64,000 nt of DNA, from NCBI RefSeq assembly GCF_025685625.1, contig NZ_JAGSYI010000001.1, positions 2,399,147 through 2,463,146 on the forward strand. Reading direction: 5' to 3'. Source of the DNA: Acidicapsa acidisoli. Lineage in GTDB: Bacteria > Acidobacteriota > Terriglobia > Terriglobales > Acidobacteriaceae. Under the pieces are notes generated by a model. It worked only from the letters and a program-made list of their open reading frames with translations. It was not told the origin of the DNA and made no database searches. The translations under genes and the position numbers were made by a program. This document shows, piece by piece, positions 1 to 64,000 of this stretch (positions within the stretch are counted from its first letter, which is position 1; every line of letters begins with the position of its first letter).

Positions 1-2
1 AT

Positions 3-83
3 AGCTGCGATCCCACGATGTGTCCAGTGCAGCAGACACTTGATCGCCTTCTTGAGCATAAAGATGAGGACGCAGGGCAATGA
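3..83 (+). CDS. C-terminal end of an unidentified protein (partial)
   Basis: An open frame enters from the left edge and ends at a TGA that overlaps the ATG of the next gene (ATGA). It encodes 26 residues ending LLEHKDEDAGQ and contains a C-x5-C pair near the start (CDPTMC). The 4-base overlap with the methyltransferase is the only evidence that it is a real gene; it suggests translational coupling in a tetrapyrrole or related operon. Too little is present to name a family. Confidence 0.45.
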   Translation, partial: SCDPTMCPVQQTLDRLLEHKDEDAGQ

Positions 84-817
84 ACGGTTTGACACGCGCG
101 GAGCAAGGCAAAGTCTATCTGGTCGGAGCTGGTCCTGGCTCGTTGGAATTGCTTACCCTGCGGGCGCACTCTCTAATTTCGTCTGCAAGCTGCTTGTTGC
201 ATGACGATTTGGTTTCAACGGAAATCTTGTCGCTCGCCTCGTCTGACGCCTTGGTGCGCAATGTTGGCAAGCGCTGTGGCGCGAAGACCATCACACAGGA
301 AGAAATCAATACCTGGATCGTCGAGTACGCCGAGGCAGGACACAGCGTTGTTCGCCTTAAAAGCGGAGATCCTTTGCTCTTTGGCCGCGCTGCTGAAGAA
401 ATCGATGCACTCCAACATGCGGCGATCCCATTTGAAGTTATCCCGGGTGTTTCTGCTGGCTTCGCGGCGGCTGCGGTCGCTGGCCTTCCACTCACGGGCC
501 GCATCACGAATTCGCGAGTCCTTTTTGCAACCAGGCACCTGGCAGCTGGCGCGACCAACGGCCTCGCAGGCATCGCGCCCAATGTCAGCCTGGTGCTTTA
601 TATGCCAGGGCGGGATTACGCTGCGATAGCCAAGGAGTTGAGCGCCAACGGTTGGCCAGCCAATACGCGCTGTCTGGTTGTATCCTCCCTTGGCACGCCA
701 TCGCAGCAATGGAAGAAATGTGACTTGAGGGACTTACCGCACTTGGCACACTTGCCTGCGCCGGTGCTCATGCTTTTTGTCCCGGCAGAAAAAGAAGCGT
801 TTGAGCAACCTGGATAA
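80..817 (+). CDS. cobA: Uroporphyrinogen-III C-methyltransferase (SUMT)
   Basis: Transfers two methyl groups from S-adenosylmethionine to uroporphyrinogen III to make precorrin-2, the branch point to siroheme and cobalamin; cytoplasmic. The 245 residues match the usual size of a stand-alone SUMT. The tetrapyrrole methylase signature VYLVGAGPG lies at residues 12-20, the GDPLLFGR motif at 96-103 and EVIPGVSAGFAAA at 119-131, all where the family has its SAM and substrate contacts. There is no fused siroheme synthase (CysG N-terminal) or HemD domain. The start overlaps the stop of the upstream frame. Within the family, closely related precorrin methylases are possible, but the N-terminal motifs favour SUMT. 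Confidence 0.93.
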   Translation: MNGLTRAEQGKVYLVGAGPGSLELLTLRAHSLISSASCLLHDDLVSTEILSLASSDALVRNVGKRCGAKTITQEEINTWIVEYAEAGHSVVRLKSGDPLLFGRAAEEIDALQHAAIPFEVIPGVSAGFAAAAVAGLPLTGRITNSRVLFATRHLAAGATNGLAGIAPNVSLVLYMPGRDYAAIAKELSANGWPANTRCLVVSSLGTPSQQWKKCDLRDLPHLAHLPAPVLMLFVPAEKEAFEQPG

Positions 818-992
818 ATGAGGCCTGTTGCAATCGCATCGTGAATCATTGCCCAGCTAAATTGGAGCAAGCGGACGATTCCTGACGGTGGGGCTTCCCA
901 TATGCAAGTCGTGCGATTTAGGCTTTAAGCTCGATTGCGCGGACTGATAGTACCGCATTCCTGCGCATTGAATCGTGGGAGGAAAGAGAACC

Positions 993-1259
993 GTGGCAAA
1001 GCCATCCTGTGGACATATCAAAGATCATGTGAAGGCGGTAAAGCCCTCCGCAAAAGGCTGTGAAGACTGCCTCAAGACCGGCGATTCCTGGGTTCATCTG
1101 CGCATGTGCCTGGAATGCGGGCATGTCGGTTGCTGTGATTCTTCAAAGAATCGTCATGCGCGGGCTCACTTCGGCGCGACGAGTCACCCCATCATTCAAT
1201 CCGCGGAGCGCGGCGAAAAATGGCGCTGGTGCTATGTGGACGAGATCTATCTGGACTAG
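993..1259 (+). CDS. UBP-type zinc finger domain protein
   Basis: An 88-residue cytoplasmic protein made almost entirely of one UBP-type zinc finger. The ligand pattern is visible: CGH near the N-terminus, CEDC, then CLECGHVGCCDSS followed by HARAHF and the SHPI motif. In eukaryotes this fold binds the free C-terminus of ubiquitin; the bacterial role is unknown. I chose the GTG at 993 because GGAGGA at 978-983 sits 9 bases upstream; an in-frame GTG at 975 would add six residues but lies upstream of that ribosome-binding site. It stands alone between the methyltransferase and a convergent membrane operon. Confidence 0.85.
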   Translation: MAKPSCGHIKDHVKAVKPSAKGCEDCLKTGDSWVHLRMCLECGHVGCCDSSKNRHARAHFGATSHPIIQSAERGEKWRWCYVDEIYLD

Positions 1260-1325
1260 CAGCTTTGCTTATTAGTCCGGGACTTCTCTAGAAGCTGTCA
1301 GGATCTGTCAGCCCCAAAATGCAGA

Positions 1326-2954
1326 TTAATTGCGGGAAGCAGCGGCACACGCGTCGAATGCAGCAGTTTCGATTGTGTTGCCATGCTTCATCTGCACAAA
1401 GATGCGGTAAGCGCCGGCAGCCGGGAATCCGTAAGGGAGGCCGACGGTATTCGGAAGTTTGGTGGGAGCGTTGCTGGCCGCCGGCATTGCCATGCCGGGC
1501 ATCGAAGCCATCTCATCGGCCTTAGATGCGCCCGTTCGATTTTGCGCCGCGGCCATCATCAGCGCGGCCATTGAGACAGTGCCCGATGGATGTACATGCG
1601 CAAAGACTGTGCCGTCATCCTTCACGAATGCGGCATGACCCAGCATGCCCATGTAGAGCGCGGTGTCCGAGGCTGGCTTGCCTTTGACATCCAGGAGCGA
1701 AAACCCGAATATCTGCGGTGTCTTCGCGGGTAAGATTCCGGGGTTGTCCCAAACCATCGTGTATCCATCCGGCAGAGGGAAGCTCGATCTGGTGATCAAA
1801 CTGGCTGGGCAGGAGTTTCCATCGACGCGCGCCGGATTCAGAGCTTGCGCCAAACCCTTCGCGTCATCTCCCGTCAAAGGCCGTCCGGCGATCACCGGCA
1901 ATGTGAGTTGAGCTACCAGCGTCTCAGGGAAGCCGGTAGCGTGCACCACATCCGCGTACAAACTATAAGTTCCCGCTGGTATAGAAGGGAGCGCAAGTTG
2001 GAACTCTCCCGGAGCAATCTGCTCTGGATGCAGATGGTAGACAACATCCATGCCTGGTTTGCGAATGAAATAAAGATGCATCAGGTGATCGTGATCCAGC
2101 ACCAAATCGTCGATCTTGCGACTCTTGAGCCAGCCTGGATCTTCAATCTTAAGTTTCAGCGATGGACCCGCATTGGGACTCTGTTCAAGCAGAGCCTGCA
2201 TTGTCAGCGGCTTGTAGACGTAGCGGGCGTAGTTGTCCGCTTCGCCCTTCCACCAGACATTCCCGAACCAGACGGCGGCAATCATGAACACCAGAGCGCC
2301 ACCCATTGCTATCCAGGCGCGTTTGGTCGCCTGCCTCGAAGCTACCGCGCCCGGGGGCAACTGAGCATCGCGCGCCGCCGCGCCGACAATACCGATTACG
2401 CCTGCGACCAGCAGCAGGCCTAGACTGCCTAGCAACACTCCTAGTCCGGTCTGCATTCCGCGCGTCGAAGATGAGGTTGCGGGGACTGGAATCGATAGCA
2501 CTCCCGCGCCCTGGCTACCCTGAACAGTGAAGCGCACCTGCCACGAGCCGCTCGCCATGATCCAAAGCGCGCCAGTGAAGAAATGTTTGTCCTGCGCGGA
2601 CTGCTTCATTGGATCTGCTACAGGAGGGTGCAGGGAAGCAGGGCCGGTCAGTGGAATCGGAGCGATCTGAATACCGGAGATCGCCGGAGCGTCTGTTCCC
2701 GTATCTTCTGCCCGAACTTCAATCTCCGCGACGCCAGGAATTACCAGCGGAGGCCGAACTGTTACGAAGAGCCGGTAGGGACCGGCTTTGCCGTCGGCGT
2801 AGATGTCGGGACTGCCCACATGCGCCCGCGCCGGAACTGCTCCGGCCAGGATCGCGATAATCGTGAACAGGAAAAGTCTCTCAGACCACTTCCCGGCGCC
2901 CGGTTTCTTCCGATGCCGTCCGAGAGAAGTCGATGTTCTAGCGCTGAATGGCAC
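1326..2954 (-). CDS. Membrane-anchored protein with FixH/YtkA-like segments, unknown function
   Basis: 542 residues. An N-terminal signal or anchor (LFLFTIIAILAGAVPARA) is followed by an extracytoplasmic beta-rich region of about 100 residues (YRLFVTVRPPLVIPGVAEIEV), two hydrophobic helices around residues 170-235, and a long C-terminal extracytoplasmic region. That region contains histidine/methionine-rich stretches (DHDHLMHLYF, GMLGHAAFVKDDGTVFAHVHP, MASMPGMAMP) and ends in a second beta segment (YRIFVQMKHG). The beta segments resemble FixH/YtkA-type domains and the His/Met patches could bind metal, probably copper; both points are inference. The start is a GTG preceded by GAAGGTGG, and it overlaps the end of the upstream membrane gene by 17 bases, so the two are probably co-translated. 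Confidence 0.75.
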   Translation of the reverse strand: MPFSARTSTSLGRHRKKPGAGKWSERLFLFTIIAILAGAVPARAHVGSPDIYADGKAGPYRLFVTVRPPLVIPGVAEIEVRAEDTGTDAPAISGIQIAPIPLTGPASLHPPVADPMKQSAQDKHFFTGALWIMASGSWQVRFTVQGSQGAGVLSIPVPATSSSTRGMQTGLGVLLGSLGLLLVAGVIGIVGAAARDAQLPPGAVASRQATKRAWIAMGGALVFMIAAVWFGNVWWKGEADNYARYVYKPLTMQALLEQSPNAGPSLKLKIEDPGWLKSRKIDDLVLDHDHLMHLYFIRKPGMDVVYHLHPEQIAPGEFQLALPSIPAGTYSLYADVVHATGFPETLVAQLTLPVIAGRPLTGDDAKGLAQALNPARVDGNSCPASLITRSSFPLPDGYTMVWDNPGILPAKTPQIFGFSLLDVKGKPASDTALYMGMLGHAAFVKDDGTVFAHVHPSGTVSMAALMMAAAQNRTGASKADEMASMPGMAMPAASNAPTKLPNTVGLPYGFPAAGAYRIFVQMKHGNTIETAAFDACAAASRN

Positions 2955-4128
2955 GCATCCACCTTCCCAGCGCGATGCCCAGCCATGTACTCAAGAAGGC
3001 GAAGAGCATGGCCAGCGCAAGCCCGTTCCATAGCGTCGCGCCATGTTGCGGGTCGACGAAACGCCGCAGGACATCGAAAGAAGTTGGAGGCTCGGGATAA
3101 CCGAAATAGGTAGTCCCGAAGAAGCGGTTGGCCGCTGCCTTGGTCATCAAGAAGTCCGCGAACGGCCACTCCACGGCGACGAGTGATAAGACGAAAACGG
3201 GTCCGCTCGCCAGCGCTGTCAGCCAGGGCTTCCAGGTGCGGGTTGAGTTCCAGAGCAGATCCATCGCAATTGCAGGCACGATCAGCAGGATCGGAAACTT
3301 GGGCGGGATAAAGTGCGTGACCTGTTGGAAGACCGGCCCTAGTTTTGGCTCTGCGGGAAAGAGAGGCAGAATCAGTACGGCGGCTTCCAGAAATACCGTA
3401 TAAATCAGCGTTGCCCATGTGCACGCCCAGCGGCTGCGCGAAGATTGCCACAGCACCGCAAAGAGCGTCGGCATGCCGATGGCTATCGCCTCGTATGCCG
3501 ACGCGCCGTGCAGGTAGACGTCCCAGGTGTACTCCATGCGGAAGAACATCTGAAAGACCACCATCAGCCCGCCAATATAAAGAAGCATCCATTGCAAATG
3601 CCGCGCCAACATAGCATTGCCTGCCTGTTCCGCGCGGTTCATTGACCCCAGCAGCATGATCAGCGTGCCAACCGAGACCGCGAAGACGCCGAGCATCAGC
3701 AATGTATGCGGCGGACTGACAATCTTCACATCGAGTCCGTAGGCGTTGTGCCACCAGTTATCGAAAGGGGCTGAGGTAAGCATCGCTATACCGCCCCAAG
3801 ACGCGATGAAGGCTCCCAACGGCGCGCGGAAGCCGAAGATCTCTACCGAAGAAGCTACCATCGACGCGGGTTTGCGAAAAGTTGTAAACAGCACCAGATA
3901 GCCGCAGGAAATGGCGGCCAGCACGCCGCAGGCATAGATCGCGATGTGTGCCGGCGTCCAGAAAGTGTCGCGCCCAATCGAGCGATGCCAGGAGACATCC
4001 CAGTGCGCCCCGATCGAGACCGATGTAACAGCCAGCACGGAGCACCAAAGATACCAGGGGATGGAATTTGCAGACTTCGATCCCGTATCGTCCGGGACAA
4101 GATTGGAAGTATTCCAGGTGGTTGCCAT
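2938..4128 (-). CDS. Polytopic membrane protein of unknown function
   Basis: 396 residues with about ten hydrophobic segments, beginning after a short polar N-terminus (WYLWCSVLAVTSVSIGAHWD). Repeated His/Trp-containing loops are visible (AHWDVSWHRSIGRDTFW, FDNWWHNAYGLDVK). I do not recognise a named transporter family. The downstream gene overlaps by 17 bases and encodes a His/Met-rich extracytoplasmic protein, so the two probably act together at the membrane, perhaps in metal handling or respiratory-complex assembly; this is inference. The start is the ATG at 4126-4128; no strong ribosome-binding site is visible. Confidence 0.75.
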   Translation of the reverse strand: MATTWNTSNLVPDDTGSKSANSIPWYLWCSVLAVTSVSIGAHWDVSWHRSIGRDTFWTPAHIAIYACGVLAAISCGYLVLFTTFRKPASMVASSVEIFGFRAPLGAFIASWGGIAMLTSAPFDNWWHNAYGLDVKIVSPPHTLLMLGVFAVSVGTLIMLLGSMNRAEQAGNAMLARHLQWMLLYIGGLMVVFQMFFRMEYTWDVYLHGASAYEAIAIGMPTLFAVLWQSSRSRWACTWATLIYTVFLEAAVLILPLFPAEPKLGPVFQQVTHFIPPKFPILLIVPAIAMDLLWNSTRTWKPWLTALASGPVFVLSLVAVEWPFADFLMTKAAANRFFGTTYFGYPEPPTSFDVLRRFVDPQHGATLWNGLALAMLFAFLSTWLGIALGRWMRAIQR

Positions 4129-4269
4129 TTCGGGAATGTCCCCTTTGCCCTCATCTTAATCCGGGAAAGCTTGGAAAGTGCTTTCATGCTGATTTAAGAT
4201 AGTGCGAATCCTCCCAGAGCACTTTTACAGCGTCCAAGAGAACTCACCCACTTAGGAAAGGTACAGCAC

Positions 4270-7200
4270 TTGAAAGGTTCATTCGCGGGGCGCATGGGCG
4301 GGTTTCCGCTCCTTGCAACAGGTGTCATTTTCGCTCTCATCTGCACAATCGATTGCGGCCAAACCTTTTCTCAGGAAGCAATACCTTCGGGCACAACAGG
4401 GACCGTGCATACCAGCACCGGAGCTGCGGTGGCCGGGGCAACGATTGAGATAAAGCTCTCGAACAACAGGCTAACAGCCGGCACGGCAACAGATGGCAGC
4501 TTCCATTTCAGTCAGATTCCACCCGGCTCTTATAGTCTCAACCTGACGTTGAACAAACGTAGATACGCCTATAGCGGAGCAATAACCTTTCCCCTTAATT
4601 CCTCCACGCTGGCGATCACACTCCCCGCGCCCAATGCGAGCTCCGCATCGCTTGCGGTTGCATTTGTTCCTTTGGAGACCGAGAAGGGCGATCAACCCGC
4701 TACCTCGGGAGGCGAAGAACTCTCCAGCCACGCTGTCAGTTCGCTGCCCCTGAACAAGCGCGACTTCAGCCAACTTCTGCTTCTCGCAGCCGGCACCATG
4801 ACCGACGCCAACGGAGCCACTAACTTCACGCAGCAGTTCGCCATCAACGGCCAGCGCGGTGTTGAAGCCGTTTTCGCGATGGATGGCTCCGATACCAGCG
4901 ACCCGGAGATGGGCGGCGCGACCTTTACCAACTTCAATGTCGACGCGGTCGAGGAGATTCAATCCAGCTCCGGCTGGATGGCCGCCGAGGTAGGCCGAGG
5001 CGCAGCCGGATTTACCAACATCATCACGCGTTCGGGCAGGAGCGGCTTCCACGGGTCAGTTTTCGAGTTCGTTCGCAACTCAGCCTTCGACGCCCGCAAC
5101 TTCTTCGACCATGCGACACCCGCTACTCCAGGGCGCATCCCACCCTTTCGCCGTAATGAATTCGGCTTCACGAACGGCGGTCCAGTTGTATTGCCCCACA
5201 TCTACAACGGAGCAGGGAAGACGTTCTATTTTGGCCAATACCAGGGCTTCCGCCAAGTGCTAGGAACTACCCAGGTCTTTCCGGTTCCGACGGCAGACCA
5301 GCGCCCGTCGGCTGCGAACAATGGCGTTGTCTCCGATCCGGTCAAGTTCCAACAGCCGGATGGCTCTTATGTCACCGACACGCTTTATGTTCCCGTCAAC
5401 AGCCTCATCAGCCCGATCCTTGCGCGTTATCCGCTGCCCAATCTGGCAACGGGGGCCTATGGCGTGAATACCTACGCGGCTTCCTCCAAGGTGGTCACGA
5501 ACGCCAACCAGTTCTCCTTTCGCATCGATCACGCCATCGCCGCGAAGGATCAGTTCTTTGCCCGCGTCAATTTCGACGATCTCACCGGACCCACCACCAA
5601 CCCTGACCAGACGGCCATCGATCCGAGCTTCGGCGTCACGTACATCGACCATCAGCGCAATGTAGTCGGCACATGGACCCATACTGCTTCGCCCCGCCTT
5701 GTTCTTGAATCGCTGATTGGCATAACGCGCAGCACGCCTGGCTTTCCGACACCCAATCTCGTCGATCCAGCGGTCAAATTCAACGACGGCACCTTTGAGG
5801 CCTTCAACTCCGCAGGCGGGTCGGTCATGCAGGCTTACGGGAATCTCTTCCACGGCCGCGAAATGGTGACATGGACCAGGAACGGCCACGTCCTGAAGGC
5901 GGGCGTCGAGGCGCGTCTCAACCGCGACACCACTTATTTCGGGATCAGTCCGAACGGGGAATACGACTTTGGCGGCGGTTCAGCATACGCAACGGAAGCC
6001 ATCCTATCCCAGAGCGGCACGCACGATGTAGCCCCAGGCGCACTCCTGCCCGATACTGTCAGCGGATTTCTCTCCGGCAGCCCGGCGGCCTACACCGTGG
6101 CGATTGCCTCGAACCAGTTTTCTGACGGCGCTCACATCGGGCCTGCGGCTATTAACCGCAATTCTTACAGCGCATTTGCGCAGGATACCTGGAAGGTCAC
6201 CAGCCGCTTCACGCTTGATTACGGACTGCGCTGGGAGATTTACACTCCGATCACCGAGCGCGCCAAGCGCACCTCGGGCTTTCTCCGCGTGGATGGAAAG
6301 CAGGAGTTTGTGGTCAATCCTCAGCCTGGTTACAAGACGGACTGGAATGGCTGGGGTCCCCGTGTCCAGGCGACGTGGCAAATATCCCGAGACTTTCAGG
6401 CGCACGCGGGCGGCGCAATCACAATCATTCCTCCGAATATCTGGCAGGATAACTTCCTCACCGGTTCCACGCCGTTTGCCGTCTATCCCCGGCTTGTCGC
6501 CGCTCAAGGCGCGCCGGTTGCGTATGGATTTCGCATCACTCCCTCGCAGTTGCCGGTCGCTGTAACGCCGGCCGGGCAGCCGATATTCGCTGCCGGCAAC
6601 TCCAAGCGCGTTCCGGCCAATACTGTCATGGATGTGGATCGATACGAAAAGGAAATCGCCAGCCTTAGCGCCAGCGGTGTGGTGAGCGATCTGAACCTGA
6701 GCGGCGTTGACCGCTCCTTTTCGAATGCGCGGCTTTATACGTGGAGCACCGGCATCGAGAAGCGTATAGGCGGGCTCACAGCCGACGCAAACTACGTCGG
6801 CACTGCGTCCAACCACCTGCCGCGCACCAGCTTTCCGAACGCGTACCCTTATGCCAGTCCTGGCTTCGCACCCGATACGACATTCAACAGCTCGGGCTCC
6901 GTCACAGGCGGGCTAGGCGTCGAAAATCTGATTACCGCGACAGCTCACTCTACTTATCACGCGCTCCAAACCTCACTCTCCGGAACGGTGCCGCATGGCG
7001 GACCCGGCATCCAGGCAAGCTATACGTGGGGCAAGTCGATTGATGATACAAGCCAGGTCATCGGCGGCACTGGTTCTACGGGCGCAGTCGCTCAGGGCTT
7101 TCCCCAGAACCCCACGGATACGCATCCGGAAAAAGGCCCATCCGCCTTTGACGTAACCCACGGCTTCGCACTCAGCCTCGCCCAGGATCTGCATGGCGAA

Positions 7201-7746
7201 GAGGTCGGGTTTCTTCAGTCCATTCCTCGCAAAGTTACAGGTGGTTGGGAGCTTCTGAGCATCTCAAGTATCGCAAGCGGTTCTCCATTTACAGTTTTCT
7301 CAGGCGAGCAGCAGACCGGCTACGGTTCCAATGGTGTCGACCGGCCGGATCAGATTGGCAAACCGAATCTTTCCACCGCGAGGCAGAATCGCGCCGATTA
7401 CTTCGGGCTTGGGCTCGATAACAGCAGCTATTTCTATATACCGACTAATATCCCTGGTGGCTCGGGCCCGAATCAAGGAAGGTTTGGAGCGCTGGGCCGC
7501 AATACTTTCCGTGGTCCGGCTTACTATGACTTCGATTTCGCGCTCATTAAGGACACAGCATTCGGCCAGCGCAAGAGCGGTATGGAACTTGTCGACCTTC
7601 AATTTCGATCGGAGTTCTTCAACCTGTTCAATATCGTGAACATGGGTCTTCCCGCCAACATCATCACAGGCTCGGGCTTCGGCGAAATCAGTAAAACCGC
7701 CGGGACATCGCGCCAGATCCAGTTCTCGCTCAAGCTGATCTACTAG
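4270..7746 (+). CDS. TonB-dependent receptor with carboxypeptidase-regulatory-like N-terminal domain
   Basis: An outer-membrane beta-barrel of 1158 residues of the Oar-like type expanded in Acidobacteria. In order: signal peptide (about residues 1-34); a carboxypeptidase-D regulatory domain (about 35-125, with GTVHTSTGAAVAGATIEI and the FHFSQIPPGSYSLNLT strand); a plug region with FAINGQRG and FTNIITRSGRSGFHGSVFEF; then a barrel ending in hydrophobic residues (QFSLKLIY). Such receptors are thought to import oligosaccharides or other large substrates powered by TonB. The TTG start at 4270 is supported by AGGAAAGG nine bases upstream. The substrate cannot be deduced, since the neighbours on both sides are unrelated. 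Confidence 0.93.
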   Translation: MKGSFAGRMGGFPLLATGVIFALICTIDCGQTFSQEAIPSGTTGTVHTSTGAAVAGATIEIKLSNNRLTAGTATDGSFHFSQIPPGSYSLNLTLNKRRYAYSGAITFPLNSSTLAITLPAPNASSASLAVAFVPLETEKGDQPATSGGEELSSHAVSSLPLNKRDFSQLLLLAAGTMTDANGATNFTQQFAINGQRGVEAVFAMDGSDTSDPEMGGATFTNFNVDAVEEIQSSSGWMAAEVGRGAAGFTNIITRSGRSGFHGSVFEFVRNSAFDARNFFDHATPATPGRIPPFRRNEFGFTNGGPVVLPHIYNGAGKTFYFGQYQGFRQVLGTTQVFPVPTADQRPSAANNGVVSDPVKFQQPDGSYVTDTLYVPVNSLISPILARYPLPNLATGAYGVNTYAASSKVVTNANQFSFRIDHAIAAKDQFFARVNFDDLTGPTTNPDQTAIDPSFGVTYIDHQRNVVGTWTHTASPRLVLESLIGITRSTPGFPTPNLVDPAVKFNDGTFEAFNSAGGSVMQAYGNLFHGREMVTWTRNGHVLKAGVEARLNRDTTYFGISPNGEYDFGGGSAYATEAILSQSGTHDVAPGALLPDTVSGFLSGSPAAYTVAIASNQFSDGAHIGPAAINRNSYSAFAQDTWKVTSRFTLDYGLRWEIYTPITERAKRTSGFLRVDGKQEFVVNPQPGYKTDWNGWGPRVQATWQISRDFQAHAGGAITIIPPNIWQDNFLTGSTPFAVYPRLVAAQGAPVAYGFRITPSQLPVAVTPAGQPIFAAGNSKRVPANTVMDVDRYEKEIASLSASGVVSDLNLSGVDRSFSNARLYTWSTGIEKRIGGLTADANYVGTASNHLPRTSFPNAYPYASPGFAPDTTFNSSGSVTGGLGVENLITATAHSTYHALQTSLSGTVPHGGPGIQASYTWGKSIDDTSQVIGGTGSTGAVAQGFPQNPTDTHPEKGPSAFDVTHGFALSLAQDLHGEEVGFLQSIPRKVTGGWELLSISSIASGSPFTVFSGEQQTGYGSNGVDRPDQIGKPNLSTARQNRADYFGLGLDNSSYFYIPTNIPGGSGPNQGRFGALGRNTFRGPAYYDFDFALIKDTAFGQRKSGMELVDLQFRSEFFNLFNIVNMGLPANIITGSGFGEISKTAGTSRQIQFSLKLIY

Positions 7747-7780
7747 CTGAACCTAATGCGACTGCGACAGCCGCTGACTT

Positions 7781-7835
7781 GCCAACTCGCTAACAAGCTA
7801 ACTCGCCAATCACAGCCTGCAAATCAGCAACTCGC
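7781..7835. repeat. Three degenerate copies of a GCYAACTCGC word
   Basis: In the convergent junction between the TonB receptor and pckG, GCCAACTCGC (7781-7790) and GCTAACTCGC (7797-7806) are spaced 16 bases apart. A shortened copy GCAACTCGC follows at 7827-7835, inside the pckG 3' end. No hairpin suitable for termination is seen here. It may be a decayed minisatellite; low confidence. Confidence 0.3.
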
Positions 7836-9645
7836 GCTCGTAAACCATCTCTGGAGGCAGGTGGTCGTGAAGCGCCAGAAACAGCTCCTCATGGCTCATC
7901 ACTTCCTGCTTCCACTGCGCGCGGTCCACGGACTGCAATTCATCGAAGGTGGTTCGGGGAAAATCCAGTCCATCCCAGTGGATATCGTCGTAGTAGGGAG
8001 TCCAGCCGATCGGCGTCTCCTTGCTCAGGGCCCGTCCGCGAACGCGATCCACAATCCACTTCAACACCCGCATATTCTGCGAGAACCCTGGCCAGAGAAA
8101 TTGCCCGTCTTTATCCTTGCGGAACCAGTTCACATGAAAGATCCGCGGCGTGGACGTCAGATTGCGCTGCATCTTGAGCCAGTGCCGGAAGTAATCACCC
8201 ATGTGGTAACCGCAGAAGGGCAGCATGGCCATCGGGTCGCGGCGAACCTTGCCCACTGCACCGGCCGCAGCGGCTGTTGTTTCGGAGCCCATCGTCGCGC
8301 CAGCATACACGCCGGAAGACCAGTTGAAAGCCTGATAGACCAGCGGCATCGTCGATGGTCTGCGCCCACCGAAGATGATGGCCGAAATCGGCACCCCCTC
8401 AGGATCTTCCCATGCCGAATCGATGCTCGGACACTGACTTGCCGGAGCCGTAAATCTCCCATTCGGGTGCGCGGCGGGTCTGCCAGTCACCTGTCCAATC
8501 AGCGGAGTCCAGCGCTCGCCGCGCCAATCCAGGCATTCGGCAGGAGGCTCGTCTGTCATACCTTCCCACCACACGCCGCCGTCAGGCGTAAGCGCGACAT
8601 TGGTGAAGATCGTGTTCCGGGCCAGAGTGGCCATCGCATTCGGATTGGTCTTTGGGCTCGTCCCAGGCGCGACGCCAAAAAAGCCCGCCTCGGGATTGAT
8701 CGCGCGCAGCTTCCCCGTAGCATCCGGCTTGATCCAGGCAATATCGTCGCCGACCGTCCAGACCTTCCATCCCTCAAAACCGTGAGGTGGAATGAGCATC
8801 GCGAAGTTGGTTTTGCCACAGGCCGAAGGGAACGCAGCCGCGACGTAAGTTTTCTCGCTCTTGCCGTGCTTGTCCGCCGGGCTTTCCACGCCCAGGATGA
8901 GCATGTGCTCAGCCATCCAGCCCTCATCGCGGGCGATGTTCGAAGCGATCCGCAGCGCAAAGCATTTTTTGCCCAGCAGCGCATTGCCGCCGTAACCGGA
9001 ACCATAGCTCCAGATCTCACGTGTCTCGGGGAAGTGCACGATGTACTTCTCGTCATTGCATGGCCAAGACACGTCCTTCTGCCCCGGAGCAAGCGGCACG
9101 CCCACCGAATGCATGCAGGGGACGACGCGTTTGGTATCTTTGTCTATCTCCGCAAAAACCGGCGTTCCGATCCGCGCCATGATCCGCATATTCACAACTG
9201 CGTATGCGGAATCCGTCAGTTGCACGCCAATCTGCGACATGGGAGAACCGATTGGACCCATCGAATACGGCAGAACATACATCGTCCGCCCGCGCATCGC
9301 CCCGCGAAAGAGCTGCTTGAGCTTGCGCCGCATTACATACGGGTCTTCCCAGTTGTTGGTCGGTCCGGCAGTGTCCTTGGAAAGGGAACAGATGAAGGTG
9401 CGGTCTTCTACGCGGGCCACGTCATTGGGAGCGGAGCGGGCCAGATAGCAGCCCGGCCACAGCTTCTCGTTCAGACGGAAAAACGTGCCCGCAGCGACCA
9501 GCTTTTTGCAAAGCATCTCGTACTCGGCTTCGCTTCCGTCGACCCAGTGAATACTGTCCGGCTGGGTCAGATCCGCCATCTTCTCGACCCAGCGGATCAG
9601 ATGCTTGTTGGTCGTCGGCGGTGAAATAATGGCGGTGCTGGACAT
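7810..9645 (-). CDS. pckG: Phosphoenolpyruvate carboxykinase (GTP)
   Basis: Interconverts oxaloacetate + GTP and phosphoenolpyruvate + CO2 + GDP, the entry step of gluconeogenesis; cytoplasmic. At 611 residues it has the normal length of the GTP-dependent family. The cysteine-containing P-loop [13 protein letters not shown], the metal and active-site region around [17 protein letters not shown], and the [14 protein letters not shown] segment are all clear, which separates it from the shorter ATP-dependent enzyme. The start is the ATG at 9643-9645; an AGGAAG lies about ten bases upstream. It is leftward like the neighbouring pyruvate:ferredoxin oxidoreductase but separated from it by a terminator, so the two central-carbon genes are probably independent transcripts. 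Confidence 0.97.
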
Positions 9646-9745
9646 AAATAAGGCTTCCTCAGCGAATACACAACCATCGCGCTACAGTGAGTAGCACGGG
9701 TGGACCGGAATACCAAGGCAAATCAGACAGAACTCCCGAAAGCGC

Positions 9746-9838
9746 CTAGCTGCCTTCGCGCGGGCGTCCCGGTGCTGGCTTCGGTTTGGGCTGTGGTTTC
9801 TTCTTCGTTTCGCGCTTTGGTGCGTCTTTGCTTCCCAT
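9746..9838 (-). CDS. 30-residue lysine/proline-rich microprotein (putative)
   Basis: A short frame opens with ATG and reads MGSKDAPKRETKKKPQP, then continues with alternating Lys-Pro and ends in REGS before a TAG. It lies between pckG and the large oxidoreductase. The composition (about one third Lys/Arg, one quarter Pro) resembles small MGSKDKxKKE-type basic proteins that I recall being annotated in several bacterial phyla; that recollection is not backed by a search. No strong ribosome-binding site is visible. It could instead be chance open sequence. Confidence 0.45.
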   Translation of the reverse strand: MGSKDAPKRETKKKPQPKPKPAPGRPREGS

Positions 9839-9885
9839 AGAGACAGTTTACAACCCGCCATTCCATTCGTATTCGAGGCAGAGCA

Positions 9886-9933
9886 AAAACAGCCGCCATG
9901 TTGACTCTTTCGGGTCAGTATGGCGGCTGTTTT
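9886..9933. terminator. Strong hairpin terminator downstream of the pyruvate:ferredoxin oxidoreductase
   Basis: AAAACAGCCGCCAT at 9886-9899 pairs perfectly with ATGGCGGCTGTTTT starting at 9920, leaving a 20-base loop. On the minus strand the stem runs directly into a run of T, 20 bases past the stop codon of the oxidoreductase at 9953. The A/T flanks are symmetrical, so it could also work in the other direction. Confidence 0.85.
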
Positions 9934-9952
9934 GATTTCTTCGATGAGGGAA

Positions 9953-12900
9953 TCAAGCCTTGGCAGGCACCAGATTTCCCAGCCGCTCCTGCAGCAACTC
10001 TTCGCCGCGAGCAAACAACTCATCGACTGGAAGCTTGCCCGCGTCCACATCGGCCAGGATGGCCTTCTGCGCCTGGTACTCCTTGTTGACAATGCCTGAC
10101 TTTGATTGCAACATCCGCCACGCCTTGCGCCGCTCCACACAGAAGAGAACCAGTTGCCGCGAAATCGCCATGTACGTCGGCTCGCCGCCAGCCTTTGCCG
10201 GAGCGATCTGGATATACACGCCAAAATCCGGGATAAACGAGCGATGTTCCGGATGCAGATAGCGTCGGTAGACCGCATCCTGCTGCGTGATGCGCACCAG
10301 CATGTTGTCGAGCGAAATGAGCTTGGCAATCGCGTCCTTCTTCACCTTCTTCAGATGGTTGCGGAAGCGAGCTTCGGTCGTGCACCAATGGGCTACGGTG
10401 TATCGGCTCGTTTCGCCGGTAACCTTGTCTTTCGTCGAGTACCAGTCCATATCGGGTGCCGGATTGCCCTTGACGTCGAGCGCTTCCTGATATGTCTCGC
10501 CCATCCGAGGATTGAAGATGAACTCCGGCACGCCGCGCGAGTCACGCACACGCTGCGCCTGGGTCAACGCCATATCGTCGGCCACGCCATGCTCGGGCTG
10601 GCAGGTGGTAAACGACTGGATGAATGCCGTCCCGCGATATTCGAGGCCGTCCAGAATCGCCCGGTACAGCTTGGGCGCGTTGGCCATTGAGATCTGCGCC
10701 ACAAACGGCGATCCATGTCCAGCCAGGAAGGTTTCAGCGACTGTTTTCTTCTCGTTGTTCTTGCCCTGCGTCGCCGAGCCGAAGACGTTCATGTCGTTGC
10801 CGCCCAGCATCGGCGTCGAATCCGAATTCTGCCCTCCAGTGTTGGAGTAGACCTGTGTATCCAGCATCAAAACCTTGACGTTGGGCCGGTTCTGCAGGAT
10901 CACCTTGGAGGTGTTCTGATAGCCGATGTCGCCAATGCCACCGTCGCCGCCCACTACCCAGACCTTGGGCAGTTCGATGATCTCCTGATCCGTCATCGTG
11001 GCGTCGGTAAAGTGCGTGAACTCATAGTATTCGCGCTCCGAAATCACATTCTCGTCGCGCGTCAGAATCGCATCCGTCAGCCGCTCCGGAATCACGGACC
11101 GCCGCGCATGATCCACAATGAAGCTTTCGCCCATCAGCCAGCCCACCGTCACGCCATCCTGGAAGAGCGAGTTGATCCACGGATAAGGATGCGGATTGTT
11201 CGGCGCAGTCGAGCCATACACGGTATTGCAACCGGTATGCGCAGCCATCGCCATGACCGACATGCCGTTGGCCAGGCGTCCATCCACCGGCTGCAGGCTC
11301 TTGTGGTTGAAGGCTTCAGTCAAGAGAATTGCAGCCAGCGACTCCACAATCTGTTGGTCAGTGATCGGCCCATTCGCGGCTTCGTGCGCGGCAATCCTCG
11401 ACTTGGTGTCCTCGGTATTCTCACCGCCCAGACCCAGAATCAGATGAGACGTAAGCTGCTTCAGAATTGCGTATTCTTCCGGGTTACGTTCGGCAAGTGC
11501 GGCCAGTCGAGAAGCTCCGACCTTTTCCAATTCGCCTGCCTTGGCCAGGAAGCGATCGCTCTTTGCGTGGTAGACGGGCCGCATATAGGCCTCGGTCACA
11601 GCGGCGATTGCGCGGAGCACAGATTTTTCGCCACAACCCGCGCAAGCGCCGTCGCCTGAAACCAGCGCGTCGTAGTTTGAGCGCACCATCAGCAGATTGC
11701 GCAATGTAGCCGTCTTCGACTCCGCTGGATTCGCCGCGTTGAACAACCCAAGGAACTTCTGCGAAGTATCCGGCAGCAGATCCAGGAACGCCGTTCCCGT
11801 CTCATGCTCCGCATTCACGTCTTCGGTCTCAGCCACCATCTTCAGAGCTTCGTGATCGCCGCAAGCCGTCACGCAAGCGCCGCAACCCTTGCAAAGATCC
11901 GAAACAAAGATGGAGAAGACGCCGCCCGAGCCCGGCTTCTTGCGCTCCGGCGAAGAGAAGATCGCGTTTACCTTGGTATAGGCCAGCGGCACCTTCCGGA
12001 TGATGTTGGCGAACTGAGTCTTCGCTCGTTCCGAGAATCCCTCAATTTCGTTTGTGACAGAAATCAGAATCTCCGGCAGCGGCGTCGAACCCTTCTTCGC
12101 AACCACATCGTTCATCTGAACGCGGGCGCGAGACTCAATCTCTGGAATTCGCGACAGCATCTGAGCACGATCGCCGAAGTCGGTCACGTAGCGCATCACA
12201 GCCGTGCGCAGCACCGTCTCAAGCTCCTGCGAAGTATTTGGTAGCGCCGTATCCGGGCAGGCCGCGATGCACTCCATGCACTGCGTGCAGTTCTCTGGAA
12301 TATAAAGCGGAGTCTCGCGCCTCGCGACATACTTCGAAGCCGTGTCGCCGGTCGCGGCAGCAATCATGCCCAACGCTGCCAGCGGAGTCGCTGGCTGGTC
12401 GTAGCCGTAATTCGAGCGGAACTCCTGATCGAAGGTCGACAGCAGATTGATCGGCGCGCGTTCGGCCTGGCCCGCAGGCAGAGCATGGGACCGGCACCCG
12501 CTGCCGCAGCTCGCGCCTTCCGCAACATCCACGAGCACCGGCAGCAGCGCAGGCCCACGCAGGCTCGATCGATCCGGAGCGGAAAGCTCGCCGATGTTGA
12601 TCTCTGTGACCATTTCAAAGCCCTTGATCATGACTTCCATGTTGGAAGCCACCACCGCCTCGCCCAATTTGCCAAACTTCTTAACGTACTGCTTGTGCAC
12701 AACCTCGCGATACTTTTCCTGCGAGATGCCGAACTCCTCCAACAGCGGCGAAACCGCAAAGAAAGCTCCCAGAAACGCATTGCCCTGCATGCGAAGCTGC
12801 AGATCAGCGCGGTCCGTAGCATTGCGCGCAATCTTGAAGCCCGGCAGCGTGAAGACGCGAATCTTGTTGTCCACAATCTGCTTTCGCGCCCATTGCGGCA

Positions 12901-14704
12901 ATCGTTCCCATGCTTCCTCGCCGGTCTCCTCCGATTCCCAGACAAGACTTCCGCCCTCGGCCATTCCATCGAGAGGATTGCAGTGCGTAAATGCTTTGGG
13001 ATCGCAGCAGAGCACCACATTTACATGGCGCAGATCGCAGTTCACGCGGATACGATCCTTCGCCGCGACCATGAAGTAGCTGGTCGGCGCACCCTTTTTC
13101 TCAGAACCGTACTTGGGATTGGCGCTGACGTGAATGATTTCCTTGGGATTGCCAAGTTCGTCCACCAGCCCGTCGCGCTCAAACAACGTATCGTTCAGAT
13201 CGCCAAGAATTGCGCCCAGGTTTTTGCCCGTGGTGATCGCGCCCCACCCTCCGATGGAGTGGAAGCGCACCGCAACCGCGCCTTCCGGCAATAGCGAAGG
13301 ACGCTCTGGCGAGTTGACTTCGTAGGGATGATCGATGCCGAGGACGATGAAGGATGCGCCGTCCGCTGCTGTTTTTCCATCCTTGCGCGCCCTGCCTGCC
13401 GTGGCATACTCGAACGCGGCAATGATGTGTTCAGGACGGAAATCGCGTGAACCTAGGCCGTAGGTTCCGGAGAAGATGCGCGGCATTTCTTCCGCAGTGA
13501 TTCCGGGCAGCGTCTCTTCCGCCGGATGACTCGCGTAAAGAATGGCCCCCTGCGCAGCCTTGTTCAGCGCGGTGCGAATATCGCGGCCCAATGGATTGTC
13601 CCCGGACATCGCTTCATCTGTGCGCTCCAGAATGATGACGTTCTTCTTGCCCTTGAGCGCCTTCACGATTGCTGCTTCGGGGAATGGCCGTATCACGTTT
13701 ACGTGGATCGAGCCGACGCGAGCCACATCCGCTCCACGCGTCTCACGCAGGTAATCGACTGCAGCCTCGACGTTTTCCGCAGCCGACCCGAGCGAAACAA
13801 ACACCGTATCCGCGTCGTCGCACTTGTACTCCGAGAGCAGCCCGTAGTACCGACCCGTCAGGTCGCCAAAGTCCTTGTAGGCAGCCTCCAGCATCTCCAG
13901 AATAGGCTCGACGAAGTTGTTTCGCCGCGCCACGACGCCTTGCATGTAGTGTTCCTGATTTTGTACCGGTCCAAGCATGAGTGGATTGGCGAGATCGAGC
14001 ATTGCCGGAACCCGGCGGCGTTTGGGTCCGAACAGTACACGCTGGCTCTCGGTCGGAGTATCGATCAGATCTTCCGGAGCGCCGAGATACTCGCGAATCA
14101 AATCCGACTCATGCTTATAGAATGTCCGCTCCAGGTGAGAGGTAAGGAATCCATCCTGAATATTCATGCCTGGCGTCAGGCTCAGCTCCGTCACCCGGCG
14201 CAGAATCAAAGCCTGATCGGCCGCCTGCTGAGCGTCTTTGCCAAAAATCATGATCCAGCCTGTGTCGAGAGCGCCGTAGATATCGTCATGACCGCAGTGC
14301 ACGTTGAGCGCGTGTTTGGTTAGTGCGCGTGCGCCAACCTCGAGCACCATCGTCGAGCATTTGCCGGGCGCATGGTAATACTGCTCCACGCCGTACACTA
14401 TCCCTTGTCCGGAGGTGAAGTTCACGACACGCTTGCCGCACACTGAGTGGGCAATCGCGCCACCCTGGGCAGCATGCTCGCCCTCCGTTTCGATGGCGAT
14501 CGTGTTGTGGCCAAAGACGTTCAGGTTGCCTTCAGCGTAGGCCTGCTGAAACAGCTCGCCTCCCTCGGTTGAGGGAGTAATTGGATAGAAGACGCCAGCG
14601 TCAGCAATGCGAGTTTCTGTATGATACGCAATAAGTTGATTACCGTTAGCCGTAATTCGAATGCCGGGATAACGTGCTGCCTGCTTGCCTGCATTGGTCG
14701 TCAT
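9953..14704 (-). CDS. nifJ: Pyruvate:ferredoxin (flavodoxin) oxidoreductase, extended single-chain form
   Basis: Oxidatively decarboxylates pyruvate to acetyl-CoA while reducing ferredoxin or flavodoxin. The order is the classic fused one: an N-terminal pyruvate-binding domain (YHTETRIADAGVFYPITPST), a middle transketolase-like domain, a gamma domain (FHSIGGWGAITTGKNLG), two [4Fe-4S] clusters (CTQCMECIAACPD, CKGCGACVTACGD), the proximal-cluster CAGCG motif and the thiamine-diphosphate domain (GGDGGIGDIGYQN). Canonical NifJ has about 1170-1230 residues; this one has 1583. Part of the excess lies between the two ferredoxin clusters, which are about 130 residues apart rather than about 45, and part lies at the C-terminus. 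I chose the ATG at 14704 because GGAGAG is well placed before it; the ATG at 14716 would add four residues. Confidence 0.93.
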   Translation of the reverse strand: MTTNAGKQAARYPGIRITANGNQLIAYHTETRIADAGVFYPITPSTEGGELFQQAYAEGNLNVFGHNTIAIETEGEHAAQGGAIAHSVCGKRVVNFTSGQGIVYGVEQYYHAPGKCSTMVLEVGARALTKHALNVHCGHDDIYGALDTGWIMIFGKDAQQAADQALILRRVTELSLTPGMNIQDGFLTSHLERTFYKHESDLIREYLGAPEDLIDTPTESQRVLFGPKRRRVPAMLDLANPLMLGPVQNQEHYMQGVVARRNNFVEPILEMLEAAYKDFGDLTGRYYGLLSEYKCDDADTVFVSLGSAAENVEAAVDYLRETRGADVARVGSIHVNVIRPFPEAAIVKALKGKKNVIILERTDEAMSGDNPLGRDIRTALNKAAQGAILYASHPAEETLPGITAEEMPRIFSGTYGLGSRDFRPEHIIAAFEYATAGRARKDGKTAADGASFIVLGIDHPYEVNSPERPSLLPEGAVAVRFHSIGGWGAITTGKNLGAILGDLNDTLFERDGLVDELGNPKEIIHVSANPKYGSEKKGAPTSYFMVAAKDRIRVNCDLRHVNVVLCCDPKAFTHCNPLDGMAEGGSLVWESEETGEEAWERLPQWARKQIVDNKIRVFTLPGFKIARNATDRADLQLRMQGNAFLGAFFAVSPLLEEFGISQEKYREVVHKQYVKKFGKLGEAVVASNMEVMIKGFEMVTEINIGELSAPDRSSLRGPALLPVLVDVAEGASCGSGCRSHALPAGQAERAPINLLSTFDQEFRSNYGYDQPATPLAALGMIAAATGDTASKYVARRETPLYIPENCTQCMECIAACPDTALPNTSQELETVLRTAVMRYVTDFGDRAQMLSRIPEIESRARVQMNDVVAKKGSTPLPEILISVTNEIEGFSERAKTQFANIIRKVPLAYTKVNAIFSSPERKKPGSGGVFSIFVSDLCKGCGACVTACGDHEALKMVAETEDVNAEHETGTAFLDLLPDTSQKFLGLFNAANPAESKTATLRNLLMVRSNYDALVSGDGACAGCGEKSVLRAIAAVTEAYMRPVYHAKSDRFLAKAGELEKVGASRLAALAERNPEEYAILKQLTSHLILGLGGENTEDTKSRIAAHEAANGPITDQQIVESLAAILLTEAFNHKSLQPVDGRLANGMSVMAMAAHTGCNTVYGSTAPNNPHPYPWINSLFQDGVTVGWLMGESFIVDHARRSVIPERLTDAILTRDENVISEREYYEFTHFTDATMTDQEIIELPKVWVVGGDGGIGDIGYQNTSKVILQNRPNVKVLMLDTQVYSNTGGQNSDSTPMLGGNDMNVFGSATQGKNNEKKTVAETFLAGHGSPFVAQISMANAPKLYRAILDGLEYRGTAFIQSFTTCQPEHGVADDMALTQAQRVRDSRGVPEFIFNPRMGETYQEALDVKGNPAPDMDWYSTKDKVTGETSRYTVAHWCTTEARFRNHLKKVKKDAIAKLISLDNMLVRITQQDAVYRRYLHPEHRSFIPDFGVYIQIAPAKAGGEPTYMAISRQLVLFCVERRKAWRMLQSKSGIVNKEYQAQKAILADVDAGKLPVDELFARGEELLQERLGNLVPAKA

Positions 14705-15090
14705 GATTCTCTCCATCGCGCCTTGAATTGCCTTGGCAGTTATTTCTGTTGATTCCAGTAGCTTATCAATTTCAACGTAGCTGGATCAGCCAAACTCTTT
14801 GTTCTCAATAGTTCGACTGGGATATCGAAAGCCGGAATCGACCCGCTTTGTGCGGTCTTCGTGCTTGAATGAGATGGGGAAACGCTTCCGATCCGTGCCA
14901 CAGATTGTACGGCTGCAACGGAGAGAGCCGCAACCGGCCGTGTTACCTGTTGGGATGGCCGGCAGTTTCCCGAATTGAAAGCCTAACTTGCATCGCGGCT
15001 CAGCTTCTCCGGGGCCAGATCGAACTGCCCCGACGCCGATCCGCCTCACGTTCAAGGCGTCTTTCGCGTCCAACCCCGGCAAAGGAAACA
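14705..15090. other. Divergent intergenic region without recognisable gene
   Basis: 386 bases between the divergent oxidoreductase and the secreted NHL-type protein. It must hold both promoters, but no convincing -35/-10 pair, operator palindrome or riboswitch fold could be identified by eye. Open frames here have no ribosome-binding sites or family resemblance. Confidence 0.5.
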
Positions 15091-18000
15091 ATGAGATCCG
15101 TCATTCTTCCCCTGGCTCTTCTGTTTATCCTCCTGGAATCCGTCTTCCCGGGCCTGCCGTCCTTTGCCGCTGATCATCCTCAGCCTCTTTCGGGGGCCTT
15201 CGCGACGCCGCTGACCGATGCGGCGGTTGATAACGCATCTTTTGCCGAATGGTTCGGCGGCTCGGAACACCCGTTGGCGAATCCCAATCTTCTGCGGCAA
15301 ATTCTCTGGACGCAGGCCACAATGCCAACGTCCGGCGGCTTTGTGACCTACGGAGTCTCCAATCAGCCGGGCCCTCGCTATCTGCGTCTTGGGTTTAAAG
15401 TCCCAGTTGCAGTTGGCACCGTTCTCGTCCGTGGCGGTGACCAACTCAGCGTGCTTCGTCCCGACGCGCCTTATCCGGGAAACCTGGCAGACGACAGCCA
15501 ATGGATTCCAGCACAGCGCGTTTTCAACCGCGCGGTTACGACCGCCGAGGTTGGCCAAGGAAGCTACGCTCTTTGGGATTTGCCGAAAGTCGCTCAGGTT
15601 CGCGCCCTGCGATTCACCCACATTGCTGCGGTTACAGATTCCAATTACTCCGGGGTACTCGGCGGAGTGTATCTTCTCTCCGGCCGATTCGCTAATCTTG
15701 CCCCGCAGGCGTCCGTTATCACAAGTGCCAATGCTGGTGCTGCCCCACTGCTCATCGATGAAAAGAACAACTCCTGGGCCACCTGGGACAATGGGCCGGA
15801 ATTCCTTCATCCCGTAACCTCTGCCTCTCCAGAGTGGATCATCCTGAGCTGGCAACACCCGGTCCAACTGAGTGGTCTCGTAGCCTTGTGGGCTGGTTTC
15901 AATGCAGCCGACGCAGAGGTATTTACCGGCCCGAGCGACGCACCGCTACGGGGAGCCCCCGATAGCGAATGGCATTCTATCGGTCAGCCATTTCAACTGC
16001 GGAACCAATACCCGCTCCAACTTGGCGTCGATTGGCTCGATTTCGGCAAGACGGTCGAAACGCGAGCCGTTCGGCTTCGCCTGACGCAGCCCACCAACGA
16101 GTCGCGTGATCCGCAGCACCTGACTGGGCGCACGAACAACGGCAAACGCGTCTGGCTGGGCGAACTGATGGCGATTACGCCTCTGGCTGATGGAGACCTC
16201 AAAGAGGCTCTGCTGCCCGTTGCCCCCGCGGCCCCAAATCCACCCATTCCAGTTCGATTCACGCTCCCGTCGCCCAGCTATGTATCGCTGGTCATTGACG
16301 ATGCCCAGGGCAATCGCGTGCGCAACCTCGTCTCCGATACGTTATTTCCTGCTGGTCCCAACACGGTCTGGTGGGACGGTAGCGATGATCTCGGACGCGT
16401 CCCCGATGCCGCCGCGCATGGCCTCTATCTGATACCGACTCACTTCGTCTCTCCCGGCCGATACCAGGTACGCGGAATCTACCACCAGGCAATCGATCTG
16501 CGCTACCAATTCTCTATTTACAACGCCGGCCATCCAGCCTGGGAGACGCCGGACGGCACCGGCGGCTGGCTCACGAACCACACGCCTGCATCCAGTGCGC
16601 TCTTCGTGCCTGCCGATAAGGCTCCCGGCGGTAAGCCGCTCGTCTATCTTGGTTGCTGGGTCTCGGAAGGTGGCTCCGGATTGGCCTGGGTAGACCTCGA
16701 CGGAAACAAGCAGGGAGGCCGTGGATGGATCGGCGGCGCGTGGACCGCTGCCCAGTTTCTGGCGGGCGATACAGGGCCTCGCGCCAACCCCGATATCTAC
16801 GCCTATGCCGGTGCGGTATTTGGCGAAGGTCTAACCAAAACGACCATTCGTGTTACCGGTCTTAGCGGCCACGGCGACAAGGCCATTCTCAATTACACCT
16901 TCGACCTGGATGAGAAACCGCGAGATCGAACAGCCTCGGTCGCGTTGTGGAAACAGGAATTAGGAGGTCTGGCAATCCATAATAACGTCGCGGTTGTGAG
17001 CCTCACTTTGTTGAAAAAATTGCTGTTTGCTGATGCTACCACTGGAAAGATCCTGGGCGAAGCGCCTGTAGATAGCCCACAAGGCCTGGCATTCGATCTT
17101 CAGGGAAATCTTCTGGTGCTCTCCGGCAAGCACCTGCTGCGATATCGCTTATCTTCGGATGGGGCCTCACTGCATCCCGAACAACTCGCGGCGCCCCAAC
17201 TTGTGGTTGCCGAAGGACTCGACAGTCCGTCCGGACTCACGGTCGATGATAACGGGAACATCTACGTCAGCGATCAGGGCAATTCCAACCAGGTCAAGAT
17301 GTATTCATCCGCGGGCAAATTTCTTCGCGCCATTGGTCATCCCGGACCCTCACATGCAGGACCATACGATCCAATGCACATGAATAATCCCAAAGGCATG
17401 ACGGTTGACAGCAACAACCGTCTATGGGTTACCGAGGATGATTTTCAACCAAAGCGAGTCAGCCTTTGGAGTCTCGATGGCAGTCTGATCAAAACCTTCT
17501 ATGGGCCTCCAGAATACGGCGGCGGGGGTTCACTCGATCCCAAGGACAAGACAAAGTTCTATTACCATGAGATGGAGTTCAAGCTCGATTGGAAGACCGG
17601 TAGTTATGCCATAACATCGATCCTCGATCGTCCAGATAAAGATAGCTTCCCGTTTCCGCGATTTGGATCGCCGGAGTCCGTAGAATATAGCGACGGCCAT
17701 CGCTATTTCGACAATACCTACCTCGCCTATCCAACCAACGGTGTCAGCATCGCCGTATTGTATCTGGATACTGGCGGAGTCATCCGTCCCGTCGCGGTCC
17801 TCGGCAAAGCGAATGATTGGGACATCCTGAAGACAGATGCGTTCAAATCTAAATGGCCAGCGAATACTGATCCCTCCAGCCGGCAACCGAAGGACCAGAT
17901 CCTGTTCACATGGTCGGATATCAATGACAATGGCAAAGTAGATCCCGACGAAGTCACTTTCCTCAAAGCCGATAGCGGTTCGATCACTGTAATGCCGGAT

Positions 18001-19461
18001 TTAGCCATGATCGATTCCTACGTCGACGGAAAGGCGATGCGCTATGAGCCCGTGAAGCGAACACCCACGGGCGTTCCGATTTACGATCTTCGCGCAGGCC
18101 AGGTAGTCGTCGATGGTGCGCAACGGAACATGTCTGACGGCGGCGGTCAGGCACTCTATTCAGCCGATGGCACCGTGCTGACCACTGCGCCAACGCCGTT
18201 CGCGCGGGATGCGCTCGGGGGAGTCGATCGTCTCGGTCATCGCTGGAGTTATCCGAGCCTTTGGCCGGGCCTGCATCCGAGCCACAGCGCGCCCGTTCCC
18301 GATCGCCCTGGTGAATTAGAAGGAACCACGCGCCTCCTCGGTGGATTTGTCCATCCCACCGGTTCTGATGCTGGTCCGCTGTGGGCGATCAACGGAAATC
18401 TCGGCGAAATGTACCTCTTCACAGCAGATGGCTTCTACGTAACGCAGTTGTTCCAGGATGTGCGGGTCGGCAAAACGTGGAGCATGCCTCAGGCTCAAGT
18501 CAATATGCTGCTCAATGACATCACTCCGCATGACGAGAACTTTTTCCCCTCGATTACGCAAACTCCAGATGGAAACATCTATGTGGACGACGGAGGCAGA
18601 ACGAGCATTGTGCGAGTGGATGGCCTGAACAGCATTCGCCGCCTTCCGTCATCGCCGCTGGTCGTGACGCAAGACGAACTTGACAAGGCGCAAACCTATC
18701 TCAAACAGACGGAAGCATCCCGCCAAGATCGCCTCGGTCCGCAAACACTGGAAGTTGGAATCCGGTCCGGCGCTTCTCAATCATTACCCGATCTAATGGA
18801 AAGCCTGAAGATGGCGCAATGGGCGACCATCGATCATCGCATCGCGCAAGTTGGCTGGAACCAGAAACCCGACTTAGCCGAAGCCGCCGTCACCATTGCC
18901 GGAGGACGACTGATTGCAGCCTACCGCACTGGCGATCCAAATCTTCTCCGTAACTCCGGCGCAGTAGCCAACGCACCCTTCAAGACCGGTGGCGCACTCG
19001 ATCTGATGATTGGTTCCGATCCGCACGCAAATCCGAAACGCACTACTGCCGTTGCAGGCGACGAGCGATTGCTCGTCTATCAAGTCGGCGGAAAAGTTCG
19101 AGCCTTGCTGTATCGCGCTGTAGTCCCTGGTACGCCCCATCCAGTACCCTTTTCCTCGCCTTCTCGAACGATCACTCTGGACGCAGTCGAAGACGTCAGT
19201 ACTCTCGTAGAACTGCAGGCACTGACCGGAGACGCAGCGGGGAGCTTCGTCTTCTCGATTCCTCTCGAAGCCCTCGGACTCAAGCCGGTTGCGGGACAAA
19301 GAATCCGAGCGGATGTAGGAATCCTGCGTGGAAACGGCACGCAGACGGTGCAGCGCGTCTATTGGAGCAACAAGGCCACTGGCATTACTTCCGACGTACC
19401 GTCGGAGGCAGAGCTTTCGCCCAACCTATGGGGCGAGTGGATATTCAAAGCCGTTCCGTAA
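15091..19461 (+). CDS. Large secreted protein with FlgD-like, beta-propeller (NHL-like) and EF-hand-like segments
   Basis: 1456 residues with a signal peptide (MRSVILPLALLFILLESVFP). An N-terminal half with discoidin-like beta-rich segments is followed by a FlgD/Ig-like unit (VIDDAQGNRVRNLVSDTLF, then NTVWWDGSDDLGR). Next come NHL-like propeller blades (DSPSGLTVDDNGNIYVSDQG, NPKGMTVDSNNRLWVTEDDF), a calcium-loop-like segment (DINDNGKVDPDEV), a further propeller blade (TPDGNIYVDDGGR), and a C-terminal region resembling a family-9 carbohydrate-binding fold. The start at 15091 was chosen for AAAGGA just upstream and because it places the signal peptide at the N-terminus. The role is unknown; an extracellular carbohydrate-related or adhesive function is inference. 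Confidence 0.8.
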   Translation: MRSVILPLALLFILLESVFPGLPSFAADHPQPLSGAFATPLTDAAVDNASFAEWFGGSEHPLANPNLLRQILWTQATMPTSGGFVTYGVSNQPGPRYLRLGFKVPVAVGTVLVRGGDQLSVLRPDAPYPGNLADDSQWIPAQRVFNRAVTTAEVGQGSYALWDLPKVAQVRALRFTHIAAVTDSNYSGVLGGVYLLSGRFANLAPQASVITSANAGAAPLLIDEKNNSWATWDNGPEFLHPVTSASPEWIILSWQHPVQLSGLVALWAGFNAADAEVFTGPSDAPLRGAPDSEWHSIGQPFQLRNQYPLQLGVDWLDFGKTVETRAVRLRLTQPTNESRDPQHLTGRTNNGKRVWLGELMAITPLADGDLKEALLPVAPAAPNPPIPVRFTLPSPSYVSLVIDDAQGNRVRNLVSDTLFPAGPNTVWWDGSDDLGRVPDAAAHGLYLIPTHFVSPGRYQVRGIYHQAIDLRYQFSIYNAGHPAWETPDGTGGWLTNHTPASSALFVPADKAPGGKPLVYLGCWVSEGGSGLAWVDLDGNKQGGRGWIGGAWTAAQFLAGDTGPRANPDIYAYAGAVFGEGLTKTTIRVTGLSGHGDKAILNYTFDLDEKPRDRTASVALWKQELGGLAIHNNVAVVSLTLLKKLLFADATTGKILGEAPVDSPQGLAFDLQGNLLVLSGKHLLRYRLSSDGASLHPEQLAAPQLVVAEGLDSPSGLTVDDNGNIYVSDQGNSNQVKMYSSAGKFLRAIGHPGPSHAGPYDPMHMNNPKGMTVDSNNRLWVTEDDFQPKRVSLWSLDGSLIKTFYGPPEYGGGGSLDPKDKTKFYYHEMEFKLDWKTGSYAITSILDRPDKDSFPFPRFGSPESVEYSDGHRYFDNTYLAYPTNGVSIAVLYLDTGGVIRPVAVLGKANDWDILKTDAFKSKWPANTDPSSRQPKDQILFTWSDINDNGKVDPDEVTFLKADSGSITVMPDLAMIDSYVDGKAMRYEPVKRTPTGVPIYDLRAGQVVVDGAQRNMSDGGGQALYSADGTVLTTAPTPFARDALGGVDRLGHRWSYPSLWPGLHPSHSAPVPDRPGELEGTTRLLGGFVHPTGSDAGPLWAINGNLGEMYLFTADGFYVTQLFQDVRVGKTWSMPQAQVNMLLNDITPHDENFFPSITQTPDGNIYVDDGGRTSIVRVDGLNSIRRLPSSPLVVTQDELDKAQTYLKQTEASRQDRLGPQTLEVGIRSGASQSLPDLMESLKMAQWATIDHRIAQVGWNQKPDLAEAAVTIAGGRLIAAYRTGDPNLLRNSGAVANAPFKTGGALDLMIGSDPHANPKRTTAVAGDERLLVYQVGGKVRALLYRAVVPGTPHPVPFSSPSRTITLDAVEDVSTLVELQALTGDAAGSFVFSIPLEALGLKPVAGQRIRADVGILRGNGTQTVQRVYWSNKATGITSDVPSEAELSPNLWGEWIFKAVP

Positions 19462-19674
19462 CCGCCTCATTGTCATCCAATTATTGAAGACGAAATGGTT
19501 CACACCTATTCATGCGCGGTGCCTTGCGTTACTTCCGGACGCCGGGAGTGAGCGGTATTGGCCAGATTACTTCAGCTCAGTTCTTTACCCTCAAGAATTA
19601 GAAGTAAGTCCATCCCGCTGCGCAAAGTTACAAAACCAGCAGTAAGCCTGCCAAAGCCTGAGGGGGCAAGGAGA

Positions 19675-20475
19675 ATGTCGAGCACGCCATCGATCGCACC
19701 ATCTAACCAGATCAAACCGAATCTAATCTGGGGAACGTTTGAGTGGTTTGGTGAACTCGGCATCTTTGTGTGGCAGGTCTTGCGTGCAGCCGCCACGCCT
19801 CCCTTTCAGATTGCGGAGTTCATTCGTCAACTCGACGAAATTGGCGCTAAATCGCTGCCGCTGGTGGCCTTGGCCGGTTCTGCAGTCGGCGTGGTGCTTG
19901 CGCTCGAAGCTCGATACAGTCTGGTGCGATTCGGCGCGAAATCGCTGCTTCCGTCTGCCATTGTATTCGCCGTTGTCACCGAGATGAGTCCGATTATGAC
20001 CGGGCTCGTCGTCAGCGGCCGCGTTGGCGCGGGCATCGGAGCGGAACTGGCCGCGATGAAAGTAACTGAGCAAATCGATGCCATCGAAGCTTCGGCAGTA
20101 GATCCCCGTAAGTTGCTCGCGGTGACGAGAATCGCCGCCTGCATCGTCGCGCTGCCACTGCTCACCCTTGCCTCATCCTTCTGCGGAGTTGTGATGGGCT
20201 GGGTGGCATCCACCCTGGTTGAACCGATCTCGATCGTGCGGTTCATCAACACAGGATTCAAAGGGGCCGGTTTCAAAGACTTCCTACCGCCAACGTTCAA
20301 GACCTGCGTCTACGGCATGATCATCGGCACCGTAGCCAGCTTCCAAGGGATGCGGGCAAAGGGCGGTGCCGAGGGAGTTGGCAGCGCCGCAACGACTTCT
20401 GTGGTGTTGTCTTCTTTATTTGTGATTCTCGCGGATGTGATTCTTGTGAAGGTCATCCTATTGCTCTTTCCATAA
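19675..20475 (+). CDS. mlaE: MlaE-type ABC transporter permease
   Basis: Integral inner-membrane permease of an MCE/Mla system that moves phospholipids between inner and outer membranes. 266 residues with the MlaE family body: an amphipathic N-terminus (LRAAATPPFQIAEFIRQLDEIG), then hydrophobic helices including SLPLVALAGSAVGVVLALEA, and the conserved loop GAGIGAELAAMKVTEQIDA. The ATG at 19675 has AAGGAG immediately upstream; upstream in-frame codons lack a site. The gene order permease-ATPase-substrate-binding protein (spacing 25 and 8 bases) indicates one operon. Confidence 0.93.
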   Translation: MSSTPSIAPSNQIKPNLIWGTFEWFGELGIFVWQVLRAAATPPFQIAEFIRQLDEIGAKSLPLVALAGSAVGVVLALEARYSLVRFGAKSLLPSAIVFAVVTEMSPIMTGLVVSGRVGAGIGAELAAMKVTEQIDAIEASAVDPRKLLAVTRIAACIVALPLLTLASSFCGVVMGWVASTLVEPISIVRFINTGFKGAGFKDFLPPTFKTCVYGMIIGTVASFQGMRAKGGAEGVGSAATTSVVLSSLFVILADVILVKVILLLFP

Positions 20476-20500
20476 GGCACGTGCAAGTGAGGAAACCAGG

Positions 20501-21289
20501 ATGCAAGCAGCTCAGGCAAACGAGACAGCCAACACAAGCATTGCGGAGAATAACCAACCCGCGATTGTGATTCAGAACGTCACTAAATCATTTGGCGCCC
20601 AGCGAGTTCTGGATGGAGTATCTTTCACCGTTCCGCGAGGCGAGACTCTGGCCATTCTTGGACGCAGCGGCACGGGCAAGAGTGTGTTGTTGAAAATAAT
20701 CGTTGGCCTGCAACGACCGGATACGGGCGCGGCGCTCATCCTTGGGACCAATATGGCAGAGGCGGATGATCACGATATTGCCGAGGCGAGAAAGCGGATG
20801 GGATTTCTCTTCCAACACGCTGCTCTGTACGATTCGCTCACCGTGGAAGAAAACGTCGCTTTCCCGCTGTTGCATCATCGCAAAGAGTTATCCGAGTCCG
20901 AAAGACACGACCGCGTCCAGAGCCTGCTGCACGAAGTAGGACTCGACGGACATCTGGACAAAATGCCGTCCGATATCTCTGGTGGCATGCAAAAGCGCGT
21001 GGGACTGGCTCGCGCGCTCGCTCTGGAGCCGGTCATTCTGCTTCTCGATGAGCCAACGGCGGGCCTCGACCCAATCAGTTCTGGAGAGATTGATGAGTTG
21101 GTCCTGAAACTGCAGCGCGAGCATCAACTTGCGTCGATCGTCGTAACCCACGATATGGTGAGCGCAAAGACCATCGCCACGCGGATCGCACTGATGGACA
21201 AAGGAAAGTTCGTCATAGAAGGCAGCTTCGAAGAGCTGCAGGGGAGCGATGAACGCTTTGTGTCGCAATTCCTTCACCGGGATTCTTAG
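20501..21289 (+). CDS. mlaF: MlaF-type ABC transporter ATP-binding protein
   Basis: Cytoplasmic ATPase that powers the MlaE permease. 262 residues with Walker A GRSGTGKS at 54-61, Q-loop FLFQHAALYD around 102-111, signature DISGGMQKRVGLARAL at 158-173 and Walker B VILLLDEPTAGLDP at 178-191. The SGGMQKR form of the signature is typical of Mla/MCE ATPases. The N-terminal 20 residues are a polar extension. It sits between the permease and the MCE protein in the same operon. Confidence 0.95.
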   Translation: MQAAQANETANTSIAENNQPAIVIQNVTKSFGAQRVLDGVSFTVPRGETLAILGRSGTGKSVLLKIIVGLQRPDTGAALILGTNMAEADDHDIAEARKRMGFLFQHAALYDSLTVEENVAFPLLHHRKELSESERHDRVQSLLHEVGLDGHLDKMPSDISGGMQKRVGLARALALEPVILLLDEPTAGLDPISSGEIDELVLKLQREHQLASIVVTHDMVSAKTIATRIALMDKGKFVIEGSFEELQGSDERFVSQFLHRDS

Positions 21290-21297
21290 GAGCCCAA

Positions 21298-22455
21298 ATG
21301 TCTAGAAATGCGCGCCTCGGCGTCTTCATCCTCGGAACGCTTGTCATACTCGCAACCGGAATTTTTATTATCGGTGGGAAGAAGTACCTGTTTACAGCAA
21401 CCTATACGCTGAAAACTAACTTCGCAAATGTCGCCGGCCTTGACGCAGGAGCGGATGTGCTGATTGGCGGCGTACACAGCGGAACGGTTCGAACCATTGA
21501 TTTGCCGAATAAGTCAGGCGATCCGATTACCGTTGTGATGGAGTTGAACGAGTCCACGCGGCACATAATCAGACAGGACTCCGTCGCTACAATCCAAACG
21601 GAAGGATTGCTTGGAAATCAATATGTCGCAGTATCTTTCGGTTCCTCAGATAAGCCTGAAGTAAAAAGTGGGGACACAATCGCCAGCATTCCCCCGCTGG
21701 AGATGAGCGCGCTCTTGGACAAGGCAAACGGGCTGCTCGGTCAGGGGCAGGCTGCCATGGTGAACATCAATAAGGTAGCCGAGCATCTCAATTCGGTTAC
21801 GGCAAAGGTTGATAGCGGCAATGGTACCGTTGGCGCATTAGTGAATGATCGAGCGCTTTACAACAACCTGGATCAGACAGCCAGCAGCGCGCGCGCGGCC
21901 GCTTCTTCTGCACAAACCGGTATTAAGGACTTTCAGGACAACATGGAAGCCTTGAAGCACAACTTTCTTTTGAAAGGTTACTTCAAGAACCGGGGTTATG
22001 AAGATTCTGGAGATTTGGGCAAAGACGAGATTGCAAATTTACCGCAGGCAACGACGATCAAAGATTTCACTTTTCAGGCCAAGAACCTCTTCGATAAGCA
22101 GGATTCCGCCAAGTTGAAGGGGCAAAAGGCTCTCAACGCCGCTGGCGAATACCTTGCCGGCAATGACTTTGGGGTTGCCGTGATCGAAACATCGACCGGC
22201 AAGGCGGGCAGTTCCGATAGCGATCTTACCTTGGCGCAGGCTCGGGCAATGGTAGTACGCGATTACATCGTGCAGCACTTCGGTTTTGACGACACAAAGC
22301 TGAAGACCGTCGCACTGGGCAAAGAGACCAGTGATACCTCGAAAGCGGACTGGGGTCTGATAAGAGTCCTCATCTACCCCAATGGAACACCCATTCCTCC
22401 CGATAAATCGGCCGACAGCAAGCCGCAGGAAAATTCCCCGGCCGCTTCGAAGTAG
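21298..22455 (+). CDS. mlaD: MlaD-type MCE protein with C-terminal OmpA-like domain
   Basis: Periplasmic, inner-membrane-anchored lipid-binding subunit of the Mla transporter. 385 residues: an anchor helix (about 7-27, LGVFILGTLVILATGIFI), one MCE domain (about 36-115, NVAGLDAGADVLIGGVHSG), then an alanine/serine-rich helical stretch. A C-terminal segment (about 260-365) reads like an OmpA/MotB domain: FDKQDSAKLKGQKALNAAGEY, ARAMVVRDYIVQHFGFDDTKL and LIRVLIY. Plain MlaD proteins lack such a tail. The usual peptidoglycan-contact residues are only partly kept: the arginine of QARA is present, but the aspartate of the GHTD-like motif is replaced. The gene begins 8 bases after mlaF. Confidence 0.88.
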   Translation: MSRNARLGVFILGTLVILATGIFIIGGKKYLFTATYTLKTNFANVAGLDAGADVLIGGVHSGTVRTIDLPNKSGDPITVVMELNESTRHIIRQDSVATIQTEGLLGNQYVAVSFGSSDKPEVKSGDTIASIPPLEMSALLDKANGLLGQGQAAMVNINKVAEHLNSVTAKVDSGNGTVGALVNDRALYNNLDQTASSARAAASSAQTGIKDFQDNMEALKHNFLLKGYFKNRGYEDSGDLGKDEIANLPQATTIKDFTFQAKNLFDKQDSAKLKGQKALNAAGEYLAGNDFGVAVIETSTGKAGSSDSDLTLAQARAMVVRDYIVQHFGFDDTKLKTVALGKETSDTSKADWGLIRVLIYPNGTPIPPDKSADSKPQENSPAASK

Positions 22456-22630
22456 CCGGGGAATTGCCCAAAAGAGTGCATTGAGCTTTATAGGTCAGAT
22501 AAGTTCTTGTCCTTCGTTAACACTGATATGTGAGGTGAGTGTCCGGTATCACCTCTCTCCGCAGCTTGCGCTAAGCAGTCCGTTGGGGAGCAACACCCCT
22601 TAGCTCCACAGATTGCTTAAGGATGGATTT

Positions 22631-23329
22631 ATGAAGATAGTTTCGATTGTGGTCGCAAGTGCCCTCGCTCTCACCAGCGCAAATGTCTGGGCGGCATCCG
22701 GACGAGAGGACTCCGTCGAGCGACTCCAGGCGGCGGCAGAGGTCATGCACAGCATTCAAGAGGCTCCGGATCACGGCATTCCAAATTCCGTTTTTGATGA
22801 CACAAAGTGCGTCATTGTTGTTCCTCATCTGATCAAAGGCGGCTTTGTCTTTGGTGGCAAGCACGGACGCGGCGTTGTAACCTGCCGCACGCCAGACGGC
22901 TGGAGCGCGCCTGCATTCATTTCGATTGGTGGAGGCAGTTGGGGTCTTCAGATCGGTGTGCAAGAGGTCGACCTGGTCATGCTGGTCATGAATGACCGTG
23001 GCGTGCAGCACCTGCTTTCCAGCAAGTTCGAGCTGAGTGGTGAAGGATCGGTAGCTGCGGGACCGGTAGGTCGTCAGGCAGTAGCCGGAACCGACTGGAA
23101 ATTGAACTCCGAAATTCTCAGCTACTCGCGTACAAGGGGTATCTTTGCAGGGTTAACCTTGGAAGGCGCAGTCGTCGAGCAGGACAACGATTCGACTTTC
23201 GCTATCTATGATCACGAGCCATCGTTCCGGCATGTTCTTTCCGGCAGAGTGGCTGTTCCTGCCTCCGCCGATGGGTTCCTGAAAGAAGTGAGGCACGACT
23301 CGGCTCGTGCGCGTGAGGAAAACAAGTAG
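22631..23329 (+). CDS. SYLF-domain lipid-binding protein (Ysc84-like)
   Basis: 232 residues: a signal peptide (MKIVSIVVASALALTSANVWA) followed by a SYLF domain with CVIVVPHLIKGGFVFGGKHG, ISIGGGSWGLQIGVQEVDLVMLVM and the C-terminal FAGLTLEGAVV segment. In eukaryotes this domain binds phosphoinositides; bacterial members are exported and presumed to bind lipid. The ATG at 22631 is preceded by AAGGA seven bases away. It lies 175 bases after the Mla operon and could extend its membrane-lipid theme, though the gap suggests its own promoter. Confidence 0.9.
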   Translation: MKIVSIVVASALALTSANVWAASGREDSVERLQAAAEVMHSIQEAPDHGIPNSVFDDTKCVIVVPHLIKGGFVFGGKHGRGVVTCRTPDGWSAPAFISIGGGSWGLQIGVQEVDLVMLVMNDRGVQHLLSSKFELSGEGSVAAGPVGRQAVAGTDWKLNSEILSYSRTRGIFAGLTLEGAVVEQDNDSTFAIYDHEPSFRHVLSGRVAVPASADGFLKEVRHDSARAREENK

Positions 23330-23447
23330 GTCTGTTCGACCGTTTGGTTGAAGTTGGTTTGTTAGAGCTTGTCGTTGAAGTCACGAAGACTGGCCGGGCT
23401 GATTCAGCGGCACGGCCAGCAATGATTCCACTAAGGAGAAAGAGTCT

Positions 23448-23678
23448 ATGTCGTTGATGGCAGTGTTCGTCGCGCCGCTTGTTGTCGGTACGCCGCTGTT
23501 AAGTGTGCTGCTCACGCTGGTTGTCGTGGGTATCCTACTTTGGCTCGTGAATCTGATTCCGATGCAGTCCACCATCAAGTCCATCTTGAACACTATCGTG
23601 GTAATCATCGTCGTGCTCTGGCTATTGCAGGTATTCGGACTATTCTCAAGCCTGTCGAATATTCGCGTCGGGCGATAG
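23448..23678 (+). CDS. Small two-helix membrane protein (Thivi_2564-like)
   Basis: 76 residues, almost all hydrophobic. Two helices are separated by LVNLIPMQSTIKSILN, a central polar motif shared with small membrane proteins annotated as the Thivi_2564 family. AAGGAGAAAGAGTCT precedes the ATG. Function unknown. It follows the SYLF gene by 118 bases and is closed off by a strong terminator at 23737. Confidence 0.8.
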   Translation: MSLMAVFVAPLVVGTPLLSVLLTLVVVGILLWLVNLIPMQSTIKSILNTIVVIIVVLWLLQVFGLFSSLSNIRVGR

Positions 23679-23736
23679 CCGCACCGTCGTTAACCAGCAA
23701 GTGGATCTTTGACAGTGAAACCAGACCGCACGCTAT

Positions 23737-23771
23737 GAAATGGCAGAAGGCAGGATGTCTTCTGCCATTTC
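23737..23771. terminator. Bidirectional hairpin terminator
   Basis: GAAATGGCAGAAG (23737-23749) pairs perfectly with CTTCTGCCATTTC (23759-23771) across a 9-base loop. It lies between the convergent small membrane protein and ABC-F genes and so probably serves both. Confidence 0.85.
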
Positions 23772-23784
23772 TTCGTAATGACGC

Positions 23785-25635
23785 TCAGCCAGCCTCGTAC
23801 TGCTTGGCTTCCAGCTCGGCCCATCTGGCGTACAGCGCATCGACCGCATTCTGCGCCGCTTCCACGTCCGCAAGTGCAGTCTGCAAGCGCGCCGCGTCCG
23901 TAACAACCTCAGGCATCTCAAGAACTGCCTGCTTTGCCGCAAGCAGTTCTTCGCCCGCCGCAATCCTGCTCTCGATGGTTGCGTAGTCCCGCGCGTCCAT
24001 ATATGAGAGCTTCTTTTTGCCGCCCGAAGTGCCAGCGGTCTGCTCGGCATAGGCAGGTTGTCCGGCTGCTGCCGATCTGGCCGTAACTCCTATTGCCGCG
24101 TCTGCCCTAGCCGTCGCTGTCTTTTGCTTCGCCTGCCATTGATCCCACTGCGAATAGTCCGCAAAGCGTTCAGCGTTGCCCATGCCATCCAGACCCAGCA
24201 CTACATTGGAAATTCTGTCCAGCATGTACCGGTCATGAGTAACCAGAACTAATGCTCCCGTATACTCCAACAGGCTCTCTTCCAATATCTCAAGCGTCGG
24301 AATATCCAGATCGTTCGTAGGCTCATCCAGCAACAGTAAATCCGCCGGTTGCAGCATCAGGTTAGCGATCAGCACACGTGCCCGCTCACCGCCGCTCAAA
24401 CGCTCCACGGGTTGATTCAACTGCTCGCCAGTGAAGAGAAACCGCGAAGCCCACGAAGCCACATGAATCACGCGATCCTGATAAATCACTGAGTCGCTCT
24501 CCGGCGCCAGAGCCCTGCGCAAAGTCACCTTCTCATTCAGCACACGGGTCTGATCGAAGTACACAACGCGCAGCATGTTAGCCAGCTTGATCTCACCCGC
24601 ATTCGGCTCCGTCTGCCCAAGCAGCAATCGCAGCAGCGTCGTCTTGCCGCTGCCATTCGGTCCCACGAGGCCCACGCGCATTCCAGCCGTAATATTAAAG
24701 TCCAGCCCCGCCAGCAGAGTCCGCTCGCCAATGCTGTAATGCACATCCTTTAACTCGACTAGTCGCTTGGTCTGCCGCTCCGTCGCGGAAAAATCGATGC
24801 CTGCGGTCGAAACCTGTGCCCGGCCTTTCATATCCTTCAGCTCGCCAATCAACTCCGTTGCGCTGTCGATTCGCGCCTTGCTCTTGGTGGTGCGCGCCTT
24901 TGGTCCGCGACGCAGCCACTCCATCTCGCGCTTCACGCGATTTTCAAGCGATTCCTGCCGCTTGGCTTGCGACTCCAGAAACTCTTCCTTCTTCTCCAGA
25001 AACTCGCTGTAATTTCCATGGACGCGCAGCAATCCCTGTGGATACTGCCTGTTCAACTCCACCATCTCCGTCGCAACATTCTCAAGGAAGTAGCGATCGT
25101 GGCTCACTACCACGCAGGCAAAGGGAGCCGTCGAAAGCAGCTCCTCCAGCCATTCAATCCCCGCCAGATCAAGATGGTTCGTAGGCTCGTCAAGCAGCAA
25201 AACGTCCGGCTGCTGCGCCAGCGCCTGCGCAATCGACAACCGCTTCTTCCAGCCTCCGGAGTAGGTTCGGGCTTCCGTATCGAAGTTTTCAAATCCGGCC
25301 CGACCCAGCGTCTCCGCGATCCGGGCTTCCCATTCGCTCTCATGCACGTGAGCCCGTTTCAGCGCCTGCTGCACCACATCGCGCGCCGTCACCCCGGCAG
25401 GAAACTCGGAGACCTGGGCCACGTAGCTCAGCTTCGTCAGCTTGCGCTTCGCCACTTCGCCTTCGTCCGGTTCAATCTCGCCAGCCAGCACGCCCAGCAG
25501 CGTCGATTTCCCCGACCCGTTCGGCCCGATCAAGCCAATCCGGTCGCCCTCATCTACCACGAAGCCGATCTCGCGAAAGAGCGCAGCAGCTCCAAAGGCC
25601 TTCGTCAGCCCCTGTCCGTTCAATAATGTCGCCAA
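23785..25635 (-). CDS. uup: ABC-F family ATPase, Uup-like
   Basis: Soluble tandem-ABC protein without membrane domain; ABC-F proteins act on the ribosome, and Uup also affects transposon excision. 616 residues. ABC domain 1 has GPNGSGKST and YSGGWKKRLSIAQAL; a linker with basic EFLEKKEEFLESQAKRQESL follows; ABC domain 2 has GPNGSGKTTLL and LSGGERARVLIANL. A C-terminal alpha-helical region (about 550-616, YATIESRIAAGEELLAAKQ) matches the coiled-coil tail of Uup. Uup is preferred over EttA because of that tail. The start is ATG at 25635, facing away from the next gene. Confidence 0.9.
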   Translation of the reverse strand: MATLLNGQGLTKAFGAAALFREIGFVVDEGDRIGLIGPNGSGKSTLLGVLAGEIEPDEGEVAKRKLTKLSYVAQVSEFPAGVTARDVVQQALKRAHVHESEWEARIAETLGRAGFENFDTEARTYSGGWKKRLSIAQALAQQPDVLLLDEPTNHLDLAGIEWLEELLSTAPFACVVVSHDRYFLENVATEMVELNRQYPQGLLRVHGNYSEFLEKKEEFLESQAKRQESLENRVKREMEWLRRGPKARTTKSKARIDSATELIGELKDMKGRAQVSTAGIDFSATERQTKRLVELKDVHYSIGERTLLAGLDFNITAGMRVGLVGPNGSGKTTLLRLLLGQTEPNAGEIKLANMLRVVYFDQTRVLNEKVTLRRALAPESDSVIYQDRVIHVASWASRFLFTGEQLNQPVERLSGGERARVLIANLMLQPADLLLLDEPTNDLDIPTLEILEESLLEYTGALVLVTHDRYMLDRISNVVLGLDGMGNAERFADYSQWDQWQAKQKTATARADAAIGVTARSAAAGQPAYAEQTAGTSGGKKKLSYMDARDYATIESRIAAGEELLAAKQAVLEMPEVVTDAARLQTALADVEAAQNAVDALYARWAELEAKQYEAG

Positions 25636-25756
25636 GGTTTTTCTGCTCTCTATGCGGGGAATTCGTCCTACACTTCAATTCTAAATGGCGGTGAGTCTTG
25701 AATGCAGACTCGGATTGATTCGCGGTAATCGTAGCGACTGGAGCATAATTCTTTAC

Positions 25757-26365
25757 ATGCCATTCCCTGCTATCCAGAGGCTGTTGCGCAGATTTGCTCC
25801 TCGAGAAGAGCCATGTCTTCGGCTGATGTTTAGCGACCCGGACCCGTTGGTCTCGCACAGCGCACAGTACCCGGAGGTTCCTGTGCCAGATGATTCTAGA
25901 TCTCTGATGTTCGTTGCCGCCCGATGGGCGAGCCACGATTTGTATGGAGAGGATATGCCAGGCGTTGCGGCTGACCTTCTTGAGCTTGGTTACGATTCAC
26001 CTTCGCTAAGAAGACTCGCCGGAGAGATAGAAATTCACAATTCAGCGGACGCCGAACCGCTAGTCGCAAAGATGTTTCATGAACTCGACGTTTGCTACCC
26101 ATCTTCGGAGCGTATGTCGAAACTCATCACGTCGCGCCAGATTGCAAGGGAGGTAATCGCTGGCCTTCGCGACCCATGGAAGGCGGCAAGCGACCTGGGC
26201 CCAGTTTGGCAGTGGCAGCCAGGTATCCCTGAATTACAAGACATTGATTCGATCCTTGATGAAGCCGACTGGTCTCGCGAACACCGCCGATCTTCCCCGG
26301 AGTTAAAAGTCGCGCTACTGGACGCTTTCGCACGCCTCGGCACCATGAATATACCCGAAGTTTAG
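25757..26365 (+). CDS. Hypothetical protein
   Basis: 202 residues from the ATG at 25757 (an upstream ATG at 25685 would add 24). The product is acidic and looks soluble and mostly helical (SHDLYGEDMPGVAADLLELG, ERMSKLITSRQIAREVIAGL). No signal peptide, membrane segment or family motif is recognised. Codon use looks coding and the frame is long for its strand, but no convincing ribosome-binding site is seen, so the start is uncertain. It is divergent from uup and stands 235 bases before the TPR gene. Confidence 0.55.
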   Translation: MPFPAIQRLLRRFAPREEPCLRLMFSDPDPLVSHSAQYPEVPVPDDSRSLMFVAARWASHDLYGEDMPGVAADLLELGYDSPSLRRLAGEIEIHNSADAEPLVAKMFHELDVCYPSSERMSKLITSRQIAREVIAGLRDPWKAASDLGPVWQWQPGIPELQDIDSILDEADWSREHRRSSPELKVALLDAFARLGTMNIPEV

Positions 26366-26600
26366 CTTCAAACTATTCCGGAAACCCATCTCAGCAGCTA
26401 TCCTCGTAGCCATGTCGACGTCCGCTTTTAGGCATTTCAATCCAGATGAACCTGGACAGGCGTGTCCAACGATGACCGTCGTCCTCTTCGCGACCAAGTC
26501 AGGATGCCACGTCTTCTCGGAGTCAGTGAAGACGCAACCAGGAATCCATTGTGTCGATCCGCATCGCCTGTTACCGTAGTTACTTCCGGGCTCCGTAAAT

Positions 26601-28718
26601 ATGCCGCAAACAGTAGATTCGCCAAGTCGCGTTTCCGAAGAAGAGGTCACGCCGCGCACCGAGAGTGAGGACTCGTCTCCAGTCCGAAACCGCCTCTCGC
26701 GATTTTTCGCGGACTTCCGGCATCCAGGCCCGTGGCATGTCCTCGTCATCACCGCTATTCTGGCGCTCCTCGGCTTCGGCGGACTTTTCTTCTGGCGCTG
26801 GATGCATCGCCCTGCGACCCAGTCGCTCAGCGTCGTCATCGCGGATTTTGAGAACTCCACCGGTAACCCCCAATTCGACCTGGCCCTCAAGACCGCTCTC
26901 ACCATCGATCTGCAACAATCGCCGCTTCTCGCTGTTAGCTCTCGCGGAAAAGTTCGCCAGACCCTCGTTGAATTGAAAGCTCCCGTCGATAAGCCGCTGA
27001 CCCCGGAGGTTGCCCGCGAGGTCTGCTCCCGAATTCACGATCAGACCTACCTCTCCGGTTCAATTCGGCGCTTTGCCCGGAAGTACATGGTTTCCGTCGC
27101 GGCCTTCGATTGCTCCTCGGGACGTTCCCTGGCCGAGAGTAAAGGCATCGCCGAATCTCCCGACGGCATCGTTGCAGTTCTGGATAAAGTCGCCGTCGAT
27201 CTCCGAAAGCAACTCGGCGAGCCTTCCGATACCATTACACGCTTCAGCAAGCCGCTCTTCGCCGGTCGCACCCCATCGCTCGAAGCCCTGAAGGCCTACG
27301 CCGACGCCAGCCGTCTGGGACTGGAGGGCAAGCTTCAGGAGTCCGTGACTCCGTATCAACACGCCTTGGAGCTGGATCCCGAGTTCGCGCTGGCCTTCGC
27401 GGATCTCGGCGTCGCATACTCCAATCTTGGCGAGCAGGATCTTGCCCGGAAAAGCCTCACCCGGGCTTATGAGCTGCGGGACACGGTCGACGAGCCGGAT
27501 CAGCTCTTTATCGTCTCCACGTACAGCAACATCGTTACGGGCGACACGCAGGCCAGCATCCGCAATGACAAGGAATGGAGCGCGGAGTATCCGCGCAATC
27601 CGGTGCCGCTCCTCCATCTCGCCGACCTTGAAAACCGCATCGGCAAGCCAGCGCTGGCCGTCGATCCCGCTAAACGCGCTCTCCAACTGAATCCGGGGGA
27701 TGCCTATCCTTACATCGTCCTGGCCCGCGCACAATTGCACCTTGGGCAATTCGAGCAGGCGGTCGACACCTGCCAGCTTGCCATCGAACGCCATCTCGAC
27801 AGCGAGCAAATCCACGGATTTCTCTTCCAGATCGCCTTTCTGCGTCTTGACCAGGCAGAGATGGACCGGCAGATCGCGTGGGCAAAAGATCAGCCGGCCG
27901 AGCCCTACCTGCTGCAGCAAGTGGGTCTCATGGACTTCGCTCTGGGCAAAGCCAAAAACGCGCAGGCCGTGCTCGAAAGCGCGGCGGACGAGTACCGAAG
28001 GCAAGGCGAGAGCGAACTCGCCAATCAGATGGTGAGCCGGATTCCACGCATCGAGGCGGAACTCGGCCTCACCTCAGCCGCGCACACCCTGCTCGCGCGT
28101 TTGCCGAAATCCAGTGAATCATTGACGGGAGACTCCGTCGATGTCCCGGTTGCATGGGCTCATGTCGGAGAGACTGCGCGGGCCGATGCGTTGGCAAAGC
28201 GAGAACTTGAGTCTCATCTCACCACAACGCTCTGGCAGGAAGATTTCGGACCCCAGATCAAAGCAGCCATCGACCTGAACCAGCAGCGGGCCGAAGACGC
28301 GATCGAGGATCTCAAACCGGCCATTCCATACGATTTATATAGCTTCGATGGGCCCGGGATGCGTGGCCGCGCCTACCTTGCCGCGAAACAGCCAGATCTT
28401 GCCGAAGTCGAGTTCCACAAGATCCTCGACCACCCGGGCATCGAGCCGCTGTCGCACAATTACCCGCTGGCGCAGTTGGGTCTCGCCCGGGCGCTGGCGG
28501 CACAGGGTAAAACCGTGGAGGCCGGATTCGCCTACAAAGTTGTTCTGCAAATCTGGAAGGACGCCGACGCCGATCTGCCGCGTCTCAAGGAAGCTAAAGC
28601 AGAGTTCGCCCGCCTCGCCACCGAACCGGGCAGGACCAGTGGCGAGACCGGACGAGCCACGACGAAGCCCGCACCTTCAGCGTCGTCACCCCGCAAACCT
28701 TCGGCAAGTAGGCGCTGA
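26601..28718 (+). CDS. Membrane-anchored TPR protein resembling the C-terminal half of acidobacterial Ser/Thr kinases
   Basis: 705 residues: a short cytoplasmic N-terminus of about 45 residues, one transmembrane helix (WHVLVITAILALLGFGGLFFW), then an extracytoplasmic region. That region has a conserved SVVIADFENSTGNPQFDLALK segment (about 75-200) followed by TPR repeats (EALKAYADASRLGLEGKLQE, DPEFALAFADLGVAYSNLGE and later copies) and ends in a Pro/Ser-rich tail. The same layout follows the kinase domain or winged-helix domain in many acidobacterial regulators; here neither is present. It probably serves as a scaffold or sensor; partners are unknown. No clear ribosome-binding site precedes the ATG. 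Confidence 0.82.
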   Translation: MPQTVDSPSRVSEEEVTPRTESEDSSPVRNRLSRFFADFRHPGPWHVLVITAILALLGFGGLFFWRWMHRPATQSLSVVIADFENSTGNPQFDLALKTALTIDLQQSPLLAVSSRGKVRQTLVELKAPVDKPLTPEVAREVCSRIHDQTYLSGSIRRFARKYMVSVAAFDCSSGRSLAESKGIAESPDGIVAVLDKVAVDLRKQLGEPSDTITRFSKPLFAGRTPSLEALKAYADASRLGLEGKLQESVTPYQHALELDPEFALAFADLGVAYSNLGEQDLARKSLTRAYELRDTVDEPDQLFIVSTYSNIVTGDTQASIRNDKEWSAEYPRNPVPLLHLADLENRIGKPALAVDPAKRALQLNPGDAYPYIVLARAQLHLGQFEQAVDTCQLAIERHLDSEQIHGFLFQIAFLRLDQAEMDRQIAWAKDQPAEPYLLQQVGLMDFALGKAKNAQAVLESAADEYRRQGESELANQMVSRIPRIEAELGLTSAAHTLLARLPKSSESLTGDSVDVPVAWAHVGETARADALAKRELESHLTTTLWQEDFGPQIKAAIDLNQQRAEDAIEDLKPAIPYDLYSFDGPGMRGRAYLAAKQPDLAEVEFHKILDHPGIEPLSHNYPLAQLGLARALAAQGKTVEAGFAYKVVLQIWKDADADLPRLKEAKAEFARLATEPGRTSGETGRATTKPAPSASSPRKPSASRR

Positions 28719-28724
28719 TTTGGC

Positions 28725-30896
28725 TTAATTGCTGACGGCGACCGCTTCTTTCTCGGAACTGGTTGCGACGGCCCCATTGGCGGTCGCGGCGGAAGCCTTT
28801 CCAGCCTTCGGAATGCCATCCAGCTCGGCTTTGCCTTCCGCAAGCCGCATCAAAAACTCCTGCGAATTGAATCCGCCATGCGGTTTCCGTCCATCGGTGG
28901 CGCGGGTATAGCTGCCATCCTCCTGCATCAGGCGAGACTTCGCGGTATCCGCCAGATACGCCGGGAGAATCTCGTCATGAATCCGCGCCCTGGCCGCTTT
29001 GTCCCGAACCGGGAAGACCACTTCGCAGCGTTCAAAGAGGTTGCGGGGCATCCAGTCGGCGCTGCCCAGGTAGATCTCTTCGCGCCCGCCGTTCGCGAAC
29101 TGGTAGATGCGGCTGTGTTCCAGGAACCGCCCCACAATCGAGCGCACGCGAATGTTTTCGCTCAACCCCTTCACGCCCGGCCTCAGCGTGCAGACACCAC
29201 GAATGATCAAGTCAATCTGCACCCCGGCCTGCGAAGCCGCATACATCGCCTCAATCACCTTGGGCTCCAGGAGCGCATTCATCTTGGCCACAATATGCGA
29301 CGGTCTGCCTGCAGAAGCGTGCTCTGTCTCGCGCCGGATCAGTTGCAGAAAGTTCTCCGCCATGGTCAGCGGTGCGACAAGCAGCGGTTTGTAATCATCG
29401 ATCTCCGCATGAGCCGTCAGGTAATTGAAGACCATGTGAACCTGTTCGGTAATCGACGGATCGCTCGTCAACAGGCTCAAGTCGGTATAAAACCGCGCCG
29501 TCACAGGGTTGTAGTTGCCTGTGCCCAGGTGACAGTAGCGCCGCGTTACGCCATCTTCGTCACGCCGCACCAGCATGGCCAGCTTGCAATGCGTTTTCAA
29601 GCCGACTACGCCATAAAACACCTGCACGCCCGCGTCTTCCATGCTGCGCGCCCAGCGAATATTCGACGCCTCATCGAAGCGCGCCATCAGCTCCACCACG
29701 ACCGTAGCTTCCTTGGAAGCTGCAGCCTCAGTCAGTGCCGTAAACATCGGCGAATCCGTGCTGGTGCGGTAGAGTGTCTGCTTCATCGTCACCACGCGCG
29801 GGTCCACCGCTCCCTGCTGGATAAAACTCACCACCGGGTCATATGAGTCATACGGGTGATGCAGCAGAATATCCCGCTGCCGCAGATCCTCGAATAAGTC
29901 CGAAACTTTCCGGCTCAGGTGCAGTTGTTTGGGAACAAACGGCTGGAATTTCAGGTCAGGCCGCTGAATATCCCCGTAAAAGAACATCAGCCGCGCCAGA
30001 TTTACCGCCCCATCCGCCTGGTAGATCTGCGACTCGTCCAACTCAAAATTCACCCGCAGCTTGTCCACAATTTCCGGATGGGCATTGCTCACAATCTCCA
30101 GCCGCACGGCGTCGCCCTTGCGCCGGTTGTGCAACTCGCTGCGAATCGACTCCAGCAGCGACCGCGATTCTTCTTCCTCGAAGTAGAGGTTCGAGTTGCG
30201 CGTCACCCGGAAGGCCGCGTGAGCCAGCACCTCGTAACCCCTGTACATGCCGCTCAGGTTCTGTGCCACCAGGTCCTGCAAAAGAATGTAGTCGTAGCTT
30301 CCGTTCGCGTCGGCCAGCCGCACAAACCTCGGCAGTGCCCGCGGTACCGTCAATACTCCCAGAACCACCGGCCCGGAACTGCGCCGTTTGGCCCGCAACA
30401 GCATCGCCAGGCACAGGGCCCGATTCAGCACTCTGGGAAACGGATGCGCCGGATCGATGGTAATTGGCGTCAGCAAAGGGTCCACTTCACGCTGAAAGTA
30501 AGCCAGCGCCATCGTCCGTTGCTCGTCGCTCAACTCCTCCCATTGCAACAGCCGAATTCCATGCTGACGCAGCCCCGGCAGCAACTGCTCATTCCAGCAG
30601 CGGTACTGCGCCGCCACAAACTCATGCATCGCCGTCGTTAATATTTCCAGCGACTCCTGCGGAGGCAATCCGTCGTATCCCGGCTCCGTGTGACCGTCTT
30701 CTGTCCGCTGCAGCAGCCCGGCCAGCCGAATCTCGACGTATTCGTCCAGGTTGCTGCCCGTAATCGCAAGAAATTTTACGCGCTCCAGAATCGGGTTCGA
30801 GTCGTCTTCCGCTTCTTCCAGCACCCGCCGGTTGAACTGCATCCACGATTTATCGCGCCCCGCGAACTGCTTCTTCCGCTGTAAATTCCTTGCCAT
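28725..30896 (-). CDS. ppk1: Polyphosphate kinase 1
   Basis: Makes inorganic polyphosphate from ATP, reversibly; often membrane-associated. 723 residues. The N-terminal domain starts NLQRKKQFAGRDKSWMQFNRR, the head domain carries RVLNRALCLAMLLRAKRR, and the C-terminal phospholipase-D-like domains carry the phosphorylated histidine in CHLGTGNYNPVTARFYTDLS and the RARIHDEILPAYLADT segment. The start at 30896 is supported by AGAGGA on the minus strand; an upstream ATG at 30962 adds 22 residues not typical of the family. Only six bases separate its stop from that of the convergent TPR gene, with no terminator hairpin between them. Confidence 0.96.
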   Translation of the reverse strand: MARNLQRKKQFAGRDKSWMQFNRRVLEEAEDDSNPILERVKFLAITGSNLDEYVEIRLAGLLQRTEDGHTEPGYDGLPPQESLEILTTAMHEFVAAQYRCWNEQLLPGLRQHGIRLLQWEELSDEQRTMALAYFQREVDPLLTPITIDPAHPFPRVLNRALCLAMLLRAKRRSSGPVVLGVLTVPRALPRFVRLADANGSYDYILLQDLVAQNLSGMYRGYEVLAHAAFRVTRNSNLYFEEEESRSLLESIRSELHNRRKGDAVRLEIVSNAHPEIVDKLRVNFELDESQIYQADGAVNLARLMFFYGDIQRPDLKFQPFVPKQLHLSRKVSDLFEDLRQRDILLHHPYDSYDPVVSFIQQGAVDPRVVTMKQTLYRTSTDSPMFTALTEAAASKEATVVVELMARFDEASNIRWARSMEDAGVQVFYGVVGLKTHCKLAMLVRRDEDGVTRRYCHLGTGNYNPVTARFYTDLSLLTSDPSITEQVHMVFNYLTAHAEIDDYKPLLVAPLTMAENFLQLIRRETEHASAGRPSHIVAKMNALLEPKVIEAMYAASQAGVQIDLIIRGVCTLRPGVKGLSENIRVRSIVGRFLEHSRIYQFANGGREEIYLGSADWMPRNLFERCEVVFPVRDKAARARIHDEILPAYLADTAKSRLMQEDGSYTRATDGRKPHGGFNSQEFLMRLAEGKAELDGIPKAGKASAATANGAVATSSEKEAVAVSN

Positions 30897-31233
30897 GCCT
30901 ATCCTCTTCCGCCCTGCGGCTCGTCCGGGTTCGCGCTGCGACCTCAAACGGTGGAGTCCCAAAGTCTAGTGCTTTTCCCGATCTCCAGCAATCCCGCCGG
31001 TTTGATGGCCCACAGTCATCTCTCATCTCTTATCGCATTCCGCATTCGCCGCGTGTTAACTGCCGAAGAAATCCTGCGGTAGGGCGCATCTTCAATCTGA
31101 CGCGACTCGTCTTGACGCAACTTATCTTGACTCAACTTATCGTCGGGCTTGAGGATAGTGACAGGGACATTCCGGCCCAGCGGCCATTTTTTCCACTCAT
31201 CTCCGCCGGCCCATCCCTTCAGGAGCGACCATC
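30897..31233. other. Intergenic region with short tandem repeats
   Basis: 337 bases between divergent ppk1 and the sigma-like gene. Apart from the 15-bp repeats at 31096-31140 nothing is recognised; both promoters should lie here but no clear boxes can be assigned. Confidence 0.5.
31096..31140. repeat. 15-bp tandem repeat, about three copies
   Basis: CTTGACGCAACTTAT (31111-31125) is followed directly by CTTGACTCAACTTAT (31126-31140), differing at one base. TCTGACGCGACTCGT (31096-31110) is a degenerate third copy matching 10 of 15 positions. The array lies about 95 bases before the start of the sigma-like gene and could be an operator array or a replication-slippage product. Confidence 0.6.
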
Positions 31234-31932
31234 ATGCCCTCAAATTCCCCTTCACCCGATCAGACCATCATCGCGGAAGAGCAGCTTGCTCCCGGGAGCG
31301 CAGCCTCGTCCAAAGAGTCTGAGATGCAGAGAGGGAATTCCCGAAAGCCGGAGCCGGAAGCCGAGCCTGCCAGCGGCGACGCGTTGCTCGAGAAGATTGC
31401 CGCCGAGCTCTATGGAATCAGCTCGATGCTCCTTGGCGAGGGCGAGGAAGCCGTCGGCCTCATAGAGGGGGTAGTCGCAAACGTAGATCTGCCAACCTGT
31501 TGCGACACCGCAGAGGCACGGCGCAAAGCCCGGCTGCTTCTCGCTGCGGACGCGATTACGCTTTTGGGACAACGCGACGCTTCCACGAATGAGGCTTTGG
31601 CTGCTCCGGGAGACGACTCAGGGCCGGCCGGCTGCATTGAAGATGACGATCTCTCCGCAGCAGGCGTCACCCCTGACGAACTCGAAAGAATGATTACCGG
31701 CCCCGAACACCATCGTCTGCGCGACTGGCTCGAAGGTCTTTCCGACTCGTTGCGGGTCATTTTCGTTCTGCGCGCCATCGCCGCCCTGACTTCGGTCGAA
31801 GTCGCGGAGCTCCTGTCCAAATACGGTGGTTTGGCAGCTCGGGGCTGGACTGCGGAAGCCGTCCGCAGCAACTTCCGCCAGGCGCTCTGCTCCCTGGCCT
31901 CGCAGCTGATTCACGCCACGGCTACCAAATAA
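31234..31932 (+). CDS. Degenerate ECF sigma-factor-like protein
   Basis: 232 residues. After a polar N-terminus, about residues 50-115 resemble sigma-70 region 2 in layout (AAELYGISSMLLGEGEEAVG), though the -10 recognition residues are not evident. The C-terminal 85 residues resemble region 4 (LSDSLRVIFVLRAIAALTS, then VEVAELL and EAVRSNFRQAL), with an insertion (SKYGGLAARGWT) in the helix-turn-helix. It may be a diverged sigma factor or a protein that has lost promoter binding. AGGAG lies eight bases before the ATG. No anti-sigma factor gene is adjacent. Assignment is by pattern only. Confidence 0.6.
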   Translation: MPSNSPSPDQTIIAEEQLAPGSAASSKESEMQRGNSRKPEPEAEPASGDALLEKIAAELYGISSMLLGEGEEAVGLIEGVVANVDLPTCCDTAEARRKARLLLAADAITLLGQRDASTNEALAAPGDDSGPAGCIEDDDLSAAGVTPDELERMITGPEHHRLRDWLEGLSDSLRVIFVLRAIAALTSVEVAELLSKYGGLAARGWTAEAVRSNFRQALCSLASQLIHATATK

Positions 31933-32104
31933 GGCGTCGAAATTCCCCGAAAAAAGGCAAATTTACCACGATTCGGCCTTCCGCTGTCGCCGCCGCCGAC
32001 CGTTTGCACTATTCTTGTCCTTTGTTTTGGAACCTTTCTGAGATCATGTTGCATCCATTACCAGACCAATCTGAACGAGTAGAGTGAGAGTGATACCTGC
32101 CGCC

Positions 32105-33556
32105 ATGCAAAATTTGCTCCATCCCCCAGCCGTCTCCAACAGGACAACCCTGTTCGCGACGAATCTGGTCATCGCCGCGCTGGCGACTTTTTCGATTCCC
32201 GCGACTGCCCAAATTAATCTCAGTGGCCAGCAATCGGCCCCCACGCCTCCGCCAGCTTCCAGCTATCAGGGCAGCGTGACCAATGGAGCTGCGACGACCG
32301 GCATACTCTCGCTCACCCTGGATGAAGCAGTTCAGCGCGGCCTTCAGACCAACCTCGGCCTCCTGCTTTCAAATACCAATATCTCGGGTGCCAAAGGCCA
32401 GCGTCTTCAGGATCTGCAAGCCCTGTTGCCGTCGATCGATGCATCGGCAAAGGAAGCCTATGAGCAGAGCGATCTGGCTGCCGAAGGGCTCAAAATCCCC
32501 GGTTTCCCCACGATCATCGGCCCATTCGGCTACACCGACATTCGCGCCAACCTCACCTGGTCTGTCCTGAACCTGAATTCGCTCAAGACCTACATGGCTG
32601 CCCGCCACTATTTCCAGGCATCCCAGCTCTCCGCGGACGACGCCCGCCAGATGGTCATCCTCACTGTCGGCAACGCCTACCTGCGAGTGCTGGCCGATCA
32701 GGCTCAGATTGAATCCACCCAGGCCCAAGTGGAAACTTCCAAAGTCTCCCTCGACCAGGCCGTCAGCAATCACTCCGCCGGTACAGCTCCTCGTCTCGAC
32801 GAACTCCGCGCACAGGTCGATAATCAGAGCCTCCAGCAGCAGTTGATCGTAGCCCGCAACACCTGGGAAAAAGACAAGTTGGCTTTGGCCCGGGCCATCG
32901 GCTTGCCGCTCGCTCAGAATTTTGAACTGGCCGACAAGGCTCCCTATTCGGCCTTCGATCAGCCTGACGTCCAAGTGGCCATCAAGCAGGCCCTGGCCAA
33001 CCGCAAAGACCGCCAGGCCTCCGCCGAGTTGACCAAGGCAAATGTAGACCAGCGAAAGGCAGCCACCGATGACCGTTTGCCTACCATCAAGGCCGAGGCC
33101 GATTACGGCGATATTGGCGTAAACGTTCGTCATTCGCATGGCACAGTCGACGCCACGGGCACCATTACCATTCCGATTTTCAAGGAAGCGCAGTTCCGAG
33201 GCGAAGCCCAGGTCGCGCAATCCCAGCTCGACCAGCAGCTCGACCAGCAAAGCGATCTCGATGCCCAGATTGAGGCTGACGTCCGCGACTCGCTCCTGGA
33301 TATCGCCTCGTCGCAGCAGCAGGTAGAGGTCTCGCACTCCAATGTCGAGCTCTCCAACGAAGTTCTCTCCGAGGCCCAGCAACGGTATTCCGCAGGCGTA
33401 AGCGATAATCTGGCCGTTTCACAGGCTCAGCAAACAGTGGCCCAGGCCAACAGTCAGTACATCAACAGCCTTTACCAGCACAATCTCGCCAAGCTCAATC
33501 TGGCGCGTGCCATGGGTGTGGCCCAGAACTACAAAGAATATTTGGGAGGTAAGTGA
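32105..33556 (+). CDS. TolC-family outer-membrane efflux protein
   Basis: Outer-membrane channel of a tripartite efflux or secretion system. 483 residues from the ATG at 32105 (an in-frame GTG at 32084 is an alternative; neither has a strong ribosome-binding site). A signal peptide (NLVIAALATFSIPATAQ) is followed by two TolC repeats with long helices (SLTLDEAVQRGLQTNLGLLL; VLSEAQQRYSAGVSDNLAVS). It overlaps or abuts the downstream HlyD-type adaptor. No inner-membrane pump gene follows, so the partner pump must lie elsewhere. Confidence 0.9.
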   Translation: MQNLLHPPAVSNRTTLFATNLVIAALATFSIPATAQINLSGQQSAPTPPPASSYQGSVTNGAATTGILSLTLDEAVQRGLQTNLGLLLSNTNISGAKGQRLQDLQALLPSIDASAKEAYEQSDLAAEGLKIPGFPTIIGPFGYTDIRANLTWSVLNLNSLKTYMAARHYFQASQLSADDARQMVILTVGNAYLRVLADQAQIESTQAQVETSKVSLDQAVSNHSAGTAPRLDELRAQVDNQSLQQQLIVARNTWEKDKLALARAIGLPLAQNFELADKAPYSAFDQPDVQVAIKQALANRKDRQASAELTKANVDQRKAATDDRLPTIKAEADYGDIGVNVRHSHGTVDATGTITIPIFKEAQFRGEAQVAQSQLDQQLDQQSDLDAQIEADVRDSLLDIASSQQQVEVSHSNVELSNEVLSEAQQRYSAGVSDNLAVSQAQQTVAQANSQYINSLYQHNLAKLNLARAMGVAQNYKEYLGGK

Positions 33557-33558
33557 TC

Positions 33559-34782
33559 GTGGCGGAAGCAACTCCAGCCTCCGGCGAGAAGCCGGATCAG
33601 AAAGCTCCAGAGGCTCCTAAGAAAAGCCGTCGTGGTGTCATTTTCATTGTCCTCGGCGTTTTGATTATCGCGGCGGGCATCTTTTACTGGCGCTCCACCT
33701 TCAGCGAAGACACCGACGACGCCCAGATCAACGGCCATCTCATCCAGATCAGCTCCCGTATCAACGGGACCGTAATCAAAATCAACGTTGACGAGAACCA
33801 GTACGTCACCAAAGGCACGGTTATTGCCGAACTCGATCCGGCTGACTATCAAGTCGCAGTCGAAAACGCCGAAGCGGCTGTCGCCAGCGCCAAGGCCAAT
33901 GCCGTGGCCGCAAAGGTGAACGTGCCCATCACCTCGGTCAATACCGGAACCAACCTCCAATCTGCCGGTGCCGATGTGACCGGCTCCCGCGCCTCCGTCC
34001 TTCAGGCCGAAAGCCAGTTGCGCGCGGCTCAGGCTAAAGTTGCGGAAGCCAAGGCGAATAGCGTCAAGGCCGATCAGGATCTGGAGCGCTATAAACCCCT
34101 AGTAGCGAAGGATGTCATCAGTAAACAGCAGTACGATGCCGCCGTAGCCTCAGCCGACTCCAGCAAAGCTTCGGTCGCCGACGCCGAAGCCGGCGTCCAG
34201 GCCGCCCAGGAAGCCGTCCGCGTCGCCAACCAGCGCGAGGTTCAGTCGCAGTCCTCCTACAAATATGCTGAAACTGGTCCGCAGCAGGTGGCAGCGCAAA
34301 ATGCCCGCGCACAGCAGGCTTTGGCTCAGGCCGAGGGCGCTCAGGCTCAGCTCGATCAGGCCAAACTCAACCTCAGCTACACCAAGATCGTGGCCCCGGC
34401 CAACGGCATCATCACCCGTAAGACCCTTGAGCTCAATCAGAACATCTCCTCCGGCCAGAACCTGATGACCCTGGTTTCGCTCGACGACATCTGGGTCACC
34501 GCCAACTTCAAGGAGACCCAGCTCAAGCACGTCAGTGCTGGCCAGTCCGTTGAAGTAGACGTCGACGCCACAGGTAAGACCTACCACGGCAAGGTCACTC
34601 AGATTGGCGGCGCCACCGGCTCCGTTCTCTCGCTCTTCCCGCCCGAAAACGCCACAGGCAACTACGTCAAGGTCGTCCAGCGCGTCCCGGTCCGCATCGA
34701 CTTCACCGATCTGGCGGACCAGGACAAAGACCATGCGCTTCGTCCTGGTCTCTCCGTCGAGCCCAAAGTGCGCGTCAAGTAA
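33559..34782 (+). CDS. HlyD/EmrA-type membrane-fusion protein
   Basis: Periplasmic adaptor linking an inner-membrane pump to TolC. 407 residues: a cytoplasmic N-terminus rich in Lys/Pro, one anchor helix (GVIFIVLGVLIIAAGIFYW), a biotinyl-lipoyl half-motif (GTVIKINVDENQYVTKGTVI), a long alanine-rich coiled coil (about 100-250) and the second half (YTKIVAPANGIITRKTLELN). The EDTDDAQINGHLIQISSRI segment is typical of EmrA. I chose the GTG at 33559 because GGGAGGT sits eight bases before it; the GTG at 33553 overlaps the tolC stop but is too close to that site. Confidence 0.92.
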   Translation: MAEATPASGEKPDQKAPEAPKKSRRGVIFIVLGVLIIAAGIFYWRSTFSEDTDDAQINGHLIQISSRINGTVIKINVDENQYVTKGTVIAELDPADYQVAVENAEAAVASAKANAVAAKVNVPITSVNTGTNLQSAGADVTGSRASVLQAESQLRAAQAKVAEAKANSVKADQDLERYKPLVAKDVISKQQYDAAVASADSSKASVADAEAGVQAAQEAVRVANQREVQSQSSYKYAETGPQQVAAQNARAQQALAQAEGAQAQLDQAKLNLSYTKIVAPANGIITRKTLELNQNISSGQNLMTLVSLDDIWVTANFKETQLKHVSAGQSVEVDVDATGKTYHGKVTQIGGATGSVLSLFPPENATGNYVKVVQRVPVRIDFTDLADQDKDHALRPGLSVEPKVRVK

Positions 34783-34818
34783 TCCGTGGGCGACGCAACA
34801 GACAATTACTGTGCTGCA

Positions 34819-34854
34819 AAAAGGGGTGGGGCTGGAATTAGCTCCGCCCCTTTT
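34819..34854 (+). terminator. Hairpin terminator after the efflux operon
   Basis: AAAAGGGGTGGGGCT (34819-34833) pairs with AGCTCCGCCCCTTTT (34840-34854) over 15 positions with two G-U wobbles and a 6-base loop, ending in four T. It lies 36 bases past the HlyD stop codon. Confidence 0.8.
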
Positions 34855-35028
34855 CACCTGTCGAAGTGTTTATCCGTGCCCGGAGCTGTAGCGAACGCCC
34901 ATACAAACTACTTATGGCCGTTTTGCTTTCAATGAATTAGCACTGTTGTCACACGGCGTTCAAAGAGCGTTTACGTTAGGAAACTACAACTTTCATGTCA
35001 TTGCTCTCAGCATTGGCCTGGAGGTTAC

Positions 35029-36858
35029 ATGCGTAAAGTTCTTGCAGCTTCCCTATCCGCGATCCTCGTTGTCGCGACCATTCCCACCCCATCGTTCGCC
35101 GCCGATTATCGGAACGAACCCAAAACGGCGACCCCGATCAAGCATGTCGTGGTTATCTTTGGCGAAAACATCTCCTTCGACCACTATTTCGGCGCCTATC
35201 CTAAAGCGCAAAACAACGCAGGTGAAACTCCCTTCAACTACGAGCCCTCGCGGCATAGAGGGAACGACGTCGCGAACAACCTGATTACGCCGCTCGATCC
35301 CACGAAGGGCTTTGAGCCTGTAAAGGGCGTGAATCTCCTGACAGCCAATCCGAACGGGCCATCCGGCTCTGGCGCTGCATTCAACGGCGCGAGCGCAGCC
35401 AATCCGTTCCGCCTGGCTCCGACGCAGGCCGCCACCGCCGATCAGAATCATGCTCCCAAGCCCGAGCAGACTGCGTATGACAACGGCAAGGTCGACCAGT
35501 TCCCCGGCTCCACCGGAACCGCCGGCCCACCGCCGGCCGCCACGGCAACGTCCGATGCCGCTCTGACCAAGGGCCTGACCATGGGCTACTTCGACGGCAA
35601 TACAGTCACAGCCATGTGGAACTACGCCAACCACTACGCGTTGAATGACAACACCTATACGTCGCAGTTTGGCCCATCCACCCCAGGAGCTATCAACCTG
35701 ATCTCCGGCCAGACCAACGGCTTCGCCCAATACACCAACGTTGTCAGTGGCGGCGTCCTGCTGCATAACAGCCACGAAGTCTTCGACGGCCAGGGTGGTT
35801 TCACCCTCATCGGCGACGCTGAGCCCCTCGGTGACGTCTGCTCCAACACTTCCTCGGATAACGTCAGCTTCGCCGGCAAGAACATCGGCGACCTGCTCAA
35901 CGCGAAGGGTCTCACATGGGGCTGGTTTCAGGGCGGCTTCAACCTCGAACTGACCAACCCCAACGGCACCACCGGCTGCGCTCGCTCCACACCCAATGTC
36001 GTTCCCGGTTACGGCGGTGTCGCCCAGAACGACTACGTTGAGCATCACGAGCCCTTCCAGTACTACGCTTCGACCGCCAACCTCACTCACGCACGCCCAA
36101 GCTCCCTTTCGGCCATCGGTAGCAGCTATGAGGCGAATGGTCACAAACCTGACCCAGCCAACCACCAGTACGACACCGACGACTTCTTCACCGCTCTTAA
36201 TAACGGAATCCTGCCCTCGGTCACCTTCCTCAAGGCTCCTTCCTTCGAGGATGCTCACCCCGGCAACTCCGATCCCACGGACGAGCAGGCCTTCGTCGTC
36301 AACGTCATCAACGCCCTCCAGCAAAGCCCATTCTGGGAATCGACCGCCGTCGTCATCACCTATGACGACTCCGACGGCTGGTACGACCACCAGATGCCCT
36401 CCATCGTCAATCCCTCCACCAGCCCCTATGTCGACGTGCTCAACGGACCGAGCAACTGCTCCGTCGGCGCGCAACAGCCGGAAGACGGAAAGATTCCGCA
36501 TCGCACTGTTCCCCTCAACGGCGTAGGCGGCCTGCCCGTCCTTGGCCGCTGCGGCTACGGCACCCGAATGCCCCTACTCGTCATCTCTCCCTGGGCGAAA
36601 GAGAACTACGTCGATCACACGCTGCTCGATCAGTCCTCCATCATCCGCTTCATCGAAGACAACTTCCTCGGTGGGGAGCGTGTCCAGCCCGGTGGCTCCT
36701 TCGATAGCATCGCCAACTCGATCGCGCCAATGTTCGATTTCGACAGCCATCGTTTCGATGCCAAGGGCGATAAGTTGATCCTCGATCCCAACACCGGCGC
36801 CATCGTCAAGCACGACAGAGGTGATAAAGACGGCCGGGACAACAAGGGTTACTGGTAG
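35029..36858 (+). CDS. Secreted phospholipase C / acid phosphatase-type phosphoesterase
   Basis: 609 residues with a signal peptide (MRKVLAASLSAILVVATIPT). Directly after it is the family signature VVVIFGENISFDHYFGAYP. Further conserved parts are WESTAVVITYDDSDGWYDHQ, GYGTRMPLLVISPWAK and SIIRFIEDNFLGG, as in bacterial non-haemolytic phospholipases C and AcpA-type phosphatases. The substrate (phosphatidylcholine or a phosphomonoester) cannot be decided from sequence. The protein ends in a charged tail (KHDRGDKDGRDNKGYW). It is a single transcription unit: a terminator follows at once. Confidence 0.92.
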   Translation: MRKVLAASLSAILVVATIPTPSFAADYRNEPKTATPIKHVVVIFGENISFDHYFGAYPKAQNNAGETPFNYEPSRHRGNDVANNLITPLDPTKGFEPVKGVNLLTANPNGPSGSGAAFNGASAANPFRLAPTQAATADQNHAPKPEQTAYDNGKVDQFPGSTGTAGPPPAATATSDAALTKGLTMGYFDGNTVTAMWNYANHYALNDNTYTSQFGPSTPGAINLISGQTNGFAQYTNVVSGGVLLHNSHEVFDGQGGFTLIGDAEPLGDVCSNTSSDNVSFAGKNIGDLLNAKGLTWGWFQGGFNLELTNPNGTTGCARSTPNVVPGYGGVAQNDYVEHHEPFQYYASTANLTHARPSSLSAIGSSYEANGHKPDPANHQYDTDDFFTALNNGILPSVTFLKAPSFEDAHPGNSDPTDEQAFVVNVINALQQSPFWESTAVVITYDDSDGWYDHQMPSIVNPSTSPYVDVLNGPSNCSVGAQQPEDGKIPHRTVPLNGVGGLPVLGRCGYGTRMPLLVISPWAKENYVDHTLLDQSSIIRFIEDNFLGGERVQPGGSFDSIANSIAPMFDFDSHRFDAKGDKLILDPNTGAIVKHDRGDKDGRDNKGYW

Positions 36859-36882
36859 GCCTCGGTAACTCTCCTCTTCAAC

Positions 36883-36920
36883 CCGCTGCGCGCATCTCCT
36901 CCAATGCGCGCAGCGGATTT
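36883..36920 (+). terminator. Hairpin terminator after the phosphoesterase
   Basis: CCGCTGCGCGCAT (36883-36895) pairs perfectly with ATGCGCGCAGCGG (36904-36916) across an 8-base loop and is followed by ATTTT. Confidence 0.88.
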
Positions 36921-36956
36921 TGCGTGATTGAAACAAAAGAACGGCATTCTGTACCT

Positions 36957-38678
36957 ATGGACGCTTCCCGGCGAAAGCTTCTGCTCCGCGGCGCGAGACT
37001 GATGGCGACTGCGGCAGCAGGGCAGACGGGCCTGCTCGGCAACCTCGCCCTCCTTGCACAGCAGCAAACCTCGACCCCGATGCCCGCGCCCGGCATGGTC
37101 TACGAGGCCCCTGCTCCAGTTGCCGGAAACCAGACGACAACCCCGCCGCGTCCATGGCTCCATCCCGAACATCTGGCGCGATTCGTCGATCCGCTGCCTA
37201 TTCCGCAGACGCTCCGCAGCACCGAGACCAAGCCGCACCCCCACCTACCTGGCGTCCAGATCCCTTACCACCGCGTTGTAATGCGCAGGGTTGAGACCAA
37301 AGTCCACCGCAATCTGCCTGAAACAAGCGTCTGGAGCTATGGCAGCTCCGCTCCAGGGCCAACCATTGAGGCCCACAAAGGCCAGCCTCTGCTGATCGAG
37401 TGGGTCAATAATCTGCCCACACAGCACTTTCTGCCCATCGACCACACCCTCCACGGCGCAGGCAAGGATCAGCCCGATGTGCGCACCGCCGTCCATGTCC
37501 ACGGCGCAGTCGTTCCGCCTGAAAGCGACGGCTATCCGGAAGACTGGCAGACGCCCGGCCAGAGCATTACCGCTCTTTACCCCATGAATCAGGACGCTGC
37601 AACTCTCTGGTATCACGATCACGCCATGGGAATCGAGCGCCTCAACCAGTACGCCGGCCTTTTCGGCTTTTTCCTGGTGCGCGACGAGGCCGAAGATGCT
37701 CTTAATCTGCCGCACGGCAAGTATGAGATTCCCCTCGCCATTTGCGACCGCTTCTTCTACGCTGACGGCCAGCTACACTATCCCGATTCAGGCGACCCCG
37801 CCGCTCCATGGGTGCCGGAAATCTACGGCGACGTCATCCTCGCCAACGGCGCGATCTTTCCCTACCTTGCAGTCGAGCCGCGTCTCTATCGCGTCCGCCT
37901 GCTCAACTCCTCCAACTCCCGCGCTTATCTCTTCTCGCTCTCAAATGGCCACACCTTTCATCAGATCGGTTCCGATCAGGGACTGCTCGCCGCTCCCGTC
38001 GAACTGAAAGAGCTGATGCTCTCGCCGGCCGAGCGCGCCGACCTCTTGATCGACTTTTCCTCGCTTGCCAGCACAGAATTCACCCTCCAGGACCAGAAAC
38101 TGACTATTCTGCAATTCCGCGTAAACGGTACGGAAACGTCGGCGAACCCTATCAAAGCTCCGCAACAATCCCCTCAGTTTCCAGCCATCCTGCGCACCAT
38201 CGACCGCATTCCGGAGTCCGCCGCCGTCCGCACCCGAACTTTTACCCTCAACGAGTACATGCACCCACAATCCCGCATCATGCTCATGCTCTTGAATGGT
38301 CAATACTGGCATGAGCCGGTCACCGAGAAGCCGGTGCTCAACACCACCGAGATCTGGAGCCTGGTCAATACCACCCAGGACATCCATCCCATTCACCTGC
38401 ACCTCGTCCGCTTCCAGATTCTCGACCGCCGTCCCTTCGACGTGGATGACTACCTCAACTACAAGAACTTCCACTACATGGGCGATGCCGCCCCACCCGA
38501 GCCTAACGAGCGTGGTTGGAAAGACACCGTCAAGGCTCATCCCGAGACCGTCACCCGAATCATCATCCCTTTCCAGGGCTACGCGGGTCGCTACGTCTGG
38601 CACTGTCATCTCCTGGAGCACGCCGCCAACGAAATGATGCGTCCTTTTGAAGTCGTCGCCGCTCCGAAGTCAACCTGA
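36957..38678 (+). CDS. Multicopper oxidase (CotA/bilirubin-oxidase-like)
   Basis: Extracytoplasmic laccase-type oxidase coupling substrate oxidation to reduction of O2 to water. 573 residues. All four copper-binding motifs are visible: HVHGAVVPPESDG, WYHDHAMGIERLNQYAGL, HPIHLHLVRFQILDR and VWHCHLLEHAANEMM. The last gives type-1 copper ligands with an axial methionine. The N-terminus has a Tat-like twin arginine (ASRRKLLLRGARLMATAAAG). The ATG at 36957 was chosen because it gives a normal Tat n-region and leaves room after the terminator; a GTG at 36924 would begin only four bases past the terminator. Likely substrates are phenols, bilirubin-like compounds or metal ions. Confidence 0.92.
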   Translation: MDASRRKLLLRGARLMATAAAGQTGLLGNLALLAQQQTSTPMPAPGMVYEAPAPVAGNQTTTPPRPWLHPEHLARFVDPLPIPQTLRSTETKPHPHLPGVQIPYHRVVMRRVETKVHRNLPETSVWSYGSSAPGPTIEAHKGQPLLIEWVNNLPTQHFLPIDHTLHGAGKDQPDVRTAVHVHGAVVPPESDGYPEDWQTPGQSITALYPMNQDAATLWYHDHAMGIERLNQYAGLFGFFLVRDEAEDALNLPHGKYEIPLAICDRFFYADGQLHYPDSGDPAAPWVPEIYGDVILANGAIFPYLAVEPRLYRVRLLNSSNSRAYLFSLSNGHTFHQIGSDQGLLAAPVELKELMLSPAERADLLIDFSSLASTEFTLQDQKLTILQFRVNGTETSANPIKAPQQSPQFPAILRTIDRIPESAAVRTRTFTLNEYMHPQSRIMLMLLNGQYWHEPVTEKPVLNTTEIWSLVNTTQDIHPIHLHLVRFQILDRRPFDVDDYLNYKNFHYMGDAAPPEPNERGWKDTVKAHPETVTRIIIPFQGYAGRYVWHCHLLEHAANEMMRPFEVVAAPKST

Positions 38679-38711
38679 TCCTTGTCTTTCGCATATCGTG
38701 CGAGACGGATC
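38677..38711 (+). terminator. Imperfect hairpin after the multicopper oxidase (possible terminator)
   Basis: GATCC at 38677 and GGATC ending at 38711 enclose further pairing (GTCT with AGAC, CGCA with TGCG) with small bulges. There is no T-run, so termination is uncertain. Confidence 0.35.
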
Positions 38712-38740
38712 ATTCACCCGCTTGCTCTACGATGGTTTTC

Positions 38741-40444
38741 ATGAAGATTCTCTCCGCCGCCGAAATGCAGACCTGCGACCGAGTCACGATCGAGAAGTTC
38801 GGTATTCCGTCGACGGATCTCATGCGCTCTGCGGCAAGGGCGGTAGCCGACTTTACTCTGGCTCAATTTCCCGCGGCAAGACGTGTCACCATTCTCTGCG
38901 GACGAGGCAATAATGGCGGTGACGGCCTCATGACCGCTCGTCTGCTAGCTGAAGCCGGCCTCACGGTAACCACCCTGTTGCTTGGCCACCCCGAAGGCCT
39001 GAAAGGCGACGCCGCGCGGGCCTGGGCCGAACTAATGGGTTCGAATCCTTCCACCGACTCCGTTCGCGTAATCCGATCTTCGCAGGAACTCTCGGAAAGC
39101 GTCGATTCGCTATCCGCCGACCTGATCCTCGACGCAGTCGTCGGCACCGGCTTCAAGCCTCCCCTTCGGGGTCTGCCACTCGAAGCCCTCGAGTGGCTGA
39201 AATTCAGCGCCGCTCAAGCTCCCATATTGGCTATAGACCTGCCCTCCGGCTGGGACGCCGATTCGACCGCGTCCACCCAGCAAGGCCCCGTCTACCCCGC
39301 CGATGCCGTCGTCACCTTCACCGCGCCCAAGCCGGCCCACGTCTTCGGCCAACTCACCCGCAGCCTCCTTCAGCCAATCGTCGTCGCGCCCATCGGCTCA
39401 CCCGAGGAAGCTGTCGTTTCCAGTCTCAATCTCCACTGGTCTGGCTCTTCCAAAGCAATCACCGACCCGCCGCGTCCGCCCGATTCGAACAAAGGCATGT
39501 ACGGCCATGTCCTAGTCGTCGGTGGCAGCCCCGGCAAATCCGGCGCACCCGCGATGGCTGCTCTCGCAGCGCTGCGCACAGGAGCTGGTCTGGTCACGGC
39601 GGCGGTGACATCCTCCGTCCTTCCGCTCGTCGCCGCCATCGCGCCTGAGTTAATGACTCAGGCCCTCGTCGCAACATCCACCGGCGAAATCTCACCCGAA
39701 AATCTGTCTCCCGAAGCGCTCAAATCTCTGCTCCATCGCATTACCGTTCTGGCCATTGGTCCCGGGCTCGGAACCAGCCCCGAGGCAATCGATTTCGCCC
39801 TCGGCCTGCTCTCCCAAACGCGCCTGCCCGCCGTAGCCGACGCCGACGCGCTCAACGCCCTGGCCACGCAGCCCGATCTGCTTCGCAAGATCTCCGCAGG
39901 CCGAACTCTGGTCCTGACCCCGCACCCGGGCGAAATGTCCCGCCTCACCGGCCTGTCAACGGCCGAAATCCAGGCCAATCGCATTCAAGTAGCCCGGGAC
40001 TTCGCGGTCAGGAATCAGATTATTCTGGTTCTCAAAGGCTGGCGCACCCTCATCGCCCATCCCGACGGCGCAATCGCGGTCAACACCACTGGCAACCCAG
40101 GCATGGCCAAAGGGGGCAGCGGAGATCTCCTCACCGGCATGGTCGCGAGCCTCCTGGCCCAGCACCCCAACGATCCACAGCGGGCCGTGGAAGCCGCCGT
40201 CTATCTTCACGGCCTCGCCGCCGACATCACGATCCGCCAGCCCGGAATCGGCGGCGACCAGCATACGCTGCTTGCCACGGATTCTCTCGCAAATTTGCAC
40301 AGGGCTTTCCGCTATCATCCGTCAAGCATTCGCAAGTACGCCGATTCCGGCGCCAACGCCGGGTATTGTTGGCTTCAGGGGATTTCTCCAGAATTCGCCC
40401 TTCACCCCGGCTTCGACCAAAGCCCACCTCCAGGAGCGTCATGA
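38741..40444 (+). CDS. nnr: Bifunctional NAD(P)H-hydrate repair enzyme Nnr (epimerase + ADP/ATP-dependent dehydratase)
   Basis: Repairs damaged NAD(P)H hydrates; cytoplasmic. The N-terminal YjeF_N epimerase domain covers about residues 1-215 (CGRGNNGGDGLMTARLLAEAG, VVGTGFKPPLRG, AIDLPSGWDADS). The C-terminal ribokinase-like dehydratase covers about 250-520 (GHVLVVGGSPGKSGAPAMAA, VLTPHPGEMSRLTG, NTTGNPGMAKGGSGDLLTGM). The start at 38741 matches family N-termini (MKILSAAEM); an ATG at 38732 adds three residues. The last 45 or so residues, from about HRAFRYHPS onward, extend past the usual end. The gene overlaps tsaE by ATGA, the common Nnr-TsaE pairing. Confidence 0.95.
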   Translation: MKILSAAEMQTCDRVTIEKFGIPSTDLMRSAARAVADFTLAQFPAARRVTILCGRGNNGGDGLMTARLLAEAGLTVTTLLLGHPEGLKGDAARAWAELMGSNPSTDSVRVIRSSQELSESVDSLSADLILDAVVGTGFKPPLRGLPLEALEWLKFSAAQAPILAIDLPSGWDADSTASTQQGPVYPADAVVTFTAPKPAHVFGQLTRSLLQPIVVAPIGSPEEAVVSSLNLHWSGSSKAITDPPRPPDSNKGMYGHVLVVGGSPGKSGAPAMAALAALRTGAGLVTAAVTSSVLPLVAAIAPELMTQALVATSTGEISPENLSPEALKSLLHRITVLAIGPGLGTSPEAIDFALGLLSQTRLPAVADADALNALATQPDLLRKISAGRTLVLTPHPGEMSRLTGLSTAEIQANRIQVARDFAVRNQIILVLKGWRTLIAHPDGAIAVNTTGNPGMAKGGSGDLLTGMVASLLAQHPNDPQRAVEAAVYLHGLAADITIRQPGIGGDQHTLLATDSLANLHRAFRYHPSSIRKYADSGANAGYCWLQGISPEFALHPGFDQSPPPGAS

Positions 40445-40929
40445 GCAAAGTTGCCGAAACCAAGAGCGAATCCCTACAACCCGGACCTCAGACGTACGAG
40501 TACGAGTCCAAGTCCAGCGCCGGAACTATCGCCATCGGCCGCAAGCTTGCTGCTCTGCTTGCTCCGCCCCGGCTCATGATCCTGCGCGGAGATCTGGGCG
40601 CAGGTAAAACCACCCTCGTTAAAGGCATCGCCGCAGCCCTGGGCGCAGCCGAGCCGGACGAAGTCACCAGCCCGACCTTTACGCTGGTCCATGAATACGC
40701 AGGCGAGCTGGAAGGTCGTCCCGTCAAGCTCCTGCACCTAGATCTCTACCGCCTCGACGCCGAGCGCCAACTCGATTCCCTGGGTCTGGAAGAGATGCGC
40801 ACGCCAGACGGCATCGTCCTTGTCGAATGGGGCGAAAAATTCAAGAGCGTCCGCAAACATGCCGACGGAGAAATCGTCGTCACTTCCGCCGGAGGAGATG
40901 CTCGCAAAATCGTCGTGACCTTGAACTGA
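40441..40929 (+). CDS. tsaE: tRNA threonylcarbamoyladenosine biosynthesis ATPase TsaE
   Basis: ATPase that supports TsaB/TsaD in making the t6A modification of ANN-decoding tRNAs. 162 residues with the P-loop GDLGAGKTTLVKG at about 50-62, the conserved SPTFTLVHEY at 77-86, HLDLYRLD at 99-106 and a C-terminal VLVEWGEKF. About 20 extra polar residues precede the core. CCAGGAG lies well placed before the ATG. It is translationally coupled to nnr. Confidence 0.96.
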   Translation: MSKVAETKSESLQPGPQTYEYESKSSAGTIAIGRKLAALLAPPRLMILRGDLGAGKTTLVKGIAAALGAAEPDEVTSPTFTLVHEYAGELEGRPVKLLHLDLYRLDAERQLDSLGLEEMRTPDGIVLVEWGEKFKSVRKHADGEIVVTSAGGDARKIVVTLN

Positions 40930-40941
40930 GACAAGAGAACG

Positions 40942-40988
40942 GAAGCACAGGCCTCGATTCCCCTGTCGAGAATCGAGGCCTGTGCTTC
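40942..40988. terminator. Bidirectional hairpin terminator between tsaE and the cystathionine gamma-synthase gene
   Basis: GAAGCACAGGCCTCGATT (40942-40959) pairs perfectly over 18 bases with AATCGAGGCCTGTGCTTC (40971-40988), loop 11 bases. It sits between convergent genes. T-runs are weak on both sides. Confidence 0.8.
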
Positions 40989-40999
40989 TAGATTCGCGG

Positions 41000-42148
41000 T
41001 TAGACGGCCTCGAGTGCCTGGGCAAGATCCGCGATCAGATCTTCCTTGTCCTCAATCCCTACCGAAAGCCGCACCAGCTCCGGCGTAATTCCGATCGCCT
41101 GGCGCCGTTCTTCTGTCATGCCCGCGTGGGTCGTGGTCGCGGAGTGCGAAGCCAGCGACTCGACCCCGCCCAGCGATTCCGCATTCAGGAAAATCTTCAA
41201 AGCAGAGAGAAACCGCCCCACCGCATCCTTAGAATCCAGCTCCAGCGTCATCATGGAGCCAAATCCCTTCTGCTGCCGTGCCGCTAACTCGTGCTGTGGG
41301 TGCGACGCGAGGCCGGGATAGAAGATCTTCTGCACCTTAGGGTGAGCGGATAGAAATGCCGCCACTGCGCGCCCATTCTCGTCGTGCTGTTTCATGCGCA
41401 AAGGCAGAGTCTTGATGCCGCGCAGCACCAGAAAACACTCAAACGGCGAAAGAATGCCGCCCAGCGCCTTCTGCATCAGAATGTAACGGTCGCGATGTTC
41501 CGGCTTGGTTCCCACCAGAACTCCGCCCAATCCATCCGAATGTCCATTCAGAAACTTCGTCGTCGAGTGCATCACAATATCGGCACCCAGCGCCAGCGGA
41601 CTCTGCAACACCGGCGAAAGAAACGTGTTATCCACGCTGACCTCAGCACCGGCCTTGTGCGCCAGCTCTGCGACCGCCGCGATATCGGTAAGCTGCATCA
41701 GCGGATTCGTCGGCGTCTCCACATGCACCAATTTTGTATTCGGCTTCAGCGCGGCAGCCACCGCATCCAGATTCGCGAGGTCCACATACTCGACCTCGAT
41801 ACCGAAATGGCAGATTACCTCGTCCAGCAATCTTGCCGTCCCGCCATACACATTGTGCGAGCAGATCAGGTGATCTCCCGCATGCAGTGGAGCCATCAGC
41901 GCCGTCAGCGCCGCCATGCCGCTGCCGAAGGCATGAGCGCTGCTTCCGCCCTCCAGCACCGCGAGCGCCTCTTCCAGCCGGTCACGCGTCGGATTGCCTG
42001 CGCGCGAGTAATCCCAGCCCTTGTCTGTGCCAATCCCGGTCAGTTCAAATGTGGAAGACAGATAGACGGGAACATTCACCGCGCCGGTCTGCGGATCAGG
42101 ATACTGCCCGGCATGCACTGCAAGAGTCGAGTACTTGTATTCAGCCAT
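41000..42148 (-). CDS. PLP-dependent trans-sulfuration enzyme (cystathionine gamma-synthase / lyase)
   Basis: Cys/Met metabolism PLP enzyme of 382 residues. The cofactor lysine is K198 in HSTTKFLNGHSDGLGG. Other family motifs are YSRAGNPTRDRLEEALAVLE, SGMAALTALMAPL, HVETPTNPLMQ and SLGGVESLASHSATTTHAGM. This group includes cystathionine gamma-synthase (MetB), beta-lyase (MetC) and gamma-lyase, which cannot be separated reliably by eye. It is followed on the same strand by the upstream-lying cysK gene, 58 bases away, so both are probably transcribed together for sulfur amino-acid synthesis or reverse trans-sulfuration. Confidence 0.93.
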   Translation of the reverse strand: MAEYKYSTLAVHAGQYPDPQTGAVNVPVYLSSTFELTGIGTDKGWDYSRAGNPTRDRLEEALAVLEGGSSAHAFGSGMAALTALMAPLHAGDHLICSHNVYGGTARLLDEVICHFGIEVEYVDLANLDAVAAALKPNTKLVHVETPTNPLMQLTDIAAVAELAHKAGAEVSVDNTFLSPVLQSPLALGADIVMHSTTKFLNGHSDGLGGVLVGTKPEHRDRYILMQKALGGILSPFECFLVLRGIKTLPLRMKQHDENGRAVAAFLSAHPKVQKIFYPGLASHPQHELAARQQKGFGSMMTLELDSKDAVGRFLSALKIFLNAESLGGVESLASHSATTTHAGMTEERRQAIGITPELVRLSVGIEDKEDLIADLAQALEAV

Positions 42149-42206
42149 AAATGAGTTAGAAAGACGATCTCCTGGTTCTTAGCTTATCGTGCCGGGCTGT
42201 GCGCAC

Positions 42207-43160
42207 CTAAACTCCGCCATCAAAGATATTCTTCGAGAGATATCGCTCCGCCGAGTCAGGAATAATCAGCGCAATCCGTTTTCCAGCCCCCAGCTCGCCG
42301 GCCAGTTGTGCCGCGGCAAAGGCGATCGCCCCTGCGCTTGAACCTCCCAGCAATCCCTCTTCCGCCGCCAGCCGCTTCACCATCGTGAAAGCATCCTCAT
42401 CGTTGACGGCGATAATGCGGTCGCAGAACTGGCGATGGAAGGTCTCCGGAATAAAGCTAACGCCGATGCCCTCCACCTTGTGCTTGCCGGGCGCGCCGCC
42501 CTGAAGGATGGAGCCTTGCGTCTCTACTGCGACATTGATCACGTCAGGATTCCGCTCCTTGAAAAAGCGCGCGATGCCTGAAAACGTGCCCCCGGTCCCG
42601 ACTCCAGCGACGAAGCCGTCCACGCGGCCCTCCATCTGTTCCCAGATTTCGGCAGCGGTCGTGTCGTGGTGAAAGTCCGGATTGGATTGATTCTGAAACT
42701 GCAGCGCAACAAAGGCTCCGGGAATCGCCGCCGCAGCGTCTCTCGCGCGCCGGATCGCCCCGCCCATCCCTTCGTCCTCAGGAGTTCGCACCACTTCTGC
42801 GCCAAATCCCCGCATCAGAATGCACTTTTCCTCGGCAAATCCCTCCGGCACAAACAACAGCACTTTGTAGCCGCGATTTACGCCGATCAACGCCAGGCCC
42901 ACGCCGGTATTGCCTGCGGTGGCCTCAATAATCGTGGACCCGCGATGCAGGAGACCGCGCGCTTCCGCATCCAGAATCATGCCCAAAGCCGCACGGTCCT
43001 TGATGCTCCCGCCAGGATTCAGAAACTCCAGCTTGGCAAAGAGATCCGCGTCGGAAGCAGGCGCAATCCGCCCCAGCCGCAGCATCGGCGTCGAGCCCAC
43101 CAGTTGAGTGATATCGTCAGCAACGCGCAGAGCAGAGGGAATCGAACCGGCTATGGACAT
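42207..43160 (-). CDS. cysK: Cysteine synthase A (O-acetylserine sulfhydrylase)
   Basis: Forms cysteine from O-acetylserine and sulfide using PLP. 317 residues. The Schiff-base lysine is K54 in LEFLNPGGSIKDRAALGM, the substrate loop is EATAGNTGVGLALIGVNRGY, and the phosphate-binding loop is GVGTGGTFSGIARFFKE. The GGSSAGAIAFAAA segment near the C-terminus is also typical. Cystathionine beta-synthase is an alternative because of the neighbouring trans-sulfuration gene, but there is no CBS-domain tail. It is divergent from the mscS-like gene over 118 bases. Confidence 0.93.
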   Translation of the reverse strand: MSIAGSIPSALRVADDITQLVGSTPMLRLGRIAPASDADLFAKLEFLNPGGSIKDRAALGMILDAEARGLLHRGSTIIEATAGNTGVGLALIGVNRGYKVLLFVPEGFAEEKCILMRGFGAEVVRTPEDEGMGGAIRRARDAAAAIPGAFVALQFQNQSNPDFHHDTTAAEIWEQMEGRVDGFVAGVGTGGTFSGIARFFKERNPDVINVAVETQGSILQGGAPGKHKVEGIGVSFIPETFHRQFCDRIIAVNDEDAFTMVKRLAAEEGLLGGSSAGAIAFAAAQLAGELGAGKRIALIIPDSAERYLSKNIFDGGV

Positions 43161-43278
43161 GCGGTCTTCAGTTTATCGCACCCGCCGTCGGTGACCTGAT
43201 TGCGATCGTCCGTGCAAACTTCCCTAATGCACGATAATTTGATCTTCTCTCACGAAGTTAATCTGTGACAATCACCTT

Positions 43279-45162
43279 ATGGCCATTACTCATCCCCCGG
43301 TATCTGAGCCGCCGCCTGTTAGGAGCCTGCATCGCGCACTTAGCCGGACCAGGGCTATCTCTCTTATAATTCTCGCCTCGCTCCTCGCACTTTGTTTAGT
43401 CTCTTTTTGGATAACACGCGACTCTATGGAGCATCTGCCCTTCCTCAAGGGACAGACTGGCGTGAATCTCACAACCGGCGAGACGAATACGCTGGTCGAT
43501 CTGCGGCCGTGGCAAACCATTGAGGCTCTTGCCCCTCTGGCTGTAACGAGTGAAGAGAATGAGTATGCGCATCAGGCGGAGCGCCTGGCCGATCATGAAG
43601 TAGATCAGGCTTTTGCGTCAGCTCTGCGGTTGGCTACTGTCAGGGTGCAGGGACGGGTGCTAAGTGGGGATGCGCTTGCCCTTTCGCAAGAAGTCGCACA
43701 GCTGCAGCAACTCGTGCAGGATGACCAGGCGCAGGTTAAGAGCCTGTCGGGCGTCTCTGGCAATTCGAGCGTATCTACGAACTCTGGCGACCAGGGGAGC
43801 AGCAATGGGGGCGATCTTGAAATTGCAAAAGCCCAGTTAGGCCTGGATTCGGATCAATTGGCAGACGCGCAGCAGGATCTTGCTCGCGCCTCCGGAGATG
43901 ATCGCGCGCAGATTCAGAGCGAATTGACAGAGCATGAAGCTTCGATGAAGAAGTACGACAGTGAATCGCGCGGAGATACACAGGTAGCGGTCGTCTCCGC
44001 GGCGCGGTTTGGCACGCTGGCATCACGAATAAGGGCATGGAATAGCCAACGGGCTCGCTACCGGTTGATACTTCAGGCGTTGCTGCAAGCCCAGAACGAC
44101 GTTAAATCGCTCACTGTCGAGCACAATGCACTTGAATCTCAGGCAAACACGCTCGCCGTTGCCCCCGCAGCTGCGCAGGATCGTGCGACGAGGTTGGCCA
44201 GCATTCGGCAAAGAAGCGTGCAGCGCCAGCTGTTAAGTCTTTATGACGATCGCATCCAGACGCAGCAGCAACTCGCCGCCGTATACGAGAAGTGGGCGGC
44301 ACAGGTGCTTTTGCAGCACCGCATTGTCATGCACCTGATGTTGGGGTCGATGGCGTTAATCGCTTTCGTCCTCATTAGCGTCATTGTTGGAGATGCGCTG
44401 GTGGTGCGGCTGATGGCTCGACCTGGACTGGACCGGCGGAGAATGCAGACGCTCCGCACGATCTTACAACTGGGGATACAGTTCGTCGGTATTCTAGCTG
44501 TCTTGTTAGTTGTATTCGGATCGCCGGAGCAGATGCCTACGATTCTGGGCCTGGCTACCGCGGGCTTCACTGTAGTTATGCAGGACTTTATTATCGCTTT
44601 CTTCGGATGGTTTGTCTTGATGGGTAAGCATGGCATTCGGGTTGGAGATTGGGTAGAGATCAATGGTGTAGGCGGAGAGGTGACGGAAATTGGTCTCTTC
44701 CGGACAACAATGCTTGAAACAGGGAACTGGACAGATAAGGGGCATCCAACTGGGCGAAGAGTCACCTTTATTAACAGCTTTGCGATTCGGGGACAGTATT
44801 TCAACTTTTCTACTACCGGGCAATGGATGTGGGATGAGATTTCAGTAAGTGTGCCCGCGTCGGATGATGCCTATGCCATGGTGGATAGCATCCATGCGGT
44901 TGTGCAGCGGGAAACAGAGAAAGATGCCCGGGTTGCGGAGGGGGAGTGGAAACGGGGCACGCGCCAGGATGGCTTGAGCCAATTTACCGCCGATCCGACC
45001 GTCAGCCTGCGTCCTTCAGGAGCCGGCATCGACATTCTGGTGCGCTATGTTACACGTGCTTCCGACCGGTTTGAAATGCGGAATCGTCTTTGCCAAAAGG
45101 TAATTGACGTACTACATCCGCCGAACGTGGCGGCCGAAGCGGAAAATGTGAGTCCCAGTTGA
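43279..45162 (+). CDS. MscS-family mechanosensitive channel with long extracytoplasmic coiled coil
   Basis: Inner-membrane channel of 627 residues. An N-terminal helix (RAISLIILASLLALCLVSFW) is followed by about 300 residues of polar, Gln/Ala/Asp-rich coiled coil (about 80-350) with a Ser/Gly-rich loop. Then come transmembrane helices (about 355-450) and the MscS core: the pore-lining ATAGFTVVMQDFIIAFFGWF and beta-domain GIRVGDWVEINGVGGEVTEIG, followed by a C-terminal alpha/beta domain. The long coiled coil resembles larger MscS relatives more than the 286-residue E. coli MscS. Likely role: release of solutes upon osmotic downshift. Confidence 0.9.
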   Translation: MAITHPPVSEPPPVRSLHRALSRTRAISLIILASLLALCLVSFWITRDSMEHLPFLKGQTGVNLTTGETNTLVDLRPWQTIEALAPLAVTSEENEYAHQAERLADHEVDQAFASALRLATVRVQGRVLSGDALALSQEVAQLQQLVQDDQAQVKSLSGVSGNSSVSTNSGDQGSSNGGDLEIAKAQLGLDSDQLADAQQDLARASGDDRAQIQSELTEHEASMKKYDSESRGDTQVAVVSAARFGTLASRIRAWNSQRARYRLILQALLQAQNDVKSLTVEHNALESQANTLAVAPAAAQDRATRLASIRQRSVQRQLLSLYDDRIQTQQQLAAVYEKWAAQVLLQHRIVMHLMLGSMALIAFVLISVIVGDALVVRLMARPGLDRRRMQTLRTILQLGIQFVGILAVLLVVFGSPEQMPTILGLATAGFTVVMQDFIIAFFGWFVLMGKHGIRVGDWVEINGVGGEVTEIGLFRTTMLETGNWTDKGHPTGRRVTFINSFAIRGQYFNFSTTGQWMWDEISVSVPASDDAYAMVDSIHAVVQRETEKDARVAEGEWKRGTRQDGLSQFTADPTVSLRPSGAGIDILVRYVTRASDRFEMRNRLCQKVIDVLHPPNVAAEAENVSPS

Positions 45163-45544
45163 TCTTGCTGTAACGGAGTCTCCCGGATTTAAGTGGATGG
45201 CCCAGCCGGTTATTTTCTGCCCCAGGTTTCGCGGCTAAATATTGAGTCCACATTGCGGGCGGACAGAACCCGGCGGGCCGAACCGTCCCTGCCAGAGGCA
45301 TGCGAATGGCTTCCGTCTGCAGCTTCCTCCTCTTATGGAAGCCTGTAAACGGACGTATCTGCCAGGCCTGCCGGGTATACGGGAGGTTACACTTCCGAAT
45401 CGCGACGGATTGGCAATGCTGTAATTCCGCGAAGTTACGGTCGGCGCTAACTTGGCAATGAACTTGCTACTACCAAGCAACAGAAGCCAGGGCTGGGCTG
45501 CGAATTCTCATCTCCCAGCTCGTTTCTAGCGTGAGGAGAGTTCT
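45163..45544. other. Long leader/intergenic region before the Ig-like lipoprotein gene
   Basis: 382 bases with no supported coding frame. It is GC-rich with several short hairpins (for example CTTGG...CCAAG around 45450-45477). It matches no riboswitch class I can recognise. GAGGAG ends a few bases before the ATG at 45545. Confidence 0.5.
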
Positions 45545-47284
45545 ATGCTGGGTCGTTTTTGCTTGAGGGCGTTGCTTTTGGCCAGCCTCGCAGTGCCATT
45601 TATCGGATGTGGCAGTAGTACCACCGTGGATTCCATTCAGGTGACTCCAGCGACTGTATCGCTGGCAACGGGCACCACGGCGCAACTCACGGCCACTGGG
45701 ACGTACGGCCACGGAAGCCATCCCTCTTCCAGCCAGAACATAACCAGCGCGGTCAGCTGGAACTCCAGCGCCACGTCCGTCGCGACCGTCAGCCCCGCCG
45801 GAGTGGTAACCGGCGTGGGTGCGGGCACAACGACGATTACGGCCAGTACCCAGGGCTTTGGTGGCCTGATCACCAGTAACGAGGCGTCCATCACGGTCAC
45901 CGGTGGCGGCACTGGCCCAACGAGCAGCACCCTGACCTCGCTTGCCATCATTCCCGGCACCCAATCGGTTGCATCCCCTGGCCAAACCAGCCAGTTCATC
46001 GCCATTGGAACGACTTCCTCGGGCGCTACAGAGAATTTAACTGGCTCGGTGGTCTGGAGTTCCAGCAGTGCACAGGTTGCAACGATCAGCGTCGGCGGGC
46101 TCGCCACCGGAGTGAGCCAGGGTACTACTACCATTACGGCCATAGCGACCAACTCTGACAAGACTGTCGTTACGGGTACTGCGACCTTCACCGTGACGGG
46201 CGGGACATCCGAACCGTTCACCGCAATCACTATCAGCCCGGCTGCGGAAACGCTCTCTGCAACGGGTCAAACCGGGCAGTTTACCGCGATTGCAACTGCC
46301 AGCGGCGGGCTTAATCAAGATGTAACAAACTCGCCACAGGTTAAGTGGAGTTCTAGCATTCCTACGATCGCGACGGTCACAACTAGTCCTGCTCCGTCAG
46401 CGGGGACGGTTGCGGGAGTTAGCCCGGGCTCAACAGTGATCACGGCGACGCTGACCAATCCCGATGGGACCGTATTGACGGCGAACGCCGCCATTTCGGT
46501 AACTGCATCCTCGCAGGCGGAGCCGTTGCTTTCCATCACCATCTTGCCGACTTCAGTTTCTACCGGCAACCTGTATGGTACGACGCAATTCCTCGCCTAT
46601 GGAACCTTCTCCACTCCACCAACGGTGCAGGATATTACGAACGGTATCACCCGGGACGGGTTCACTTCGCCGGTGTACTGGATTTCCGATCTGCAAACCG
46701 AATTTCCAGTCACGACAGCATCGGGTCCTCTGACTTACCCGCCCAGTACTCCGCTGACCGACGGCGGCCTCGTCACCGCGTATGCGACCGGGAACACGAG
46801 CATTTACGTGACGGCAACGAACCCGGACGGAACCCTTGTGTACAGCCCGGCAGTGACCTTCGCTTGCCCGTACATAGCGCCAACACCGACGAATGTAGGA
46901 TCGTGCAACAATGAAACTATCGCAGATCCCCTGCTGGTGACTCTGACTGTTTTCAATGCCGGCCTGAATCCGAATGTTACGGGTAACTGGCTAGTCACAG
47001 CCCCGTCTGCCACGGGCACCCCCGACGTCATCCACTGCGGACCTGGCTACGCTGCGGCTGGCTTCACCTCCTCGGTTTGCTCGGCGCCATACCCGATTGG
47101 CGCCACAATCACTTTGACTGCTCCAGCCCAGAAAGGGGTCGCGTTCGGCGGATGGTCGTACAACTGTGCCGCAACCGTGCCCATAAACGCAGCTGGACCA
47201 AACAGCTGCTCGGTTATTGTCGGAAACGACACATCTACTACCAACCCTACCTCCAACGTATCGGTGGGAGCAATCTTCAACTAA
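45545..47284 (+). CDS. Surface lipoprotein with bacterial Ig-like (BIG2) repeats
   Basis: 579 residues. A lipoprotein signal (LLLASLAVPFIGC) places the lipid-modified Cys near residue 22. Then at least three BIG2-type repeats of about 95-105 residues follow. Each opens with a SIQVTPATVSLATGTTAQLT-like strand and closes with ATVSPAGVVTGVGAGTTTIT-like strands; the later copies are TSLAIIPGTQSVASPGQTSQ and FTAITISPAAETLSATGQTG. The last 200 residues are beta-rich and contain six or more cysteines, so disulfides are likely. The composition is Thr/Ser/Gly-rich. Probably an exported adhesive or structural protein; ligand unknown. Confidence 0.87.
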   Translation: MLGRFCLRALLLASLAVPFIGCGSSTTVDSIQVTPATVSLATGTTAQLTATGTYGHGSHPSSSQNITSAVSWNSSATSVATVSPAGVVTGVGAGTTTITASTQGFGGLITSNEASITVTGGGTGPTSSTLTSLAIIPGTQSVASPGQTSQFIAIGTTSSGATENLTGSVVWSSSSAQVATISVGGLATGVSQGTTTITAIATNSDKTVVTGTATFTVTGGTSEPFTAITISPAAETLSATGQTGQFTAIATASGGLNQDVTNSPQVKWSSSIPTIATVTTSPAPSAGTVAGVSPGSTVITATLTNPDGTVLTANAAISVTASSQAEPLLSITILPTSVSTGNLYGTTQFLAYGTFSTPPTVQDITNGITRDGFTSPVYWISDLQTEFPVTTASGPLTYPPSTPLTDGGLVTAYATGNTSIYVTATNPDGTLVYSPAVTFACPYIAPTPTNVGSCNNETIADPLLVTLTVFNAGLNPNVTGNWLVTAPSATGTPDVIHCGPGYAAAGFTSSVCSAPYPIGATITLTAPAQKGVAFGGWSYNCAATVPINAAGPNSCSVIVGNDTSTTNPTSNVSVGAIFN

Positions 47285-47302
47285 AAACATAACTTATAAC
47301 GA

Positions 47303-47340
47303 AAACCGCCGGTCAGGTCTGCTTTCCTGACCGGCGGTTT
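47303..47340. terminator. Bidirectional hairpin terminator
   Basis: AAACCGCCGGTCAGG (47303-47317) pairs perfectly with CCTGACCGGCGGTTT (47326-47340), loop 8 bases. A and T flanks suit both the lipoprotein gene and the convergent universal stress gene. Confidence 0.9.
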
Positions 47341-47366
47341 GTCTTCCGGCAACAATTCAGCGCACC

Positions 47367-48257
47367 TCAATCCGGAATATGCAGCACCAGAATCGGGCAG
47401 GAAGCCTCCGCAATAACCTGCGTAGCTATGCCGCGCTGCAGCCGCGTCGCCGCGTGGGAGCAGGCATGCGCTCCGATCACAATGAAGTCGGAGTTTCTCT
47501 CTCTCGCCTCGGAGACAATCGTCGCACACGGCGAATGGAGCGCTGGCACAGCCTGAAGCGCCGCGACTGGAGTATCGCCCTCCGGCAAAATCTTTGTGAT
47601 CGCCTTCTCAAAGTCCTCCCGAGTTTTGCTTGAGTGCTTCGGAGTTCGAGGCTCTACATGAAGGAGCGTGAAGGCGGCTTCGTACTGCCGCGCCAGCCGC
47701 CACGCAAAAATCGCAGCGTCGGCGGACTCGGGGCGGAGATCGCTGGCGCAGAGGATATTGTGCGGATGCCACTCCTGTTCCGGCGCAGGACGGGCTTTCG
47801 GGCCGACAACCATCACCGGGCAGCCGGCAGTGCGTAGCAGGACTTCGGAATCGCAGCCGAAGAGAAGGCGCTCGATTCCGGAGTTGATGTCGGCCCCCAG
47901 CACAATTAGATCGCTGCATGCCTGTTGGGAGCAGCATGGAATCTCTTCCTGAAGTAGCCCGCTGAGCGCCAGCGTTCGCGCGTTGATGCCCTCGGTTCGC
48001 AGCTTGACGCCTATTTGTTCCAACTGCTGAATTTCTTTGTTTTGTGCGGCTTCCAAGTGATACCACGCGGCTTCGGGAACGGCCATGGGGCTGACCGGCT
48101 GCGTTACGTGGGCGAGGATCAGTTCCGCTCCGTGTCGCTGAGCAATGCGGCGGGCGTACCCCAAGGCAAGGTTCGACAACGGGAAGAAATCGATTGGCAC
48201 CACCAGACGATCAAGCTTGATTCTGGCGGGAGTTGCGGTGGGTACGGAAGCAGCCAT
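47367..48257 (-). CDS. Tandem universal stress protein (two Usp domains)
   Basis: 296 residues in two UspA-like halves. The first (about 15-155) begins KLDRLVVPIDFFPLSNLALG and ends LFGCDSEVLLRTAGCPVMVV. The second (about 165-296) begins HNILCASDLRPESADAAIFA and ends LQRGIATQVIAEASCPILVL. The ATP-binding G-x2-G-x9-G-S/T loop is partly kept in each half. Such tandem proteins support survival under stress; the target is unknown. It is divergent from the amgK-like gene. Confidence 0.92.
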   Translation of the reverse strand: MAASVPTATPARIKLDRLVVPIDFFPLSNLALGYARRIAQRHGAELILAHVTQPVSPMAVPEAAWYHLEAAQNKEIQQLEQIGVKLRTEGINARTLALSGLLQEEIPCCSQQACSDLIVLGADINSGIERLLFGCDSEVLLRTAGCPVMVVGPKARPAPEQEWHPHNILCASDLRPESADAAIFAWRLARQYEAAFTLLHVEPRTPKHSSKTREDFEKAITKILPEGDTPVAALQAVPALHSPCATIVSEARERNSDFIVIGAHACSHAATRLQRGIATQVIAEASCPILVLHIPD

Positions 48258-48460
48258 GGCGCCCTCCTGACCTGTTATTCGCGGTGCTGTGGCACTGTTA
48301 CAAATTTCTCAATTGCAGCAACAATAGTACGAATTCCGCGCGATGGGAAGGCCGCGTTTGCAACGCCGAGTCACGACCTTGCATCTGCTTCCCCAGGCTG
48401 GATATCTTAGTGAGGCGAGTCAAGCAATTCGCCAATCGAGCAATTCCCCAAAAGAGGTTC

Positions 48461-49888
48461 ATGGACGTTCTAAAGCGGCTTTTCGAGCAGTATTACCAGT
48501 TACCGGCCGAAGAGGTTCAGCCGCTACAAGGTGAGCTTGGTGGATCGGGACGCGCCATCGTCCGATTGACCGGCGGACCATTCAGCGCCATCGGCATTCT
48601 CTATTCCGTGCACGAGGAGAACGTCGCCTTCCTCGAATTCTCCAGGCATTTTCGCCGGCGTGGATTGCCTGTCCCACAAATTTACGCGGAGGCTTTGAGT
48701 GAAGGCGCCTATCTGGAAGAAGACCTAGGAGACACGACGCTCTTTCAGTTCCTCAGCGCCAACCGCACGGGCGCGGTCATCGCTCCGCCAGCGGTCGAAG
48801 CATATCGCAAAGTGGTGGCGGCATTGCCGCGTTTTCAAGTCGAAGCGGGCCGCGATTTGAATTACAAAGTCTGTTATCCGCGCGCCAGCTTCGACCGCCA
48901 GTCCATCGCCTGGGATCTGAACTACTTCAAGTACTATTTTCTCCGGCTCTCCGGAGTGCCGTTTAACGAACAGGCGCTGGAGCATGATTTCAGCCGTTTG
49001 ACCAAGCTTCTGCTGGGCGCGAACCATGACTATTTTCTGTATCGGGATTTCCAGTCGCGCAATGTGATGCTGCGCGACGGACAGCCATTTTTTCTCGACT
49101 ATCAGGGCGGCCGCAAAGGCGCACTGCAATACGACATTGCCTCGCTTCTCTACGATGGCAAGGCCGATCTTCCGCCAGAGCTGCGCCAGGAACTGCTCGA
49201 TCATTACCTCGATTGCCTTTCCAATTACATTGACGTCGATCGCGCAGCCTTCATGGAGCACTACTACGCCTACGTGTACATCCGCATCCTGCAGGCTTTG
49301 GGCGCATACGGTTTCCGGGGCTTCTACGAACGCAAGGCGCACTTCCTGCAGAGCGTGCCCTACGCGCTCAAAAACCTGCGCTGGCTCGCCCACAACGTCA
49401 AGCTGCCTGTTGCCCTTCCCGCTCTCATGGACGCGGTGAATGCCATGCTGGCGTCCGATAAACTCCAGGGTCTTGCATCCTCCGCCGACAAATTGACGGT
49501 ACGCATCTTCAGTTTCTCCTTCCACCGTCAAGCTCCCACGGATGACTCCGGCAATGGGGGCGGATTTGTCTTCGATGGCCGCAGTCTTCCAAATCCCGGC
49601 AGGGAAGAACAGTTCCGCCCGCTGACCGGCAAGGACGCGCCGGTAATCGACTATCTCAATCAGCAGGAGAGCGTGCACCACTTCTTTTCCAGCGTTCTAT
49701 CCCTCGTGGATGCAAGCGTAAGCAGTTATCAGGCGCGCGGCTTCAAGAACCTCATGGTCTCCTTCGGTTGCACCGGTGGCCAGCACCGCTCCGTCTACCT
49801 GGCGGAGAAGCTGGCAAGGCACCTGCGCCGCAGCGGCGGCGTGGAAGTGGTTCTCCGTCACATTGAGCTGGAGAAGATGGGCAAGTGA
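48461..49888 (+). CDS. amgK: Amino-sugar kinase AmgK fused to a RapZ C-terminal domain
   Basis: 475 residues in two parts. Residues 1 to about 340 form an aminoglycoside-phosphotransferase-type kinase like AmgK, which phosphorylates N-acetylmuramate and N-acetylglucosamine at the anomeric position during peptidoglycan recycling. The catalytic loop is FLYRDFQSRNVML and the metal loop FLDYQGGRKGALQYDIASLL; the usual His of HRD is Tyr here. Residues from about 345 match the C-terminal domain of RapZ: FDGRSLPNPGREEQFRPLTG, then DAPVIDYL, and the hallmark GCTGGQHRSVYLAEKLA. The RapZ P-loop domain is absent. The ATG at 48461 has AGAGG upstream. The stop overlaps murU by GTGA, indicating co-translation. 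The domain calls are strong; the sensing role is inference. Confidence 0.88.
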   Translation: MDVLKRLFEQYYQLPAEEVQPLQGELGGSGRAIVRLTGGPFSAIGILYSVHEENVAFLEFSRHFRRRGLPVPQIYAEALSEGAYLEEDLGDTTLFQFLSANRTGAVIAPPAVEAYRKVVAALPRFQVEAGRDLNYKVCYPRASFDRQSIAWDLNYFKYYFLRLSGVPFNEQALEHDFSRLTKLLLGANHDYFLYRDFQSRNVMLRDGQPFFLDYQGGRKGALQYDIASLLYDGKADLPPELRQELLDHYLDCLSNYIDVDRAAFMEHYYAYVYIRILQALGAYGFRGFYERKAHFLQSVPYALKNLRWLAHNVKLPVALPALMDAVNAMLASDKLQGLASSADKLTVRIFSFSFHRQAPTDDSGNGGGFVFDGRSLPNPGREEQFRPLTGKDAPVIDYLNQQESVHHFFSSVLSLVDASVSSYQARGFKNLMVSFGCTGGQHRSVYLAEKLARHLRRSGGVEVVLRHIELEKMGK

Positions 49889-50643
49889 GGGCAATGATCC
49901 TGGCCGCCGGCCTCGGCACGCGCCTGCGGCCGCTCACAGATGACCGTCCGAAGGCGCTCGTGGAAGTTGCGGGTCATACGCTCCTTGAGATAGCTCTCAA
50001 CCGCTTGCGGACCTTCGGCGTGCGCGATGTGATCGTCAATGCGCATCACTACGCCGACAAGATGATCGAGTATCTGAAGGCCAACGCCAACTTCGGGATG
50101 CGAATCGAAATCTCTCGCGAGGAAGTATTGCTAGATACAGGTGGCGGCCTCAAGAAAGCCGCGCATTTCTTCCTTGAAACGGACGAAAACTCGCGAGAGC
50201 CATTCCTTCTGCATAATGTCGATGTGATCAGCACGATCGATCTCGCTCGCATGATGCAGTTCCATCGAGCGAATGATGCGCTCGCTACGCTTGCGGTTCA
50301 GGCTCGGGAGACTTCGCGGTATCTGCTCTTTGACGACCGAGGCGAGCTCTGCGGCCGTCAAACCGTGAGCGCGGCGAGTGAGGAAGCCGAATTGGTGCGG
50401 ATTGCTGAAGATGCGGAGCCATTGGCATTTTCAGGGATCCACGTCATCTCACCGCGCCTTTTCTCGAAAATGGAAGAGGACGGCGTATTTTCCATTATTT
50501 CCACGTACCTGCGCCTCGCGGCCCGCGAAGAAAAAATCCTCGCTTTTCGCGCGGACGATTCGTATTGGCGCGACCTGGGCAGGCCGGAGCACATTCTGCA
50601 GGCAGCCGAGGATATCCGCGACGGGCGGTATTCACTGGCTTGA
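49885..50643 (+). CDS. murU: Nucleotidyltransferase, MurU-like (MurNAc-1-phosphate uridylyltransferase)
   Basis: 252 residues of the sugar-phosphate nucleotidyltransferase fold. The nucleotide-binding signature MILAAGLGTRLRPLTDDRPKA opens the protein, and LLHNVDVISTIDL and WRDLGRPEHILQAAEDI follow. In Pseudomonas, AmgK and MurU convert recycled MurNAc to UDP-MurNAc, bypassing de novo synthesis and fosfomycin-sensitive MurA. Overlap with the AmgK-like gene makes that role likely here. The length is close to MurU (about 225 residues) and far shorter than GlmU. The GTG at 49885 overlaps the previous stop; an ATG three codons later is possible. Confidence 0.88.
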   Translation: MRAMILAAGLGTRLRPLTDDRPKALVEVAGHTLLEIALNRLRTFGVRDVIVNAHHYADKMIEYLKANANFGMRIEISREEVLLDTGGGLKKAAHFFLETDENSREPFLLHNVDVISTIDLARMMQFHRANDALATLAVQARETSRYLLFDDRGELCGRQTVSAASEEAELVRIAEDAEPLAFSGIHVISPRLFSKMEEDGVFSIISTYLRLAAREEKILAFRADDSYWRDLGRPEHILQAAEDIRDGRYSLA

Positions 50644-51804
50644 GGATGCCGGTTTGGGTGTGTTCTTGACGCTTGGGAAGTAGCCCGTGCGGGTGCGGAC
50701 GTTGAGCTTGCCCTCACCCTTGGCTTGCGCAATCACCGTCACCTTGCGGAATCCGGGTTGACTTGTCGGTTTGGTGCTGTGGTAGGCGAGGGTGTATTGG
50801 CTTCGGATATCTCGGGCTACCTCCGCGGCTATCTGATCAACCTGGTCCAGGGACTTCGGGAAGAAAGCGATTCCGCCGGTTTCGCCGGAGAGCATCTCCA
50901 GCGCGCGTCGCGCGTGGCGCACTTCGCCCCGGGACATTTCGTCGCCAAAGAGGAGGCCGATTGAGTAAATGACAGGCCCCGAAAGCTGCTGGACCCGACG
51001 GATGGCCTGTTCGAGGTTCAGAGTGCTGGCGTTGTCTTCGCCGTCGGTGATGATGACGATGACTTGCTTGGGGCGATGGGCGTCGGCGGCAAGTTTATCC
51101 GCGGACGCGACGACGGCGTCGTAGAGGGCGGTGCCGCCGCGGGACTCGATGTGGCCGAGGCCGTCCTTGAGCTTGTTGGGGTCGGAGGTGAGGTCCTGGT
51201 CGATGTAGGCGTCGTCGGCGAAGTTGACGACGAAGGCTTCGTCTTTCGGATTGGAGGCGAGGATCAGGTCGAGCGAGGATTTGTTCACCGACGGGCGCTT
51301 CTTGTACATCGAACCGGAGTTGTCGATCACCAGGCCAATTGAGACTGGGATATCGGCATGCTGGAAGCTGAGGAGGTTTTGCTGGACGCCGTCCTCGAGT
51401 ACGCGAAAATCATTCCGCTTTAGGTCCTGGACAATCTGACCATGGCCGTCGAGTACCGTCACGTTGAGCGAGACTTCCTCCACGTCGGCACGGACGACGA
51501 AGCTGCCGCCTTCCTTGGAGACCTCGCCTGTCGTGGGCTTGGTGACGTCGGCGTCGGGTGATCGAACCGGGTCGCGGTCGACGGTGAGGGGCGCGGGGTG
51601 CTGCGCTGTTGATTGCGCTGTCAGGGCGTCGCTCGGAAAAAAGAGCAGTGGCGCCGCGAGCACGATCATCCCGCATCTCAGCAGCGAGAAGCGAGGCGCA
51701 CCGTTCCTCCAGGTTTTGGAATGCGAAATGTTGAGCACCCGGAGTTGTGGCGAACTGGACGAAGTCGAATTAGTGGAGCGGCGCATAGTAACCGGTACGG
51801 GCAT
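50632..51804 (-). CDS. Exported von Willebrand factor A-domain protein (acidobacterial type), copy 2
   Basis: 390 residues. A hydrophobic signal segment (CGMIVLAAPLLFFPSDALTA) lies about 45 residues in, so the true start may be at 51669; ATGs at 51804 and 51786 overlap the upstream VWA gene. A beta-rich lead-in (VEEVSLNVTVLDGHGQIV) is followed by the VWA domain with the MIDAS motif DNSGSM, then GGTALYDAVVASADKLA and IVIITDGEDNAS. The layout matches the VWFA-related family found mainly in Acidobacteria. Function unknown; probably extracytoplasmic metal-dependent adhesion or complex assembly. Its last bases overlap the 3' end of convergent murU. Confidence 0.88.
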   Translation of the reverse strand: MPVPVTMRRSTNSTSSSSPQLRVLNISHSKTWRNGAPRFSLLRCGMIVLAAPLLFFPSDALTAQSTAQHPAPLTVDRDPVRSPDADVTKPTTGEVSKEGGSFVVRADVEEVSLNVTVLDGHGQIVQDLKRNDFRVLEDGVQQNLLSFQHADIPVSIGLVIDNSGSMYKKRPSVNKSSLDLILASNPKDEAFVVNFADDAYIDQDLTSDPNKLKDGLGHIESRGGTALYDAVVASADKLAADAHRPKQVIVIITDGEDNASTLNLEQAIRRVQQLSGPVIYSIGLLFGDEMSRGEVRHARRALEMLSGETGGIAFFPKSLDQVDQIAAEVARDIRSQYTLAYHSTKPTSQPGFRKVTVIAQAKGEGKLNVRTRTGYFPSVKNTPKPASSSQ

Positions 51805-52882
51805 GGACAGTCAGGGGAGGCAGGCCCTGCGGTGGCACCAGCTTCACCTTCACTTTACGCCACTTACCGTCGCGTTGCATGGAAGTTGGGTGATAACCGA
51901 GCACATACTGGTTGCGGAGTTCGGTGGAAATCTTGATGGCGATGTCGCCCATATCGGCCAGGTCGTCTACGCGGAACATGCGCCCGCCGGTCTCTTCGCT
52001 CAGGTCATTCAATAAAACCGGCCCCATGCGCTCCTCCGTTGTGGGGGCATAGGGATCGAAAATGCCAATGGAGTAGATTTCGACGTCGGATTCTCGCACC
52101 TGTGCTTTGACTTCCCCTTCGGTGTATCGTGAGCGGTTGTCGCCGCCGTCGGAGACAACGAGCAGGGCCTTGCGCTCGTGCTTGGCGGTCTTCATCTTGT
52201 CCATACCGTAATAGATGGCGTCGAGCAGGGCTGTGCGATGGCCGGCGCGGACGGTCTGGAGGCGCGCCTCGATATCTTCGACGGAACCGGTGAAGTCCTC
52301 GATCAACTCGGGGCGGTCATTGAAGCCGATGACGAAAAATTCATCCTGCGGATTCGCGGTCTTCATAAACTGCAGGATCGAATCGCGGGCGCGTATCAGC
52401 TTGGAAGTCATGGAGCCGGAAAGATCCATGATGATGCCGATCGAGACAGGCGCGTCTTCGCAGGAAAAAGTCTTGATCTTCTGCTGGCTGTTGTTTTCGT
52501 AGACGAAGAAGTCGTTCTGTTCCAGGCCCGTGACGAGGCGGTTCATTGGGTCGGTGATCGTGACCGGCACCAGGACCAGGTCGACGTTCATGGCGATGCG
52601 GGAGCCGGGGGACATTTTTAAGGCGTCGGTTCCGGTAAGCGCCGGGGCCTCAGCGCCAGCTGGAGCTCCAGTGGCTGGCGCAGCCGCGGCAGGAGGGACG
52701 GGAACATGGACTTTGTTGAGCGGATCGTCCTGTGAGTGTGCCAATTGGGGAACGGCCGCCAGAAGCAGCAGCGAGGCGCAGGCCCAGTAGCAATTGAGGG
52801 AATTTTTTTCGCGGCGCCCAAGCGATCCCAAAGAAGACGTCGTGTTGATTTGCGTTGAGTTGTGGAAAGCGAGTGTCTTCAT
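51770..52882 (-). CDS. Exported von Willebrand factor A-domain protein (acidobacterial type), copy 1
   Basis: 370 residues: a signal segment (ACASLLLLAAVPQLAHS), a Pro/Ala-rich linker, a beta-rich lead-in (NVDLVLVPVTITDPMNRLVT), then a VWA domain with the MIDAS DLSGSM, GHRTALLDAIYYGMDKMKTA and LVVSDGGDNRS. It ends VHARTGYYAPLH, parallel to VRTRTGYFPS in the downstream copy. The two are therefore tandem duplicates arranged in one operon with a 35-base or shorter overlap. AGGGG precedes the ATG at 52882. Confidence 0.9.
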   Translation of the reverse strand: MKTLAFHNSTQINTTSSLGSLGRREKNSLNCYWACASLLLLAAVPQLAHSQDDPLNKVHVPVPPAAAAPATGAPAGAEAPALTGTDALKMSPGSRIAMNVDLVLVPVTITDPMNRLVTGLEQNDFFVYENNSQQKIKTFSCEDAPVSIGIIMDLSGSMTSKLIRARDSILQFMKTANPQDEFFVIGFNDRPELIEDFTGSVEDIEARLQTVRAGHRTALLDAIYYGMDKMKTAKHERKALLVVSDGGDNRSRYTEGEVKAQVRESDVEIYSIGIFDPYAPTTEERMGPVLLNDLSEETGGRMFRVDDLADMGDIAIKISTELRNQYVLGYHPTSMQRDGKWRKVKVKLVPPQGLPPLTVHARTGYYAPLH

Positions 52883-53311
52883 CGTCTGCCCCTGATTGTG
52901 GAGAGGATGTTAGCACGATTGAGCATCGTTAGTTGTATCGGAAATGTCATCGCCTTTTGCGATATGGAACCGAAATATATCTCTCCATGATTGGAACGCA
53001 CGAGAAGCAATCTGGATTCGAACCAAACCAGTTAAGTAGCGCCAACGCTCCGACGGCTCTGGGATACAATCGAGCGAAGGTTGACAGCCTTGGACATTGA
53101 CCTCCCTTGTCATAAACCTTGTCTTGAAGCTTGTCATGAATTTGGCAATGAATCCTGTCATGAAAGCTACGGCATCTCAGATGACTTGGACATATCCACT
53201 TTACGGCTGGCGCTGCTGTCCGGTTAGCGTTTTTTGTGCCTGTCAGAGGCATCGGGTGCAGCGGGGGCAGCAGGTGGGAGTAGCAGCGATTTGACCCCTA
53301 TTTTCAAGCAC
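52883..53311. other. Divergent intergenic region with a 12-bp repeat array
   Basis: 429 bases between the VWA operon and the amidase operon. Besides the repeats at 53106-53165 I see no supported gene. Frames exist on both strands through the repeats but lack ribosome-binding sites. Promoters for both operons should lie here. Confidence 0.5.
53106..53165. repeat. Five 12-bp direct repeats, consensus CTTGTCATGAAT
   Basis: Five units at exact 12-base spacing: CTTGTCATAAAC (53106), CTTGTCTTGAAG (53118), CTTGTCATGAAT (53130), TTGGCAATGAAT (53142) and CCTGTCATGAAA (53154). They lie about 150 bases before the amidase start, in a region shared with the divergent VWA operon. The array could be an operator array or a decaying minisatellite. 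The spacing is a multiple of three, so it would read as a tetrapeptide repeat if translated. Confidence 0.75.
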
Positions 53312-54154
53312 ATGCTGAATCGCGTTGCGCTCTGTTTTATTGCCGCCGGCGTGGCAGGGACGCTAATTTGTTCGGGACTCGGCCAGCGTCCGGCAGGTTC
53401 CGTCGGCCAGAGCGTTCCCGCACCGCTGCAAAAGACCGCTCCCCCCGCACGGTTTGTGGTCGTGGTGGATGCCGCGCATGGCGGGGATGACGGCGGAGGC
53501 CAGCTTGGCGCTTCCGTCGCCGAGAAGACCGTGACGCTGGCGCTGAGCGTGCGGCTGCGCTCTCTCCTGACGGCGCGAGGATTCACGGTAGTGACCACTC
53601 GCGAGGGAAATGTGAACCTGAACAGCGACGCGAGGGCGCAGATCGCAAACCATGCCACAGCGGCCACAACAGCCTCGGGTGGCGCGGCTTGCCTCAGCCT
53701 CCATGCCTCCGAGGCTGGATCAGGGGTGCATATATTTGTTACTTCGCTCGCTCCGGCCCAGTCAGCGCGATTTCTGGCATGGAAGACGGCGCAATCGGCA
53801 TACGTCGCCCGAAGCCTGAAGCTGGCCGGGACGGTCAACAGCGCCTTCGAGCACAGTTCCCCTCCAACCGAGGGTGAGAACAGCGACGCAAATGCCGGGC
53901 CGATTCCGGCGACGCTCGCGCGGGCTTCTCTGCCGGGCGTCGATAGCATGACCTGTCCGGCAGTGGCCATCGAGGTTGCGCCCATTCGCGGCGCAGACCG
54001 GAAGGTGGTGACCGACGTGACCGACCCGCAGTATCAGACGCAGATCGTGGAGACGCTGGCTGCTGCCCTGCTGGAATGGAAGACGGACGAGGAGACAGAT
54101 TCCCGGCCCGACTCGCGGCCAGACTCGCATTTGGTCGGAGGACGGCTGCCATGA
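53312..54154 (+). CDS. N-acetylmuramoyl-L-alanine amidase (Amidase_3 type)
   Basis: Zinc amidase that cuts the bond between MurNAc and the stem peptide; exported. 280 residues from the ATG at 53312, which gives a clean signal peptide (MLNRVALCFIAAGVAGTLI); a TTG at 53234 would add 26 residues. Visible Amidase_3 landmarks are FVVVVDAAHGGDDGG (zinc His), SVAEKTVTLALSVRLRSLLT (zinc Glu), CLSLHASEAGSGVHIFV (second His) and CPAVAIEVAP (catalytic Glu region). The canonical DPGHGG reads DAAHGG. Its stop overlaps the GerMN start (ATGA). The amidase-GerMN-MurI order recurs in other bacteria. Confidence 0.85.
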   Translation: MLNRVALCFIAAGVAGTLICSGLGQRPAGSVGQSVPAPLQKTAPPARFVVVVDAAHGGDDGGGQLGASVAEKTVTLALSVRLRSLLTARGFTVVTTREGNVNLNSDARAQIANHATAATTASGGAACLSLHASEAGSGVHIFVTSLAPAQSARFLAWKTAQSAYVARSLKLAGTVNSAFEHSSPPTEGENSDANAGPIPATLARASLPGVDSMTCPAVAIEVAPIRGADRKVVTDVTDPQYQTQIVETLAAALLEWKTDEETDSRPDSRPDSHLVGGRLP

Positions 54155-54798
54155 TTCCGCGCTATCAAAAGATTGTCTTCGTGGTGTTGCTGGTGGTTTC
54201 AATCGTCATGGGCACGATCCTCGTGCGTCTGCGGGAACAGGCGCATGATCGCCTCCTGAAAGGCGAAGATCTCGCGCCGACGGTAGCCCCGGCGGTGGCT
54301 CCGGCCGAGCAGGCCACTCTAGTTGTGGCTAATGATTCCGATGGCACCCTCGTCGAAGAAGCGCAGTCGCTGCCGCTTCCCAGGGACGCCGAGGCGCGGG
54401 CGAGAGCCTTGTTGGATAAACTGCTTGAGATGTATGCTGGCGCGGGTTCCCTGCATCCGGTCCCCGGCGCTCCCAAGGCGGTGTTGCAGGTCTTTCTGTT
54501 ACCTGTCGCTCGCGCCTCGGAGGCGAAACTCCCAAACGGCGGACAATTGGCGGTAGTAGATCTGGCCGGGGCGTTTGCGGATGGACATCCATCCGGTATC
54601 TTGACCGAGTCTCTGACCGTGGAGTCGATCTGTGGCACTCTGCGCGCAAATCTGCCGCAGATTACCGAGGTTCGCTTTCTGGTTGACGGGCAGCCGAGGG
54701 CGACACTGGCGGGCCATGCCGACCTGACGCGGACCTATCTGACGGCGGATTCGCTGGCAAGTGCAGGAACCACCAGCAACCCTGTACCCCAGCCTTGA
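54151..54798 (+). CDS. GerMN-domain membrane-anchored protein
   Basis: 215 residues: an N-terminal anchor (IVFVVLLVVSIVMGTILV), a linker, and a C-terminal GerMN domain (about 75-205; KAVLQVFLLPVA, GGQLAVVDLAGAFADGHPSG, TEVRFLVDGQPRATLAGH). GerM in Bacillus is needed for sporulation and germination; in non-spore-formers the domain goes with peptidoglycan-remodelling genes. GGAGGACGG precedes the ATG at 54151, and the gene overlaps the amidase stop. Direct partner of the amidase by context only. Confidence 0.88.
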   Translation: MIPRYQKIVFVVLLVVSIVMGTILVRLREQAHDRLLKGEDLAPTVAPAVAPAEQATLVVANDSDGTLVEEAQSLPLPRDAEARARALLDKLLEMYAGAGSLHPVPGAPKAVLQVFLLPVARASEAKLPNGGQLAVVDLAGAFADGHPSGILTESLTVESICGTLRANLPQITEVRFLVDGQPRATLAGHADLTRTYLTADSLASAGTTSNPVPQP

Positions 54799-54848
54799 AC
54801 CGGTCTTGAACCTGCTTTAAACCAGCCTTGAATCAGATTTGAACAACC
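54794..54848. repeat. Five 11-bp direct repeats filling the gerM-murI junction
   Basis: Units at exact 11-base spacing: CTTGAACCGGT (54794), CTTGAACCTGC (54805), TTTAAACCAGC (54816), CTTGAATCAGA (54827) and TTTGAACAACC (54838). The array starts inside the gerM stop codon and ends immediately before the murI ATG at 54849, so the whole junction is repeat. The 11-base period is close to one helical turn. Confidence 0.8.
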
Positions 54849-55766
54849 ATGGACGATGGAGAGAAATGCGTGAATAGTCGCGAGGAAAGGACGGAAGGAA
54901 CTGGTTCCGGGCCGGTAATTGGAGTCTTTGATTCTGGATTCGGCGGTCTCACCGTGCTCAAAGCGCTCCTGTGGCGGATGCCCGGCGCGCGATTTGTCTT
55001 CCTGGGAGATACTGCCCGTCTGCCCTACGGCTCCAAGTCCCGCCGGACAATTGCACGGTACGCGGCCGAGAGCGCACGCTTCCTGGTGAACCAGCAGGGC
55101 GCGGAGTTTCTCGTGATTGCCTGCAACACAGCCAGCGCGCTCGCGTTGGATGCTATTCAGGAAGCGGTGCCGATCCCGGTGCTTGGCGTGATCGAGCCTG
55201 GGGCCGCTGCCGCTGCGCTGGCTTCGAAAACAAAAGATGTTTTGGTCATCGCCACCGAGGCTACGGTCGCGAGCCATGCCTATGCGGCGGCCTGCCGGAC
55301 GCGGGGCTTGCGCGCAGTTGAAAAAGCCTGTCCGCTACTTGTCCCACTCGTGGAAGAGGGATGGATCGAACATCCGGTCACTGCCGAGGTGGCCAGAATT
55401 TACCTGAATGAAGTACTGGAGGAGGCTGCGGCTGCGCGGCAATCTCCGGATACGCTCGTGCTCGGCTGCACGCATTATCCGCTCCTGCGCGGCTTGCTTG
55501 AGCGCGAGATTCTCGAACTGTCCACGTCAACCGCAATTCGGGTCATCGATTCGGCCGAGGCGACGGCCGAGGCTGCGTCGCAACTGGTCGCTGAGGTCTC
55601 AAAAGCTGGAGCTGGCTCCAGAACTGAGTTATCCGCATCCGGAAGTCCCGGAAATCCATCCATCCACTGCTTCGCGACCGATTCCGTGGAGAAGTTTGAG
55701 CGCCTGGGCTCGCGGTTTCTTGGCCTGCAGGTAGGAAAAGTCGAACTGGTCGACCTGGGCGGTTAG
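54849..55766 (+). CDS. murI: Glutamate racemase
   Basis: Makes D-glutamate for peptidoglycan. 305 residues with GVFDSGFGGLTVLKAL (about 25-40), catalytic cysteines C92 in VIACNTASALAL and C207 in LGCTHYPLLRG, and PYGSKSRRTI at 59-68. These two cysteines are the acid/base pair of the family. The start is ambiguous: ATG at 54849 directly abuts the repeat array, while GTG at 54870 has GGAGAG at a good distance and loses seven residues. Third gene of the amidase-GerMN-MurI group. Confidence 0.95.
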   Translation: MDDGEKCVNSREERTEGTGSGPVIGVFDSGFGGLTVLKALLWRMPGARFVFLGDTARLPYGSKSRRTIARYAAESARFLVNQQGAEFLVIACNTASALALDAIQEAVPIPVLGVIEPGAAAAALASKTKDVLVIATEATVASHAYAAACRTRGLRAVEKACPLLVPLVEEGWIEHPVTAEVARIYLNEVLEEAAAARQSPDTLVLGCTHYPLLRGLLEREILELSTSTAIRVIDSAEATAEAASQLVAEVSKAGAGSRTELSASGSPGNPSIHCFATDSVEKFERLGSRFLGLQVGKVELVDLGG

Positions 55767-55900
55767 GAATTTCCATTGCGAGAGGTGGGACGATTGCCAG
55801 TCGGCTGAAACCTTGGCGTTAGCCGGACTGGTATTCTGGTTTGCGTTTGCAGGGCCGCGGGGTCATACCGGGCCTGTGTGCAGCGAAGTGAGGAATGGAA

Positions 55901-56677
55901 ATGCCTGAATTGATCAATCTTGATGGAAAGACAGCGGTGATTTTTGGGCTGGCGAACAAGCGTTCGATCGCCTGGGGCATCGCGCAGAAGTTGCATGAAG
56001 GCGGCGCAAAGCTCGCCATCTGCTACCAGAACGAGCGCATGAAATCGGAAGCCGCAGGCCTCATCGAAGCTTTGCCAGGCGCGGACGGCTTTCAGTGCGA
56101 TGTTTCGAGCGACGCCGAGATCGCGACGCTCTTTGAGCAGCTAAAAGAGAAGTACGGAAAGCTCGACGTTGTTGTCCACGCTGTGGCTTTCGCTCCACCG
56201 GAAGACTTGCACGGAGATTTCCTAAACACCAGCCGCGAGGGCTTCCGGATTGCCCACGACGTCAGCGTCTACTCGCTGATCGCTGTTTCGCGCGCCGCAG
56301 CCCCGCTCATGCCGGAAGGCGGTTCGGTCATCACGCTGACCTACTTCGGCGCGGAGAAGGTCGTTCCCCATTACAACGTCATGGGCGTCGCAAAGGCTTC
56401 CCTCGAAGCGACCGTGCGCTACCTGGCCAATAGCCTTGGTCCGCAGAAGATTCGCGTCAATGCCATCTCCGCGGGACCGATCAAGACCCTCGCCGCGCGC
56501 GGAGTCGGCGCCCTCGGAGAGATGTTGAAAGTGCATTCGGACAAGTCGCCTCTGCGTCGCAACGTCGATCAGCTTGAGGTCGGCGGCGCGGCGGCATTCC
56601 TAGCCAGCGATCTTTCCGGCGCGATCACCGGCGAGACGATCTACGTCGACTGCGGCTACAACATTATGGGGTTCTGA
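55901..56677 (+). CDS. fabI: Enoyl-[acyl-carrier-protein] reductase (NADH)
   Basis: Last step of each fatty-acid elongation cycle; target of triclosan-type inhibitors. 258 residues of the short-chain dehydrogenase fold. The FabI variant of the cofactor motif (FGLANKRSIAWGIAQKLHEG) and the active-site Tyr-x6-Lys in YNVMGVAKASLEATVRYLA are clear, and VNAISAGPIKTLAARG follows. The ATG at 55901 has AGGA six bases upstream; an ATG at 55895 is too close to it. It lies 134 bases after murI and ends before a strong terminator. Confidence 0.97.
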   Translation: MPELINLDGKTAVIFGLANKRSIAWGIAQKLHEGGAKLAICYQNERMKSEAAGLIEALPGADGFQCDVSSDAEIATLFEQLKEKYGKLDVVVHAVAFAPPEDLHGDFLNTSREGFRIAHDVSVYSLIAVSRAAAPLMPEGGSVITLTYFGAEKVVPHYNVMGVAKASLEATVRYLANSLGPQKIRVNAISAGPIKTLAARGVGALGEMLKVHSDKSPLRRNVDQLEVGGAAAFLASDLSGAITGETIYVDCGYNIMGF

Positions 56678-56734
56678 AGAATCGCTTCGCCGGAAGCCAG
56701 TCTTTTTCCGTTCTTCAGGATGCCAACGCCTTTT

Positions 56735-56779
56735 GCAAGAATGCCCGCGAGAGATGAACTCCCTCGCGGGCATTCTTGC
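56735..56779. terminator. Perfect 17-bp hairpin terminator between fabI and the GH3 gene
   Basis: GCAAGAATGCCCGCGAG (56735-56751) pairs perfectly with CTCGCGGGCATTCTTGC (56763-56779), loop 11 bases. It lies between convergent genes and may serve both; TTTT flanks the left side only. Confidence 0.87.
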
Positions 56780-56796
56780 GTTTGCGCCCACTCCTG

Positions 56797-59577
56797 TCAG
56801 CGGATGTCGATGCTGGTCGCAAGGTCTAAGCTGCGCGATGAACTGCCGACGAGCACGGCGCGCGGACCGGTTGCGGTGGTCCACTTGCTGGCCTCGGTTG
56901 ACCAGAATTGCAGGCGGCGCAGCGGAACGGTGATGCTGACGCGCTTCGATTCTCCGGGATCGAGGTGGATGCGGTCGAAGGCGACGAGCGCGTGCTCGGG
57001 GAATTCGCCGGGAAATTTGTGCTCTGGACGACCTAGGTAGATCTGCGGCACTTCGTCGCTGGCTACGGGGCCGGTATTTTTGACGTCGAACTCGACCACG
57101 ATGCCGCCTTCGGCTGCGGGCTCTGTCTTGAGGTTGGCATAAGCGAAGGTAGTGTAGCTTAGGCCAAATCCAAATGGAAATTCCGGCGCGATCTTTTCCT
57201 TGTCGAACCAGCGGTAGCCGACGTTGACGCCTTCGCTGAAAGTTGTCTTGCCACCCACGCCCTTGGAGGAGCGTTCGGGATACTTGGGGTTGGTTGCAGG
57301 ATAGTCTTCCAATCTCTTCGCCCAGGTAAAGGGCAAGCGGCCTGCGGGACTGGTCTTGCCGGCCAGAATGTTCGCCGTAGCCCATCCGCCTTCGTCACCC
57401 GGCCACCACATCTGCAATACGCCTTTGACCTTGCTCAGCCATGGCATGGCGATGGGCTGCGAGACATTCAATACGACAACGGTGTTTGGATTGACCGCGG
57501 CGATCTCTTCGATCAGTTTGTCCTGATCGTAGTCCTTCCCATTGCCTGGTAGAACGAAGTCGGTCTTGCCGCGCGACCACACGAAGACAACAGCGGTTTT
57601 GGCCGCCTTGGCAGCCGCAATCGCGGCATCGTGATTGGCCTTGCGCTGTTCAGGTGTAACCCAGGCCAGTCGAACCTGCGCGGGATGGTTCGAGGTGTCG
57701 CCCTCGATTGTCACCTTGACTGCGTGTTGACCGGCGGTGAGTTCCACCGCTGTCCGAAGGTTATCGAGCCCGTCTGTCGTGGGCATCAGACCGTCTTTGC
57801 CGCCGAGAACAGTGTCGCCATGCACGCCGCCGCGCATGCCGTTGGCTCCGGCCACGCGCTTGCCGTCAATCTCAATTGACCCGGCTGCGCCAAGCAGTTG
57901 CAGGTAAATCCAATACGACCCGGTTGTTGGAACGTTGAGCTTCCCGTCCCATGTCATTGCGCTGTTGGCAGGCAATGCCGTACCAGCCTTGGTGGTGAAA
58001 TCGAGGATCGCATCTGTCGACTTAACGCCATCCTTAGTCATCTGTTGCAAGCCAGGCTTGCCGTCTTCGCTGGTCCACTGGCTTGCCGGGATTGGTGTGC
58101 CGGTCATATCGTCTTCCACGGCATAGGTCACCTGGATCTCCGGAGCGACCTTCGCAATCGCCTGCACCGTGCCGATCTGCCGCCACGGCCAGCCAATCGA
58201 GCGCTCGCCTGCCGTGCCGATGGAGACCGTCTGACCAGCGCCAGGGCCAATGAGGGCGACAGTTTCAGACGATTTGAGCGGCAGCACGTGATCCTCGTTC
58301 TTGAGCAAGACCGCAGCGTCTTCGGCCGTCTTCTGAATGACCGCAGCGTTGGCTTCCACGGCATGAACGGGAGGCTCCTTTGGTCCGGCCTGGCCTGGCG
58401 TCGGGTGATCGAGGTAGCCAAATTTGTCGATTTCATACAGAACGCGGCCAGCGGCGCGGGTAATCGTTGCGTCGTCCAGCTTTCCTTCCTTGCGCAGGTT
58501 CCAGAAGTTGGTGTGTGCATCGCGCATCGCGCCGATAGTGCCGAAGTTGAAGGGTTTCGGCTTAGGCTCTTCGGGCAGCGTGCCGCCCAGAAAGCCGGCC
58601 AGCAAGGCGGTATTGAACTTGGGCGGCGGCTCAGACTTTGGTTCCTCGGTCGTGAAAAAGGAGTACATCATGCCAGCCAAAGGGCTGTCTTTGGGACCAG
58701 GACCGGGCATCTCCATATCGAGACCATTGTTGATGTAGTTCGCGGCATGAACAGCTCCCCAGTCCGAGGTGACGAAGCCCTTGAAACCGACTTCATCGTG
58801 CAGAATCTTGACGAGCATGTCCGGGTTGCCGCAGGCCTGCGTTCCGTTGACTTTGTTATACGAGCACATGATCGACGAAACACCCGCCTGGACTGCATCG
58901 ATGAACGGCGCGATATAAATCTCATGCAGAGCCTGCTGGTCGACGAAGACGTTGCTTCCGTCCGTGTCATACGCAACGTAATGCTTGGCCTGGGACATCA
59001 CACCCTGCGACTGGATACCTTGAATGAGGCTCGCGCCGATGACCCCGGTCAGCACCGGGTCTTCGCCCTCCGTGTTGTAGCCGCGCTCGAAGGTGATGTC
59101 TCGGTCAATGTTGATGAATGGCTCCAGCACAACGTCAATGCCCAGAGATTTAGCCTCACGTGCGATGACCTCGCCGTTCTGTTCCGCATCTTTGACACTG
59201 AAGGTTGCGGCGACACCCATCGTGGCGGTCTCGGCCATGGAGGGATTGCGCGTAAGAACACCCGGAGGCCCGTCCGACATGCGAATTGACGGAATGCCGA
59301 GACGCGGAACTCCAGTGAGGTAGCCGGCTTGACCCTGGTTGGTGGCAGATGGCTCCGATGCGCCGCGGATAAGAGCCATCTTCTCGTCGACAGTCATTTG
59401 GCTCAGCAGTTTGTCGACTCGCGGAACGCCAGTGACAACCGGGACGGAATCCTGCGCGAATGCCGACACCGTTGTAAGCGCGAGGGACGGGACGAGCAGA
59501 AGGGAGAACAGAAGGGCACGCGAAGATTTGCGGCCGCTCTCGGACGTGCTGGATTGGGGGTCCTGGGAAGGGATCAA
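56797..59577 (-). CDS. Glycoside hydrolase family 3 beta-glucosidase with PA14 domain
   Basis: Exported beta-glycosidase, 926 residues from a TTG at 59577. That start has GGAG six bases upstream and gives a signal peptide (ALLFSLLLVPSLALTTVSAF). Order: GH3 N-terminal barrel with the nucleophile in FVTSDWGAVHAANY (about residue 270); a GH3 C-terminal domain interrupted by a PA14 insert (about 480-620; AMTWDGKLNVPTTGSYWIYL, GSIEIDGKRV); and a C-terminal fibronectin-like domain (VVEFDVKNTGPVASDEVPQI). The PA14 insert often shapes substrate choice toward oligosaccharides. The reading frame continues open for 138 codons upstream but that part overlaps the divergent GH30 gene and lacks a site. Confidence 0.9.
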   Translation of the reverse strand: MIPSQDPQSSTSESGRKSSRALLFSLLLVPSLALTTVSAFAQDSVPVVTGVPRVDKLLSQMTVDEKMALIRGASEPSATNQGQAGYLTGVPRLGIPSIRMSDGPPGVLTRNPSMAETATMGVAATFSVKDAEQNGEVIAREAKSLGIDVVLEPFINIDRDITFERGYNTEGEDPVLTGVIGASLIQGIQSQGVMSQAKHYVAYDTDGSNVFVDQQALHEIYIAPFIDAVQAGVSSIMCSYNKVNGTQACGNPDMLVKILHDEVGFKGFVTSDWGAVHAANYINNGLDMEMPGPGPKDSPLAGMMYSFFTTEEPKSEPPPKFNTALLAGFLGGTLPEEPKPKPFNFGTIGAMRDAHTNFWNLRKEGKLDDATITRAAGRVLYEIDKFGYLDHPTPGQAGPKEPPVHAVEANAAVIQKTAEDAAVLLKNEDHVLPLKSSETVALIGPGAGQTVSIGTAGERSIGWPWRQIGTVQAIAKVAPEIQVTYAVEDDMTGTPIPASQWTSEDGKPGLQQMTKDGVKSTDAILDFTTKAGTALPANSAMTWDGKLNVPTTGSYWIYLQLLGAAGSIEIDGKRVAGANGMRGGVHGDTVLGGKDGLMPTTDGLDNLRTAVELTAGQHAVKVTIEGDTSNHPAQVRLAWVTPEQRKANHDAAIAAAKAAKTAVVFVWSRGKTDFVLPGNGKDYDQDKLIEEIAAVNPNTVVVLNVSQPIAMPWLSKVKGVLQMWWPGDEGGWATANILAGKTSPAGRLPFTWAKRLEDYPATNPKYPERSSKGVGGKTTFSEGVNVGYRWFDKEKIAPEFPFGFGLSYTTFAYANLKTEPAAEGGIVVEFDVKNTGPVASDEVPQIYLGRPEHKFPGEFPEHALVAFDRIHLDPGESKRVSITVPLRRLQFWSTEASKWTTATGPRAVLVGSSSRSLDLATSIDIR

Positions 59578-59771
59578 TTTTGGCTCCAGAATTTTGGCTG
59601 TGTGCTGGGACGCAAGCAGAATACGCAATCGAATGCGTGCTGCGTTCCTCTGGAGACGTTTACATGGAAATAAATTATGAATTGAACTTTGTTTGACTCT
59701 TGAAGTTTCGCGCCATCTAGCCTCGCTGCTATGATTCGCTGTGCAAAAACGTTTGAGTAAACAGGGGGCGT
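59578..59771. promoter_or_regulatory. Shared divergent promoter region of the GH3 and GH30 genes
   Basis: 194 bases between two divergent glycosidase starts. A small palindrome GTTTGAGTAAAC lies at 59751-59762, ten bases before the GH30 ATG, and a related GTTTGACT at about 59691. Either could be an operator half-site. No reliable -35/-10 pair is seen. Function inferred from position only. Confidence 0.4.
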
Positions 59772-61229
59772 ATGCGGGGGAGTTCGAGGCGTGGGTTCTT
59801 GAAAGCAGCTTCGGGTGCAGCGGCCTTGGCCGTGGCGAGAGCTGTACCGGGGTTGGGGGCAGTTGATTCTTCGGGGCCGGTGCGGGTTTGGGCGACTTAT
59901 CGGGACCGGCGATATGCGGCCGGTGAGGCGCTGATCTGGAAGCCGTTGACAGAGATTGCAGCGGATGCGATCGTGCTCGATCCGGCGTCAACTAAGCAAG
60001 AGATTCTGGGTTTTGGCGGCGCGCTTACGGACGCCACCTGTTACGTGCTGAGCCAGTTATCAGCCGAGGAACGCGGCGCGGTGATGCACGATCTGTTTGC
60101 TCCGCGCGAGATGGACATGAACGTCTGCCGGACCACGATCGGCGCGAGCGACTATTCGCGATCTGTGTATTCCTACGATGAGAGCGATGAGCCAGACCCG
60201 GAGTTGAAGAAGTTTTCCATCGACCATGACAAGGCCTATATCCTGCCCATGCTTCGCGAAGTGAGAAAGACGAATCCCGAGATGTTTCTGTTCTCGTCGC
60301 CGTGGTCTCCTCCGGGCTGGATGAAGTCGGGTGGCTCGATGCTGGGCGGAGCGATGAGGAAACCAAGCTATGCGCCCTACGCAAGATACTTTCTGAAGTT
60401 TCTGGAAGCCTACAAGGCAGATGGAGTTGAGATCAACGCAGTTACAGTCCAGAACGAGGTGGATACCGATCAGGATGGGCGCATGCCGGCTTGTCTCTGG
60501 GGACAGGAATATGAGATTGAGTTTGTAAGAGACCACCTTGGGCCGGCATTGCGCGCGGCAGGATCTAAGACCAGGGTATGGGTGCTGGATCATAACTATA
60601 ACCTCTGGGGCCGCGCGATGGACGAGTTATCGGATGCCAAGGCTTATGAGTACATCGATGGCATTGCATGGCACGGTTATTTTGGCGACGCTGCGGTAAT
60701 GACTCGTTTGCATGAGGCGTTTCCGGCGAAGAGTGCTTACTGGACCGAGGGCGGTCCTGATATTGCTGCTTCGGACTATGCTACGGATTGGGCTAAGTGG
60801 GGCGAGACATTCAATGGTGTCCTGAATAACTGGGCGCGGTCGATAACTTCGTGGAATCTGGCGCTGGATGAGAAAGGGAAACCGAATATCGGGCCATTCT
60901 CCTGTGGCGGAGTGGTTACGGTGGAAAATGGGTCGCACAAGATCACCAAAAGCGGCCAGTATTGGGCTTTCGCGCACTACTCGCGGCATGTGAAGCGCGG
61001 AGCCAGAGCGTTTGCCACAAATGGGACTGAGGCTGCGGCTTCCGGCGGACTGTTGGAAGACCGGGTGGCCGGCGGAGTGACGCACAGCGGCTTTCGCAAT
61101 CCCGATGGCAGCATGGTTGTTGTTCTGGCCAATCGCGGGGCAGAGCGGCGGGTGCAACTGGTGCATGGAGCAAATGCGCTGGAAGTCGATTTGCCCGCGG
61201 ATTCCCTGTTCACTCTGCAGTGGAGTTAG
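59772..61229 (+). CDS. Glycoside hydrolase family 30 glucosidase (glucosylceramidase-like)
   Basis: Exported retaining beta-glycosidase of 485 residues. A Tat signal (SSRRGFLKAASGAAALAVAR) is followed by the GH30 barrel. ILGFGGALTDATCYVLSQL opens it; the acid/base is E229 in AVTVQNEVDTDQDG and the nucleophile E326 in YWTEGGPD. A C-terminal beta-sandwich (GSMVVVLANRGAERRVQLVH) completes it. Substrates may be beta-glucans such as beta-1,6-glucan, or glucosylceramide. Divergent from GH3 and sharing its promoter region, so coordinated use on the same glycan is likely. Its stop overlaps the convergent ankyrin gene by four bases. Confidence 0.92.
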   Translation: MRGSSRRGFLKAASGAAALAVARAVPGLGAVDSSGPVRVWATYRDRRYAAGEALIWKPLTEIAADAIVLDPASTKQEILGFGGALTDATCYVLSQLSAEERGAVMHDLFAPREMDMNVCRTTIGASDYSRSVYSYDESDEPDPELKKFSIDHDKAYILPMLREVRKTNPEMFLFSSPWSPPGWMKSGGSMLGGAMRKPSYAPYARYFLKFLEAYKADGVEINAVTVQNEVDTDQDGRMPACLWGQEYEIEFVRDHLGPALRAAGSKTRVWVLDHNYNLWGRAMDELSDAKAYEYIDGIAWHGYFGDAAVMTRLHEAFPAKSAYWTEGGPDIAASDYATDWAKWGETFNGVLNNWARSITSWNLALDEKGKPNIGPFSCGGVVTVENGSHKITKSGQYWAFAHYSRHVKRGARAFATNGTEAAASGGLLEDRVAGGVTHSGFRNPDGSMVVVLANRGAERRVQLVHGANALEVDLPADSLFTLQWS

Positions 61230-62281
61230 AGTCGCGAGCGAAGAATTTCAATAGTCTGCTGAAGCCGCTTAGAGCCTATGGGGTGAGCAGGGAAGTAAGT
61301 CTCTGCATTTGTGCCGGATTGTAGTAGGAGATCGGTCTCGTCCAAGGGGGTTCGTCCTTCGCGGTTTCGAAGGCTCGGGTCCGCTCCGAAATCGAGCTGG
61401 ATCTGGACAAACTTTGCCGGGTCGACAACCGGCCGGCTGGCGATGACGCGATGCATCGGAGTATTGCCCGCTTCATCGCGCCAGTTTGGGTTCGCTCCGT
61501 GTTCCAGCAGTATGGGTGTGACCGCTGTTGAAGCGACCATGGTTGCTGGTCCCCATGCATACGAGTCGTATGGGTGACAATCGGAGACTGCTCCATACTG
61601 AAATAAAATCTCAGCCGACTTCGGTTGTTGGCCAAAAATGGCCCAGCCGAGAGCGGAGTTGCCGGTCGTCAAATCGTTTGCAGTTGTTGGATCGCGCTGC
61701 AGAATTTGCTGCAGTTTGTCGTGCATTCCATAGGCTGCAGCCGCGCAGACGTCGGGCACAGCCCCGGCCTCCAGCAGAATCGTAGCGTAATCGTCGTGGT
61801 TCAGTTCGAAACAGTCGTGCAGAGGCAGCCGGCCATCGTGGTTGCGCACGTTGAGGTCCGCACCGCGATCAATCAGGAGCCGCAGAACTTCGACCTTGGC
61901 TTCCGCGATTGCCAGGTGAATCAGCCGCATGGCGAGTGCGTCGCTGGGCCTTACGCGTAGAGGTATATCGGTGCTCGCGTTGACCAGTTCCGGATGGATG
62001 TCCAATATCTTTCGCATGGTGCTCAGGTCGACAGAGCGAACCGCGTTGATCAGTTGTTCGCCAACGTCGTGCAGCGCATCGACGTAGGACCTGAGCTTGC
62101 GCCAGCTTGGAAAGCCGTAGCTGCGCGCGACCAGAAGCTGCGCGTCGGAGAGTCGTGCGGTTGAACTCTCCGCCTGCATCGTTTTGAAGCGCTGTTTTGC
62201 TTCGTTTTTAAGATGTTCGAGATTGGCGCGTGCGGGGAGATTGTTTGTTGCAGGTGTGGGACGATTTCGCGAGTCGCTCAT
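61226..62281 (-). CDS. Ankyrin-repeat protein
   Basis: 351 residues. The N-terminus is helical (LEHLKNEAKQRFKTMQAESS, then DAQLLVARSYGFPSWRKLRS), a pattern also seen in other bacterial ankyrin proteins. About six ankyrin repeats follow, for example HLAIAEAKVEVLRLLIDRGA, DLNVRNHDGRLPLHDCFEL, ILLEHGANPNWRDEAGNTPM and DFGADPSLRNREGRTPLDET. There is no signal peptide, so it is probably a cytoplasmic protein-binding module. GGAAGGAAGG precedes the ATG at 62281; an upstream ATG at 62347 adds 22 residues. Confidence 0.9.
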   Translation of the reverse strand: MSDSRNRPTPATNNLPARANLEHLKNEAKQRFKTMQAESSTARLSDAQLLVARSYGFPSWRKLRSYVDALHDVGEQLINAVRSVDLSTMRKILDIHPELVNASTDIPLRVRPSDALAMRLIHLAIAEAKVEVLRLLIDRGADLNVRNHDGRLPLHDCFELNHDDYATILLEAGAVPDVCAAAAYGMHDKLQQILQRDPTTANDLTTGNSALGWAIFGQQPKSAEILFQYGAVSDCHPYDSYAWGPATMVASTAVTPILLEHGANPNWRDEAGNTPMHRVIASRPVVDPAKFVQIQLDFGADPSLRNREGRTPLDETDLLLQSGTNAETYFPAHPIGSKRLQQTIEILRSRL

Positions 62282-62809
62282 GGGGCCTTCCTTCCATATT
62301 TGCCCGGTGTCCGCGGTTTTCGGGCTGGAAGTCAGGTGAGATTGCAAGTACTGCCGGGTGGGCTGCGCCCTTTACGCGGACAGACTGCCTCCCGCAAGGC
62401 CGAAAACAGCATAGACAACATCGAAGTTTGGCGCAAGCGCGAAGCGAGGCTCAGATTTGCAGGGAAATGACTGCAGCTTACAAGGCGAACTTGAGGGGCG
62501 GGTGATTGTTCCACGTAGAACAATTCAAGTCGAATGGGAAGGGTTTTTGTGGAGTTTGTTGTATCTGCTCTGTTTTCTTGAGCTTGGGTTTGCGTGTTAT
62601 TGAGTGCTTTTGTGCCTTGTTGCAGCGGCTGGGGATTCTTGCGCTCGGAGTTGGTGTGCTGCATTGTTGAACCTCACAGTTGCTGCAGAAGACATTTCAG
62701 AGATTGCGGCCGGGGATGGGATAGAGAAAGGCTGGGCGGCCCGCCTGAGTCGAATGAAGCTGGCAAATCATCCAATTCCAGTCTTAGTTAGTTGAGGTTG
62801 GGAATAGGG
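62282..62809. other. Long divergent intergenic region
   Basis: 528 bases between the ankyrin gene and the oxidoreductase. Short open frames on both strands (for example around 62332-62664 and 62604-62795) have no ribosome-binding site or family likeness. The only notable element is the palindrome at 62505-62524. Confidence 0.5.
62505..62524. promoter_or_regulatory. Palindrome ATTGTTC-N6-GAACAAT (possible operator)
   Basis: ATTGTTC (62505-62511) and GAACAAT (62518-62524) form a perfect 7-base inverted repeat around CACGTA, the size of a dimeric helix-turn-helix regulator site. It lies between divergent genes, about 225 bases from the ankyrin start and 285 from the oxidoreductase start. Confidence 0.4.
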
Positions 62810-63703
62810 ATGCGCGTTACACACTTAGGGTTTGGCAAGATGGCGCAAGCTGTCATTCCGCACGTGGTGAAGGCTGGACACACGGTAACAGTTTGGAATC
62901 GGAGCCTTGTCTCCGCCGAGAAATTTGCCGGGTTGGAAGTCACGGTTGCGCGAACCGCTGCTGAGGCTGTGGCTGGGTGCGATATCGTTTTCACTCTTCT
63001 GCTGAACGATGAGGCTCTGACGGAAGTGCTGTATGACGGCGGTGTGCTGGATGCCATTCCGGCAGGTGCTGTTCATGTTTCGGTGAGCACGATCAGCGTG
63101 AAGTTGGCGAAGCGAATTGCTGTGGAGCATGCAAGGCGCGGTCAGCGGTATGTTGGTGCGCCAGTCTACGGCCGGCCTAACGTTGCCGCGGAGGGAAAGC
63201 TTTGGACAGTTGTAGGCGGAACGGCGGATGCCGTAGAGAGCGTGCGACCGCTGCTGGAGTGTTATTGCCGGGGTATGTCTGTCATTGGTGAAGAGCCATG
63301 GAAGGCGCACATGGTGAAGCTGATGGGCAACTTCATGGTCGTAACGATGATGGCTGGGTTGTCTGAGGCCATGACGGCGGCTGAGCTCATGGGTATCTCC
63401 AGATCGAGTGTGGTTGAGACGATTAACAGCGGGATATTTCGCTCTCCGGTGTACGAGGCTTATGGGTCGATGATGTTGAACCCGCCGAAAGAGGCTTCCG
63501 CGAAGATTGATCTGGGCGAGAAGGACTTGCGGCTCTTTCGTGATGCGGCGGCGACGATTGGCATGAAGGCCCATCTGGCGGAGTTGATGCGGGATAACTT
63601 CGCGGAAGGGATCCGGTCGGGCTTACAGGAAGAAGATCTGGCCGCTGGTTACTACAAGCAGGCCCGCAGCAGATACTTGCGCGAGGCTGGAGTCGAGGCC
63701 TGA
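62810..63703 (+). CDS. NAD(P)-dependent oxidoreductase, beta-hydroxyacid dehydrogenase superfamily
   Basis: 297 residues. An N-terminal Rossmann domain begins VTHLGFGKMAQAVIPHVVKA, then the substrate motif VSVSTISVKLAKR, VGAPVYGRPNVAAEGKLWTV, and the catalytic lysine in HMVKLMGNFMVVTMMAGLSE. The all-helical C-terminal domain carries DLGEKDLRLFRDAA. This is the 3-hydroxyisobutyrate/tartronate-semialdehyde/glyoxylate reductase group, also related to imine reductases. The usual GLGxMGxxxA turn is changed to GFGKMAQA, so cofactor binding or substrate may differ. ATG at 62810 chosen over the TTG at 62792. Confidence 0.85.
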   Translation: MRVTHLGFGKMAQAVIPHVVKAGHTVTVWNRSLVSAEKFAGLEVTVARTAAEAVAGCDIVFTLLLNDEALTEVLYDGGVLDAIPAGAVHVSVSTISVKLAKRIAVEHARRGQRYVGAPVYGRPNVAAEGKLWTVVGGTADAVESVRPLLECYCRGMSVIGEEPWKAHMVKLMGNFMVVTMMAGLSEAMTAAELMGISRSSVVETINSGIFRSPVYEAYGSMMLNPPKEASAKIDLGEKDLRLFRDAAATIGMKAHLAELMRDNFAEGIRSGLQEEDLAAGYYKQARSRYLREAGVEA

Positions 63704-63884
63704 GAACGGGCCTTGCGGCGCACTGATGATTGGTCCCCGTGGGACAATTCCTGGCGAATGGGACGGCATTTGGCGCTGTTGCAGCGAATGGGAAATTTGG
63801 GTGCTGGGGCGGAAAGCAGCTTTCCTTTTTAACAGATAGAAAGGCAAAGGAAGAAGCAAGAACAGGGCAGGCTTTTTGTGATTT

Positions 63885-63920
63885 CCCACCCTTGACGCAA
63901 TGAACGCGTCAAGGATGGGG
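63885..63920. repeat. Palindromic intergenic element (possible dispersed REP-like repeat)
   Basis: CCTTGACGC (63890-63898) and GCGTCAAGG (63906-63914) form a perfect 9-base stem with a 7-base loop, extended imperfectly by CCCAC/ATGGGG flanks. I recall similar CCCATCCTTGACGC...GCGTCAAGGATGGGG elements in acidobacterial intergenic regions, but this is unverified. It could equally be a terminator for the oxidoreductase 180 bases upstream. Confidence 0.5.
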
Positions 63921-64000
63921 CATCCGGATTCGTGGTTGGGCTCGTAATACTGGAGGCTGAGACACCCGCCATCCGGCAGGTGTTCCGGTATTATTCTGTG

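Follow-up and report, generated by a model that had tools for sequence, protein, structure and literature searches.

The window that we analyzed, a 64,000-nt stretch of the Acidicapsa acidisoli genome, carries on its forward strand a fusion gene (48461..49888, 475 aa) that joins an AmgK-like amino-sugar kinase to the C-terminal domain of RapZ (RapZ_C) in a single open frame with no internal stops. A ribosome-binding-like AGAGG stretch lies 5' of the gene (48453-48457), and the start at 48461 is common to the relatives P0004-P0006. A Pfam search placed APH (PF01636, E 4e-12) on residues 51-250 and RapZ_C (PF22740, E 3.2e-34, 118 bits against a cut-off of 27) on residues 346-470, and a PDB sequence search matched the APH kinase 3csv to residues 53-324 (E 1.1e-16) and the E. 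coli RapZ C-terminal domain (CTD) 5o5s to residues 345-472 (E 1.4e-20). These matches bear out the sequence-only reading, which had described one chain with an AmgK-like kinase followed by the RapZ C-terminal domain, with RapZ's own P-loop domain missing: the RapZ match lies past residue 340, the N-terminal P-loop (kinase-fold) domain of RapZ is absent, and residues 1-312 are an APH-type kinase.

The kinase part, delimited by the Pfam match and a structure model to residues ~1-310 (48461..49390, + strand), contains the catalytic loop YRDFQSRN with D196 and N201 (49040..49063, +) and, 3' of it, the D213 codon (49097-49099, +); R195, D196, F197, N201, and D213 are invariant in 57/57 aligned fusions. 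The catalytic Asp, the Asn, and the metal Asp have established roles in the APH fold, and this fold, a trait of AmgK, is present in the fusion with all three residues (PF01636; D196, N201, D213). A flexible interdomain linker at residues 340-342 (49478..49486, +; pLDDT < 50 in the model) precedes the RapZ C-terminal domain at residues 346-470 (49496..49870, +), which as a model matched E. coli RapZ chains in Foldseek with E as low as 1.2e-10. Against NCBIfam, the fusion scored 111 bits for RapZ (cut-off 244) and 55.9 and 41.7 bits for the AmgK models (cut-offs 500 and 550). With a pTM of 0.71 and a flexible linker, the model leaves the mutual placing of the two domains uncertain.

The next gene encodes a MurU-like sugar-1-phosphate uridylyltransferase (49885..50643, +), and its GTG start at 49885 lies inside the fusion stop, confirming the four-base overlap with a MurU-type gene that had been noted from the sequence. 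NCBIfam MurU was the best of 42 models for this gene, at 135 bits and under the curated cut-off of 250, and it likewise came first for each of the four MurU-like proteins that we scanned. A MurU-like gene follows the fusion directly in 66/85 loci, counting those without a contig-edge cut and including the window's own, so the proposed link between the kinase-RapZ_C architecture and murU extends across genomes.

The sequence-only reading gives the impression of an architecture special to this genome, but it is widespread: we found the fusion in Acidobacteriota, Elusimicrobiota, Bacteroidota, Ignavibacteriota, Calditrichota, Neomarinimicrobiota, and Verrucomicrobiota. Kinase and RapZ_C share a single frame in 78/80 loci from other genomes, ruling out a frameshift artefact that separates two genes in relatives; of the two exceptions, L059 is truncated at the end of its contig, and L116 has the two parts in different frames. 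Within the window's own family, the fusion occurs in 4/15 genomes and AnmK in 15/15. The two Bacteroidales copies whose NCBI annotation we saw are both named "RNase adapter RapZ."

We searched 198 Bacteroidota genomes for RapZ_C and, at > 240 bits, for this AmgK type. The kinase type is present in 25 of them and RapZ_C in 24, as a single copy each, and all 24 RapZ_C genomes are among the 25; the sole exception (G202) also lacks AnmK. No second RapZ_C was found in the fusion genomes of this sample. Four Bacteroidota genomes encode RapZ_C as a stand-alone protein of 133-135 aa, in three of the four between amgK and murU. The kinases of these three split operons (L126, L139, L140) group with the fused kinases in one clade, with support for the position inside that clade for L139 and L140 and without it for L126, indicating that RapZ_C goes with the pathway even when it is not covalently attached. 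The near-perfect co-occurrence with AmgK and the three-gene split operons uphold the earlier proposal that the module is tied to amino-sugar recycling, and from them we conclude that RapZ_C is very probably a third component of AmgK-MurU salvage. A counter-case is the Verrucomicrobiota genome G439, in which RapZ_C stands alone and no protein matched AmgK.

We aligned 79 fused, 21 canonical, and 4 stand-alone RapZ_C copies (104 sequences); the window's copy is 39% identical to E. coli RapZ over 130 aligned residues. The GCTGGQHRS loop (49766..49792, +), which is phosphate-binding and tyrosine-phosphatase-like with Cys437-x5-Arg443-Ser444, has its G, C, T, G, G, H, R, and S residues invariant in all three groups, and the C-x5-R-[ST] loop of cysteine-dependent phosphatases (PTP type) is accordingly found in 104/104 sequences. 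Common to fused, stand-alone, and canonical copies are C247, H252, R253, S254, D182, R184, N188, and H276 (E. coli numbers), an enzyme-like set. Two features mark the fused and stand-alone subfamily. One is a five-residue insertion, GNGGG (49550..49564, +), whose last three Gly are present in 79/79 fused and 4/4 stand-alone copies and are a gap in 21/21 canonical ones. The other is Gly380 (49598..49600, +) in place of the E. coli pocket residue H190: this position is Gly in 79/79 fused and 4/4 stand-alone copies and H, Y, N, or F in the 21 canonical ones, with H in only 9. Of the five residues of the E. coli metabolite pocket (H190, T248, G249, H252, R253), the fusion retains all but H190.

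Judging by family and operon, the fusion would serve the salvage of muramic acid (N-acetyl amino sugar) as an enzyme of two parts. Its kinase would place a phosphate onto C1 of MurNAc or GlcNAc, and the product of the overlapping MurU-like gene would make the UDP-sugar; AnmK would supply MurNAc-6-P, which RapZ_C would turn into MurNAc for the attached kinase, a role filled in Pseudomonas by the unrelated HAD enzyme MupP. That RapZ_C is catalytic in some way seems to us slightly favored. That it is specifically a cysteine-dependent amino-sugar 6-phosphate phosphatase, converting MurNAc-6-P to MurNAc, we put forward tentatively, as the likeliest of the readings considered. Extending this to the whole family, so that the RapZ C-domain was by origin such a phosphatase, acting between anhydroMurNAc kinase and AmgK and taking the place of MupP across much of the bacterial tree, with E. 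coli RapZ a derived RNA-binding form that turns over its own signal, is speculative and, as it stands, unlikely.

Several published observations point toward catalysis. RapZ researchers have likened the loop to those of tyrosine phosphatases (PMC7199280). The available part of PMC9841335 reports that C247A and C247S abolish E. coli RapZ activity and that, in a CTD crystal with GlcN6P, the ligand is "likely a chemically transformed product"; the portion of PMC7525490 at hand states a phosphatase activity for the homologue YvcJ. In Pseudomonas putida, according to excerpts of PMC5371407, AmgK-MurU recycling of the AnmK product requires a MurNAc-6-P phosphatase, and MupP was discovered among phosphatases co-occurring with amgK and murU. 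The E. coli pocket and C247 variants tested lost RNA binding as well (PMC9841335, same part), so their inactivity is no proof of catalysis. Excerpts of PMC7670621 and PMC5790795 describe better growth of Tannerella forsythia on scarce MurNAc without its MurNAc 6-kinase; this would fit a cell that does not convert MurNAc-6-P back into MurNAc and, should the species carry the fusion, would count against the phosphatase reading. We also considered homology of RapZ_C to phosphatase folds and rejected it, the likeness being confined to the loop. A Pfam search of 60 RapZ_C members found no phosphatase family, PTP included. With the RapZ_C model, all 15 Foldseek matches at E <= 0.001 were RapZ, leaving no HAD fold among them, and the 50 of 127 matches listed include no tyrosine-phosphatase fold; the chance-level rows include the bifunctional kinase/phosphatase PFKFB3 (E 1.7 and 2.2). 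RapZ_C could work like MupP, yet it is no member of the MupP family.

The distribution of MurNAc-6-P routes cuts both ways. Favoring the phosphatase reading, AnmK is present in this genome and in 40/49 fusion genomes searched, and in 0/42 Bacteroidota genomes that have the other AmgK type (type 2) and no RapZ_C. In the one type-2 locus with annotation, AmgK-MurU lies beside NamZ and a sodium symporter, which could deliver unphosphorylated MurNAc, and in 15/18 further loci the ORFs resemble these in size and order. This contrast may go back to one event, however, since the type-2 genomes without AnmK may form a single clade. Against the phosphatase reading, 8/24 of the sampled Bacteroidota genomes with RapZ_C lack AnmK, and AnmK occurs in 12/63 Acidobacteriota genomes listed as having an AmgK-like kinase that is not fused. 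Its presence in all 15 genomes of the window's family, only 4 of which have the fusion, counts on this side too. As a marker of RapZ_C, AnmK shows no enrichment over the 198 Bacteroidota (16/24 with RapZ_C versus 119/174 without) and is enriched within AmgK carriers only. Absence of MurQ failed as an argument for a phosphatase: MurQ is above its cut-off in 32/49 fusion genomes (38/49 at >= 284 bits), with two copies in this genome, and as another outlet for MurNAc-6-P it counts against that reading. NamZ, present in 194/198 Bacteroidota genomes, was rejected as a discriminator.

Alternatively, RapZ_C may bind an amino-sugar phosphate and adjust the kinase, letting salvage follow de novo supply; the ligand would be GlcN6P or, after the pocket changes, MurNAc-6-P or GlcNAc-1-P, with no RNA part. 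This main rival, which keeps the idea of the sequence-only reading but drops its RNA contact, we hold to be somewhat unlikely. The E. coli CTD by itself binds GlcN6P with a KD of 10 nM (PMC7073468, available part), and such a valve makes sense where MurQ and salvage coexist, as they do in most fusion genomes searched; a sensor encoded by its own gene could also act in trans. The proposed analogy with GlcN6P sensing stands in so far as four of the five pocket residues are kept, but it is weakened by the change of H190 to Gly in all 79 fused copies, a residue whose replacement in H190A inactivates E. coli RapZ (PMC9841335, available part), and by the phosphatase-like loop that the best-conserved residues make up. 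The invariant residues moreover exceed the ligand contacts, Cys247 and Asp182 among them, and the model, with its pTM of 0.71 and flexible linker, speaks neither for nor against an allosteric interface. E. coli-type regulation, through binding of GlmY/GlmZ-like RNA, is extremely improbable. Homology to the RNA-contacting domain (the 39% identity over 130 residues) and retention of R184, R196, and, as K, H, or R in 78/79 fused copies, K170 speak for it; but beyond the H190 change, R238 is Phe in 78/79 fused copies versus K or R in 21/21 canonical ones, and the fusion has no N-terminal domain, which the tetramer requires. Taking the E. coli RNA contacts from the available part of PMC9841335, we find K170 to H, K194 to Q, R211 to Q, R238 to F, and K251 to Q in the window fusion, and a tail that is not basic. 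The K194, R211, and K251 changes say little, since these positions vary in canonical RapZ too and only Enterobacteriaceae reportedly have the RNA-binding tail (PMC7073468, available part); outside E. coli, only H190 and R238 separate the fusion from canonical RapZ. No Rfam family reached its own threshold within the window. With H190 and R238 not kept, no Rfam match, and no second RapZ_C in the Bacteroidota fusion genomes, the suggested control by RNA contact does not hold up.

RapZ_C may instead be catalytic with another substrate or reaction, such as dephosphorylation of GlcN6P or GlcNAc-6-P to feed GlcNAc to the kinase, or a transfer. The probably changed ligand in the E. coli crystal (PMC9841335, available part) fits this, as does the altered pocket (GNGGG insertion, H190G), and the 8/24 RapZ_C genomes without AnmK would need a substrate besides AnmK-made MurNAc-6-P; no particular substrate is indicated, however, and the partner gene MurU favors muramic acid, making this improbable in our estimation. 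Compatible with any role of RapZ_C, and quite improbable, is that the kinase/transferase pair acts on a sugar other than MurNAc in another nucleotide-sugar route. The NCBIfam scores for AmgK (56 bits) and MurU (135 bits) are far under the curated cut-offs of 500 and 250, but the one type-2 pair scanned, beside NamZ, is also under them, suggesting that these cut-offs are lineage-bound, and MurU remains the best model for 4/4 proteins scanned.

Overall, the RapZ_C part looks more like a third pathway enzyme than an RNA regulator. The chemistry of the RapZ C-domain is a question posed in the RapZ literature (PMC7199280 and PMC9841335, available parts), and a clade that has the domain, free or fused, in a pathway of two enzymes whose chemistry is known leaves few sugar phosphates as candidate substrates and takes RNA out of the picture. 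If the phosphatase reading is true, it would supply a step that AmgK-MurU recycling lacks in several phyla, set right the misleading "RNase adapter RapZ" annotation of a salvage kinase in gut Bacteroidales, and suggest what RapZ did ancestrally.

Among known systems, one with the same architecture is WP_005858754.1 of Parabacteroides distasonis, which is 45% identical to the window fusion and also has a nucleotidyltransferase gene downstream; these Bacteroidales "RNase adapter RapZ" proteins differ in being known from annotation only, and the literature searched held no functional studies of them. RapZ itself (YvcJ in B. subtilis, HpaP in Xanthomonas) has in common the C-terminal domain with the GCTGGxHRSV loop, but relative to E. 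coli RapZ the fusion replaces the P-loop N-terminal domain with a kinase, exchanges H190 for Gly, gains GNGGG, and does not keep R238. Cysteine-dependent tyrosine phosphatases share the C-x5-R-[ST] loop, a likeness also drawn in PMC7199280, but not the fold, to judge from the 50 of 127 Foldseek matches listed. The type-2 AmgK-MurU-NamZ-symporter operon of other Bacteroidota likewise has adjacent AmgK and MurU, overlapping by four bases in most loci read, but is without RapZ_C and belongs to a separate AmgK clade. AmgK-MurU recycling with MupP in Pseudomonas and Caulobacter offers a further parallel, sharing an APH-type kinase, an adjacent MurU-type uridylyltransferase, and a third co-occurring component; here, that component is RapZ_C instead of a HAD phosphatase, and it forms a single chain with the kinase.

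The fusion is a single 475-aa reading frame (48461–49888), so the sequence-only reading was right to place an AmgK-like kinase and RapZ_C in one chain. Pfam assigns an APH kinase to residues 51–250 (E = 4e-12) and, past residue 340 where the RapZ C-terminal domain had been expected, RapZ_C to residues 346–470 (E = 3e-34). In sequence, the N-terminal part comes nearest, among solved structures, to the APH-type kinase 3csv, and the C-terminal part to E. coli RapZ. AlphaFold2 modeled the whole fusion with a mean pLDDT of 91.7 and a pTM of 0.71 (57 sequences), with low confidence at the linker (residues 340–342), and isolated RapZ_C with a pLDDT of 93.1 and a pTM of 0.89; all 15 Foldseek matches to the latter model with E up to 0.001 are RapZ chains. 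The proposed four-base overlap with murU is also present, as the GTG start of the next gene lies inside the fusion's stop, with 49885–49888 common to both genes. Its description as MurU-type holds in part: MurU is the best-fitting model, but the score falls below that model's curated cut-off. Counting the window and leaving out loci cut by contig edges, a MurU-like gene lies directly downstream (at most 500 bases away, same strand) in 66 of 85 loci, with the four-base overlap in 32 of the 66; none was found within those limits in the other 19 (L035 and 18 more), mostly from Bacteroidales and relatives. A further peptidoglycan cluster, 2.6 kb 3' of the MurU-like gene (53234–55766), has in a row genes for an N-acetylmuramoyl-L-alanine amidase, a Germane-domain protein, and a glutamate-racemase-like protein.

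A scan of public genomes confirmed at least 508 relatives, and the best 80, which we used as loci, span Acidobacteriota, Elusimicrobiota, Calditrichota, Neomarinimicrobiota, Ignavibacteriota, Bacteroidota, a Deferribacteres-labelled bin, Opitutia, and other bins. Among 149 Acidobacteriota genomes searched, the full-length fusion occurs in 4 of 15 from the window's family (Acidicapsa acidisoli counted) and, among the matches listed, in none of the 134 outside it; also among the matches listed, other Acidobacteriota carry an AmgK-like kinase of 24–37% identity without RapZ_C, and many have a separate RapZ_C match. A. acidisoli has a canonical RapZ as well, on another contig. Whole-genome searches of 49 fusion genomes (45 from the best 80 loci and 4 from the Acidobacteriota set) found two RapZ_C copies in 26 (Acidobacteriota, Elusimicrobiota, and one further bin) and a single one in 23 (Bacteroidota, Ignavibacteriota, Calditrichota, Neomarinimicrobiota, Opitutia, the Deferribacteres-labelled bin, and one acidobacterial bin), although absence of a second copy can reflect incompleteness in any one genome because most are metagenome bins. 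In a Calditrichaceae bin (L116), the kinase frame stops after 339 aa with RapZ_C in a separate frame; this is either another split or a frameshift introduced by sequencing. Plasmid records of Parabacteroides, Bacteroides, Phocaeicola, and Prevotella contain the same fusion; three Bacteroidales "plasmid" records (OY725990.1, NZ_OY725790.1, and NZ_OY725912.1) look like chromosome pieces, since they carry housekeeping genes (glutamate dehydrogenase and, as read from translations, methionine synthase-like and ribonuclease G-like genes).

RapZ_C is present in 24 of 198 Bacteroidota genomes, one copy apiece; by frame length, 20 of these copies are fused and the other 4, at 133–135 aa, stand alone as genes. 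With a kinase-part profile (A2), built with Bacteroidota members included, 25 of the 198 genomes exceed 240 bits and a distinct set of 42, those with type-2 kinases, lies at 90–147 bits; all 24 RapZ_C genomes fall within the 25 (Fisher p = 5e-30, genomes counted as independent of kinship). Three stand-alone cases (L126, L139, and L140) have the gene order amgK, rapZ_C, murU, while the fourth (L136:1486–1887, genome G372) is unlinked, its genome's kinase lying on another contig. RapZ_C occurs in 2 of 145 Verrucomicrobiota genomes, fused in G191 and stand-alone in G439 (L202:1483–1989); G439 gave no AmgK match at E 1e-10 and is an exception to the pairing. The stand-alone copies of G372 and G439, neither adjoining amgK, belong to the GNGGG subfamily. 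Two other Verrucomicrobiota proteins of about 650 aa (L206:484–2445 and L208:1348–3327), with an N-terminal nucleotidyltransferase and a C-terminal AmgK-like kinase, are MurU-AmgK fusions as read from their translations, and many other frames of 570–900 aa there may be likewise.

In a midpoint-rooted tree of 84 kinases, the fused and split kinases and that of G202, a Bacteroidota AmgK carrier without RapZ_C, form one clade (100/97). Inside this clade, the placement of L139 and L140 next to G202 and to fusions from Parabacteroides and Prevotella is supported; L126 sits where the branching is not resolved, and the group that holds the window's kinase adjoins Elusimicrobiota and Opitutia fusions. 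Unfused acidobacterial kinases stand apart, except the long-branched L007, whose placement is unsure. Our reading of this midpoint-rooted topology is that one old fusion was probably followed by at least one later split that kept RapZ_C, and that the fused type was probably transferred into Acidobacteriaceae.

We aligned 79 fused RapZ_C copies (the window's and those from 78 of the 80 loci) with 21 canonical and 4 stand-alone ones. In E. coli numbering, S166, F167, D182, R184, N188, P189, G246, C247, T248, G249, G250, H252, R253, and S254 are invariant, and H276 is found in all 79 fused, all 4 stand-alone, and 19 canonical copies, the other two being gapped. Of the five E. coli pocket residues given in a published account (PMC5737377), T248, G249, H252, and R253 are kept; at the fifth, H190, every fused and stand-alone copy has Gly, and the 21 canonical ones have H, Y, N, or F. 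A five-residue insertion ending in GGG is common to the fused and stand-alone copies and absent from all 21 canonical ones. Of the seven RNA-facing basic residues listed for E. coli RapZ in passages of PMC9841335 (K170, R184, K194, R196, R211, R238, and K251), the window fusion retains R184 and R196. K194, R211, and K251 also vary among canonical copies; at R238, all 21 canonical copies carry K or R, and 78 of 79 fused ones carry Phe.

The conserved C-x5-R-S loop of RapZ_C is a phosphate-binding loop. Passages from Islam and co-workers state that C247A and C247S each abolish RapZ activity, that the SH group of C247 may be catalytic, and that a CTD crystal with GlcN6P shows a likely transformed product (PMC9841335). 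The variants tested there also lost RNA binding in pull-downs (PMC9841335), which means that inactivity by itself is no proof of catalysis. NTPase and phosphatase activities are ascribed to YvcJ in a passage of PMC7525490 that cites another paper and, going by a paper's title, to HpaP. Excerpts of PMC5371407 indicate that AmgK-MurU recycling in Pseudomonas putida requires the MurNAc-6-P phosphatase MupP, identified from a set of phosphatases that co-occur with amgK and murU. Put together, the cysteine data, the likely product in the crystal, YvcJ and HpaP, and the need for MupP make RapZ_C a natural candidate, by inference, for the MurNAc-6-P phosphatase step, which it would carry out in fusion-bearing genomes.

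Genome content speaks both for and against such a phosphatase. AnmK, which would supply MurNAc-6-P, is present in A. acidisoli and in 40 of 49 fusion genomes, and in Bacteroidota it accompanies RapZ_C in 16 of 24 genomes versus 0 of 43 AmgK carriers lacking RapZ_C (42 type-2 genomes and G202; Fisher p = 7e-10, genomes counted as independent of kinship). None of the 42 type-2 genomes has either RapZ_C or AnmK. The type-2 operon, annotated by Pfam at L182 alone, comprises AmgK, MurU with a hexapeptide tail, the exo-muramidase NamZ, and a sodium:solute symporter; 15 of 18 other type-2 loci (L183–L199 and L201) have two same-strand ORFs of like size after MurU, the first of which contains the site of the NamZ match in the six compared by position (L183, L187, L188, L191, L196, and L197). 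This NamZ-symporter route could import free MurNAc; NamZ itself is near-universal (194 of 198 Bacteroidota genomes). Against the phosphatase, AnmK is unlinked to RapZ_C across all 198 Bacteroidota (16 of 24 with versus 119 of 174 without) and absent from 8 of the 24 RapZ_C genomes; each of the 15 genomes from the window's family has it, whether or not the fusion is there, and it occurs, among matches listed that include weak and partial kinase matches, in 12 of 63 acidobacterial genomes with unfused AmgK. MurQ, another outlet for MurNAc-6-P, passes its score threshold in 32 of the 49 fusion genomes, with two copies in A. acidisoli. Tannerella forsythia with its MurNAc 6-kinase deleted reportedly grows better on scarce MurNAc (passages of PMC7670621 and PMC5790795), which does not suggest efficient return from MurNAc-6-P in that species. 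Combining these co-occurrence tests, RapZ_C is tied firmly to AmgK-MurU and only loosely to AnmK.

Both annotated Bacteroidales kinase fusions (L033, WP_005858754.1; L034, WP_237923178.1) are named "RNase adapter RapZ" by NCBI, and the Parabacteroides fusion, which has no P-loop domain, scores 106 bits against the RapZ family cut-off of 244. Searches of open-access literature found no paper joining RapZ and AmgK; RapZ with Bacteroides gave one paper, on phage resistance in E. coli, and the two found for RapZ, N-acetylmuramic, and recycling did not concern the fusion, judged by their titles, opening abstract lines, and, for one of them, matching passages. The fusion is already in databases; it sets known domains within a known pathway in what appears to be an unstudied arrangement. 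A phosphatase role for RapZ_C was suggested by others; the new point is its tie to the AmgK-MurU pathway.
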